36,039 bases of DNA, from the IMG/VR virus record IMGVR_UViG_3300025769_000033, positions 1-36,039 of that record. The stretch is one strand, 5' to 3'. Origin of the DNA: a virus. The notes under the pieces are model-generated. The model saw only the letters and a list, made by a program, of their open reading frames with translations, was not told where the DNA came from and ran no database searches. Positions 1-36,039 of the stretch are shown piece after piece. Numbering within the stretch: position 1 is the first letter of the stretch; every line of letters starts with the position of its first letter. The translations under genes and the position numbers were made by a program.

Positions 1-59
1 TTGTTGTTCGCCCCGGTGTCCTGCTTTTCCAGGCCGAGGATGGTCGTGGCGGTTGACAT
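1..59 (-). CDS. Tail fibre protein, 5' end (duplicate of the gene at 35093-35971)
   Basis: This is the first 59 bases of the 292-residue tail fibre gene, beginning MSTATTILGLEKQ, present twice because of the terminal overlap. The complete copy is at 35093-35971. It is not a separate gene. Confidence 0.9.
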   Translation of the reverse strand, partial: MSTATTILGLEKQDTGANN

Positions 60-127
60 TTTTTATCTCCAAACGACAACGGCGGCGGTGGATGCTGCCA
101 GGGCAGCGCCGATCAGAAGCTCGACAA
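1..127. repeat. Terminal overlap, copy 1 (circular contig junction)
   Basis: These 127 bases are identical to the last 127 bases of the window (35913-36039). The repeat begins inside one gene and ends inside the next, so joining the ends restores two intact genes. A length of exactly 127 is a common k-mer setting of short-read assemblers, so I read it as assembly overlap of a circular or circularly permuted genome rather than a biological terminal repeat. Confidence 0.95.
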
Positions 128-650
128 ACGGGGACGAGGGCGCGCGGCCCCTCTCATAAAAAAGCTTGCTTTCCAGCACCCAGCCCCAAGGCGCGCCCAG
201 CGCCAAGAGCGCCGTTGGCAGGGACAACCAGAAGTCGATGTAGCCAAAGCACACAGCGGCCGGGACGAACTGAGCGAAACGCATGTGCAGCCCGCAGAGA
301 TCTCGCGCAAACGAGGACTTCTCGCTCCAGACCAAGTCGCGCAGCCGGTGTCCGGTTTCGTCGTCCGGCTTGCGATCTCGCCCGAGATCCATTTGTCTGC
401 CCCAGCCATCCGCCTGGGCCGCGAAAAACGCGATAAAACCGAGGGCCAGCGCGACGGCGTCAGGCCAGTCGATGTTCGGCCAGAGCCCGGCGACGAAGGC
501 CAGTGTCATAAATAGCGGCGTCGCCAGGAGCGTCAGCCAGCGGGTCGTGCCGAGCCGTAGCGGCCAATGCTGTTGGCGGTATAGACTTCCTCCGCGATAG
601 GCCCATGTGATGCAGAGAGGAAGAGATAAAAGTAAGATTAAGAGTTCCAT
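63..650 (-). CDS. Hypothetical polytopic membrane protein (195 aa)
   Basis: I do not recognise this protein. About five hydrophobic segments are visible, near residues 1-18, 38-58, 63-80, 125-158 and 175-193, with a charged cytoplasmic-like loop between about 82 and 120 (GRDRKPDDETGHRLRD). It lies between the last adhesin gene and the tail fibre gene read across the contig junction, all on the same strand, so it is part of the late operon. A holin-like or superinfection-exclusion role is possible but nothing in the sequence decides it. The DNA around its start is unusually A+T-rich and shows no clear ribosome binding site. Its last 22 codons or so lie in the terminal overlap. Confidence 0.75.
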   Translation of the reverse strand: MELLILLLSLPLCITWAYRGGSLYRQQHWPLRLGTTRWLTLLATPLFMTLAFVAGLWPNIDWPDAVALALGFIAFFAAQADGWGRQMDLGRDRKPDDETGHRLRDLVWSEKSSFARDLCGLHMRFAQFVPAAVCFGYIDFWLSLPTALLALGAPWGWVLESKLFYERGRAPSSPFVELLIGAALAASTAAVVVWR

Positions 651-660
651 ATTGAGAATT

Positions 661-1014
661 TTATTGAGTTACCCAATTTTGTAGATCTTCATTCCAATAC
701 CAAAGTTCTCCGTCTTCTGGATATGGAACGGGAGCCTCCCAAAGACAGGTTTCCTCATTTAAAGTCCAAGAAGGGAAGAGCTGCGGCGGAATAAACGCAT
801 CTCGCTGCCGGTCGTAGGCATAGCCGATGCCAGCGTGGTTTTTACGCAGGGCAACGCCGCCATCCGGCGTGTCGCTGTTGGGCGCGTAATGCACCCCGCC
901 GCGCGTGTTGTAGCTCGTCTGGACCCACTCGCCAGGCTGCGCATCGACGAACTCCTGTTCAGCAACGATGACCTGGGTGACGACATCGTTCTCAATTTTC
1001 GCGAAATGGCTCAT
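661..1014 (-). CDS. Conserved marine-phage virion-associated protein (117 aa)
   Basis: The protein starts MSHFAKIENDVVTQVIVAEQ and carries a YNTRGGVHY block, an ALRKNHAGIGYAYD block and a C-terminal run rich in Trp and Glu (LNEETCLWEAP, ELWYWNEDLQNW). This pattern recurs in small proteins encoded near tail fibre genes of cyanophages and other marine phages, usually annotated as hypothetical or structural. Its ATG overlaps the stop of the upstream glycine-rich adhesin gene (ATGA), implying translational coupling. It is probably a minor tail component; the molecular role is unknown. Confidence 0.75.
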   Translation of the reverse strand: MSHFAKIENDVVTQVIVAEQEFVDAQPGEWVQTSYNTRGGVHYAPNSDTPDGGVALRKNHAGIGYAYDRQRDAFIPPQLFPSWTLNEETCLWEAPVPYPEDGELWYWNEDLQNWVTQ

Positions 1015-1988
1015 GCCGTGTAGCTCCCGGACGAATTATATTGCAGCACGGTGTAAGAGCCGTCTGTCGTGACGGTCGGGCTCCCGGTCGTCGTGCCGCT
1101 ATAGTCGCTCGTAAGCAGTCGCAAGATAACGACGCCAGAACCTCCTGCGCCCGCCGTGCCAGCGCTATACCCGCCGCCGCCGCCGCCGCCGCCGGTATTT
1201 GCCGTTCCCGCAGTACCATTCCCGCCATTTGTGCTGTTGCCAGCGCCGCCGCCGCCGGATCCGCCCGTTGCCTGTGAGCCATTATGATGGGCACCACCGC
1301 CACCGCCCGCGCGCGTAACCGACGACCCTGTGATGGTCGACGCGAGGCCTGCGCCGCCGTTCCCCGCGCCCGCCTCCCCGCTGGAGCCGTCCGCACTCGC
1401 GCCGCCGCCGCCGCCTTGTCGCCATACGTTTTCGCCGACAGAGTTGGCGTTACCTATTCCACCCGCCTTGCCCTGGTTTGCCGTTCCCGACCCGCCCGTA
1501 AACGACGACGAGTCGCCGCCTGCCGCACCGCCGCCCGACCCTCCGGTAAAGCCATTCTCACCATTGTTCCCAGTGCTATATCCGCCGCCATGACCACCGC
1601 CGACCGACGTCACTGTGGTCTGCCCTGTCGCCGCAATGCTGCTATCGGTGCCGTTTGTATCTGAGGCACCGCCAGCGCCGACCGTAACGGTGATTACCGT
1701 ACCTACATCAACCGCCCACGCTGTTTCTGCGGCAGAATTAGCGCCTGACGTTCCATATGTGTGGCGATAGCCGCCAGCCCCGCCGCCGCCGCCTAAACTG
1801 GCCGACCCCGCCCCCGCACCGCCGCCGCCCGCAATTACAAGATATTCAAGTGTGACCCCGACGATGGGCCATATGCCTTTGGCCTGGGCTTCCTGCGCCC
1901 CAGCGAGCGACCAGATCCCAGACGCGGCGGATGTTGTGGGTGTGTTGATCGGGCCAACGATCCCACCGTTTCCAGGCAACCGGCTCAT
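1011..1988 (-). CDS. Glycine-rich tail tip / adhesin protein (325 aa)
   Basis: The first ~40 residues (NGGIVGPINTPTTS, then a WSLAGAQEAQ block and GIWP) form a module shared with the neighbouring LamG-domain protein. From about residue 48 the rest is dominated by Gly-rich runs (GGGGAG, GGSGGG, GGGGGGGG) separated by short Ser, Thr and Asn segments, as in phage glycine-rich adhesins whose polyglycine-II bundles bind receptors. The C-terminus is VLQYNSSGSYTA. I infer that the N-terminal module docks the adhesin on the tail and the Gly-rich part contacts the cell. The start overlaps the TGA that ends the spacer downstream of the LamG gene, and the stop overlaps the next gene. Confidence 0.85.
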   Translation of the reverse strand: MSRLPGNGGIVGPINTPTTSAASGIWSLAGAQEAQAKGIWPIVGVTLEYLVIAGGGGAGAGSASLGGGGGAGGYRHTYGTSGANSAAETAWAVDVGTVITVTVGAGGASDTNGTDSSIAATGQTTVTSVGGGHGGGYSTGNNGENGFTGGSGGGAAGGDSSSFTGGSGTANQGKAGGIGNANSVGENVWRQGGGGGASADGSSGEAGAGNGGAGLASTITGSSVTRAGGGGGAHHNGSQATGGSGGGGAGNSTNGGNGTAGTANTGGGGGGGGYSAGTAGAGGSGVVILRLLTSDYSGTTTGSPTVTTDGSYTVLQYNSSGSYTA

Positions 1989-2035
1989 GCCGTGTAGCTC
2001 CCCGACGAATTATATTGCAGCACAGCGCACGAACC
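1985..2035 (-). repeat. Orphan copy of the adhesin C-terminal coding sequence
   Basis: The spacer between the LamG gene and the Gly-rich gene repeats the last ~40 bases of the Gly-rich gene (1011-1053) with few differences. Read on the minus strand it encodes VLQYNSSGSYTA followed by TGA, the exact C-terminus of the Gly-rich protein. It lies in frame with the LamG gene, directly after that gene's TGA. It looks like a recombination scar, or a C-terminal extension reachable only by stop-codon readthrough. Confidence 0.85.
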
Positions 2036-2770
2036 TCAGTTATCCGGGTACGCTTCAGTTGGTACGCTAATTGAAGTGCTGGCCGTGTTATACCGCGCGA
2101 CACCATCGGTCACCCGGATGTCGTCCAGGTATCCACGAAAGGGGTAATTGCTGACAGCCGAATGGAAACCAAAACTTGATGTTGCACTCGTGTCCGTAAA
2201 CCCCGCCGTTGCCGTGCCTACGCGGCTTCCGTTGAGCCACCACGCCCAAACCCCGCTTTCTCTCACGATCGCGAAATGATACCACTGGCCGGACGAAATA
2301 GTCGTGGTGATACGGGGCGTGAAAAGGCCGATGGTCGAGCCGTTGTTGTGGAAATTTATCCCGTCATTCCACGACGTGCTGCTTGAGTTTATCACAATGC
2401 CACCGTACCCCGCTGTGCCGTCCCAATAGACCCAGCCCTCGACCGTCCAGTCGGCTGACCCAAAGTCGAGGAGCGTAGAGGCGTAGTCCAGTTTTGTATT
2501 GTTAAACCGCCGCGAGCCGGACCCGTATTTTACAATGGTGGTCTCGCTTGTTGACGTGTTAGCCGTCGGCGAATAATTCCCCGAGGCGTCAGTTACGTCG
2601 CCGTCGAAATGCAACAGCAGCGTGACGTTGGCCCACTCAGGGTCCTCTCCTAGTATCGGCCAAATTCCCCCGCCCTGCGCTTCCTGGGCCTCGGCAAGGG
2701 ACCAAACACCAGACGCCTCAGAGGTGGTGGGCGTGTTCGCAGGCCCGACGATCCCGCCGTTCCCGGCCAT
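2036..2770 (-). CDS. LamG / concanavalin A-like lectin-fold tail adhesin (244 aa)
   Basis: After an N-terminal module shared with the Gly-rich adhesin (residues ~3-37), residues ~45-240 look like a LamG-type jelly roll: LLLHFDGDVTDASG at the start, then WTVEGWVYWDG, GQWYHFAIVRE, the WAWWLNGSRVGTAT strand and GYLDDIRVTDGVARY near the end. This fold binds glycans, so a receptor-binding role on the tail is likely. I place the start at 2770, where ATG overlaps the upstream stop as TAATG; the longer in-frame start would run into the upstream gene. The stop is followed in frame by the orphan C-terminal repeat at 1985-2035. Confidence 0.85.
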   Translation of the reverse strand: MAGNGGIVGPANTPTTSEASGVWSLAEAQEAQGGGIWPILGEDPEWANVTLLLHFDGDVTDASGNYSPTANTSTSETTIVKYGSGSRRFNNTKLDYASTLLDFGSADWTVEGWVYWDGTAGYGGIVINSSSTSWNDGINFHNNGSTIGLFTPRITTTISSGQWYHFAIVRESGVWAWWLNGSRVGTATAGFTDTSATSSFGFHSAVSNYPFRGYLDDIRVTDGVARYNTASTSISVPTEAYPDN

Positions 2771-3123
2771 TAGCTGATTTCCTCGAACGAGCAAACAGCC
2801 TCAAGGTCGCCAGTCGCATTTGCGGTTAGACGGAGGGCATCGCCCTCCAGCAGGTACAGCGGCTTGCTCAAAACATCCAGGCTGGCATCAGCGGGGACCA
2901 CGACCGTCTTGGCGATATGATAGGCGGTGCTTGACCGATAGAGATCGGCGGTTACCTCCGCGTTATTCGTCCCGTCGATATTCGAGACGATGAGCAGGTT
3001 GACCTTGTAAATTTTGCCGGACGCCGCCGAATTAGTGACGATGGCCGTCGCGCTCGTGCCGACCGCCTGGACGGCGGTGTTACCATTGATCGTCGCGACA
3101 TTTACAATATTGGGGTTAGCCAT
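2770..3123 (-). CDS. Conserved small virion/tail protein (117 aa)
   Basis: The sequence starts MANPNIVNVATINGNTA and continues with alternating beta-type segments (AIVTNSAASGKIYKVN, VTADLYRS, VVVPADASLDVLSKPLYLLEGDALRL). Proteins of this type are frequent in the tail fibre region of marine tailed phages, where they are small beta-rich structural proteins of unknown exact position. It is coupled to the downstream adhesin by TAATG and follows the Ala/Ser-rich tail fibre by 3 bases. Confidence 0.7.
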   Translation of the reverse strand: MANPNIVNVATINGNTAVQAVGTSATAIVTNSAASGKIYKVNLLIVSNIDGTNNAEVTADLYRSSTAYHIAKTVVVPADASLDVLSKPLYLLEGDALRLTANATGDLEAVCSFEEIS

Positions 3124-3126
3124 TTC

Positions 3127-3888
3127 CTAGCCTCCAAAAACGATCGCGAGCGCGATGCTTTTTCCGGCGGAAATGCCGCCGTTGTTGTCTACATATTGTT
3201 TCGTCGCAGCCTTTAGGGCCGCGTCAGGATCTCCAGCCAGCACTAGGTCGCCAGTCATCGTGCCGCCCGCCAGGGCGAGGTAGTCAGCCGCCGCAGCCGT
3301 CGCCATCGTGCCTAGCCCGAGGTTGGTGCGTGCCGCCGAGGCCGTGGAAGCGCCCGTGCCGCCATCAGCTAGCGCGAGATCGGTGATGCCCGAGATCGAC
3401 CCGCCCGTGATCGCCACCGAATTAGCCGCCTGCGTCGCCATCGTGTCCAGGCCGAGGTTTGTGCGCGAGGCCGACGCCGAGGAGACATCTGACAGGTTAT
3501 TCGCCGCCGTCAAAACGCCTGAGGCAGATATATATGCAGCGACCCAGGAGGAGCCGTTGTATACCTTCATCGCGTTCGCGACGGTGTCGAAATAGAGATC
3601 CCCCGTGTCCAGGCCAGTGGTCGGAGCGGTCGCTGACGCGCCGTGATACTGGCCCTGGAAAGTCGCCAGATCCGCTGCCGCCGCCGAGGCAGATGCCGCC
3701 GAGGCCGTCGCGCTTGTGGCCGAGGCCGTCGCCGAGGTGGCGCTGGCGGTGGCGCTAGTCGCGCTATTGGTGGCCGAGGTCGCCGCTGCCGTCGCGCTGT
3801 TGGCCGCGTTTGTCGCGCTGGTCGCCGCTTGATCGGCCAAGGACTGGCTGATGGCGCTCCCGCCGGAGATGTTTGTCCAGGTGGTCAT
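3127..3888 (-). CDS. Tail fibre with Ala/Ser/Thr-repeat stalk (253 aa)
   Basis: Residues ~20-75 are a low-complexity stalk of AT, NS and ATSA repeats, probably a trimeric coiled or fibrous shaft. Two segments typical of tail fibre C-terminal regions follow: LADGGTGASTASAARTNLG at about 180 and LAGGTMTGDLVL followed by AATKQYVD near 215-235. The LGLDTMATQAAN and LGLGTMATAAAA lines are internal repeats of the same fibre unit. It ends in TAG, showing that amber is a normal stop in this genome. The gene is coupled to the adaptor gene (ATGA overlap). It probably forms the main fibre to which the downstream adhesins attach. Confidence 0.85.
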   Translation of the reverse strand: MTTWTNISGGSAISQSLADQAATSATNAANSATAAATSATNSATSATASATSATASATSATASAASASAAAADLATFQGQYHGASATAPTTGLDTGDLYFDTVANAMKVYNGSSWVAAYISASGVLTAANNLSDVSSASASRTNLGLDTMATQAANSVAITGGSISGITDLALADGGTGASTASAARTNLGLGTMATAAAADYLALAGGTMTGDLVLAGDPDAALKAATKQYVDNNGGISAGKSIALAIVFGG

Positions 3889-4502
3889 ACGACATTCCCC
3901 CCAGGCGTCACGCGCAGGCTGCCGCCGGCATGCGTCGATGACTTGTTCGCGGTGTTGGCCACCCGCACGGCCTCGTCGAACAGGGCCTCGAAACGCTGCA
4001 ACGTCTTCGCGTCCATCAAATAGTTCTGCATCTCGACCAGCGAGCCGTAGAGGTAGACGCGCGGGAAGTCCGTCAGCACCGCGTTTTGCGTTTGGCTGTC
4101 CGACAAAGCCGGCACCTTTTGGTAGTAGCCGATCTCGACCGTCATCGACCCGCTCGGGGCCGGCATCAGGCGCAGCTGCGAGCCAACGATCGTGAACCCG
4201 CTCGGCTGGCCAGCGCCGCCGTAGGGAAACTGCTTGTCGAGCGCGATCGGGCTGTAATAGTCGAGCACGGTCGTCTTGCTGTTGGTCAGCTTGACCTCGC
4301 GAGCCTCGATCCAGTCATCAGGCAGATCCAGATACTCGGCGGCGTCCGTTGTGGCGCGCGCGACCATCTGGCGAACACGCAGCTTCGCGTTGATCCGCTC
4401 CTCGGCAAGCGCGATAAAGTCGGGGATCTGCGTCGTCAGATCAGTGCGGTTCCCCCACTCCGCGACGGCGGTCTTCAACTCTGCGTATGTCGAGATGGCC
4501 AT
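3885..4502 (-). CDS. Head-tail adaptor, SU10-adaptor type (205 aa)
   Basis: The N-terminus MAISTYAELKTAVAEWGNR is followed by IPDFIALAEERINAKLR, a helical pattern found in the adaptor (connector) proteins of SU10-like short-tailed phages that bind below the portal ring. A beta-rich central part (YLDLPDDWIEAREVKL, LRLMPAPSG) and a helical C-terminus (YLYGSLVEMQNYLMDAKTLQRFEALFDEAV) complete the family pattern. The length is usual for the family. Position after the capsid gene fits head completion. The assignment rests on recognition without a search. Confidence 0.75.
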   Translation of the reverse strand: MAISTYAELKTAVAEWGNRTDLTTQIPDFIALAEERINAKLRVRQMVARATTDAAEYLDLPDDWIEAREVKLTNSKTTVLDYYSPIALDKQFPYGGAGQPSGFTIVGSQLRLMPAPSGSMTVEIGYYQKVPALSDSQTQNAVLTDFPRVYLYGSLVEMQNYLMDAKTLQRFEALFDEAVRVANTANKSSTHAGGSLRVTPGGNVV

Positions 4503-4503
4503 G

Positions 4504-5169
4504 TTACGTCACCAATTGCAGCTTGGGCTTGTCAGGCTCGACGGCCTCGTCAGCGGCCAGGGTGTAGGAATAGGGGCCGATATGCTGGACATGACGGCTC
4601 AGATCGGCATCGCAGAACACCTTGACGCCTGCCTTGCGCAACTTGCGGCCAAACGTGACATCCTCGCCGTAGCAACGAGCATTCGTCGGCGGGATCGGCT
4701 CGAACGCGAAAAACGGCAGGTCGATCGCGTCATAGGCGCTCATCGAGACCAACATTAGGCCAAACCCCATATGCGCGACCTCGATCAGCCCCGTCGAGCC
4801 AGCGCTCAAAGGGCGCTCATCAAGCGTCAAAGCGGTCGGGCGAGCCTCGGGCTCCTTGCGGGCGTAATTGACCCCCACGACGTGCTTGCCGTGGTTCAGC
4901 AGCCTGTTCAGCGCGTCCTTGGGAAAGCGCATGTCGCTATCCACCCAGAGCATGTGCGTCGCGCCGTACTCGTAAGCCTCGGCGACCAGCTTGTGCCGGA
5001 TCTCGGGCAGGATCGAGCCCTGCGCCGCGATCAGCCGCGCCTCTTTGGCGAAGGGCGCGCTGGACGCCTCAAAGTGTTGCAACATCTCGGCGATCGAGAC
5101 CGCCGTTGCCGTGACCAAGTGGCCGGTGTTCGGGACCGCCACCAGGATCTTGATGCCCTGATCGTTCAT
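4504..5169 (-). CDS. Glycosyltransferase-like protein (221 aa)
   Basis: The N-terminus KILVAVPNTG, the central VDSDMRFP (a DxD-type motif that would hold the metal and nucleotide sugar) and the later GFGLMLVSM and CYGEDVTFGRKLRKAG segments follow the GT-A fold pattern seen in small phage GT2-like glycosyltransferases. It could modify a virion protein or a host surface glycan. It is unusual for this gene to sit between the adaptor and capsid genes in the head operon. Its ATG overlaps the stop of the upstream gene (TATGA), so it is expressed late with the head genes. The substrate cannot be predicted. Confidence 0.7.
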   Translation of the reverse strand: MNDQGIKILVAVPNTGHLVTATAVSIAEMLQHFEASSAPFAKEARLIAAQGSILPEIRHKLVAEAYEYGATHMLWVDSDMRFPKDALNRLLNHGKHVVGVNYARKEPEARPTALTLDERPLSAGSTGLIEVAHMGFGLMLVSMSAYDAIDLPFFAFEPIPPTNARCYGEDVTFGRKLRKAGVKVFCDADLSRHVQHIGPYSYTLAADEAVEPDKPKLQLVT

Positions 5170-5474
5170 AGTTGACCCTCCCAGACGCGGAAGTCGCGAT
5201 GATCTGGATCGTTGGCCCAGCGCTTCCAGGCGCGTCGGTCATTAAACCAGCCCTCCTGGAAGGATCGTTGCAGAACATCCTCGGGGATGATCGCAGCCAG
5301 CCGCATGTCCTTGTGCAACGGCTCGTGATCGTTCAGATCGCGCAGAGCCTTGGCGCTCTCGCGCAACGCGCCGGCATCGACCTCAACGCCGATGTGCAGG
5401 TCGTCGCCATCCACGATCGTGACATTGCGAGCTGTTGGCGAGAAAGCCTCGCGAAACGTCTGCTTGTGGGACAT
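5166..5474 (-). CDS. Conserved hypothetical phage protein (102 aa)
   Basis: I cannot name a family. A Asp-rich N-terminal half (VDGDDLHIGVEVDAG) leads to a C-terminal half rich in charged and aromatic residues (DVLQRSFQEGWFNDRRAWKRW, then HRDFRVWEGQL). A good ribosome binding site (TTTTGGAGC) lies 5 bases before its ATG, just beyond the terminator that follows the capsid gene. It is coupled to the glycosyltransferase-like gene downstream. A minor head or completion role is only inferred from position. Confidence 0.65.
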   Translation of the reverse strand: MSHKQTFREAFSPTARNVTIVDGDDLHIGVEVDAGALRESAKALRDLNDHEPLHKDMRLAAIIPEDVLQRSFQEGWFNDRRAWKRWANDPDHRDFRVWEGQL

Positions 5475-5492
5475 CGAAGCTCCAAAAGAAAC

Positions 5493-5518
5493 GGGGGCGG
5501 CAATGGCAAGCCGCCCCC
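5493..5518 (-). terminator. Hairpin terminator after the major capsid gene
   Basis: A 9-bp perfect stem, GGGGGCGGC against GCCGCCCCC, with an 8-nt loop is followed on the minus strand by GTTTCTTTT. It lies 39 bases past the capsid stop. It would cap most transcripts after the capsid gene and let a smaller fraction run into the tail genes, a usual way to overproduce capsid protein. Confidence 0.75.
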
Positions 5519-5556
5519 GCGGGGTCGGCGGGCTGGGAGAACCCGCCTCAACGCGC

Positions 5557-6498
5557 TTAGGACGTGGTCAGGTCAGCCACGACGCCATGAGCGGCCTCGT
5601 TGCGGACTTCGAGCGTCCACTCGGCGCGGAGGAAACGGCTCTCCGCATCGCCGGTCTTGGCAAGCTCCTCGACCGCGAAGGGCCGGAGGTAAGCGACAGC
5701 CGCGTATTCCGGCGAGAGCACGAACGCATCGCGAGCCCGCTGGAAGCGGTTGGCGATCACCTTGAGATCACCAAAGTCGGACGCGTAAAGCGACGCCGCA
5801 CCCTGGATGCGATCCTCGGCGATCATCTGACGCGCAGACGACCGACCCGTGAACCCGGACACGGTTTGCTTGTTGAAGCTCCCGACCGTCAGCAGTTCCG
5901 GCTCGCCGCCGTTGTCGAAGACCTGCTGCATGACGGACTTGAGCATGGCCTCGGTAAAGGCTCGCTGCGTGCCGTCAGTCGCACCAGCGGTCGCGGAAGC
6001 GGCATCAGCGCCACCCGTGCCACGGCTGTCATTGCTGGTGATCCACGAGCCGAGGCCACGGCTTTCGCGCGCGGTGGTCGCATTACCAGCATTGTAGCCC
6101 TGGTTCGCGGTGATGATGGTCTCCATGTCGCGCTTGATCTCGCGCGAGCGCTTGGCCAGCTGGTAGGCAAGCTCGGACGCCCGGCCCGCGTGGCTGACGG
6201 CGTCTTGAGTGCCGGTCACAGCCAGAGCCTTGTACGAGATCGTGCAATAGTTCTCGACCCGCGAAGTCGCCGTGGAAGCCTGCGCCGAAACGACGTCGCC
6301 TTCCAGCAGGACGTTGGCGGTGGTGTTAGCAGACAGGCTGTCCGTCTGCCATTCGTGCTTGACGGCGGTGGCCTTGGTCTGCGCGACCGATGAAAGGATC
6401 GGGGTGTCGACCGGCGAGATGTCGTAAATGCTGTCGACTAGGTCTTCCCGGTTGCCCACCGCCGAGTAGGTGGTGAAGGCGTTGGTGATGAGAGCCAT
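5557..6498 (-). CDS. Major capsid protein, SU10-type (313 aa)
   Basis: The opening NAFTTYSAVGNREDLVDSIYDISPVDTPILSS is the N-terminal pattern of the SU10/DUF5309 major capsid family, followed by the conserved HEWQTDSL, the DVVSAQAS region and SRVENYCTISYKALAVTGTQ. The C-terminal part (VIANRFQRARDAFVLSPEY, FAVEELAKTGDAESR, WTLEVRNEAAHG) also fits. Length is normal for this HK97-fold family. A perfect AGGAGG stands 5 bases before the ATG. The scaffold gene lies immediately upstream and a strong hairpin immediately downstream, consistent with the highest expression in the operon. Confidence 0.92.
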   Translation of the reverse strand: MALITNAFTTYSAVGNREDLVDSIYDISPVDTPILSSVAQTKATAVKHEWQTDSLSANTTANVLLEGDVVSAQASTATSRVENYCTISYKALAVTGTQDAVSHAGRASELAYQLAKRSREIKRDMETIITANQGYNAGNATTARESRGLGSWITSNDSRGTGGADAASATAGATDGTQRAFTEAMLKSVMQQVFDNGGEPELLTVGSFNKQTVSGFTGRSSARQMIAEDRIQGAASLYASDFGDLKVIANRFQRARDAFVLSPEYAAVAYLRPFAVEELAKTGDAESRFLRAEWTLEVRNEAAHGVVADLTTS

Positions 6499-6510
6499 GG
6501 TGGCCTCCTA

Positions 6511-7461
6511 TTAGACAAAGTTTCGGAAAACAGCAGCCGCGTCACGCATGCTGCCGGTCTTTCGAAGTCTTGATCTGGCCTCCTTATAGGCTCGCTTCTG
6601 CGCCCCATCCGGCTCAGCGCGGCCAGCCTGCGAGATCACCGGCGGCTTGCTTGCCACCCGCTTCGCAACATCTGGCGCGGCGCTTTGAGCGCGCACGGTC
6701 CTCAACGCATCAGCCGCCATTCGGATCTGGCGGTGGTCCCACCAATTCAACATCTCCTGGTCCCGGAACCCGTAATGACGCGCTACCTCTTGGATGTCGG
6801 CGGTGAACGCCTTGTAGCGGTCGGGGTCCTTCAGATCCGGGTGATGCTTGGTGAGCGCATTCCACTCGGTGTCCAGCAAACGCTGATGCAACTGTTGCGC
6901 CTCCGTTCGACGCTGGGTCACAACGCCATCGAGTTGCGCTTGTAGCTGCTGGCGATCCAGAAGCTCCTGGCTCCACGCGTCCTTCTGTGTCAGGTACTCG
7001 ATCACATCAGTCTCGCGCAGAGCAGGGTCCGGCTGCTCAGGCATCGGGCTCGACAGGTACGCTTGCACCTGCTGGACCCACTGATCCTGCGCTTGCCGCT
7101 CAGGGCTGTGCTGGCTTAGAGCCTGCATCTGTGCTTCGGTAAATGCCGGATCTACCGGCTGCTCGTCGCCGCCCGTATACGCTGCCTTCAACTGTGACAG
7201 CGGCACCTGCCGGATCTCGCCATTGACCTCGACCTCGAAGGACGGCTCAGCGGCGGCGGCTGGTTCGGGGGCTTCTTCAGCGTCTTCCAACGCTGCCTCG
7301 TCGCCGGCATCCGCCGGCTGTTCATCGCTTTCGAAGAAACGGCGCATTTCCTGCGCGGCCTCGTCGATCGTATCGAAAGGGCGTCGCTCGACAGTCGCCT
7401 CGTCCTCGACCGGGTCATCGACCAGATCGTTTTCGACCATCTCTGCGGTAGCGTCGCTCAT
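6511..7461 (-). CDS. Scaffolding protein (316 aa)
   Basis: The acidic N-terminal half (many Glu and Asp between residues 1 and 85, including EEAPEPAAAAEPSFEVEVNG) leads to a long helical Gln- and Glu-rich region (SQHSPERQAQDQWVQQVQ, SQELLDRQQLQAQLDG) and a basic C-terminal tail rich in Arg and Lys (KRAYKEARSRLRKTGSMRD). This acidic-coil-basic layout, and a position directly upstream of the capsid gene, are typical of phage scaffold proteins that bind capsid with a basic C-terminus. No protease motif is visible in it. Confidence 0.85.
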   Translation of the reverse strand: MSDATAEMVENDLVDDPVEDEATVERRPFDTIDEAAQEMRRFFESDEQPADAGDEAALEDAEEAPEPAAAAEPSFEVEVNGEIRQVPLSQLKAAYTGGDEQPVDPAFTEAQMQALSQHSPERQAQDQWVQQVQAYLSSPMPEQPDPALRETDVIEYLTQKDAWSQELLDRQQLQAQLDGVVTQRRTEAQQLHQRLLDTEWNALTKHHPDLKDPDRYKAFTADIQEVARHYGFRDQEMLNWWDHRQIRMAADALRTVRAQSAAPDVAKRVASKPPVISQAGRAEPDGAQKRAYKEARSRLRKTGSMRDAAAVFRNFV

Positions 7462-7730
7462 CAGATAAACCTCTGTCTGCCTCTAATTTCCTTGGCCTCT
7501 CGGCCATGCAGCCGACCCGTCGCGACATGCGACTTCAGCTGCGCCTTGACCTGCTCTATCACCTTGAGACCATCACGCAGGCGCATCACGCCGCGCTCGT
7601 CCTCGGTCTTCAGAAGCATGTCCAGATACGCGGCTGTCAGATCGGCAAACGCGTTATGCAGCAATGGATGCTCCAGCAGCATGCGCGCATCACCCGCGCG
7701 CAGGTCAGCTTCCTCGGGCGTCAAGATCAA
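7461..7730 (-). CDS. Small helical hypothetical protein (89 aa)
   Basis: No family is recognised. It is predicted almost fully helical: TPEEADLRAGDARMLLEHP, then AAYLDMLLKTEDERGVMRLRDGLKVIEQVKAQL, with a basic end (GREAKEIRGRQRF). Similar short proteins often lie between portal-side genes and scaffold in short-tailed phages. It overlaps both neighbours by a few bases, so it is translated as part of the head operon. Confidence 0.65.
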   Translation of the reverse strand: MILTPEEADLRAGDARMLLEHPLLHNAFADLTAAYLDMLLKTEDERGVMRLRDGLKVIEQVKAQLKSHVATGRLHGREAKEIRGRQRFI

Positions 7731-8419
7731 TTGCTCTCGTCAATGCCTCGGGCGCGGTAGAGCGCGATCGACATGGCTTGGGACTTACCCAGCTGTTGGT
7801 CGCTCGGCACGTCCTCGCCGTCGTCGTTGCGAACGGTGAACAGCTGGCCCGAATAAGGCTGGCTGTAGTCCACGTCGTAAGTCCCCCCGCCGGCGTCCTT
7901 GAACAACTCAAAGACCGAAAACGGCGTTTGGTTGCCGAAATTCGCTTGGCCCAAAGCGCGCTCCAGGCGCATCAGATCGCGCATCGTATACGCGCCCTTG
8001 CCCTGCTCCTCGCCCACGTCGGTAGCGCCAGTGCCGTCATCGGGCACGAACGTGCCCTCGGGCTGGATCGGCGTGATCTGGGTGCCGCCAAGCACGCCGG
8101 CCGGAGCCGCAAGGCTCGTCTGCATCGGCATGCCGGCCATCAGACCCATTGGGCCTTGATAGCGGCCACCCTGTACCGGGTCCGGTACAGTGCCACTCAT
8201 CGCCGCCTGCGGGTTGACGCCGAACAGGTCAGGCCGCGCCAGGGGCCGGTACTGATAGCCTTGCAGGACGCCACCAGCGAATTGCTTCTGCTTGGCGAGC
8301 TGATCGTCCTTCGACAGCTTCGCGCCGGGCAGCGTCATCATCTGAGGCTTGTAGACCGGCAGGCGCGGATCGACCTGCGACGGAGCCGGCATGTAGTTGT
8401 AGCCGCCGAACATCACCAT
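7727..8419 (-). CDS. Hypothetical structural-operon protein (230 aa)
   Basis: The sequence is Gly-, Pro-, Met- and Gln-rich with few predicted secondary elements until a helical segment near residue 140 (GKGAYTMRDLMRLERALGQA). The N-terminus has MVMFGGYNYMPAPS; two overlapping start choices (residues 1 and 3) are possible. I do not recognise a family. Its place between portal and scaffold suggests a minor head protein. Confidence 0.6.
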   Translation of the reverse strand: MVMFGGYNYMPAPSQVDPRLPVYKPQMMTLPGAKLSKDDQLAKQKQFAGGVLQGYQYRPLARPDLFGVNPQAAMSGTVPDPVQGGRYQGPMGLMAGMPMQTSLAAPAGVLGGTQITPIQPEGTFVPDDGTGATDVGEEQGKGAYTMRDLMRLERALGQANFGNQTPFSVFELFKDAGGGTYDVDYSQPYSGQLFTVRNDDGEDVPSDQQLGKSQAMSIALYRARGIDESN

Positions 8420-8688
8420 AGTTTCAGCCCTTCTTTTTCTTGCCGGACTTCACCGGCTTTCCGGCCTTCTTGGCGGCAGCCTTGGCCTTCGCCATCCCCT
8501 TCGCCGTGTAGGCGTAGTGCTTCTTCCCGACCATCGGCACGGCAGGTCTCCTCGTAGCAATGCAGGTGTAGGTTGGTTCCATCGCCCAGCACGATCAGGC
8601 CGGGCACGTTTAGGTCGATCAGCCGACCGCAGGCTTGACAGGGGACATCTCTCTGACGCGGCCTCGCGCCCGATGTCCGTCGCCTCAA
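8413..8688 (-). CDS. Small zinc-finger-like protein, TTG start (91 aa)
   Basis: Residues 17-50 contain CQAC and, further on, HLHCYEETC, a four-ligand zinc pattern around a beta hairpin (LNVPGLIVLGDGTNLH). The start is probably the TTG overlapping the portal stop (TTGA), because no ATG or GTG precedes the cysteine motif. Past residue 50 the reading frame is shared with the nested Lys-rich gene at 8424-8534, and the tail (GEGDGEGQGCRQEG) looks like the off-frame shadow of that gene. The functional part may be only the first 50 residues. Confidence 0.5.
   Translation of the reverse strand: MRRRTSGARPRQRDVPCQACGRLIDLNVPGLIVLGDGTNLHLHCYEETCRADGREEALRLHGEGDGEGQGCRQEGRKAGEVRQEKEGLKLW
8424..8534 (-). 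CDS. Nested Lys-rich micro-protein (36 aa)
   Basis: This gene of 36 codons starts MVGKKHYAYTAKGMAKAK and ends in KSGKKKKG, almost only Lys, Ala and Gly after the first ten residues. A strong GAGGAG site lies 8 bases before the ATG, and the next gene starts 4 bases after its stop. Short basic proteins beginning GKKHYAYT-KG occur beside portal genes of several marine phages, so I regard it as real. It lies wholly within the frame of the zinc-finger ORF. A DNA-binding or DNA-condensing role is a guess from composition. Confidence 0.7.
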   Translation of the reverse strand: MVGKKHYAYTAKGMAKAKAAAKKAGKPVKSGKKKKG

Positions 8689-10832
8689 ACTTTGGCCGCC
8701 TGGATGCGCAGCTTTTCCTGCTCGATCTGGTATTTCATCTCGGCCTCGCGCTCCTTGAGCGATACCTCGCGCTCGCGCAGCGCAAGCTCAGCGGCCTTGC
8801 GATCGGCCTCGGCCTGCAACTCAGCGCCCATCTTGACGCTGTCCACCTCGGCCTCAAACGCCAGCTTCTCGCGCTCAAGTTCGAGCTTCTCGCGCTCGAT
8901 CTGGACCTGCGCCTTGATCAGCTCAATATTCGGGTCAGGCTGCGGCGGGGGCGGCGGCGGCTGCGTTGCCGGGTCCTTGAAATACCGCGCCGGCGACGTG
9001 ATGCCCGCGATCCGCAAAAGCTCGCCAAGCGTGTTGTAGTATTGCTCGAAGCCGACAAGCGGGTTGTTCGGACCAGCCGTCGTCAGGATCTTTTCCTGGA
9101 TCGCCAGGATGCCCTGGTACAACGCCGTTTGCTTGTCGCGATGGCCGGCAAGCCCAACCGATACCGTCACGTCCATGTCGGCGTTGAGCGCATTCGGATC
9201 GACCCGCACCACCTTGTCGCGCAAGCGGAAAACAAACTCGCCGTCGAAATACCTCAAGAACGTCTGCAATAGGCCCTTGAACAGCGGCTTGATGCCGCAT
9301 TCCGCCAAGTTCCGCGCCACCATCTCGGTGCGAGCCGTCGCCGCATCAAAGCGCAACGCCGCAGCCGTGGCCGTCTCATTCTGCAAGCTCGTCGGGTCGA
9401 GGCCCATGCCATCCAGCGTCACGCCCGTGCGCGCCGCTCGCAGGGTGTTCATATACTCGAGCACCGGCAGCACCTGCGTGCCGACCAGAGGCGTGCCGAT
9501 CGGCGTGATCACGTTTTGCCCTTTCGTGCGAACGATGCCGCCCGGCTCCTGGGTCGAGAGGTCGTCCATATTGACTTCGCTATCGACGACCGCCAGACGC
9601 GGCGAGACGCCTTGATAGGTCGCATCCAGCACAGAGCGTTGCAGGGCCGTCAGAACCTGCTGGCTCTCGCTCGCCAATGACGCGACGCCGAGGCCAATGA
9701 CACGGTAGGGCAGCAGGACCGGCGACCAGCACGCGAACGGGATGTGATCGACCTCCTCGTGATAGAGCAACTCCATCGCATTCTGGAACCCAGCCGTCAT
9801 ACAGTGATGGATCTCACCAATGCCGTCGCCGTCCAGATCAACGCGGATGTAACAGTCCAGCACCTCGATGCGCCTGTTGCTTTCCGCCCCGGCCTCGCCG
9901 CCCATATCGTTGTCGTATTCGCTGTCCTCGTACCGCTCGAGGTAGTCCTGGTTGAGGCTGTACTCGGTGTCGCCGTAGGGCAGGCTGTCCACAACGTCAG
10001 CGGGAAAGCCCATCGCGCGAAGCTCGGAGCGCGTCTTGAACACCCGGTGACCGATGAAGCGGCAGTCCTCAAAGGTCGGGCTGGTCGCGTTGCGGTCGAT
10101 CACGAACTGCTCGGGCGCGACGTTCTCAACGCATATCTTGTCTTTGGGTTTGCGGATGCGCCGGCGGATGTCGTGCAACATCAGCGGCTGCATGACCGGC
10201 ATGCCCATCGCGTCGATCACCGGCTGGCCAAGCTCATCGAGGACCGGCAGCATCGCCCCGTTAGGGTCGGGATACGCCGTGTGCTCCACGACATCGGCCT
10301 CGACATCCATGTCGAGCCGCGCCATCTCCTCGTCGGTCAGCCCAGACAGCGTCTCGATCTTCACCTCGATCGAAGTATCGTAATACCATTTGATCACGCC
10401 GACATCGCTGATCAGCCCATCCTTGATGTAGGTGGACACGAGCCGGTGGCCGTCGTTCATTTTCGTGAGGATATGGTCAACGACATCCGTTGCCTGCTCG
10501 GCAACCTCTTCGTCGCCATCGCCCACCGGCTCAAACTGCGCAACGCCATCGCTGATCGCCAGCCGATGCAGATACGGGACCAGAGCCTCGACGGTCTCCA
10601 GCACGCTCCGGTCGAGCACTTGGCTCCTGCCGGCCCGCTCGTCGCCCTGCGGCTGGCCCAGGTACTGGGACAAGTTCAGCGCGCGGCGCTCGACGATCGT
10701 GTCGGTGTCGTAGCCGATCGCATCCTGGGCCTCGGCCTGGATGATATTGATCAGCTCGTCTTCGGTAGACGCATCGGGGGTCTGCTCTTCGCCGACCTCC
10801 TCGATCTCCACCGTTTCTTCGATCATCACCAT
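8685..10832 (-). CDS. Portal protein, SU10-type (715 aa)
   Basis: After an acidic leader, residues ~40-130 (RALNLSQYLGQPQGDERAG, then SQVLDRSVLETVEALVPYL) match the start of the large portal proteins of SU10-like short-tailed phages. The middle has CVENVAPEQFVIDRNATSP and a VIGLGVASL segment, and the TRTEMVARNLAECGIKPLF region marks the wing/stem part. A Pro-rich linker at ~625 leads to an 80-residue charged coiled coil at the C-terminus (ERREKLELEREK-like repeats), which probably forms the crown or barrel. The length is normal for the group. It directly follows the terminase stop (TAG then ATG). Confidence 0.9.
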   Translation of the reverse strand: MVMIEETVEIEEVGEEQTPDASTEDELINIIQAEAQDAIGYDTDTIVERRALNLSQYLGQPQGDERAGRSQVLDRSVLETVEALVPYLHRLAISDGVAQFEPVGDGDEEVAEQATDVVDHILTKMNDGHRLVSTYIKDGLISDVGVIKWYYDTSIEVKIETLSGLTDEEMARLDMDVEADVVEHTAYPDPNGAMLPVLDELGQPVIDAMGMPVMQPLMLHDIRRRIRKPKDKICVENVAPEQFVIDRNATSPTFEDCRFIGHRVFKTRSELRAMGFPADVVDSLPYGDTEYSLNQDYLERYEDSEYDNDMGGEAGAESNRRIEVLDCYIRVDLDGDGIGEIHHCMTAGFQNAMELLYHEEVDHIPFACWSPVLLPYRVIGLGVASLASESQQVLTALQRSVLDATYQGVSPRLAVVDSEVNMDDLSTQEPGGIVRTKGQNVITPIGTPLVGTQVLPVLEYMNTLRAARTGVTLDGMGLDPTSLQNETATAAALRFDAATARTEMVARNLAECGIKPLFKGLLQTFLRYFDGEFVFRLRDKVVRVDPNALNADMDVTVSVGLAGHRDKQTALYQGILAIQEKILTTAGPNNPLVGFEQYYNTLGELLRIAGITSPARYFKDPATQPPPPPPQPDPNIELIKAQVQIEREKLELEREKLAFEAEVDSVKMGAELQAEADRKAAELALREREVSLKEREAEMKYQIEQEKLRIQAAKV

Positions 10833-12143
10833 CTAGCGTATCCAAGCTGTGTCGTTGGAAGGCTTCTGCGCCCAGCCGGCAACGTCCACCTCGGCCTCGG
10901 CGACCGCCATGGCCATGTATCGCACCGCGTCAGCCGGGTGCGTCGTCCAGTCTCGCTCCGGCGTCGCCCGGTACATCTGCCGTTTGTCGTCCCACGCCGC
11001 TCGATACTGTCGGAGCGCCTCAACTAACCGCTGGCATCTCTCCGAGCTGATCCACGTCCTCGGCAGCAGGTTGCGCACGGCATTGATGCCGTCGTCCACA
11101 CGCTGCTGCGGCAGCACCTCGCACCGCAGCCCAAGGCGCTCGAGCGTCTCCTGGCGCGTGATCCCAGTGCCAAGCTCGCGGGCCTGCACGTCGTGCGGCA
11201 GAAAATGGTTTCCGTAGCGATACGGCAGCGACCTCAAGTGCTCCACGTAGTGCGCCAGGCCGACGCCGCTGTTCTCGTAGTAGTCCAAGATCCACACCTC
11301 GCGGCCCACGATCGCCCACATGACGATCGCCGTCGCGTCTCCGATCCCAAGATCCCAGCTCGTATGCACCAGGACATCGCCCGGCGGCGTGATCGTCGTG
11401 ATCCTGCCGGCCTCGGTCAGATCCTCCATCTCGCGGGCGTAGTAGGCTCCGCGAATGCTCGCGGTCCAGGAGCACTCGAACTCTTGCAGATACTGCTCTC
11501 GCGTCAGCTGGCGCTTGGCCGCGTGCAACTCGTCTTTCGGGACGATCCCGGTCTCGCTGGCCTTGCGGATCGCGACCATCCACTCGCCGGTGTCGTCCTC
11601 CTCGGCCTGCTGAACCAAGTCGTAGAAGGCATTCCGCCCTCTCGGCGTGCCGAGAAAGATCGCCCAGCCCTTGCGATCGACCAGTGCCGGGCGGATCACC
11701 TCGCCCCAGAGCCGCGGGTCCATCTGCGCGACCTCGTCCATCACCACGCCGTCGAAGCCTTGGCCTCGCAGCGTGTCGGGGTTATCGCCCCCAAACAGCT
11801 GGATGCGCCCAATGTCTCCAAAGTCGGCGCGAAGCTCGGCCTCGTTGTAGGTCGCTATCGGAACGCAACGGCTGTAGTCCTTCAGCATGTCCCAAGCGAC
11901 TTGCTTGGCCTGCCGGTAGAGCGGCAGCACGATCGCATAGCGCCGACCCGGCTGTCCCGCCGAGAACAGCGCTCGCAGCGCATGGTTTACCGCAAACGTC
12001 GTTTTCCCAAAGCGGCGATGGCAGACCAAAACGCTAAAGCGCTTGAGCGCATGATGCAGGTCACTCTGCGCCGCCCTCGGTCGATACGGTAGGACGATCT
12101 CGGTCGTCTTCCCAGCGGATCGTGAGCGTGCCGGCATTGCCAC
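10833..12143 (-). CDS. terL: Terminase large subunit (436 aa)
   Basis: This ATP-driven DNA packaging motor cuts the genome and pumps it into the head. Residues 42-49 (HRRFGKTT) form a Walker A variant usual for TerL, residues 133-137 (VVMDE) form Walker B, and FLGTPRG at ~164 is the coupling motif. The nuclease domain shows the DLGIGD acidic motif at 264-269 and later acidic residues. The length is typical. The ATG at 12143 gives an 83-base overlap with the small terminase; a second ATG two codons on is equally possible. The stop is TAG. Confidence 0.93.
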   Translation of the reverse strand: MAMPARSRSAGKTTEIVLPYRPRAAQSDLHHALKRFSVLVCHRRFGKTTFAVNHALRALFSAGQPGRRYAIVLPLYRQAKQVAWDMLKDYSRCVPIATYNEAELRADFGDIGRIQLFGGDNPDTLRGQGFDGVVMDEVAQMDPRLWGEVIRPALVDRKGWAIFLGTPRGRNAFYDLVQQAEEDDTGEWMVAIRKASETGIVPKDELHAAKRQLTREQYLQEFECSWTASIRGAYYAREMEDLTEAGRITTITPPGDVLVHTSWDLGIGDATAIVMWAIVGREVWILDYYENSGVGLAHYVEHLRSLPYRYGNHFLPHDVQARELGTGITRQETLERLGLRCEVLPQQRVDDGINAVRNLLPRTWISSERCQRLVEALRQYRAAWDDKRQMYRATPERDWTTHPADAVRYMAMAVAEAEVDVAGWAQKPSNDTAWIR

Positions 12144-12435
12144 CTTGTCGATCGTCCTTGTCTCTTTCGCGCCACCCAGCCCGCGTTTTCAGAAAGAAGA
12201 TCGCGGCAGTCATTGCTTCGCGACCGTCGCCGATCGCCTTCGAGTAGAGGTTGCGCGCGACGTTGGTCACAGCCGCGTCAGCAGCGCTATCAAGCTCCTC
12301 GCGGTAGTATTTGAGCAGCGTTGAGCGATCGATGCCTAGCGCATGCGCCACCCGCTCTTGCGGGATGCCAAACGCGGTCATCTCCCAGACCACGCGCCGC
12401 GCTTTGTCCGTCGGCTCATGCGCCCGGCGTCCCAT
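12061..12435 (-). CDS. terS: Terminase small subunit (124 aa)
   Basis: An N-terminal helix-turn-helix (VWEMTAFGIPQERVAHALGIDRSTLLKYY, residues ~17-45) would recognise the packaging site; a helical oligomerisation region follows (AADAAVTNVARNLYSKAIGDGREAMTAAIFFLKTRAGW). The C-terminal tail is acidic and disordered and would contact TerL. This is the usual small terminase layout and it lies immediately upstream of TerL, overlapping its start. An AAAAGG ribosome site precedes the ATG. Confidence 0.88.
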   Translation of the reverse strand: MGRRAHEPTDKARRVVWEMTAFGIPQERVAHALGIDRSTLLKYYREELDSAADAAVTNVARNLYSKAIGDGREAMTAAIFFLKTRAGWRERDKDDRQGGNAGTLTIRWEDDRDRPTVSTEGGAE

Positions 12436-12510
12436 ATCAAGCCTTTTAGTAGTGTTGTTTTTTGGGTACTGTTTGACGCGCTGCGGCGTATTGCATTAGC
12501 CCCTGCGCCA

Positions 12511-12789
12511 TCAGCACTTCCACCTTTTCATCGACGCCCGCGCCCTCGTCGCCGGCCCTTTTGCGTTTTTCACAACGCCACCCATCCGCGCGCAAAATGA
12601 CTTGCGCCGCGCCGCGTCGGCTTTCGACGGCTTCTTGCCGGTCACCGGCGGCTTGAGGTTGGCCTTGTTTTTCGCGTTGTACGCTCGCCGCCCGGCGGCG
12701 GTCATGCCCGCGCCCTGGCTGGCTGGCAAATAGTGACGGCCTTTGCCTTTCGTCGTCCTGGCGATCGGCTTTGCCGACTTCCTTGCCAT
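12511..12789 (-). CDS. DUF6321-like basic protein (92 aa)
   Basis: The sequence ends KSFCARMGGVVKNAKGPATRARASMKRWKC and has KNKANLKPPVTGKK in the middle; this is the pattern of the DUF6321 family of small phage proteins commonly found near terminase genes. It is strongly basic (Lys and Arg more than a quarter of residues). The N-terminal KGRHYLPASQGAGMTAAGRRAYN fits the same family. The function is unknown; DNA binding is plausible. Its ATG overlaps the stop of the upstream gene (TGATG). Confidence 0.75.
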   Translation of the reverse strand: MARKSAKPIARTTKGKGRHYLPASQGAGMTAAGRRAYNAKNKANLKPPVTGKKPSKADAARRKSFCARMGGVVKNAKGPATRARASMKRWKC

Positions 12790-12962
12790 CAGTGATACAC
12801 CGGCTCTGGCAGCATTGCGCCCACCCAGGCCTCGGCCTCTGCCGCGCTCTCGAAAGACGCGAATATGATCACGTCCACCCGGCCCTGACTCGTCTCCCGC
12901 AGCATGACGCGCGCCTCCCCAACCTGCGCTTCCGGCAGGTCGAAAAAAGAGGGCTCAGGCAT
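12789..12962 (-). CDS. Small hypothetical protein (57 aa)
   Basis: From the ATG at 12962 the product starts MPEPSFFDLPEAQVGEARV and continues with a beta-alpha pattern (GRVDVIIFASFESAAEAEAWVGAML). An in-frame extension upstream would read through the terminator hairpin and is unlikely. It is the first gene after the tandem terminators, so it opens the late transcript. No family is recognised. Confidence 0.6.
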   Translation of the reverse strand: MPEPSFFDLPEAQVGEARVMLRETSQGRVDVIIFASFESAAEAEAWVGAMLPEPVYH

Positions 12963-12982
12963 GTTTAGGCTTTCAAAATGAA

Positions 12983-13023
12983 AAAGCCCCGACCCAGTAT
13001 TTTTGCCGGAGGATCGGGGCTTT
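12983..13023 (-). terminator. Tandem terminator hairpin, most distal copy
   Basis: A 10-bp perfect stem, AAAGCCCCGA against TCGGGGCTTT, encloses a loop of about 21 nt. On the minus strand the stem is followed by a T tract. The stem and flanks repeat those of the hairpin at 13062-13104, so the pair form a ~47-bp direct repeat. Confidence 0.85.
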
Positions 13024-13061
13024 AATTTCACTGATGCGGCAAACGCTGGTGCAGGCATGAA

Positions 13062-13104
13062 AAAGCCCCGACCCGGTATTTTTTTGGCAGAGGATCGGGG
13101 CTTT
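13062..13104 (-). terminator. Tandem terminator hairpin, middle copy
   Basis: This has the same 10-bp stem as the hairpin at 12983-13023, with a loop of 23 nt, and five T residues after the stem on the minus strand. Together the two copies would strongly block leftward transcription into the packaging genes unless RNA polymerase is modified. Confidence 0.85.
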
Positions 13105-13177
13105 CACGTCAGCACCAAGAAAGGACCGACCCACCATTCTTCGCAGGCGGATCTGGCTACCATCCCCACAAACGACA

Positions 13178-13200
13178 AAGCCCCGGCGGGGCCAGGGCTT
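13178..13200 (-). terminator. Third hairpin, promoter-proximal
   Basis: The stem AAGCCC against GGGCTT lies about 20 bases beyond the expected start of the late transcript and resembles the sequence of the two longer hairpins. It lacks a strong T tract on the minus strand, so it may act as a pause or weak terminator. Confidence 0.5.
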
Positions 13201-13224
13201 CATCGGAGTTATAGAGATAAACAC

Positions 13225-13253
13225 AAGATACAGTTCGAGATCCGAGCTGTCAA
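13225..13253 (-). promoter_or_regulatory. Late promoter candidate (lambda PR'-like)
   Basis: On the minus strand there is a perfect -35 TTGACA (13253-13248), a 17-base spacer and the -10 TATCTT (13230-13225). It lies just past the stop of the 72-aa gene and points toward terminase. Three hairpins follow within about 240 bases, so unassisted transcripts should be short. Confidence 0.75.
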
Positions 13254-13259
13254 CAGCAT

Positions 13260-13478
13260 CTAGTCCTCGGCGGTATCCTCCGCCAAACGATCGATCGTCG
13301 GCTGTAGATCCGCGAGCATGTCCTCCAGCTGGCGCGCGACATCATCGAAGCAGATGCCGGGACGCCCTTGCGTGTAGCCAAAAGCGGCCACGGCCTCGTC
13401 GGCGCGCTTGCGAGCATGCCACAAAAGATCCGCGACGGTGCGGTATTCGTTAAATTCGGCGATCGCAAAATTGTTCAT
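13260..13478 (-). CDS. Small hypothetical protein (72 aa)
   Basis: The ATG at 13478 is preceded by AAGGGAGGA at good spacing, which decides the start over an upstream GTG- or ATG-less extension. The product is acidic and helical (MNNFAIAEFNEYRTVADLLWHARKRADEAVAAFGY..., ending DRLAEDTAED). It shares no motif I can name. It forms a two-gene unit with the 127-aa gene, read from the promoter at 13961-13988. Confidence 0.65.
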   Translation of the reverse strand: MNNFAIAEFNEYRTVADLLWHARKRADEAVAAFGYTQGRPGICFDDVARQLEDMLADLQPTIDRLAEDTAED

Positions 13479-13526
13479 GTCATCCTCCCTTGTTGGGGCC
13501 GGTTCCCCGGCCCCCAATGATCCGCT

Positions 13527-13910
13527 TTAAAAAGTAAAGTCGCGATATTGACGGCGCTTGCCGATGCGCAGGCCATAGCCGCCACTTTTGTTCCAGCGGC
13601 CCGTCTCCGCGTTAAAAAACACTTCTTCCCACTGGCCCGACCGCGCTTTGCGGAAAACGTATTCAGCGCCGTGAGGATCGGGCGCGTACTCGTAGTCCTG
13701 GCTTTCGCTCACACCGTTGGAGTCAACGCGCTTGGCGTGATCGCGCTGCACGGTGACGCGGTTGCCGTCGACGTTGGTCACGGTCGCCGCGTAGCGGTCG
13801 GACCAGCTCAAGATCGTCGCGCCCATCCCAACCGTCGCTTTGGGCTCGCCGATGGTCATGCGGCTGTACAGATGATTCACGACGCTGTCTGTTTGGGTTC
13901 CGAGTTTCAT
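13527..13910 (-). CDS. Conserved hypothetical phage protein (127 aa)
   Basis: The product contains GMGATILSWSDRYAATV, then DHAKRVDSNGVSESQDYEY and a C-terminal SGGYGLRIGKRRQYRDFTF. I recall this pattern (MGATI-WSDR..., SESQ-YE, GGYGLRIG) from small proteins of many tailed phages and prophages with no assigned function. A clear AAGGGAG site lies 7 bases before the ATG. It is the first gene after the leftward promoter at 13961-13988. Confidence 0.75.
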   Translation of the reverse strand: MKLGTQTDSVVNHLYSRMTIGEPKATVGMGATILSWSDRYAATVTNVDGNRVTVQRDHAKRVDSNGVSESQDYEYAPDPHGAEYVFRKARSGQWEEVFFNAETGRWNKSGGYGLRIGKRRQYRDFTF

Positions 13911-13960
13911 GGTCTTTCTCCCTTACTGGGTCGGGCCTTCCCGCCCCTGTTGACACACTG

Positions 13961-13988
13961 TATATATGAACTTTCGGGGCATTATCAA
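13961..13988 (-). promoter_or_regulatory. Leftward promoter of the two-gene accessory unit
   Basis: On the minus strand TTGATA, a 16-base spacer and TATATA precede the 127-aa gene with a ~44-base leader. Two direct copies of ATGAACTTT (plus strand 13966-13974 and 13998-14006, 32 bp apart, about three helical turns) flank the -35 and are candidate operators, perhaps for the small HTH protein encoded divergently. Confidence 0.65.
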
Positions 13989-14007
13989 GAGAGATACATG
14001 AACTTTT

Positions 14008-14036
14008 TTGACATTTTTTCTGCGCGCGCTTATATC
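14008..14036 (+). promoter_or_regulatory. Rightward promoter of the small HTH gene
   Basis: TTGACA (14008-14013), a 17-base spacer and TATATC (14031-14036) are followed by only seven bases before ATG at 14044, so transcription should start at or next to the initiation codon. It is divergent from the promoter at 13961-13988 and one candidate operator (13998-14006) abuts its -35. Confidence 0.65.
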
Positions 14037-14043
14037 CACCGAC

Positions 14044-14256
14044 ATGACAAGACATGACCTCACAATGCGCCTTCAGGCGCTGGACATCACGGCCAAGCAG
14101 CTGGCGCAGCGGCTCGGCGTGACGTGGCGCGCCGTCGCCAAGGCTTGCGCGAATAGCAGCCGAAATTTGACCGCCCTGATCGACGCTCTGGAGATCATGA
14201 CGCCGGAGCAGCGCGCCGCATGGCTAGGTGATCCGCCACCGGACGGCGATGTCTGA
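14044..14256 (+). CDS. Small HTH regulator, probably leaderless (70 aa)
   Basis: Residues ~12-35 (LDITAKQLAQRLGVTWRAVAKA) form a helix-turn-helix; the remainder is helical with an acidic-Pro tail. I place the start at 14044 because the promoter's expected start point coincides with that ATG and no ribosome site is present; an ATG at 14008 would overlap the -35 box. Its position between divergent promoters suggests a repressor of its own and the leftward promoter. The 3' end overlaps the converging gene on the other strand by 33 bases. Confidence 0.65.
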   Translation: MTRHDLTMRLQALDITAKQLAQRLGVTWRAVAKACANSSRNLTALIDALEIMTPEQRAAWLGDPPPDGDV

Positions 14257-14727
14257 CAGCCCGCTGCGCAGAGCCTCGATCGGCGTCCGCTTTTCGGTCG
14301 GCCAGTGGCGTCGCAGCGCCCATACGCCCGGCCACTCGCCGTGCGCGCAGCAGCCCAGCACGACGCTGCGCTCCCTGGCGTCGAGCGGGCGCATCGCCTC
14401 GCGCAGCATCTCCCGCGCATGCGCCTCCGCTTCCGGGCCGGCCTCGGCTCCGACGCTCTGATCGTAACGAGAGGTGACGCGCGACCTTAGTTGCGCAAGC
14501 TCGGCGTACTGCCGGACCTTGATCCCGGCGGCATGCTGCGGGTCGGTCAGCAAAGCTCGGTGCAGCATTACGTCGAGTGGGTGCTCGTAAAGCACCCTGC
14601 GCACCGTCTCGACCGCCTTCCCGGCTTTCGGGCGCATGGCCTGATCGACGACGGGAGAATGCTGGCGGCGCTCCGGCGTCTCGATCAGGAGCGGAGGCGG
14701 ATCTAGCGGGTTTCTTGTTTTAGCCAT
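14224..14727 (-). CDS. Last gene of the early operon; candidate late antiterminator (167 aa)
   Basis: The start at 14727 gives MAKTRNPLDPPPLLIETPER. A helical central region and a C-terminal part with LDARERSVVLGCCAHGEWPGVWALRRHW precede a final helix (IEALRSGLSDIAVRWR). The C-terminal half weakly recalls DUF6456-type helix-turn-helix proteins. I assign no firm family. As the final gene of the Cro operon, directly before a late promoter trapped by terminators, it occupies the place of lambda Q, so an antiterminator role is a position-based inference. Confidence 0.55.
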   Translation of the reverse strand: MAKTRNPLDPPPLLIETPERRQHSPVVDQAMRPKAGKAVETVRRVLYEHPLDVMLHRALLTDPQHAAGIKVRQYAELAQLRSRVTSRYDQSVGAEAGPEAEAHAREMLREAMRPLDARERSVVLGCCAHGEWPGVWALRRHWPTEKRTPIEALRSGLSDIAVRWRIT

Positions 14728-14975
14728 AGGTCGAACTTCTCGCCGCGTCGCTCCGCGAAGTAGTGACGAGGCCGGCACCTCTGCCGGCGCTCAATGATCA
14801 CCAGCTGCATCCCGCTCCCCGCCCGACGCTGAGCCATCTCGTGCGTTCCAGCGTCATATGCGCGACGAGCCTCCGCGATCGTCATGGGCGCGTCAGTGAT
14901 CGCCCGCCACGACACGTCACCATTGCCGCTCAAGTCTTGCATCGCGATCGGGAGCCACCTTCTCACCAGCGCCAT
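14703..14975 (-). CDS. Hypothetical early protein (90 aa)
   Basis: The ATG at 14975 overlaps the end of the DnaA-fusion gene and gives MALVRRWLPIAMQDLSGNGD. The central segment MTIAEARRAYDAGTHEMAQRR followed by MQLVIIERRQ and a basic tail (PRHYFAERRGEKFDLWL) has the look of small phage early proteins but no known domain. It overlaps the next gene by 25 bases. Confidence 0.55.
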   Translation of the reverse strand: MALVRRWLPIAMQDLSGNGDVSWRAITDAPMTIAEARRAYDAGTHEMAQRRAGSGMQLVIIERRQRCRPRHYFAERRGEKFDLWLKQETR

Positions 14976-15484
14976 TCCAATTGGTCCGAGATCGCCTCGA
15001 TGTCCTCCGCCAGATCGGTTTGCCCTCGCTCTTCCTGCCAGAGCAGCCGGTCTTCGATCCGCCGACACGCGTGCATCATCGACGTGTGGTCGCGCTCGAA
15101 AGCAGCGCCCATCGCGGCATAAGTCATGCCCAGCTTTGTTCTCGCGAGATGAATTGCCACATGCCGGGCAAGCACCATTTCCTTGTTCCCTCGGCTGCAG
15201 CCGCAGATCAGCGCCTCCGGCACCTGATAATAGTCGGACACCACCCCTATCAGCCGCGCCAGATCAGCTGACGGCTTTTTGGCTTTTGCAGGCTCCGCGG
15301 CTTCCAGCTTGGCGACCGCTGCCTGCAGGTAAACGCACAGGTCCATCGCTTCCTCGATCGCCTCTCTGATCAGCTGCACCGGCGGCATCGTGTTCTGATC
15401 CATCGTGCCGCCGAAACGCCGGCGGCCTTCCTCAGCGCGCTGGAGGTGCTGATCGATCAGCTGCTGGACGATCGGGTCACGCAT
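14963..15484 (-). CDS. MazG-like helical domain fused to DnaA domain IV (173 aa)
   Basis: Residues ~1-62 resemble the helical MazG-like/dNTP pyrophosphohydrolase fold of phages (GRRRFGG, then IREAIEEAMDLCVYLQAAV, with acidic residues E44, E45 and D48). Residues ~75-146 match DnaA domain IV: VVSDYYQV, EMVLARHVAIHLAR, then the signature RDHTSMMHACRRIE at 131-144 which contacts the DnaA box. A linker rich in Ala and Lys joins them. No AAA+ domain is present. The start at 15484 overlaps the upstream stop. It may direct or compete at DnaA boxes, or link replication with nucleotide control. Confidence 0.85.
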   Translation of the reverse strand: MRDPIVQQLIDQHLQRAEEGRRRFGGTMDQNTMPPVQLIREAIEEAMDLCVYLQAAVAKLEAAEPAKAKKPSADLARLIGVVSDYYQVPEALICGCSRGNKEMVLARHVAIHLARTKLGMTYAAMGAAFERDHTSMMHACRRIEDRLLWQEERGQTDLAEDIEAISDQLEWRW

Positions 15485-15692
15485 GGTCCAGCTCCAGCAT
15501 GTCGAGGACGCGCGCAGCACGGTCCCGGTAATCGGCGCGCATCAGGTCTCCATCGGTGGACTGAACCGTCCAGTCACAGTCCTGCCATCGGCACGCCGGA
15601 CACGGCTGCTCAAGGTCGCGAAGCAATTTCGCGAGCGCTTCCATGGCATTCTGGTCAAGATCGACAGTCGATGTGTTTTTCTTCGCCATCAT
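15477..15692 (-). CDS. Small cysteine-containing hypothetical protein (71 aa)
   Basis: The protein has a CPACRWQDC segment at ~31-39, a possible metal-binding knuckle, flanked by helices (EALAKLLRDLE, YRDRAARVLDMLELDH). No family is recognised. It is tightly packed between the 187-codon gene and the DnaA fusion, overlapping both, so it belongs to the replication operon. Confidence 0.55.
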   Translation of the reverse strand: MMAKKNTSTVDLDQNAMEALAKLLRDLEQPCPACRWQDCDWTVQSTDGDLMRADYRDRAARVLDMLELDHA

Positions 15693-16201
15693 TTCATCTC
15701 CCGCAGTACGCGCCTTTCAGCTTCGCGCTCGACCGCCTCGCGCACAGCCAACCGCTTCCGAGCCTTTATCCGAATGCTTTCGATCAAGTCAGGAACGGTC
15801 GGCATCCACTTCTCGCCGCGCTTGATCCAGCTTTGGATCGTCTCCAGCACGGCGTCGCCTGGATATTCAGCCAGCACCTCGGCGTAGACCGACAGCTTGA
15901 ATTGATCCCACTTCTCCGCATGCGCCGTGATCAGCGCGAGCTTGGTCACCGCCATCACGATCGCCTCCCTGCTTGCCGGCAGGCAGGCTTCCTCGACCAC
16001 CTCGCGTAGCGCCGCTAGATCCACTTCCGCCCCGATCGTAACTTTCGTGCTGCCGAGATCCATCTGGCCATCCCGGCCCGTCCGGCTCTGGACTTCCATC
16101 GTCAGGCCGGGCCATGACAGCCAGGTAAGCTCGCATTGCCGATCCCATTGCCGGGCTGTTAGCTGGCTCGCGCTGCGCAGCGGGACCACATTTGTCGTCA
16201 T
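15689..16201 (-). CDS. Replication-operon protein, helicase-loader candidate (170 aa)
   Basis: The start at 16201 has GGAGGG at 5 bases, inside the initiator gene, which decides it over an upstream alternative. Residues ~100-170 (KWDQFKLSVYAEVLAEYPGD, then WIKRGEKWMPTVPDLIE and a long basic helix rich in Arg and Glu) recall the C-terminal pattern of phage replication proteins that load the helicase, with WMPTVPDLIE like the WPT-ADL motif. It lacks a Walker A. It overlaps the initiator's reading frame by 335 bases, unusual for phage genes. The function is inferred from position and pattern. Confidence 0.55.
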   Translation of the reverse strand: MTTNVVPLRSASQLTARQWDRQCELTWLSWPGLTMEVQSRTGRDGQMDLGSTKVTIGAEVDLAALREVVEEACLPASREAIVMAVTKLALITAHAEKWDQFKLSVYAEVLAEYPGDAVLETIQSWIKRGEKWMPTVPDLIESIRIKARKRLAVREAVEREAERRVLREMK

Positions 16202-16886
16202 AATTGCCCTCCATAATTTTGGCGAAATTCGCGGCTTTCGACACAAATTCAAAGTTGGCTTTCCAGGCTCCGCGCTCGCCGCGCAGGAATGGCGAGGCCT
16301 CCACCTTGTCGAGAGCGGCCAGCCAGCCCTCTAGGCCGCCGGCGTCGTCAAGTCGTTTTGACAGCGTTTTCTTGCGAGCGTCGCTGCGCAGCTGCACGGT
16401 CGGGAGACCGGCTCGCTCTGCCATCGCATTCCACGCAGCGAAAGCGGGCTCGACATCGTCGTGAAACGACGAGAGTTCTTTGGTCTTAGTTTTGGTCTTA
16501 GTTTTGGTCTTAAAGGGGGTCTTAGGAGGACACTGGTGTCCGGGGGGGTAGGACATGGGTGTCCGGGGGGGTAGGACACTGGTGTCCTGGGGGGTAGGAC
16601 ACTGGTGTCCTGGGGTCACCTCGCCATCGAGGTGTATCTGATACACATTCACGCCGCCGCTCACCATCGGTCGCGCGGTCAAAACACCCACCTCTATTAG
16701 CCGCCGACTAGCGCGCCGGATCGTCCTTGCGTCCACGCCGATCTCATCGGCGAGCGTCTGCTGGCTCGGATACGCGTTCGGCAGTCGCGACGCGATATAG
16801 ATCAGCACCAGCTGCTCGACCGGGGTCAGGCTCAGCTCTCGGTCGTCGCGGATCGCGCGCACGATCTCGCTCGTCCCCTCAGTCAT
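15867..16886 (-). CDS. Replication initiator, winged-helix (O-like, 339 aa)
   Basis: Residues ~20-85 form a winged helix (TPVEQLVLIYIASRL, YPSQQTLADEIGVDARTIRRASRRLIEVGVL), the DNA-binding domain of phage initiators. Residues ~92-135 are encoded by the iteron array (CP, PP and KTKTKT repeats). Residues ~145-227 carry the conserved C-terminal pattern of phage replication proteins: SPFLRGERGAWKANFEF and ANFAKIMEGNYDDK. Family members usually end soon after this; here the frame runs on for ~110 Gly-, Asp- and Arg-rich residues while the real next gene is read in another frame. Either a tail extension or a lost stop. Confidence 0.8.
   Translation of the reverse strand: MTEGTSEIVRAIRDDRELSLTPVEQLVLIYIASRLPNAYPSQQTLADEIGVDARTIRRASRRLIEVGVLTARPMVSGGVNVYQIHLDGEVTPGHQCPTPQDTSVLPPRTPMSYPPGHQCPPKTPFKTKTKTKTKTKELSSFHDDVEPAFAAWNAMAERAGLPTVQLRSDARKKTLSKRLDDAGGLEGWLAALDKVEASPFLRGERGAWKANFEFVSKAANFAKIMEGNYDDKCGPAAQREPANSPAMGSAMRAYLAVMARPDDGSPEPDGPGWPDGSRQHESYDRGGSGSSGATRGGRGSLPAGKQGGDRDGGDQARADHGACGEVGSIQAVGLRRGAG
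16481..16524. repeat. Four 12-bp A+T-richer repeats next to the iterons
   Basis: TGGTCTTAGTTT occurs at 16481 and 16493, then TGGTCTTAAAGG at 16505 and the diverged GGGTCTTAGGAG at 16517, all exactly 12 bp apart. In an otherwise G+C-rich gene these encode the Lys-Thr repeat of the initiator. They directly adjoin the iterons and are a candidate DNA-unwinding element. Confidence 0.75.
16528..16610. other. Replication origin candidate: four 23-bp iterons
   Basis: GGACACTGGTGTCC or a one- or two-base variant begins at 16528, 16551, 16574 and 16597, exactly 23 bp apart, each a dyad with half-sites GGACAC and GTGTCC, separated by G-rich spacers. Copy 2 (16551) is imperfect. The period is not a multiple of three, so the repeat is under DNA-level rather than protein-level constraint. 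It lies inside the initiator gene between the DNA-binding and C-terminal parts, as do the four iterons of lambda O. Confidence 0.85.
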
Positions 16887-17193
16887 CAGCGCCCCCTGCT
16901 AGCTCAATAAAAGTCGAGATGGGCAGATGCACGATCGGCTCGGCACGCGGCTCGTCGGTCACGACGATGCCCGCTGGCGGCATCCATGCTCGGAGCTGCT
17001 TGTCACCGCCGCGGCGACGCTTGACCTCGATCGCGACCGTTCGACCGGCGATCGTTGCCTCAAGATCGTGGCTAGTTTCAGCACCAAGCTGACCCGCTCG
17101 GCGATCGACGCGAACAGCGGACCACTCCGGTGGCAGCAGGTCTCGGACCTTCACCTCCGACCGCGTCCCGGCGGCTTTCTCGCGGGCGCTCAT
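16879..17193 (-). CDS. Small PD-(D/E)XK nuclease (104 aa)
   Basis: The start at 17193 overlaps the stop of the upstream gene (ATGA). E13, D43 (SHDLE) and E56-V-K58 in AIEVKRR form the PD-(D/E)XK catalytic pattern of small Holliday-junction-resolvase-like phage nucleases. The basic segment after the motif (KRRRGGDKQLR) would bind DNA. It sits just upstream of the initiator gene in the Cro operon, so a role resolving replication or recombination intermediates is likely. Confidence 0.75.
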   Translation of the reverse strand: MSAREKAAGTRSEVKVRDLLPPEWSAVRVDRRAGQLGAETSHDLEATIAGRTVAIEVKRRRGGDKQLRAWMPPAGIVVTDEPRAEPIVHLPISTFIELAGGADD

Positions 17194-17795
17194 ATGCGCC
17201 CCGTCCATTCCTGACCGTAAGCAGCGGCATCGAATTTTCTGTAACCGTTGGCGGCTGGCGCTTGAGCCTCTCGGCCCAACTCGATCTTCCAGGCCGTTAC
17301 ATGCTGCATAACGTCGGCGATCGGCACGACGCGGCCCGCAGACCTATTTGGGCTGTCGGGCGTGCTCGGCGTCTCAAAAGTCGCGAACGTCTCCTCCAGC
17401 GGCTTAAACCAGCGCCGCAAGGCCGGGAAGTCGATCAGGTACGCGTCAACGGTCCCATCCGGCTGCTCGAAACCGTAGAGGAGATAGTCCGCGCTGGAGG
17501 TCTTCATCCAACCGTCGCGCTTGCGACCGGCGTTGATATTCGACGCCGTTTCGAGCACGAAGGCGGTGTATGCGTGACCGCGCGCTGGCCAGCGGACGAG
17601 CTTCTCCTCAATGCCGATCGCGCGACCATCGGAGGCTTGCAGGAGCGCGTCAACGCCGTGCTGGCGCTGTAGTTCTTTGGCCAGCCCAGGCCCGTCCAGC
17701 AGAACGAACCGCCCCCGCGTCCTCTCCTGATAAAACGGGACAATGACCCGGTCGCGTAGGCCTCGCTGCCAGGCGTCGTCTCGCGCGAAGCTCAC
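17190..17795 (-). CDS. Predicted nuclease-fold protein, GTG start (201 aa)
   Basis: GVDALLQ (D49) and AIGIEEK (E63, E64, K65) resemble the core of a PD-(D/E)XK or restriction-endonuclease-like fold. An aromatic-rich middle (SADYLLYGFEQPDGTVDAYLIDFPALRRWFKPL) follows. The GTG start overlaps the Cro stop (GTGA), so it is the second gene of the early operon. Its substrate is unknown; the acidic and Lys residues would need testing. Confidence 0.55.
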   Translation of the reverse strand: MSFARDDAWQRGLRDRVIVPFYQERTRGRFVLLDGPGLAKELQRQHGVDALLQASDGRAIGIEEKLVRWPARGHAYTAFVLETASNINAGRKRDGWMKTSSADYLLYGFEQPDGTVDAYLIDFPALRRWFKPLEETFATFETPSTPDSPNRSAGRVVPIADVMQHVTAWKIELGREAQAPAANGYRKFDAAAYGQEWTGRI

Positions 17796-18007
17796 CGCAG
17801 CGGCCCTTTGAGGTAGTCGCGGATGGCCGACCGCTCTTCAGCGGTCATCACCGCCTCCTCCGCCATCCGCAGAAGCGCGGCGCGAACGCTGACCTTGTCC
17901 GGCAGCCCCGCGCGCTTCCATTGGCTTATCGCGGTGCGATGCAACCCAAGCCGCCGCGCAATTGCAGCGCCGCCGCCCAGGCGTTTGATCAAATAGTCCA
18001 GGTCCAT
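17792..18007 (-). CDS. Cro-like repressor (71 aa)
   Basis: Residues ~10-36 (GGGAAIARRLGLHRTAISQWKRAG) are a helix-turn-helix of the YdaS/Cro type, followed by VSVRAALLRMAEEA. It is divergent from the cI-like gene and is the first gene of the replication operon. The -10 of its promoter ends six bases before the ATG, so the message is probably leaderless. It should repress the cI promoter and the early promoters to commit to lysis. Confidence 0.85.
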   Translation of the reverse strand: MDLDYLIKRLGGGAAIARRLGLHRTAISQWKRAGLPDKVSVRAALLRMAEEAVMTAEERSAIRDYLKGPLR

Positions 18008-18013
18008 GGGGCA

Positions 18014-18041
18014 ATTGTACCGCTTATTTTTGTTATGTCCA
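18014..18041 (-). promoter_or_regulatory. PR-like promoter of the cro/replication operon
   Basis: On the minus strand TGGACA (18041-18036), a 16-base spacer and TACAAT (18019-18014) place the start point at or beside the cro ATG. The -35 overlaps one half of the operator at 18036-18054. PL at 18755-18782 has the same -35 and spacer length. Confidence 0.8.
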
Positions 18042-18054
18042 TTTCATTTTGACA
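18036..18054. promoter_or_regulatory. Operator candidate at PR
   Basis: TGTCCA, seven bases, TTGACA: an imperfect 19-bp dyad whose left half-site contains the -35 of PR. Binding here would block cro and the replication genes. Confidence 0.75.
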
Positions 18055-18079
18055 TTTGCGCCGCAAATATCATCGCGCT

Positions 18080-18107
18080 TGTCCATTCGAGCTGGACGAG
18101 GTACGGT
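18080..18107. promoter_or_regulatory. Second operator and possible cI promoter
   Basis: TGTCCA, seven bases, TGGACG (18080-18098) is a near-perfect dyad of the same type as the PR operator. It also overlaps a weak plus-strand promoter, TTGTCC (18079-18084), 17 bases, TACGGT (18102-18107), which would start the cI message next to the ATG at 18117 without a ribosome site, as lambda PRM does. The promoter part is low confidence. Confidence 0.6.
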
Positions 18108-18116
18108 CCGCGCATC

Positions 18117-18734
18117 ATGAGCACCTTCAGAGCCCGCCTAAAGGCTGCGCGCGTTGCCGCTGGGTATCGCAACGCGAAACACGCCGCTGAAGCGTTGGGG
18201 GTGCCTTATGCCACATATCAGTCGCACGAGAGCGGCAAGCGGGAGCCTCGCGCCTCGCTATTGAAAATTTACGCTGATACGTTCAACGTCACTGAGACTT
18301 ACCTGGCCGCCGCAGACGCCGAGCCTTTACAGAGCCTCAGTCCACGGCCACCCCCTCTAGTGCAGATGGTGCCTGTCGTGTCATGGGCGAGCGCATCGGA
18401 CTTCTCTGAGGCGACGGCGGAAAACGGCGAAAAAGTGCCGGTGCCGTCTAGTTCTTCAACGCTCTTTGCGCTGCGCGTCTCTGGGAATTCAATGGATCGA
18501 GAGGCTCCGCACAACTCGATCATTGTGGTTGACTACGCTCAGACATTTCCCGTCGATAGAGCACTGGTCGTGGCTCGGCGGGATAACGAGACTACGTTCA
18601 AGCGGTACCGCGACAATGACGGCCCTCGTCGTTTGGAGCCGGCCAGCACCGACCCCTCGCATCAGTCTATTTTTGAGAATGGGGGCGCGATCGAAATTAT
18701 TGGCCGGGTCATATATATCATCCGAGCTGTTTGA
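18117..18734 (+). CDS. cI-type repressor with S24 peptidase domain (205 aa)
   Basis: Residues ~5-60 form a helix-turn-helix (LKAARVAAGYRNAKHAAEALGVPYATYQSHESGKREP). From ~85 (VPVVSW) to the end is an S24 LexA-like domain: catalytic Ser125 in SGNSM and Lys162 in TTFKRYR, with the family IIVVDY and IIGRVIYI strands. RecA-stimulated self-cleavage would induce the prophage. Where the family has Ala-Gly before cleavage, this one reads ASASD at 91-95, so the scissile site is not canonical. I start at 18117; an upstream ATG would run through the operators. Divergent from cro. Confidence 0.9.
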   Translation: MSTFRARLKAARVAAGYRNAKHAAEALGVPYATYQSHESGKREPRASLLKIYADTFNVTETYLAAADAEPLQSLSPRPPPLVQMVPVVSWASASDFSEATAENGEKVPVPSSSSTLFALRVSGNSMDREAPHNSIIVVDYAQTFPVDRALVVARRDNETTFKRYRDNDGPRRLEPASTDPSHQSIFENGGAIEIIGRVIYIIRAV

Positions 18735-18740
18735 CAATTT

Positions 18741-18760
18741 CGTCCATTTTTTAGTGGACA
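18741..18760. promoter_or_regulatory. Operator candidate at PL
   Basis: CGTCCA, eight bases, TGGACA: the same half-sites as the operators between cro and cI, with one more base in the centre. The right half-site is also the -35 of PL, so the repressor would close the recombination operon. Confidence 0.7.
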
Positions 18761-18782
18761 ATTACAATTTATGAGGTACAGT
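18755..18782 (+). promoter_or_regulatory. PL-like promoter of the recombination operon
   Basis: TGGACA (18755-18760), a 16-base spacer and TACAGT (18777-18782), the same plan as PR. Transcription would begin near 18789, ahead of AGGGAGGA and the ATG at 18806. An alternative -10, TACAAT at 18763-18768, lacks a -35 at the right distance. Confidence 0.65.
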
Positions 18783-18805
18783 TTCTCTCATCAGGGAGGA
18801 ACGCA

Positions 18806-18976
18806 ATGCACCACGATCGATACATCACCGCTAATCATCGGCTGCTCCGCGAGGAGTTCGCGGCTGACCTCGCCGCATCAGGCGTAGAGAGGGCTGCTGC
18901 CGAGCAACTGATCCACGACGCGGAAATGGAGGCAGACCTCCGCGCGATCGAGGAGGCTCGTCATGCAGCCGCTTGA
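18806..18976 (+). CDS. Small helical protein, first gene of the PL operon (56 aa)
   Basis: From ATG 18806, preceded by AGGGAGGAACGCA, the product runs MHHDRYITANHRLLREEF and is Ala- and Glu-rich helix to the end (EQLIHDAEMEADLRAIEEARHAAA). No family is recognised. As first gene after PL, in the place of lambda N or cIII, it may be a small regulator; that is only a positional guess. It overlaps the next gene by 14 bases. Confidence 0.65.
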   Translation: MHHDRYITANHRLLREEFAADLAASGVERAAAEQLIHDAEMEADLRAIEEARHAAA

Positions 18977-19142
18977 CGCGCCGATCGCACTGGCTCCGAT
19001 ACCAGCTATGACGCTGCGCGTCGCGCTGCTGAAAGCATTCGTCAGGCATGAAGGCGACGCCGACATCGCCGCCGCGCTGGACGCGGTCGGCTTCCTCGCT
19101 CGCGCCACCGAGATCGTTGAGGGCCTGGACGATGCAGCGTGA
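18963..19142 (+). CDS. Small hypothetical protein (59 aa)
   Basis: The product MQPLDAPIALAPIPAMTLR is followed by a helical part (ALLKAFVRHEGDADIAAALDAVGFLARATEIVEGLD). It overlaps both its neighbours (14 and 11 bases), as in a tightly coupled early operon. I recognise no family. Confidence 0.55.
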   Translation: MQPLDAPIALAPIPAMTLRVALLKAFVRHEGDADIAAALDAVGFLARATEIVEGLDDAA

Positions 19143-19965
19143 CTTTCCCAAGCATCAGCTTGGCGCGAGCAAAGCGTATATGCTGCTGCGCCCAGGCGGG
19201 CCGCTTGACCTCTGGCTAGAGATGACTGGCAGGAAAGAGCGGGAAGACCTTAGCCGCGTGCTACGCGTTCAGATGGGTTTGTTCACCGAGCCCCTCAACA
19301 GGCGCTGGTACGCGCAAGAAACAGGACTCGCCACGGTCGGGGCTGAGCAAGAATACACTCACCCAAACTATGACTGGCTCGTCGCGCATCCTGACGATGT
19401 ACGGGATGCCGATGACGGCAGCCTCGTCGTGATCGACTACAAGCACACCGCAGGCGACGCGTTTGAGCCGCGCTTGCTGGAGACCTACACACCGCAGATC
19501 CACGTCCAAGCCCTGTGCGCCGCCGCCGCGACTGGGCGCAAGGTCAAAACCGGCGAGCTTTCGGTGTTTTTTGGCAACCACAAGTGGGCGCGATACGTCA
19601 TCGACATCGACGAAGGCTATGCCAGCGAGCTTTTGCGCTTGTACCGCAATTTCCATCGGTGCCTCCTTGAGAATACGCCGCCAGATCCGGCGTATTTTGA
19701 GCCGCCAGCGGACACACCGCCGCCGCCCGTGCCGCACCGCGTCGTGGATATGACCGCGAGCAACGCTTGGGCAGACGCGGCTGGCACCTACATCGCCACG
19801 CGCGAGGCCGCTGCTCAGCACAAGGCCGCTGACAAGGCTCTCAAGGATCTTGCCCCGAGCGACGCGCGCTCAACGCACGGGCACGGCGTCGACCTTATCA
19901 ACACCGGCAAGCGCCGCACCATCAAGCTGACGAAGGAGGAAGTTGATGAACAAGCCTTTAAGTAG
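19132..19965 (+). CDS. YqaJ-type recombination exonuclease (277 aa)
   Basis: The protein has the core of the YqaJ/lambda exonuclease family: GLFTEP (E53), AHPDDV (D88, D89), VVIDYK (D102 and K104 in place of E-x-K) and TPQIHVQALCA (Q122). It would resect double-strand ends for the annealing protein encoded next. The start at 19132 overlaps the upstream stop by 11 bases. The C-terminal 70 residues (Ala- and Lys-rich) are outside the nuclease fold. Length is usual. Confidence 0.85.
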   Translation: MQRDFPKHQLGASKAYMLLRPGGPLDLWLEMTGRKEREDLSRVLRVQMGLFTEPLNRRWYAQETGLATVGAEQEYTHPNYDWLVAHPDDVRDADDGSLVVIDYKHTAGDAFEPRLLETYTPQIHVQALCAAAATGRKVKTGELSVFFGNHKWARYVIDIDEGYASELLRLYRNFHRCLLENTPPDPAYFEPPADTPPPPVPHRVVDMTASNAWADAAGTYIATREAAAQHKAADKALKDLAPSDARSTHGHGVDLINTGKRRTIKLTKEEVDEQAFK

Positions 19966-20596
19966 TGATGACCGCCGCCTGCTCGACCTGCTCCCGCCGG
20001 GCAGCAACATCCAGGACGCGGTCTGGCTGCACAAACAGTCGGGGATGAGGATCATCAAGCACAGATATATCGAGCTTCTGGCGGGCGCGCAGGCGATCCA
20101 GACTGTGGACCTCGATGTCCAGTATTGGCCGGAGAAAAGCGCAGCCATCGCCAAGGCGACCGTCGCAAAGGACAGCATCCAGTACATCTCCTGGGGCGAG
20201 GCCGCGCCGGGAAACAACAAAAACGCGTATCCGGTAGCGATGGCGGAAAAGCGCGCCATGGACCGAGCAATATTAAAGGCGGTGAATTTGCACGGTTTCT
20301 TCTACAGCGACGCCGAGATCCCACCGGACGACGCGTTGTCGCCGGTGCCGCCGCCGACCAAGAAGGAGCAGGCATCGGCTATTGCCGACGCGATCGGCTC
20401 GGTCGCGCACAACGGCACCGTCCAGACTTGGTCCGAGCGCCTCCGCAGCGCGATGACCGTCGAGGCCCTCAAGGCCAACGGCGCTGCGCTCAAAGACGAC
20501 CCCGAGTACGAGCGCCTGACCGACGCGCAGATCGCCGAGCTTCAGCGCGTCTACAACGACACCCGAAATAAACTCAGCCAAAAGGAGGCCGCATAA
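19946..20596 (+). CDS. Annealing (recombinase) protein candidate (216 aa)
   Basis: AAGGAGGAAGTTG places a perfect ribosome site before ATG 19946; a TTG one codon earlier is less likely. The sequence [64 protein letters not shown] recalls the Rad52/Erf-like annealing proteins in its AMAE-RA-DRAIL-A segment. Position between a YqaJ nuclease and SSB strongly favours this role. The C-terminal helices ([38 protein letters not shown]) fit an SSB-interacting tail. No family is proven by sequence alone. Confidence 0.7.
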
Positions 20597-21030
20597 TGCC
20601 ATCACTCAACAAGGTGACCCTGATCGGCCATCTGGGCCGAGACCCAGAAGTCCGCACCATGAACTCAGGCGACCGGGTCGTGAATATGTCCATCGCCACG
20701 TCAGAGCGGTGGAGGGACAAGGCCAGCGGGGAGATGAAGGAGAAGACGGAATGGCACAGGGTCGTGATCTTCAATGACCGCCTCGCCGACGTCGCCGAGA
20801 AGTATCTGCGCAAGGGCTCCTCGGTATATCTCGAGGGCCAGTTGCAGACCCGGAAATGGACCGACCAGCAGGGCCAAGAAAAATACACGACGGAGATCGT
20901 GCTCCAGCGCTATCGCGGCGAACTCACCATGCTCGACGCAAAGAGCGCGGGCGGCGGCGGAGACGGTGGCGGGAGCCGGGACTGGCAAGCGCCAGCCAGC
21001 GACGACCTCAATGACGAGATGCCGTTCTGA
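20596..21030 (+). CDS. ssb: Single-strand DNA-binding protein (144 aa)
   Basis: The OB-fold starts [19 protein letters not shown] and continues [52 protein letters not shown], as in bacterial SSB. A Gly-rich linker and the C-terminal acidic tip DDLNDEMPF complete the pattern (the tip recruits partners as DDDIPF does in Escherichia coli). Its start overlaps the upstream stop by one base. The length is at the short end of normal. Confidence 0.95.
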
Positions 21031-21113
21031 TGCGCGGCGCTATCGGAGACGTGATCGGCTGGGCCTTTATTTCGAGCGCTTTTGTAGCGGCGCTCTGGCT
21101 CGTGCCGTTTTGA
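21030..21113 (+). CDS. Candidate membrane micropeptide (27 aa)
   Basis: An ATG overlapping the SSB stop (TGATG) opens [21 protein letters not shown] with a single hydrophobic segment ending LWLVPF. Gene coupling is the main support; it may not be real. Confidence 0.4.
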   Translation: MRGAIGDVIGWAFISSAFVAALWLVPF

Positions 21114-21205
21114 GCAAAGCCGGCCAGCCAAGGGCGTTACCTCCCTCTGTGCCCGGTCAGGCGCGCGGCAGTGGCTGGAGCCGCGCGCCACTTTGAGTGA
21201 GCCTG

Positions 21206-21709
21206 ATGAAAAACCCGATCGCCAAACCCAAACTCGCGACCGTGCCGCTCTCGCTGGCGGAAGCCAATGAATTCGTGCGCCGTCACCATCGGCACCACCG
21301 GCCAGTGGTCGGACATAAATTTTCGATCGGCGCAGTGCTCGGGGATCGGGTGGTTGGGGTGGCGATTGTGGGGAGGCCGGTTTCCCGACACCGCGATGAC
21401 GGCCTCACGCTTGAGGTCACGAGGCTCTACACGGATGGCACCCCGAACGCTTGTTCTTACCTTGACGGGGAGGCTTGGCGCGCGGCCAAGGCGCTCGGCT
21501 TTAAGAGGCTCGAAACCTATGACTGGCGCATGGTTGCCGACTGGCCCCGCCTTCCTCCGGCGTCGTAGGCGCTCGGCTTTAAGAGGCTCGAAACCTATGA
21601 CTGGCACATGGTTGCCGAGGTGAGGGGGCGCAGTTGGTCGACCCCGAGCCGTCCGCGCGTGGACACGCACCCGCTCGGGCAAAAGCTCTTGTGGGAGGTC
21701 GAGGCATGA
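21206..21709 (+). pseudogene. XF1762-type gene interrupted by a partial duplication and an amber codon
   Basis: Residues 1-95 follow the XF1762 family pattern: LSLAEANEFVRRHHRHHRPVVGHKFSIGAVLGDRVVGVAIVGRP, DGLTLEVTRLYTDGTPNACSYL and RAAKALGFKRLETYDW. The frame meets TAG at 21566-21568. Immediately after it, still in frame, GCG-CTC-GGC begins a second copy of the stretch from 21491, 78 bases downstream, with one difference, and it leads on to the family's expected C-terminus RGRSWSTPSRPRVDTHPLGQ up to a TGA at 21707. An intact gene of 167 codons is thus cut into two pieces. TAG is a used stop elsewhere in this genome, so it is not simply recoded. Confidence 0.75.
21491..21619 (+). repeat. In-frame tandem partial duplication
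   Basis: Copies begin at 21491 and 21569 (78 bases, 26 codons apart) and match for about 50 bases with a G/A change near the end. They diverge after GTTGCCGA. The unit of ~50 bases is what splits the XF1762-type gene. Confidence 0.9.
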
Positions 21710-21942
21710 CGGGTCGCAAAAACCCCATCGCCAAGCATTTGAATGTTAATCGCCCGCAGGCGATCGACGGTAAACGCTCGGAGCCAGAGCCCGATCCGCG
21801 CGAGCAGATCTATTGCACGCGCTGCGGTGCATGGGCCGAGGAGGGCGCGGTGCCGCAACTAGTCTGGGTCGCCGGGCATAGCCAATGCGCGGCGTGCCAT
21901 CGGGTTATAGATGAATGCTGTCAGGGCGAGCAGGCGACATGA
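21706..21942 (+). CDS. Small zinc-ribbon protein (78 aa)
   Basis: C37-x2-C40 (YCTRCGAW) and C61-x2-C64 (QCAACHRV) form a zinc ribbon. The N-terminal KNPIAKHLNVNRPQAIDGKR resembles short phage proteins whose start reads KNP-AKH. It is translationally coupled to the broken XF1762 gene (ATGA) and to the methyltransferase downstream (ATGA). Its last 26 bases before the final codons are repeated at 23569. Confidence 0.65.
   Translation: MTGRKNPIAKHLNVNRPQAIDGKRSEPEPDPREQIYCTRCGAWAEEGAVPQLVWVAGHSQCAACHRVIDECCQGEQAT
21889..21914 (+). repeat. 26-bp repeat, copy A (end of zinc-ribbon gene)
   Basis: The 26 bases are identical to 23569-23594. Here they code for the residues around A62 to D69 of the zinc ribbon; the second copy lies before the start of the 187-codon gene. 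The pair bracket the methyltransferase, DUF6948 and RS-repeat genes. Confidence 0.9.
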
Positions 21943-23051
21943 ACGTCCTGTCCGTCTGTTCCGGCATCGGAGCGCCAGAGGCTGCTTGGTCTCCGCTCGG
22001 CTGGGACTTTATCGCCTGCTCCGAGATCGACGCCTTCCCAGCGGCTGTAATGGCGCATCACTACCCCGACGTCCCGAACTGGGGCGACATGACCAATTTC
22101 CAGAGGTGGCCGGATGCAGATGTCGATGTTCTCGTTGGAGGAACCCCATGCCAGTCGTTCAGCGTCGCAGGGCTCCGCAGAGGAATGGATGACCCGCGTG
22201 GTAACCTCGCCCTCACATATCTTGCCATCTCTGACCGCTATCGGCCCCGCTGGTTGGTATGGGAGAACGTCCCCGGCGTCTTGTCATCAAACGGAGGACG
22301 GGACTTTGGAGCCTTCCTCGGGGCGTTGGGGCAACTCGGGTATGGGTTCGCCTACCGAGTGCTTGACGCTCAATACTTCGGCTTGGCCCAGCGACGGAAG
22401 CGCGTGTTCGTTGTCGGGCATTTTGGTGACTGGCGACGTGCCGCGGCGGTACTTTTTGAGCGCGACAGCTTGTCGGGGCATCCTCCGCCGAGCCGAGAAG
22501 CGGGGGAAGAGTTTGCCGCCCCAACTGCGCCAAGCCTTACAGCGAGTGGCCGCGGCGTAGAGCGCGCCGGAGAGAGCCGAGGCCAAGATCCCGTCGTTGC
22601 AATGTGCCTGAATGCCCATGGCGGCTCTGGACGCATGGATGCGGAAAGCGAAACGCTTGTCACCCACACCCTGCGCGGGGATGGCTTCGATGCATCGGAG
22701 GATGGGACGGGCCGCGGGACGCCTTTGGTCGCCGCAGTCGCAGACACCCTTACCGCGCACTGGGAGCGATCGCAGGGGGCTAAGGCGGGCAACTCGGTGG
22801 GGATGATTAACGCCATTACCTACCCGGACGCCGTTCGGCGCTTGATGCCGATCGAGTGCGAGCGGCTCCAAGGGTTCCGAGACGGCTACACCGCCATCAC
22901 TTATCGCGGCAAGCCAGCAGCGGATGGGCCGCGATACAAGGCGCTGGGAAATTCCATGGCCGTGCCGGTCGTGCGCTGGATCGGGGAGCGGATCAGGACC
23001 GCAGAGGGCATGTATTTAGCAACCACCATCCACAAGGAAAAGTGCAAATGA
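21939..23051 (+). CDS. C5-cytosine DNA methyltransferase (370 aa)
   Basis: Motif I (SVCSGIGAPE, residues 5-14), motif IV with catalytic Cys71 in GGTPCQSFS, motif VI ENVPG (109-113), motif VIII QRRKRVFVVG (151-160) and motif X GNSMAVPVVRW near the end are all intact. Residues ~175-270 form a variable target-recognition region. The protein modifies cytosine in phage DNA, probably protecting it from host restriction; no cognate endonuclease is adjacent. The start at 21939 overlaps the zinc-ribbon stop. The target sequence cannot be read from the protein. Confidence 0.93.
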   Translation: MNVLSVCSGIGAPEAAWSPLGWDFIACSEIDAFPAAVMAHHYPDVPNWGDMTNFQRWPDADVDVLVGGTPCQSFSVAGLRRGMDDPRGNLALTYLAISDRYRPRWLVWENVPGVLSSNGGRDFGAFLGALGQLGYGFAYRVLDAQYFGLAQRRKRVFVVGHFGDWRRAAAVLFERDSLSGHPPPSREAGEEFAAPTAPSLTASGRGVERAGESRGQDPVVAMCLNAHGGSGRMDAESETLVTHTLRGDGFDASEDGTGRGTPLVAAVADTLTAHWERSQGAKAGNSVGMINAITYPDAVRRLMPIECERLQGFRDGYTAITYRGKPAADGPRYKALGNSMAVPVVRWIGERIRTAEGMYLATTIHKEKCK

Positions 23052-23314
23052 AGGTGATCGCGAACGAAGTTGAGAACGAAGGTCTCGAATGCCTTCTGGG
23101 ACAAACTGTTACTCTATGGTGTGGCTTGTACATATACACCGGGAAGCTGGTAGAGGCGAATAGGACCTGCGTCAAACTAAATAACGCGATGATCGTCTAT
23201 GAGACAGGTGAGTTTTCCGCGCCGCAGTGGAAAGACGCCCAACCCCTCGGTGTAGATGCTTGGTATGTCCAGGTGCAGGCCATCGAAAGTTTCGGAGTCA
23301 TGAACAAGTCATGA
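23048..23314 (+). CDS. DUF6948-like protein (88 aa)
   Basis: The pattern ENEGLECLLGQTVTLWCGLYIYTGKL, NAMIVYETGEF and DAWYVQVQAIESFGVM is that of the DUF6948 family of small phage proteins, commonly placed beside low-complexity genes as here. The function is unknown. It overlaps the methyltransferase stop (ATGA) and in turn overlaps the next gene (ATGA). Confidence 0.75.
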   Translation: MKVIANEVENEGLECLLGQTVTLWCGLYIYTGKLVEANRTCVKLNNAMIVYETGEFSAPQWKDAQPLGVDAWYVQVQAIESFGVMNKS

Positions 23315-23565
23315 CCGCTGCACGATATAGATCTAGGTCTATGCCTGGGTTTAAGTCTTGGTCTGGGCCTAGGTCTATGTCTATGTCTAGGTCTGGGTCT
23401 AGTTATGGGTTTCGGTCTTGGTCTTGGTCTAGGTCTTGGTCTAGGTCTAGGTCTTGGTCTGGGTCTTGGTCTTGGTCTGGGTCTTGGTCTGGGTCAAGCT
23501 CGATCAGGTTATTGACGAGTGTTGCCGGGGCGATGCCGAGGAGAGTAATATTGTGGGAGCCGTGA
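23311..23565 (+). CDS. RS/SW-repeat low-complexity protein (84 aa)
   Basis: From residue 6 to about 61 the product is built of Ser-x pairs: RSRS, SMSMSRSG, SWSWSRSW, SGSWSGS. They are encoded by a near-continuous GGTCTN hexanucleotide repeat. The ATG overlaps the DUF6948 stop. The repeats are imperfect and are expected to vary between strains by slippage, always in steps of two residues, so the frame survives. The opposite strand is open too and would read Asp-Pro-Asp-Gln repeats. I know of low-complexity genes in this place in other phages but not of a function. Confidence 0.6.
   Translation: MTAARYRSRSMPGFKSWSGPRSMSMSRSGSSYGFRSWSWSRSWSRSRSWSGSWSWSGSWSGSSSIRLLTSVAGAMPRRVILWEP
23329..23494 (+). 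repeat. GGTCTN hexanucleotide tandem repeat
   Basis: About 25 to 28 imperfect units of GGTCTT, GGTCTA, GGTCTG and GGGTCT. The period of six keeps the reading frame open on both strands. It encodes the RS/SW repeat of the gene at 23311-23565. Confidence 0.9.
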
Positions 23566-23568
23566 CAA

Positions 23569-23594
23569 GCGGCGTGCCATCGGGTTATAGATGA
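23569..23594 (+). repeat. 26-bp repeat, copy B
   Basis: Identical to 21889-21914. Here it lies in non-coding DNA and ends at the ATGATG that starts the 187-codon gene; it looks like the end of a former zinc-ribbon gene left after an insertion. Confidence 0.9.
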
Positions 23595-24154
23595 TGGTAA
23601 ATTTACCTGATCATAAAAGGCGTTGTTTAGCCCGTGAGACGCTACAGTTTGTAGCGGATCATCAATGGATCGCGCCATCTTACAAACGCGACCCTAAATG
23701 GCTTTTACAGGAAATTGAGGACATCAAAAAGCACCTGCCCGTTGCATTGACGCAGGCCGTCCACGCCGCGCGCGATCTGCCTTGGAGCGAGTTTTGGGTC
23801 GACCCTCGCGTTGTGAGGGCGGAGCGGCTCTGCAAGCAGCAGCGCGAGGATATTTTGGAGCGCTTCGGCTATTTTCATGCCGAGCACTTGTGGCGGATAC
23901 CGCAGGATGACGAGGCTTTTGATCTTTGCCTGATGTGCGAGGACTGCTGCGACCTGCACGACCAGATAGTGCCCGAAACATGCTACCGCGACAAAGATGG
24001 GCAATTGGTTATCCATGATCCTTGGTCGACGAGCGCCACGGTGACCGCATTTAAGGAAAGCGACTGGGGTCTCGAGACTAATGACGATCGCGATCTCCGA
24101 TATGCGTGGCGTCAGCACTGGAGACGAGCCACTCGATCTGAACCCGCGCCTTGA
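23591..24154 (+). CDS. Hypothetical protein (187 aa)
   Basis: No family recognised. The N-terminal half is helical and basic (LPDHKRRCLARETLQFVADHQ), the middle holds a Cys cluster (LCLMCEDCCDL at ~115-125) and the C-terminus is Trp-rich and charged. Two adjacent ATG codons (23591 and 23594) are both possible starts. It ends the accessory cassette before the excisionase. Confidence 0.6.
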   Translation: MMVNLPDHKRRCLARETLQFVADHQWIAPSYKRDPKWLLQEIEDIKKHLPVALTQAVHAARDLPWSEFWVDPRVVRAERLCKQQREDILERFGYFHAEHLWRIPQDDEAFDLCLMCEDCCDLHDQIVPETCYRDKDGQLVIHDPWSTSATVTAFKESDWGLETNDDRDLRYAWRQHWRRATRSEPAP

Positions 24155-24193
24155 TCAAGCCGCCAAAGCGGGCAGGGTGATATTGGAGGAAAA

Positions 24194-24469
24194 ATGAACC
24201 AGGAGATTTTCACGGTCGGCCAATTGGCGGAGCGATGGGGGGTGCCGCTTAGCAGCATCAGGAGGATGATCAAGCGTAAACAGTTGCGCGCGTTCCGCGT
24301 CGGGCGGCATCATCGTGTGACATTGCAGGCCATAACGGAACACGAACAATGCGGATCAAGCTCTTCCGAGGTAAATGGTGCGCAGTCTGGCGAGAGAGCG
24401 GCCAGACCAGACGCGTCTCGCTCCGCACTGACGATCGTGACATTGCCGAGCAGCGCCTCGCGGACTTGA
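24194..24469 (+). CDS. Excisionase-like MerR/HTH_17 protein (91 aa)
   Basis: ATTGGAGGAAAA before ATG 24194 is the best ribosome site of the region. Residues ~6-50 (FTVGQLAERWGVPLSSIRRMIKRKQLRAFRVGRHHRVTLQAI) are an HTH_17 winged helix as in phage excisionases and their helper proteins. The final 40 residues (Ser/Ala-rich) overlap the integrase in another frame by 120 bases and may not be needed. Directly upstream of the integrase, so it would set the direction of recombination. Confidence 0.75.
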   Translation: MNQEIFTVGQLAERWGVPLSSIRRMIKRKQLRAFRVGRHHRVTLQAITEHEQCGSSSSEVNGAQSGERAARPDASRSALTIVTLPSSASRT

Positions 24470-25290
24470 GAGCGCAGGCGGCTCGACCGCGCGAGGATAC
24501 CATCGCGGCGGTCATGGAGGCCTATATCGCCGCCGGAGATCGAGAGCGCGCCCGGTATTCGTACAAAGCGCTGCGGCCCTTCTGGGGCGCTCTCCGACCT
24601 GATCAGATATGTCCTGAGCTTTGTCGCGAGTATATCGCCCTGCGGCGCGAGGTCGTGCAGGACGGCACGATCCGGCGCGAGATCACCGACCTGCGCAGCG
24701 CCGTCCGAGCGCATGCAACAGATAAAAGCGCGATCTTCGAACTACCTGCGCCGCCGGCACCCCGGCACCGTCATATCACCAAGGGCGAATACCGCGCGCT
24801 CCGAGACGCCGCCGTCTCAACGCCTCACCTCTATCTTTTCTTGGAGCTAGCAATTGCCACCGGCGCGCGCAAAACAGCGCTGTTGCAGCTGACGTGGCCT
24901 CAGATCGACTTCCCACGCCAGCGGATCGACCTCGGCATCGGCACGAAGAATAAAGGGCGGGCAGTGCTTCCGATGACGGCGGGGGCGCGGCGAGCACTGA
25001 TCGTTGCCAAGCAGGTCGCGATGACGCATCACGTCATCGAGTTCGCCGGCAAGCCGGTGCTCGACATCAAGAAGTCGTTCGCCAGGGCTGTCCAGCGGGC
25101 GGGGCTGGAGGATGTAACGCCGCACGTCCTGCGGCACAGCGCCGCCGTCTGGATGGCGGAGGCCGGCGTGCCAATGGCGGAGATCGCGCAGTATCTTGGC
25201 CACGACAGCCTCGAGACAACGCGAAAAATATACGCGCGTTTCAGCCCAGACTATCTGCGCGGCGCGGCGCGGGCGCTTGAGGTGGACTAA
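24349..25290 (+). CDS. int: Tyrosine recombinase integrase (313 aa)
   Basis: The catalytic set is complete: R174 in TGARKTALLQLTW, Lys near 200-202 (TKNKGR), H259-x-x-R262 in HVLRHSAAVW, H285 in YLGHDS and Y295 in TRKIYARFSP. The N-terminal part (residues ~1-45, FRGKWCAVWRESGQTRRVSLRTDD) and SAM-like core-binding domain (~52-130) are in order. The attP region begins 260 bases past its stop. Integration into a tRNA-Pro gene is expected. The ATG is inside the excisionase gene. Confidence 0.92.
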   Translation: MRIKLFRGKWCAVWRESGQTRRVSLRTDDRDIAEQRLADLRAQAARPREDTIAAVMEAYIAAGDRERARYSYKALRPFWGALRPDQICPELCREYIALRREVVQDGTIRREITDLRSAVRAHATDKSAIFELPAPPAPRHRHITKGEYRALRDAAVSTPHLYLFLELAIATGARKTALLQLTWPQIDFPRQRIDLGIGTKNKGRAVLPMTAGARRALIVAKQVAMTHHVIEFAGKPVLDIKKSFARAVQRAGLEDVTPHVLRHSAAVWMAEAGVPMAEIAQYLGHDSLETTRKIYARFSPDYLRGAARALEVD

Positions 25291-25297
25291 ACTGCAA

Positions 25298-25326
25298 GTG
25301 GGGGAAGCGCGTCGCTGTTTCCCCAC
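25298..25326 (+). terminator. Hairpin after the integrase
   Basis: GTGGGGGAA pairs with TTTCCCCAC (one G-T) around an 11-nt loop, eight bases past the stop. No clear T tract follows, so it is a weak terminator at best. Confidence 0.45.
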
Positions 25327-25430
25327 CCCCGCGTCCCACACTTTGCGATGGTTTTGCGCGCCGCAGCGGACTGCGACGAACACCCCCGCATGTCATTTAT
25401 ACGGACCCTTTGTTGAGGGCGAAAACGCAA

Positions 25431-25461
25431 AAGAGGCAGGGGTCGGAGGTTCAATTGAACC
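25431..25461 (+). repeat. att-like repeat, left copy with GGTTCAATTGAACC
   Basis: AAGAGGCAGGGGTCGG followed by the 14-bp palindrome GGTTCAATTGAACC. The first part is similar to the tRNA variable loop and T arm at 25564-25590. A near-identical copy at 25628-25659 differs by one inserted base. Candidates for arm-type integrase sites or for decayed att cores. Confidence 0.8.
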
Positions 25462-25509
25462 CGAAACCGTGAACGTGAAGTGAACAAAACGTCACTTTTG
25501 AGCATTTTG

Positions 25510-25534
25510 TGACATTAAGAATCGTTTAATGTCA
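25510..25534. repeat. Dyad TGACATTAA-N7-TTAATGTCA
   Basis: Two perfect 9-base half-sites in inverted orientation surround a 7-base spacer; this is the geometry of core-type sites of tyrosine recombinases. The left half overlaps another inverted pair, GTCAC and GTGAC. It lies 17 bases before the tRNA fragment. Confidence 0.75.
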
Positions 25535-25550
25535 ATTAGTTACGCTTAGG

Positions 25551-25603
25551 CCCCTGCATTCGGGAGGCAGGGGCCGGAGGTTCGAATCCTCTCTCCCCGA
25601 CCA
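25551..25603 (+). other. attP core: 3' half of tRNA-Pro(CGG)
   Basis: From the anticodon arm (CCCCTGCA, loop TTCGGGA, GGCAGGGG) through variable loop, T arm (GGAGGTTCGAATCCTCT) and acceptor strand CTCCCCG to the encoded CCA at 25601-25603, this is the 3' half of a tRNA-Pro. The D arm and 5' half are absent, so it is no functional tRNA. Integration here would rebuild the host gene; crossover in the anticodon loop is typical for such integrases. Confidence 0.9.
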
Positions 25604-25627
25604 ATAATATCAATGACTTAGCGGAAA

Positions 25628-25659
25628 AAGAGGCAGGGGTCGGAAGGTTCAATTGAACC
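25628..25659 (+). repeat. att-like repeat, right copy
   Basis: Same as the left copy at 25431 with one extra A inside; ends in GGTTCAATTGAACC. The two copies lie on either side of the tRNA half at similar distance (102 and 25 bases). Confidence 0.8.
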
Positions 25660-25715
25660 TCCTGGGGCCTATAATTGGCCTTAAATATGAACGTTTCTGC
25701 CAATTTGGGGGACCA

Positions 25716-25733
25716 CTGCCTCTCGAGAGGCAG
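25716..25733. repeat. Perfect 18-bp palindrome CTGCCTCTCGAGAGGCAG
   Basis: It contains GAGGCAG, as in the att-like repeats, on both arms. It is 11 bases beyond the stop of the o-spanin gene and could end leftward late transcripts as well as belong to the att region. Confidence 0.7.
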
Positions 25734-25744
25734 TTCTCCCCCCC

Positions 25745-25945
25745 TTACCGGCAAAGCGCCTCCCAGGCCGCGTTATGCTCGGCGATCTGGCGCTCGGTGC
25801 CGGCGGTCAGCACGTCGGATCTTGATGGCTTGATAATTTGAAACGCGACGCACGACACGTCAGTCGCGGTAGTGGTCAGCGCGCACCCGGTCAGCGTTAA
25901 TGCGAGCGCTATTTGCGCGGCGGATCTTTTCCAGCTGCTCGGCAT
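25745..25945 (-). CDS. Rz1-like outer-membrane spanin lipoprotein (66 aa)
   Basis: A signal sequence with lipobox LTGC at about residues 18-21 would lipidate Cys21. The mature part (CALTTTATDVSCVAFQIIKP... LTAGTERQIAEHNAAWEALCR) is the short soluble domain expected of an Rz1-like protein. The first 86 bases overlap the upstream spanin gene in another frame, the classic Rz/Rz1 embedding. It is the last gene of the late operon. Confidence 0.75.
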   Translation of the reverse strand: MPSSWKRSAAQIALALTLTGCALTTTATDVSCVAFQIIKPSRSDVLTAGTERQIAEHNAAWEALCR

Positions 25946-26066
25946 TGTTCTCTCCCTCAGCCTCGCGCTTGCCGGCCTCGATCAACTGCCGCCGGCTCCA
26001 CCATTCGGACAGCGCTCGAAAGATCCCGGCGATCTGACCAATGGCGCTGAGCCAGCTAGACATCAT
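25860..26066 (-). CDS. Rz-like inner-membrane spanin (68 aa)
   Basis: A short hydrophobic N-terminal helix (SSWLSAIGQIAGIFRALSEWW) is followed by a charged coiled-coil region (RRQLIEAGKREAEGENNAEQLEKIRRANSARINADRVR). This is the plan of a small i-spanin, and the gene partly contains the Rz1-like gene. Both ATG codons at 26066 and 26063 are possible starts. Shorter than most Rz proteins, so the call rests largely on context. Confidence 0.6.
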   Translation of the reverse strand: MMSSWLSAIGQIAGIFRALSEWWSRRQLIEAGKREAEGENNAEQLEKIRRANSARINADRVRADHYRD

Positions 26067-26256
26067 CCGCGTTTTTGTTTTTGTAGACGTTGAGGCTGAG
26101 CCAGTTGAGGATCTGGAGCACGATGCCCAGCACGTTATTATCGACCTTGGTCGGCGTCAGCGCGGTGATCCCGTTCGCCGCAGCGATCAACGTGGCAAGG
26201 GCCGCGACCCAGGCTCCGGCCTCGGTGCTAGTCACCAGCGATACAAATTCCTGCAT
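26056..26256 (-). CDS. Holin candidate (66 aa)
   Basis: From ATG 26256, with GAGGAGAC before it, the product has a hydrophobic segment (AGAWVAALATLIAAANGITAL, residues ~13-33) and a second apolar stretch (NVLGIVLQILNWLSLNVY). It lies between the endolysin and the spanins. The pattern TPTKVDNNVLGIVLQILNWL occurs in small phage proteins of unknown function near lysis genes. A two-helix holin is plausible. Confidence 0.6.
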   Translation of the reverse strand: MQEFVSLVTSTEAGAWVAALATLIAAANGITALTPTKVDNNVLGIVLQILNWLSLNVYKNKNADDV

Positions 26257-26257
26257 T

Positions 26258-26665
26258 TCAAGTCTCCTCATAGAAGTGGTGACGACCGATCGTCGCGATG
26301 AAGCGCATGCTCTCCGCATCGCTCCAACTGGGCTTGATGGATGTCGTGTGATAGTGGGTCGGGGTCTCGCCGACGCCATGACGCAGCGCCTGCGTTAAAT
26401 TCTCCAGCGCGCGAAGAAACTCAGGCTCGTCAGGCTGCAAGCTCTCAACGATCCGCCTATTCGGGTCGCGGGCGTTCCAACAGCTGTACTGCCACGGCTT
26501 TTTGCAGACCGTCGCCAGCGTGCTGCCCCACCAGCCACCTCGCTGCGCGCGGGTGATGATGGTCGCCGCCACCCAGCGCTGACCTTCGTCGCTCTCGCCT
26601 CTAGCCTCGCCGAAAATAGTCCTCGCCGCCGTCTGTAGGTCGCCAATGCTCGGCACGATCGTCAT
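26258..26665 (-). CDS. Endolysin, SleB-type cell wall hydrolase (135 aa)
   Basis: AARTIFGEARGESDEGQRWVAATIITRA carries the catalytic Glu20 in the FGEARGE motif of SleB/Hydrolase_2 enzymes, followed by QYSCWNARDPN and a final HYHTTSIKPSWSD region with a conserved His and Trp cluster. It would cleave the glycan strand in peptidoglycan to end infection. It has no signal peptide, so it needs a holin. The length is normal for a phage single-domain enzyme. Confidence 0.88.
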   Translation of the reverse strand: MTIVPSIGDLQTAARTIFGEARGESDEGQRWVAATIITRAQRGGWWGSTLATVCKKPWQYSCWNARDPNRRIVESLQPDEPEFLRALENLTQALRHGVGETPTHYHTTSIKPSWSDAESMRFIATIGRHHFYEET

Positions 26666-26814
26666 TCCTGGCCCTCCCGCACCGCGCGGATAAGCAGCAC
26701 CGCGAGGCTCTCGGCCTGCTCCGGCGTCAGCTCCCAGCGCCTGCCGTTCGACGTGACGTGGACGTGGCTTCGAACGCGATCGACCTGCACGCTCACTACT
26801 TTTTGATCACCCAT
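26662..26814 (-). CDS. Small hypothetical protein (50 aa)
   Basis: The ATG at 26814 overlaps the end of the upstream nuclease-like gene, with GGCGGAG nearby; a longer in-frame extension is less likely. The product has a beta-hairpin-like start (KVVSVQVDRVRSHVHVTSNGRRWEL) and a helix (TPEQAESLAVLLIRAVREG). No function is evident. Confidence 0.55.
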   Translation of the reverse strand: MGDQKVVSVQVDRVRSHVHVTSNGRRWELTPEQAESLAVLLIRAVREGQE

Positions 26815-27136
26815 TCGTTTCTCCGCCCTGCTCAGCGTTGGCCCAAGCGCAATTCCCATCTGGATAGACGAGCAGCAGCTCGACCCCAGCCCTCGCCTGA
26901 TCAGCTGACAGGCGGCGGTGGCCGCTGCCCGCATAGTCGGTCGCGCGGACTTCGATCAGCGTCACCGACGCAGATACAGCGCCGCGTCGCTTGACGGCCA
27001 CCAGATCACAGAGGCTGTGGCTGCCCCAGGCCGTGAAACACTCGAATTTTCGGCGCGACAGCCATGCGATGGCGATCGCCTCGGCGGCTTTGCCGGTGGC
27101 GTGCGGGCCATAGCCAGCATCACCGGAGGTGGTCAT
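26807..27136 (-). CDS. Predicted PD-(D/E)XK-like nuclease (109 aa)
   Basis: E19 in TGKAAEAIAIAWLSR, D44 in HSLCDLVAVKRRG and LIEVRATDY with E62 and Arg64 in place of Lys resemble the Holliday-junction-resolvase fold. The core Lys-to-Arg change may reduce catalysis. An RRLSADQARAGVELLLVYP helix-strand follows, as in this group. It is the third nuclease of this type in the genome and the only one in the late operon, so a role in packaging or lysis-stage DNA work is possible. Confidence 0.6.
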   Translation of the reverse strand: MTTSGDAGYGPHATGKAAEAIAIAWLSRRKFECFTAWGSHSLCDLVAVKRRGAVSASVTLIEVRATDYAGSGHRRLSADQARAGVELLLVYPDGNCAWANAEQGGETNG

Positions 27137-27329
27137 ATAACCACGCGCTGCCGCCGCCTACCGCAGCGAGGAGCGCCCCCAAGCGTAGCATCACGAAAAA
27201 CCCGCCGCGCCCCATGTGGAGCGCCTTCGTCAGCTGCTGGCAGTCCTCGCGGATCGCCTTGATGTCGTCTCGCATGTCGACGATGGCCTGCTCGGCTTTG
27301 GCAAGCCGATCTCTTTCCTCGGGGGTCAT
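27120..27329 (-). CDS. Coiled-coil plus membrane segment, second holin candidate (69 aa)
   Basis: Residues 1-35 are a charged coil (EERDRLAKAEQAIVDMRDDIKAIREDCQQL) and residues ~43-62 a hydrophobic span (FFVMLRLGALLAAVGGGSAWLY). XhlA-type haemolysin and holin-accessory proteins have this order. It overlaps the next and previous genes by ATGA-type junctions. Confidence 0.6.
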   Translation of the reverse strand: MTPEERDRLAKAEQAIVDMRDDIKAIREDCQQLTKALHMGRGGFFVMLRLGALLAAVGGGSAWLYDHLR

Positions 27330-27619
27330 GACGGCTTACTCCTACTCAATTTTTGCGCGGCGAGGCCGGCGTCCAGAGGGCACGCCAGGCCGTCACGACG
27401 CACCATGACGATCGTCCAGGTGCCTGTCTCGGCGCTCTCAAACAGCACGATCATGTAGCCGCGCGCGGACATGCCCCGCCATGTCGGCACCTCGCCGTGG
27501 CTGCGCTCAAGCCTCTCCGCCGCTTGGGCGAGATCCATGCACGGGTTTTGCGCCATCGCCGCAGGCGTAAAAAAAGCCGCCCAAAGAGCGGCTGCTGCGG
27601 CGAGAGCGCGGGAGGTCAT
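27326..27619 (-). CDS. Exported hypothetical protein (97 aa)
   Basis: An N-terminal signal sequence (SRALAAAAALWAAFFTPAAMA, cleavage after AMA) precedes a short domain with CMDLAQAAERLERSHGE, YMIVLFESAETGTWTIVMV and a late DGLACPLD. Two Cys residues could form a disulphide in the periplasm. Coupled by ATGA to the large virion protein gene upstream. The function is unknown; a lysis or superinfection role is conceivable. Confidence 0.6.
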   Translation of the reverse strand: MTSRALAAAAALWAAFFTPAAMAQNPCMDLAQAAERLERSHGEVPTWRGMSARGYMIVLFESAETGTWTIVMVRRDGLACPLDAGLAAQKLSRSKPS

Positions 27620-30093
27620 TGGTCTTTCATTTGCGTTATTTCTCGATGGGCGTTGGCGCGCTGCACATCCTCGTCTTGCGTTTGTGCCACCGCGACGCGG
27701 CCAAGATCTAGCAGCTCAGCAGCCAGTCGATAGCCGCTTTCGCCTCGGCCAGCTTTTGTGCCCAGCTTTTTCAAGATCTCAAGGCCTTCTGGCGTTGCAC
27801 TAGCCTCTGCGACAGCCGAAATGAGCCGATCCGCAGAAATGCCAGTTGTCATGCTCACCAGATATTGCCGGGGCCGAGACAACATCTCGGCGCGCTTGGC
27901 TGGGCTGGCAGCCTGTTCAGCGGCTTCCCGCCTTTGCTGCCTTGGCTGCGTCGGGCTGCCTGTCCCGCGCGTGTCAACAGCCTCGGTCGCTTTGAGGATC
28001 GAGATCAACTTCTGCATGCCGTTCCACTGCGTGTCGAAGTCCGTCCCGCTTGCCCTAGACGCCTGCCTCACAAGCTCCTGTAGAACATCGCGCTGCTGCT
28101 TGGTTGCGCTCAATTTGTTTGCGAAAGCTGCGCCAGCCTTCGCCTGCCCCGCGCCGGCATCAGCACCAGCCGGAGAGAAGGCAGAATTTAGAACGCGCTC
28201 AAATGTCTGCCCGATCAGCCGCCTAGCAACCAACTGCCGTATGTCGGGGGTGAAATTTGGGTTTCCTGGGACACCCGCTTGAACATTGAGCTGGGACGCC
28301 AAGGATGGATCTCGTTGCTGCAATGCCGAGAACACGGTGCGCACAACCTCATCTGGGCCGTCCAGGATAATATCGAACAGCCGCTTAACGTCTTGCGCGT
28401 TGTAGTTTGGCGTTGTGGCAGAGCCAATGCCCGACTCCCTCATGGGCGTGATAAAATTGAACACCTCGTCCGAAACATTGCGCGCCGCATTGCTGGACGC
28501 CGTTTGCGACACTCGCCGTTCGATGGAGGAAGGCGGGAATGTCGGCAGCCCAACATCGCCCCCGAGATCCGCCATGCCAAACTCGGGCCGGACAAACGCC
28601 TCGACATCCATGGCCAGCTTCATGCGCGGATCAGCGCGCGTGAACGCGTCGCGAACGGCGTTGAGCACCGGACGCATCTGCCCCTCAAGTGCCGTCGCGA
28701 AATTCTCCTTCCTGCCAAGCTCGTCCGCAAGGCGGACGTTGTAGTCCTTATATAGGCTGTGCAGTCGCGACGCGGTTGGATAGCGCCCGCCTTGGATCAG
28801 CTTACCTCTGAACTCCTCTGCCGTACGACCAATATCCGTAGGCCCCTCGCGCGCTACAATGTCGTCGAGCATCCCTTGAATGCTGCGCACAGCATCACGC
28901 GATACCGGGACATTGTCCCTTGCGACCTCCTCAAACAGCCCAGGTTGAGGCCTCTGCCCCTCCCGGCCTCGCGGCACGTTAAGAAGCTCGCGCTCGCCTC
29001 TATTAAGCGCGTCCTTTACAAGCGCAGCAGCCGAGCCGGGAATGGCCGCCTCGGAAGCGTCAGGCTGCCCAGTCAACTGCTCAATTTGACGGCGAGCGGC
29101 AACCTCCATCTGTCCCGGCACGACCTGCATTTGGCCGCTGGCCGGCGTTGCTCGCGCTACGCGGGCCATGGCAATTTCTCTATTCGTTGGCGTCAGGCCT
29201 GTAGCGTTGGCTTGAGAAACGGCCTCTTGCAGGCTCACGTCTCCAGTGATCGCTTTTGTTGCCTCCGCCCCAGAAATATCTACGCCTATCTGTTTGCCTT
29301 GCCGCATCAACTCCTGAGCTTTTGTGATCGCCGGGACATCAACCGAGCCAGTGCTCGTGTCTTTCGGAAGTTGCTGAGCCACAAAGTCTTCCGAGCTCGG
29401 CAGCCTGCCTAGCTGCCCCGCCGCCGACTTGCCCAAGACCGCCGCCAACGGCACCGCAACGCCGGCCACCGGCCCCCATTCAGCCGCCCCCATCTCTCGA
29501 AGCGTTTGATCGGCAACACCACCGGTGGTTGCAAGAGCCGCCGCTGTAGACCCAAAAGGCGACGCGCTCAGCAAAGCGCGCCCCATCTCGCCTGCGGTAT
29601 TGCGCACGGCAGATCCAACGGCGGTCGGCGCATCTCCTGGCAGCCTCGAATAGGCAAGCAGCGCGTCCTTGTCCGACGCTTGCCTTGGCAGAAACCGAGA
29701 CGCCAGCTTAGAGCCACTGCGCGCCAAGTTTGTGGCGAAGTTGGTCGCTATGGGGCCGGCTGCGTACTCCATCCCCGTCTGGGCGTACCGCTCTGCTACA
29801 TTCTCAGGGTCATAGTTTAAGATCGGCGACAGCGCGGGTAGGTTTTCCGACGCCGCCTTAATAATTTCATCGGACTTCTGAGCCTTAAACTGTCGGGGCT
29901 TGCCGTCCTCAAAGAGCCACCCTGGCAGCTCGGTGTCCAGTGACATATCCAGACCTGTAAGCTCACTGATAAAGCTCAAAAGGTCAGGGATCGTGCCGGG
30001 ATAGGCCGCCATGCTCCGCGCCGCCCCGCTGCGAGCAGCCTTTAAGACGCCGGCAAGGGCGTCCGCCGTTGTTTTGCTCTGCGTCTCAGCCAT
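27616..30093 (-). CDS. Large internal virion / ejection protein (825 aa)
   Basis: This is the largest gene. The N-terminal half has Ala/Gly-rich amphipathic and membrane-like stretches (SASPFGSTAAALATTGGVADQ, VAGVAVPLAAVLGKSAAGQLG), the rest is helical and Gln/Arg-rich. Its place after two other long Ala/Gln-rich proteins, before lysis, is that of the ejectosome proteins of T7-like and SU10-like phages, which leave the head and form a channel through the envelope. No enzymatic motif is seen; in particular no transglycosylase ES motif. Confidence 0.65.
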   Translation of the reverse strand: MAETQSKTTADALAGVLKAARSGAARSMAAYPGTIPDLLSFISELTGLDMSLDTELPGWLFEDGKPRQFKAQKSDEIIKAASENLPALSPILNYDPENVAERYAQTGMEYAAGPIATNFATNLARSGSKLASRFLPRQASDKDALLAYSRLPGDAPTAVGSAVRNTAGEMGRALLSASPFGSTAAALATTGGVADQTLREMGAAEWGPVAGVAVPLAAVLGKSAAGQLGRLPSSEDFVAQQLPKDTSTGSVDVPAITKAQELMRQGKQIGVDISGAEATKAITGDVSLQEAVSQANATGLTPTNREIAMARVARATPASGQMQVVPGQMEVAARRQIEQLTGQPDASEAAIPGSAAALVKDALNRGERELLNVPRGREGQRPQPGLFEEVARDNVPVSRDAVRSIQGMLDDIVAREGPTDIGRTAEEFRGKLIQGGRYPTASRLHSLYKDYNVRLADELGRKENFATALEGQMRPVLNAVRDAFTRADPRMKLAMDVEAFVRPEFGMADLGGDVGLPTFPPSSIERRVSQTASSNAARNVSDEVFNFITPMRESGIGSATTPNYNAQDVKRLFDIILDGPDEVVRTVFSALQQRDPSLASQLNVQAGVPGNPNFTPDIRQLVARRLIGQTFERVLNSAFSPAGADAGAGQAKAGAAFANKLSATKQQRDVLQELVRQASRASGTDFDTQWNGMQKLISILKATEAVDTRGTGSPTQPRQQRREAAEQAASPAKRAEMLSRPRQYLVSMTTGISADRLISAVAEASATPEGLEILKKLGTKAGRGESGYRLAAELLDLGRVAVAQTQDEDVQRANAHREITQMKDQ

Positions 30094-30097
30094 CTTG

Positions 30098-31777
30098 TTA
30101 ATTCCTCAGCTTATTTTTTAAGGCGATGACCACTTTGGAGGACAGGACATCCTGAATGTTGGGGTCCTCTCTATACAATTCTGCCAGGCTTTCGGCCTCT
30201 CCTGGCGTCATCCCCTTAATGTTTTCTGGCGTCAAATTGGCAGCCGGAATGTTATTGCCGCCAACAAGCACAGCCGTTTCGCCCGCTTTTTTCCGGGCCT
30301 GTTCCCTTTTTTCAAAATTGGCGACAACGACGCTGCCGTCGCTCTTCACTAGATCGGGGTTTATGCGAGAGGTGAATGTGACCGGGTTATCTAGCAGGCT
30401 CATGGACTTAATTTGCCCAAAATTTTCCTGGTACGGAGCCTCGATCCGTTTCTGCTCCTTGATCAGCGAGGAGTAGACTTTTGATGTAAAAGAGGAGATC
30501 TCTTTGCGCTGAGCATCGCTAAGGCTGGCACCGTTTTTGACGTTTTCCACTTGCGTCAACAACTTTTCATAAAAGCCGGAGGTGTCCTGGAACGATCTCT
30601 TTTCGCCCTCCATCACGACGCCTTCTTCGACGAACTGCACGGCGAGCTTTAGCAGCATGAAGTCAGACACGCCGCCGCGTCCTTCGAGCGCCGGCAAAAG
30701 CTTGTTGTATGTCGCCTGCGCTTTGATGAAGGGCTTGCTGATCCCGTCAAGCTCTTTGCGCAAAGCCGCCATCTGTTGGATGTCCTCTCTCGAGCCCTCC
30801 CTTGCCAGCTTGAAAAATGCAGTCAAGCCCTCAAGCGGATTATCGGAGTTTATTGAGGATTCGATCATGGACCTCAGCATGAAGCCGCCGAAATTTGTCA
30901 GCCCCTTAAGCTGCTCTCGAACAGGGGCTGGAAGGCTCGCCAGTTTATTTTGAGCCGAGACCTCCGCATTAGTCGTCGCGGCAAGAACAGCATCTGCATT
31001 TTCGGGCGTGGCGGCAGCCAGGGCTGCGTATTCTTCATCATCCGAGCGATACGGAACCACGTCGCCAGAAAACGGGTCTACCGTGTCGGCTTGCGGTGTT
31101 GCCGATAGGCGCGAGGTGGCTGTGGGGACAACACTGCCGTAGTCCTGCTGCGCGACTAGGGCTGGATCAAGCGGCAACGAAGGGAGCGGCACGCCCAAGC
31201 TATCCGCTTCTTGTTGCATGGCCTGTTGCGTCGCGGCATCAAGCGCCCCTTGCGGCGCTGATGGGGCCGGGGCTGGTAGCGGCTCAGTCGCAACCGGTAA
31301 GCGCGGAGCAGCTAATGGAGCCGGGGCGGTTGGCACGCGTGCGTTGTTTTGCGCTGTGCGCACAGCTCGCGCGCCATTGGCCATCGCTGTTGTCATCGGC
31401 TGAGTAAACGGGGTGACCCCCTGAACGACATCAAGCACGCTCTGCGCTTGAGATCTATCTGCTTCTCGACGGCGTGCGGCTAGGTCCTTCTGGTCAAAGC
31501 TCAGTTGAGCATCTCGAATCTGCAAGCCAAGCAGGTTCGCTCTCTGCGCTTGCAGGCCTGCCTCGCGCTGAGCCTTGGCCATTTCCAGAAAATTCTGGCC
31601 GAGCGCTTGAGCGCCTTCGCCGAGCCCGCCCAGGGCGTCAGGCGCTTGCCCAAGCGACGGAGCCGGAGCCTGTAGGCGCTGCGCCTGCCCCTGCGGCGCG
31701 AGCAGGCCGAGGTTGACGTAAGGCATGGGCTGCCGGAGCAAGCCGGGTGTCGCCATCGGAACTTGTGTAGCCATCAT
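30098..31777 (-). CDS. Internal virion / ejection protein (559 aa)
   Basis: The first 100 residues are Pro/Gln/Ala-rich and likely disordered, then a helical region (AQREAGLQAQRANLLGLQIRDAQLSFDQKDLAARRREADRS), and from ~270 helical segments with TYNKLLPALEGRGGVSDFMLLKLAVQFVEEGVVM. No enzyme motif is seen. Middle member of the ejection set. The start at 31777 overlaps the upstream stop (ATGA). A second ATG one codon later is equally possible. Confidence 0.65.
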   Translation of the reverse strand: MMATQVPMATPGLLRQPMPYVNLGLLAPQGQAQRLQAPAPSLGQAPDALGGLGEGAQALGQNFLEMAKAQREAGLQAQRANLLGLQIRDAQLSFDQKDLAARRREADRSQAQSVLDVVQGVTPFTQPMTTAMANGARAVRTAQNNARVPTAPAPLAAPRLPVATEPLPAPAPSAPQGALDAATQQAMQQEADSLGVPLPSLPLDPALVAQQDYGSVVPTATSRLSATPQADTVDPFSGDVVPYRSDDEEYAALAAATPENADAVLAATTNAEVSAQNKLASLPAPVREQLKGLTNFGGFMLRSMIESSINSDNPLEGLTAFFKLAREGSREDIQQMAALRKELDGISKPFIKAQATYNKLLPALEGRGGVSDFMLLKLAVQFVEEGVVMEGEKRSFQDTSGFYEKLLTQVENVKNGASLSDAQRKEISSFTSKVYSSLIKEQKRIEAPYQENFGQIKSMSLLDNPVTFTSRINPDLVKSDGSVVVANFEKREQARKKAGETAVLVGGNNIPAANLTPENIKGMTPGEAESLAELYREDPNIQDVLSSKVVIALKNKLRN

Positions 31778-32697
31778 GGTAATCCTCCGCTACCCGCTGC
31801 GCCGGCAGCGCCCGCTGCCGCAGCGCCAAACAGACCCAGGCCTTGCGGCCCCAGACCCATGGCCAGCCTCCCAGCGCCGGCCAACAAGCTGCCGAGGTTA
31901 AAGCCGCCCGTGCGGATCGGAGCCCGCGTGGTAGACCCCATCGGCGTCTGACCCAGGATGCTTTGACCCAGCGCCAGCTGCGCAAGCGGGTAGTTCTGCT
32001 CCTCGAGGAACTGCCGATAGGCGAGATCGAGGTTGCTCTGCGTCATGCCCTGCTCGGCAGCCCCAGCTTGCAGGAGCGCGTTGATCTGCCCCATGCGAGC
32101 GGCGTCCTGCGCCTGCTGGGCCGCACCAAGCTGCCCCGCCGCCCCCTGCCGCATTTGAGCCGACGCCATCTGGTTGGCGATGTCCTGCTGGCGAAGCTGC
32201 TGGGCGTTCGAGAAGCCGGCTTGGCGCAATTGAGCCGCCGTGTCTGCCGACTGCTTGGCATAGGCCTCGTTCGTCAGCGCAGCCTGCACGCCGGCGCGAG
32301 ATCCGCCGAAAGCGCCAGCCGCCACGGCTTGATCGTTAACGCCCTGCTGAGCCATCTGCCGCGCGCGGTCAATGTCAGCCAGCGATCGGCTGACGACCAT
32401 GTCCTCGTATGGGTTGTTGTACGCGCTGAGATCAGAGCCCGCGATCTGACCGCCCTGATACCCGGCGAGATCCTGCGCCACGCTTGCGCCATAATCGCCC
32501 GCCGGCTGAAACCCTGCCAGCTGATCGAGGCCCTGCTGCTGCCGCTGCGTAAAGTCGGCGATCAGCGGGGACTGATAGCTGACATACGGGCGGTTTTGCA
32601 GCGTCGCAGCGGTCGCTAGCTGCCCCTCAGCGAATTTGCGATACGGCTCCGGGATCTCCGTCGTCGTCGTCGCCGTTTTGGTTCCGCCTTTACTCAT
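31774..32697 (-). CDS. Internal virion / ejection protein with Gly/Ala tail (307 aa)
   Basis: The N-terminal half has EIPEPYRKFAEGQLATA, YNNPYEDMVVSRSLADIDRARQ and GAFGGSRAGVQAALTNEAYAK, a pattern I recall from virion proteins of short-tailed marine phages. The middle is a Gln/Ala-rich coil (AQQAQDAARMGQINALLQAG), and the final 30 residues are Gly/Ala-rich and hydrophobic, likely inserted in the membrane upon ejection. It follows the GNAT-like virion gene. Confidence 0.7.
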   Translation of the reverse strand: MSKGGTKTATTTTEIPEPYRKFAEGQLATAATLQNRPYVSYQSPLIADFTQRQQQGLDQLAGFQPAGDYGASVAQDLAGYQGGQIAGSDLSAYNNPYEDMVVSRSLADIDRARQMAQQGVNDQAVAAGAFGGSRAGVQAALTNEAYAKQSADTAAQLRQAGFSNAQQLRQQDIANQMASAQMRQGAAGQLGAAQQAQDAARMGQINALLQAGAAEQGMTQSNLDLAYRQFLEEQNYPLAQLALGQSILGQTPMGSTTRAPIRTGGFNLGSLLAGAGRLAMGLGPQGLGLFGAAAAGAAGAAGSGGLP

Positions 32698-33047
32698 GTC
32701 CGCAGCCCCTTTCTCAGCGCTACTCCGGCCTCGGTAAAACCGCGACCAGACATCACTCTCCGCCAGCCGGGTCGGCCAACGATCTCCATCCGCTCGGCGT
32801 TATTCGCCCGAGCCCAGTCCTCTATGTCGTCATACATCCGCAGACACTCAGCCATGTCGCCGCTCGCCAGCCAAACGCGGCAGGCCCGGCCAGACAGCGG
32901 GTACTCGTAAAATTCGGTGATGATGTCCGAGCGGTCGCCCTGCCACCAGTTGGCCTCACCGCCCTTCACCGCCTGCGCGACATGCTCAAGCGCGTGCGTG
33001 TCGCCGGCGAAATTCAGCGCCCGTTGCAGTCGATCTAGCCTGTCCAT
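32694..33047 (-). CDS. T7 gp13-like / GNAT-fold virion protein (117 aa)
   Basis: The protein shows DIITEFYEYPLSGRACRVWLASGDMAECLRMYDDIEDWARANN and MEIVGRPGWRRVM. This pattern (beta strand YP--R-CRVWLA-GD, helix, strand ending GRPGW) is typical of the short GNAT-like proteins beside ejection genes in short-tailed phages. An acetyltransferase active site is not evident. A morphogenesis factor for the ejection set is the likely role. Confidence 0.7.
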   Translation of the reverse strand: MDRLDRLQRALNFAGDTHALEHVAQAVKGGEANWWQGDRSDIITEFYEYPLSGRACRVWLASGDMAECLRMYDDIEDWARANNAERMEIVGRPGWRRVMSGRGFTEAGVALRKGLRT

Positions 33048-33277
33048 CAGCGCCCCTGTTGATCCTCGATAAGCGTGCCCAGGACATTCGCGACATCGGC
33101 AACCGTAGCCGTTGAAGCGTCCAGCGTGCGGGTTGTCGCCGTCGTCGTCACCGCGAACTCGCCGGCCACGCGCTCGCTGCTGCTGTCAAATGCGGCATTG
33201 AGCGCGCGCACGAGATCCGCCGCCCAGATCTGCAAGCCGTCAGCAGACGAGGGCGGGTCCGGGAAGCGCGCGACCAT
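33047..33277 (-). CDS. Small virion-operon protein (76 aa)
   Basis: Start at 33277 (TGATG overlap with the nozzle stop) gives MVARFPDPPSSADGLQIWAAD. The rest has a helical start and Thr-rich middle (GEFAVTTTATTRTLDASTATVADVANVL), ending at a 1-base junction with the next gene. Similar short proteins lie next to the nozzle gene in related phages. The role is unknown. Confidence 0.6.
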   Translation of the reverse strand: MVARFPDPPSSADGLQIWAADLVRALNAAFDSSSERVAGEFAVTTTATTRTLDASTATVADVANVLGTLIEDQQGR

Positions 33278-35082
33278 CAGCGTGCCGCGTCCAGAAGCTC
33301 GACATCGAAGCGCATCTTGCCAACGCGCCACGCAAGCTGCGTCGAGTTGCTAGATGCCTTGAACCGCAGGCTGCGGCCCGTGATCCGCGTGTCCACGGTC
33401 GTCGTCGTGCTGATCACGTCATTGATCGCCCCGGCGGTCTCGGTGCCTTGCGGGTAGATCTTCGAGAAAAATTGCAGCTTGAGCGCGTTTGACGCGTCGC
33501 TGTCGGTCAGCACGAAGTCCGGTATTGCCTGCCGGATCGCGTACAGGTTCTCGCCCTCGTCGATATAGGCTCCGCCGGTCTCGATCGAGTAGGACAGAGG
33601 GTTCCCGTCGTTTCCAGCGCCAGGGATCTCGTGGTTATAGATGTTTCCAGAACTGTCGACCCCGATCGGGTTAAGCTCGATGGAGCGGTCGATCATGGCG
33701 GTGCGATCAAGCTCGCCGATCCACCAGACGTCCGCGCCTTCCTTGTATGACCAAACGACGACGCGATCGACCTCGGTGCTGCCGGCGCTCGGATATAGCC
33801 ATCCGACCTCGCCAAACTCAGCATTGCAGAAGCCGACGATCTTTTGACGCTGCGCGAGGTTGAGCCCCGGCCCCAGATCATCGTTGAACACATGCTTGGC
33901 GACCGGACACGGTAGGCTGCGGACCACGCCGTCGTAATATTGGAATTGACCATCCGCCATCCACGCGACAAATGTGTCGCTGGCCGCAAAAGCCTGCTGG
34001 CCGAGGATCGGGGCCGCTTCCGCCAGCTTGGTGAGTTGGAAAACGAACGCGCCGCCGACATGGCGCAAGGAATAGGCCGCCGTATCGGTCCAGACCACGA
34101 TCTCGGCCTTGGTCCTCGATGCCGCGCGGATCTCGCTGCCGTCCAGCAGCCGGACATCCCCGGCGTCGTTCGTCGAGGCAGCCGTCCAGGTCGTAAGCGT
34201 GCCCTGCGCTGCCCAGCGGATCTTCATCGGGTCATCATCCGCACCAAATGTGATCAGGTGCCGGCTCTGCGGGTTGACGATGATAAAGTTGCACGGCGGC
34301 GCGTTGGTCACCTCAACAGCCCTGGTCGAGACACCGTTCGTCGCGTCCCATTGATAGATCGAGCCCTGCTGCCCTGGCGCGCACAATGCGTCCTCGCCAT
34401 AGGCTTGAATGCTCCAGACACGCGGAGCCAGTTCGATCGTCGAGCTTGAGCGCGCGGTATTCCAGGTGCTTTCGCCGTAGCCGCCGACGCCGTAGCCGTA
34501 CTCGAACGTGCCGTCAGCCTCGCCGTTCACCAGGACGCCGCGCGCGGTCATGCTTGCGCCCCCGCCCGTCGTGGTCGAAGTCGCCGCGGAGGTCGCCTCG
34601 TACGTGAACGTGTTGGCATCCACGACCGTGGCGACAGAATGCTCGCCGTCGATCGTCAGGCCGCCGACCGTGCCGCTCGCGCCGTCCAGCACCACGCGCT
34701 GACCAACGACCAGTTGGTGCGCCGTTGCCGTCACCGTCACCGTGGCATCCGTGTCCGTTGTCGAGATCGGGTCAGTGCCGAGAGAGATCGCGGCAGCCGC
34801 AAAGGGCGTGATGTCATTGACGACGCCGCCTTGCAGCACTTGCAGGTGGCTGTGCGTGCCGGCGAAAACATTGCGCGTCCCATCCAGCTCAGCCGACGAT
34901 AACAGCGTCCGCGCCTTCCCGGTAAACGTGTCTTGCGTTTTCTTCTGCCACCCGCCGATGGTCTCGGCCTTGCCATTGTAAAAACGCACAAGCGACCCGG
35001 CGGTGTAGCGGAAGGGCGCATCGACGCCGGGTGCGTCGTCGGTGAAGATACCGGGCCTGGGCTCGAAGCTGACGAAAGTCAT
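33277..35082 (-). CDS. Tail nozzle / stabilisation-type protein (601 aa)
   Basis: Residues ~5-80 and ~200-590 have the repeated beta-strand character of a beta-propeller-like tail hub (IVVNPQSRHLITFGADDDPMKIRWAAQGTLTTWTA, EIVVWTDTAAYSLRHVGG, FVAWMADGQFQYYDG, VVWSYKEGADVWWIGELD). Residues ~105-185 look like an inserted Ig-like or tail-tube domain (TVTATAHQLVVGQRVVLDGASG). It matches the nozzle group of SU10-like and P22 gp10-like proteins by order of strands. Located next to the ejection genes as expected. Confidence 0.7.
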   Translation of the reverse strand: MTFVSFEPRPGIFTDDAPGVDAPFRYTAGSLVRFYNGKAETIGGWQKKTQDTFTGKARTLLSSAELDGTRNVFAGTHSHLQVLQGGVVNDITPFAAAAISLGTDPISTTDTDATVTVTATAHQLVVGQRVVLDGASGTVGGLTIDGEHSVATVVDANTFTYEATSAATSTTTGGGASMTARGVLVNGEADGTFEYGYGVGGYGESTWNTARSSSTIELAPRVWSIQAYGEDALCAPGQQGSIYQWDATNGVSTRAVEVTNAPPCNFIIVNPQSRHLITFGADDDPMKIRWAAQGTLTTWTAASTNDAGDVRLLDGSEIRAASRTKAEIVVWTDTAAYSLRHVGGAFVFQLTKLAEAAPILGQQAFAASDTFVAWMADGQFQYYDGVVRSLPCPVAKHVFNDDLGPGLNLAQRQKIVGFCNAEFGEVGWLYPSAGSTEVDRVVVWSYKEGADVWWIGELDRTAMIDRSIELNPIGVDSSGNIYNHEIPGAGNDGNPLSYSIETGGAYIDEGENLYAIRQAIPDFVLTDSDASNALKLQFFSKIYPQGTETAGAINDVISTTTTVDTRITGRSLRFKASSNSTQLAWRVGKMRFDVELLDAAR

Positions 35083-35092
35083 GCCGGCGCTC

Positions 35093-35971
35093 CTACCGCA
35101 AGATCACCGCGTGAGCTTCCCAGGCCGAGCAGGCTACTCCAGCAGTGCTGGTGTCCAGCTGGGCAAGGAACTGGAACTCCATGCCGCGATCGGTTGCGCC
35201 GATAGCCTTGTCGGCCAAATTGAACATGCAGCTGGCCGTGAGAGGTGTATACGTCGACCCGGTGCCACGGCGTTGATAGACCGCCTCGTAGGGGTAGAAA
35301 CCGCTGCTGCCGGGTGACCCGCTTTTCTGCTGGATGATCGCCGAGCACAGCGTCGTGGACGCGATGGACGCACTTAGGAACAAATTTAGGGAAATTGACA
35401 CAAGCTCAGTGCCGGCAGGAAAGACGATCTTGTTGTTGGCTGCATCCGCCATCGAAAGCGGGTCGTGCGTTACGTCGCCAGCGGCAAAAGTCAACAGAAC
35501 CTCGTTCGTCGTCGACGCCAGCGAGACCTCGGTCTCGGACGCGATCGTCACCGCCGGCATGATCGACAAGGGCTCGACATTGGTGCCGTCGCACCTCACC
35601 CAAACTGGCCGCGTGCTCGCCGGGATCACCACGCCCGTGCCGCCGCTCGTCTTGACCGTCACGCTGTATTGATAGGCGGTCGCCTGCGTGCAGCTGTTGG
35701 TGACGCAATAGAGCTTGGACTTGGCCGGCACGATGACATTGCAGTCAGCCGTGATGGTGCCAGACAGAGCCAGATGGCTCGCACGCGCTTGGTTGGCCGA
35801 GTAGTCCGTCGTCGTCAGCGTCACGTCGCTTGAGGACAGCGCGATGCTGGTACTGCCGGCGACAGACGCCTCGATGAGATCCAGCTGCGTGTTGAGGACG
35901 GTGCCCCAGGCGTTGTTGTTCGCCCCGGTGTCCTGCTTTTCCAGGCCGAGGATGGTCGTGGCGGTTGACAT
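35093..35971 (-). CDS. Tail fibre protein (292 aa)
   Basis: The N-terminus LEKQDTGANNNAWGTVLNTQLDLIEAS is a typical tail-fibre anchoring start of many phages. The middle is beta-rich (LTTTDYSANQARASHLALSGTITADCNVIVPAKSKLY), and the C-terminal half resembles a jelly roll (FPAGTELVSISLNLFLSAS, VYQRRGTGSTYTPLTASCMFNLADKA). A receptor contact is likely. Its 5' end lies in the terminal overlap and is repeated at 1-59. Confidence 0.8.
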   Translation of the reverse strand: MSTATTILGLEKQDTGANNNAWGTVLNTQLDLIEASVAGSTSIALSSSDVTLTTTDYSANQARASHLALSGTITADCNVIVPAKSKLYCVTNSCTQATAYQYSVTVKTSGGTGVVIPASTRPVWVRCDGTNVEPLSIMPAVTIASETEVSLASTTNEVLLTFAAGDVTHDPLSMADAANNKIVFPAGTELVSISLNLFLSASIASTTLCSAIIQQKSGSPGSSGFYPYEAVYQRRGTGSTYTPLTASCMFNLADKAIGATDRGMEFQFLAQLDTSTAGVACSAWEAHAVILR

Positions 35972-36039
35972 TTTTTATCTCCAAACGACAACGGCGGCGG
36001 TGGATGCTGCCAGGGCAGCGCCGATCAGAAGCTCGACAA
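35913..36039. repeat. Terminal overlap, copy 2
   Basis: Identical to bases 1-127. Joining gives one circle of 35,912 bp; bases 35975-36039 repeat the 3' end of the membrane-protein gene listed at 63-650. Confidence 0.95.
35975..36039 (-). CDS. Membrane protein, 3' end (duplicate of the gene at 63-650)
   Basis: The last part of the 195-residue membrane protein gene, present twice through the terminal overlap. The complete copy is at 63-650. Confidence 0.9.
   Translation of the reverse strand, partial: VELLIGAALAASTAAVVVWR

Follow-up and report, generated by a model that had tools for sequence, protein, structure and literature searches.

The question raised by this locus is whether a strong leftward promoter, lying just ahead of a row of hairpins and the late genes of a virus, is part of a switch for late transcription, and which viral protein would operate it. 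The window, meaning the whole stretch of DNA analysed, is a virus record of 36,039 bases. The promoter, its leader and the neighbouring genes were examined in the window and in near and distant relatives.

Gene layout and the late promoter

The record looks temperate, with an S24-type repressor gene (18006-18734) and an integrase gene (24349-25290). The early genes form a leftward operon that begins with a Cro/YdaS-like gene (17792-18007) and leads through a DnaA-C-domain gene to a DUF6456 gene, so that GafY-like and GafZ-like genes form its end. The late genes run leftward from 12962 in the order 57-aa gene, DUF6321, terS, terL, portal, scaffold and major head protein. The genes that bear on the question are as follows.

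14963..15520, minus strand: gafY-like gene with a Bac_DnaA_C domain (PF08299, 6.8e-16)
14224..14727, minus strand: gafZ-like antiterminator candidate, DUF6456, 167 aa (PF20057, 35.3 bits)
14044..14256, plus strand: HTH regulator gene, convergent with gafZ and overlapping the gafZ 3' end
12789..12962, minus strand: first late gene, 57 aa, no family; L005, L008 and L010-L017 have a homologue that likewise comes first among the late genes
12061..12435, minus strand: terS-like gene (PHROG terminase small subunit, 5e-11)
10833..12143, minus strand: terL (PF03237)

The DUF6456 gene does not adjoin the promoter. Two small leftward genes (13527-13910 and 13260-13478) and the rightward HTH gene lie in between. 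The HTH gene is present in L002, L003, L005, L006 and L008-L017, is a remnant in L004, and was not found in L007. It overlaps the gafZ-like gene tail to tail by 33 nt (14224-14256); L009-L013 have this arrangement too, and antisense control of the antiterminator gene through this overlap is possible. The HTH gene and the leftward 13527-13910 gene diverge from an intergenic region (13911-14043) with two imperfect repeats, AAAGTTCATGTATCTC and AAAGTTCATATATACA, that resemble a pair of operators for the HTH protein. The minus strand of this region also carries a promoter-like TTGATA-N16-TATATA.

The promoter and its leader contain the following features.

13225..13253, minus strand: late promoter, TTGACA (13253-13248), 17 nt, TATCTT (13230-13225), the best sigma-70-type match
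13208..13213, minus strand: TATAAC, a -10-like element in the initially transcribed region, 5/6 to TATAAT, 11 nt after the -10
13205..13173, minus strand: hairpin 1, 15-bp stem, loop of 3, -25.3 kcal/mol, fold z -5.9
About 13157..13125, minus strand: weak middle hairpin, direct-repeat family D1
13104..13062, minus strand: intrinsic terminator copy 1, 13-nt arms and U-tail, fold z -4.3
13023..12983, minus strand: intrinsic terminator copy 2, 13-nt arms and U-tail, fold z -4.5, just before the first late gene

The initial annotation had proposed the leftward TTGACA-17-TATCTT promoter, and this is indeed the sole sigma-70-type site with 10/12 matches on either strand of the whole record. Transcription is predicted to start near 13218, which places the start codon of the first late gene about 256 nt from the predicted start. 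No other minus-strand promoter match was found from 13225 to the end of terL, and so none directly before terS, where a strong promoter had been named as evidence against the switch.

The TATAAC element is a candidate sigma-dependent pause site, although it is a short motif that was picked out post hoc. Counterparts 11-12 nt after the -10 are CACAAT in L008, TAGATT/TAGAGT in L010/L013 and TAAACT in L014. By eye, the 17-nt spacer between -35 and -10 holds no clear palindrome like the Caulobacter ZBE, a motif known from one promoter only, and the single match to the IHF consensus in the record lies far from the promoter. An open frame across the leader (12973-13224) was ruled out as coding, since it begins before the transcript is predicted to start and since relatives have indels in it. 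The leader contains no convincing leader peptide and matches no Rfam family.

Leader hairpins and their recurrence in relatives

The hairpins at 13205-13173, 13104-13062 and 13023-12983 each folded better than all 200 shuffles, and the leader as a whole gave a z of -8.7. Among the terminator-like sites of the record, on both strands, the three rank 1, 3 and 4. Not every hairpin alone scores above the best value from 20 shuffles of the whole record; the excess over chance lies in finding three within 260 nt behind the best promoter, compared with a same-strand density elsewhere of 0.02 per 270 nt. Terminator copies 1 and 2 are one duplicated unit with 90% identity over 48 nt, in agreement with the two near-identical repeats first described. 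The gap from copy 2 to the first late gene is only about 20 nt.

All three hairpins had been read as tandem terminators. This holds for the two U-tailed copies. Hairpin 1 is followed by TTTGTGGGG and has no proper U-tail, since its earlier T's lie in the stem; therefore only the last two hairpins look like good intrinsic terminators. For want of a U-tract hairpin 1 was set aside as a terminator, and it is probably a conserved 5' stem. The middle hairpin, which alone folds no better than shuffles (z -0.5), looks like a decayed terminator unit.

Five near relatives (L003-L007), with DUF6456 proteins 95-100% identical, have an identical promoter and 0-1 changes in the 79 nt from promoter to hairpin 1. 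Few 4-fold changes are found in p72 and p57, the genes next to it, as well, so local conservation is only modestly above their low divergence. Conservation of the promoter and hairpin 1 is thus modest evidence because the whole region evolves slowly, and sequence conservation was dropped as a sole proof. Terminator copy number varies: L005 has a single unit, while L004, L006 and L007 have one intact and one decayed. In these three it is copy 1 that has decayed, with no U-tract and one stem mismatch; every near relative has copy 2 intact. None of them lacks a good terminator immediately ahead of the first late gene. In L004 (5309-5416) and L007 (5845-5952) a deletion has seemingly fused the 57-aa gene with the DUF6321 gene, leaving 24 codons from the start of one and 46 nt from the end of the other.

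Among more distant relatives, L008 (GafZ 59% identical) has the promoter region and hairpin 1 in common with the window, as well as the motif GTTTATCTC. Its local alignment score is 47, compared with 31 for the best of 1000 shuffles and 28 for the best other L008 window. Its promoter is homologous with a weak -35 and -10, and no terminator was found in its 92-nt leader. DUF6456 proteins are 48-50% identical in L010-L013 and 41-45% identical in L014-L017. In all eight of these the 57-aa-gene homologue comes first among the late genes and is preceded by a TTGACG-N16/17 promoter and a long 5'-terminal stem. Most have a terminator unrelated in sequence, AACGGCTGG...CCAGCCGTT and then T's. L010/L012 and L014-L017 repeat the layout of the window, in which the DUF6456 gene is followed by the promoter, a terminator-bearing leader and the first late gene, and L015 has one extra terminator inserted relative to L014.

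A strong 5' stem is found in every lineage examined. In the marine relatives pairing is kept in 74/75 cells, with double changes in 6/16 pairs, in an alignment of few sequences that was made by hand from predicted folds and so leans towards pairing.

The window region (nucleotide) and the window DUF6456 protein gave no match in the phage collection; the L014 homologue as query led to phiKX1/2. phiKX1 is a cultured Komagataeibacter phage, and it belongs with L022-L029 to an acetic-acid-bacteria group whose DUF6456 proteins are 28-31% identical to that of the window. In this group a conserved TTGTAC promoter-like stretch directly follows the DUF6456 gene, a terminator lies about 70 nt after the -35, and the terminase genes come next, terS being annotated in phiKX1 only. 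The phiKX1 promoter scores under the 9/12 threshold, and the hairpins of L013 and L022/L024/L027 fall under the terminator threshold. Terminator pairing in the phiKX1 group is kept in 51/55 cells, with double changes in 2/7 pairs. The terminators differ in sequence among lineages and have compensatory changes. At the strict threshold, 12/17 leaders, which represent about five lineages and not 17 independent cases, have one to three terminators, compared with 0.02 per 270 nt elsewhere on the same strand.

One locus, L019, comes from a contig filed under a Halobacteriovorax MAG. It matches the viral contig L013 and has the same length (34887). L019 is probably a phage contig, and its Halobacteriovorax host assignment is doubtful.

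The DUF6456 protein and its putative partner

The initial annotation had noted that the 14224-14727 product lacks a Q sequence and might be a new antiterminator. The first point stands: no match to PF03589 or PF06530 (lambda Q / Q21 families) was found at E up to 1. The second does not, since the protein matches PF20057 (DUF6456) with 35.3 bits over a Pfam cut-off of 26.3, and so belongs to the GafA/GafZ family. Diverse phage members also match DUF6456 (9/9, some just below the cut-off). The family was found in 1/14 control genomes, that of Caulobacter vibrioides, and it is on this shared Pfam family that the link between the window protein and Caulobacter GafZ/GafY rests.

BLAST relatives of GafA bear the DUF6456 name (PMC9638019). 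Caulobacter GafZ is homologous to the C-terminal part of GafA, and GafY is the counterpart of its DnaA-like part; GafZ of the Caulobacter gene transfer agent (GTA) was experimentally shown to be an antiterminator in 2024 (PMC11150451). Its partners are RNAP, NusA, NusE and NusG, its binding site lies between -35 and -10, and the terminator that it overcomes is built of three direct repeats (PMC11150451). In the window, a DnaA-C-domain protein (PF08299) is encoded two genes upstream of the DUF6456 gene, and by its domain the 14963-15520 product is the putative GafY-like partner. A DnaA-C-domain gene also lies near the DUF6456 gene in L008, L010 and L014; none was found among the three upstream ORFs scanned in phiKX1.

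AlphaFold2 models of the DUF6456 protein have a mean pLDDT of 74, with much of the C-terminal half above 90, and predict a C-terminal HTH like that of sigma region 4, which also gives the best fold matches. Q21 (6p18_Q) matched with Z 6.8-6.9 over 98 residues (rmsd 5.0-5.1) and AlpA (7xya_G) with Z 6.2-6.3 over 96-99 residues (rmsd 4.8-5.2), both below the caution limit of 8. Across the models, these two aligned over longer stretches than any other match, 88-99 residues at Z 5.5-7, level with the sigma factors. Of the families suggested earlier for profile and structure searches, DUF6456 was thus recovered and the Q profiles were not, while the 21Q fold tied with sigma region 4. The model fits, but does not show, a Q21-like mechanism, and the Caulobacter authors saw no Q21-like similarity in GafZ (PMC11150451).

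Probable late control by antitermination

The promoter, the terminators, the gene families and their recurrence are observations of this analysis. We consider it likely that the locus is a late-gene antitermination switch. RNA polymerase would start near 13218 from the near-consensus promoter and, without phage proteins, would make a short structured RNA ending at the terminators at 13062 and 12983; the terminase and structural genes would hence be off. Expression of the early leftward operon would supply the GafZ-like product, to be loaded onto polymerase at the late promoter, probably during a sigma-dependent pause at TATAAC and with or without the GafY-like partner. The modified polymerase would then read through the terminators into the late genes. 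Q-type factors require a promoter binding element, a -10-like element in the early transcript and a downstream terminator (PMC9371919; PMC7171158). Because the terminator is present, the -10-like element was chosen post hoc and a binding element was not recognised, we hold antitermination to be likely and infer the pause and the loading. Besides the unrecognised binding element, points that weigh against this reading are the terminator-free leader of L008, the sub-threshold hairpins of L013 and L022/L024/L027, the sub-threshold promoter of phiKX1 and the modest level of local conservation.

The terminators might instead do no more than end the operon upstream of them (13527-13910, 13260-13478) and shield the late genes, which would be transcribed from another promoter. 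We find this unlikely. Transcription of the upstream genes, which run in the same direction, would continue into the leader, and tandem terminators are common at operon ends, but the best promoter of the record sits between that operon and the terminators. Moreover, the place of the promoter is kept in other lineages, no second promoter match precedes terL, and phiKX1-type phages have promoter and terminator directly after gafZ without such an operon. Insulation of the late genes may be a side effect.

The chances are somewhat poorer that the GafY/GafZ-like proteins act solely at initiation, as an activator or sigma-like factor, with the terminators partially passed unaided. Such a role would agree with the fold matches to sigma region 4 and with the first description of GafA as an activator with a sigma-like C-terminus (PMC6363796). 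However, GafZ itself antiterminates (PMC11150451), and the -35 here is consensus, unlike the GafY-requiring AATCAT of Caulobacter, so activation should be less needed. Finally, it is very improbable that a cis-acting RNA leader (attenuator or put-like element) governs read-through without a protein antiterminator: the 5' stem is indeed strong throughout and stays paired in the marine relatives, but Rfam family and leader peptide are wanting and the GafZ gene is always present, though the loci were gathered partly through it.

An antitermination switch of this kind resembles the GafYZ system of the Caulobacter crescentus GTA (PMC11150451). Both have a DUF6456 antiterminator (a candidate in the window) with a nearby DnaA-C-domain partner, a single main promoter with the -10 TATCTT(T) (TATCTTT in Caulobacter), a long leader (250 nt untranslated in Caulobacter, 256 nt to the start codon in the window) and a terminator of direct repeats with inverted repeats. 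They differ in that the window is an autonomous temperate phage, its terminators stand before and not after the first late gene, these are 41-43-nt hairpins and not 150-bp repeats, its -35 is consensus and not degenerate (AATCAT), and its promoter lacks a recognisable ZBE or IHF site nearby.

The lambda-like plan of the initial annotation (PR', short RNA, terminator, a gene in the position of Q) is well supported by this anatomy and by its recurrence in leaders of other DUF6456 phages that look unrelated. As in lambda PR'-tR'-Q and in phages 21 and 82, a strong late promoter is followed by a -10-like element early in the transcript, a short leader RNA and a terminator, and the antiterminator gene ends the early operon; in the window the -10-like element and the antiterminator are candidates and the short RNA is predicted. 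Unlike lambda Q, the window protein has no sequence relation to the Pfam Q families, its gene and the promoter lie about 1 kb apart with other genes in the gap, and the leader holds more than one terminator. AlpA, from Pseudomonas aeruginosa (PMC9371919), is an HTH antiterminator loaded at a promoter with a terminator downstream, as is proposed here, and the model resembles it weakly (Z 6.2-6.3); no sequence relation was detected, and the targets of AlpA are lysis genes in a cell-death pathway and not the late operon of a phage.

A phage-borne GafA/DUF6456 protein is already on record for roseophage RDJL Phi 1 (gp38, 42.4 bits; PMC6363796), as a single longer protein where the window has separate GafY- and GafZ-like proteins. 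In the open literature searched, no description was found of GafZ as a phage late switch with this promoter-terminator layout. The kind of system is known; its setting and layout are new. An antiterminator known from domesticated GTAs would also be at work in free-standing phages, in the classical part of Q, and this favours the idea that GTAs took over their regulation from the late control of phages. Genes that phage annotations list simply as DUF6456 gain a likely function, and a system as compact as this, with a promoter, a 256-nt leader and one or two proteins, would make GafZ testable without host regulators such as RogA. More speculatively, DUF6456 proteins may form another phage-borne family of Q-type nozzle antiterminators that serves as the late switch in several phage groups, from which GTAs inherited GafYZ, and the conserved 5'-terminal leader stem may aid loading or protection of the complex.

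Elsewhere in the record, the plus strand encodes a Mom-like DNA modification protein and a C5 cytosine methylase side by side (21197-21568 and 21915-23051), possibly anti-restriction genes. A short hexamer-repeat array of the GGTCTAGGTCTAGGTCTTGGTCT type lies at 23438-23465 on the same strand.
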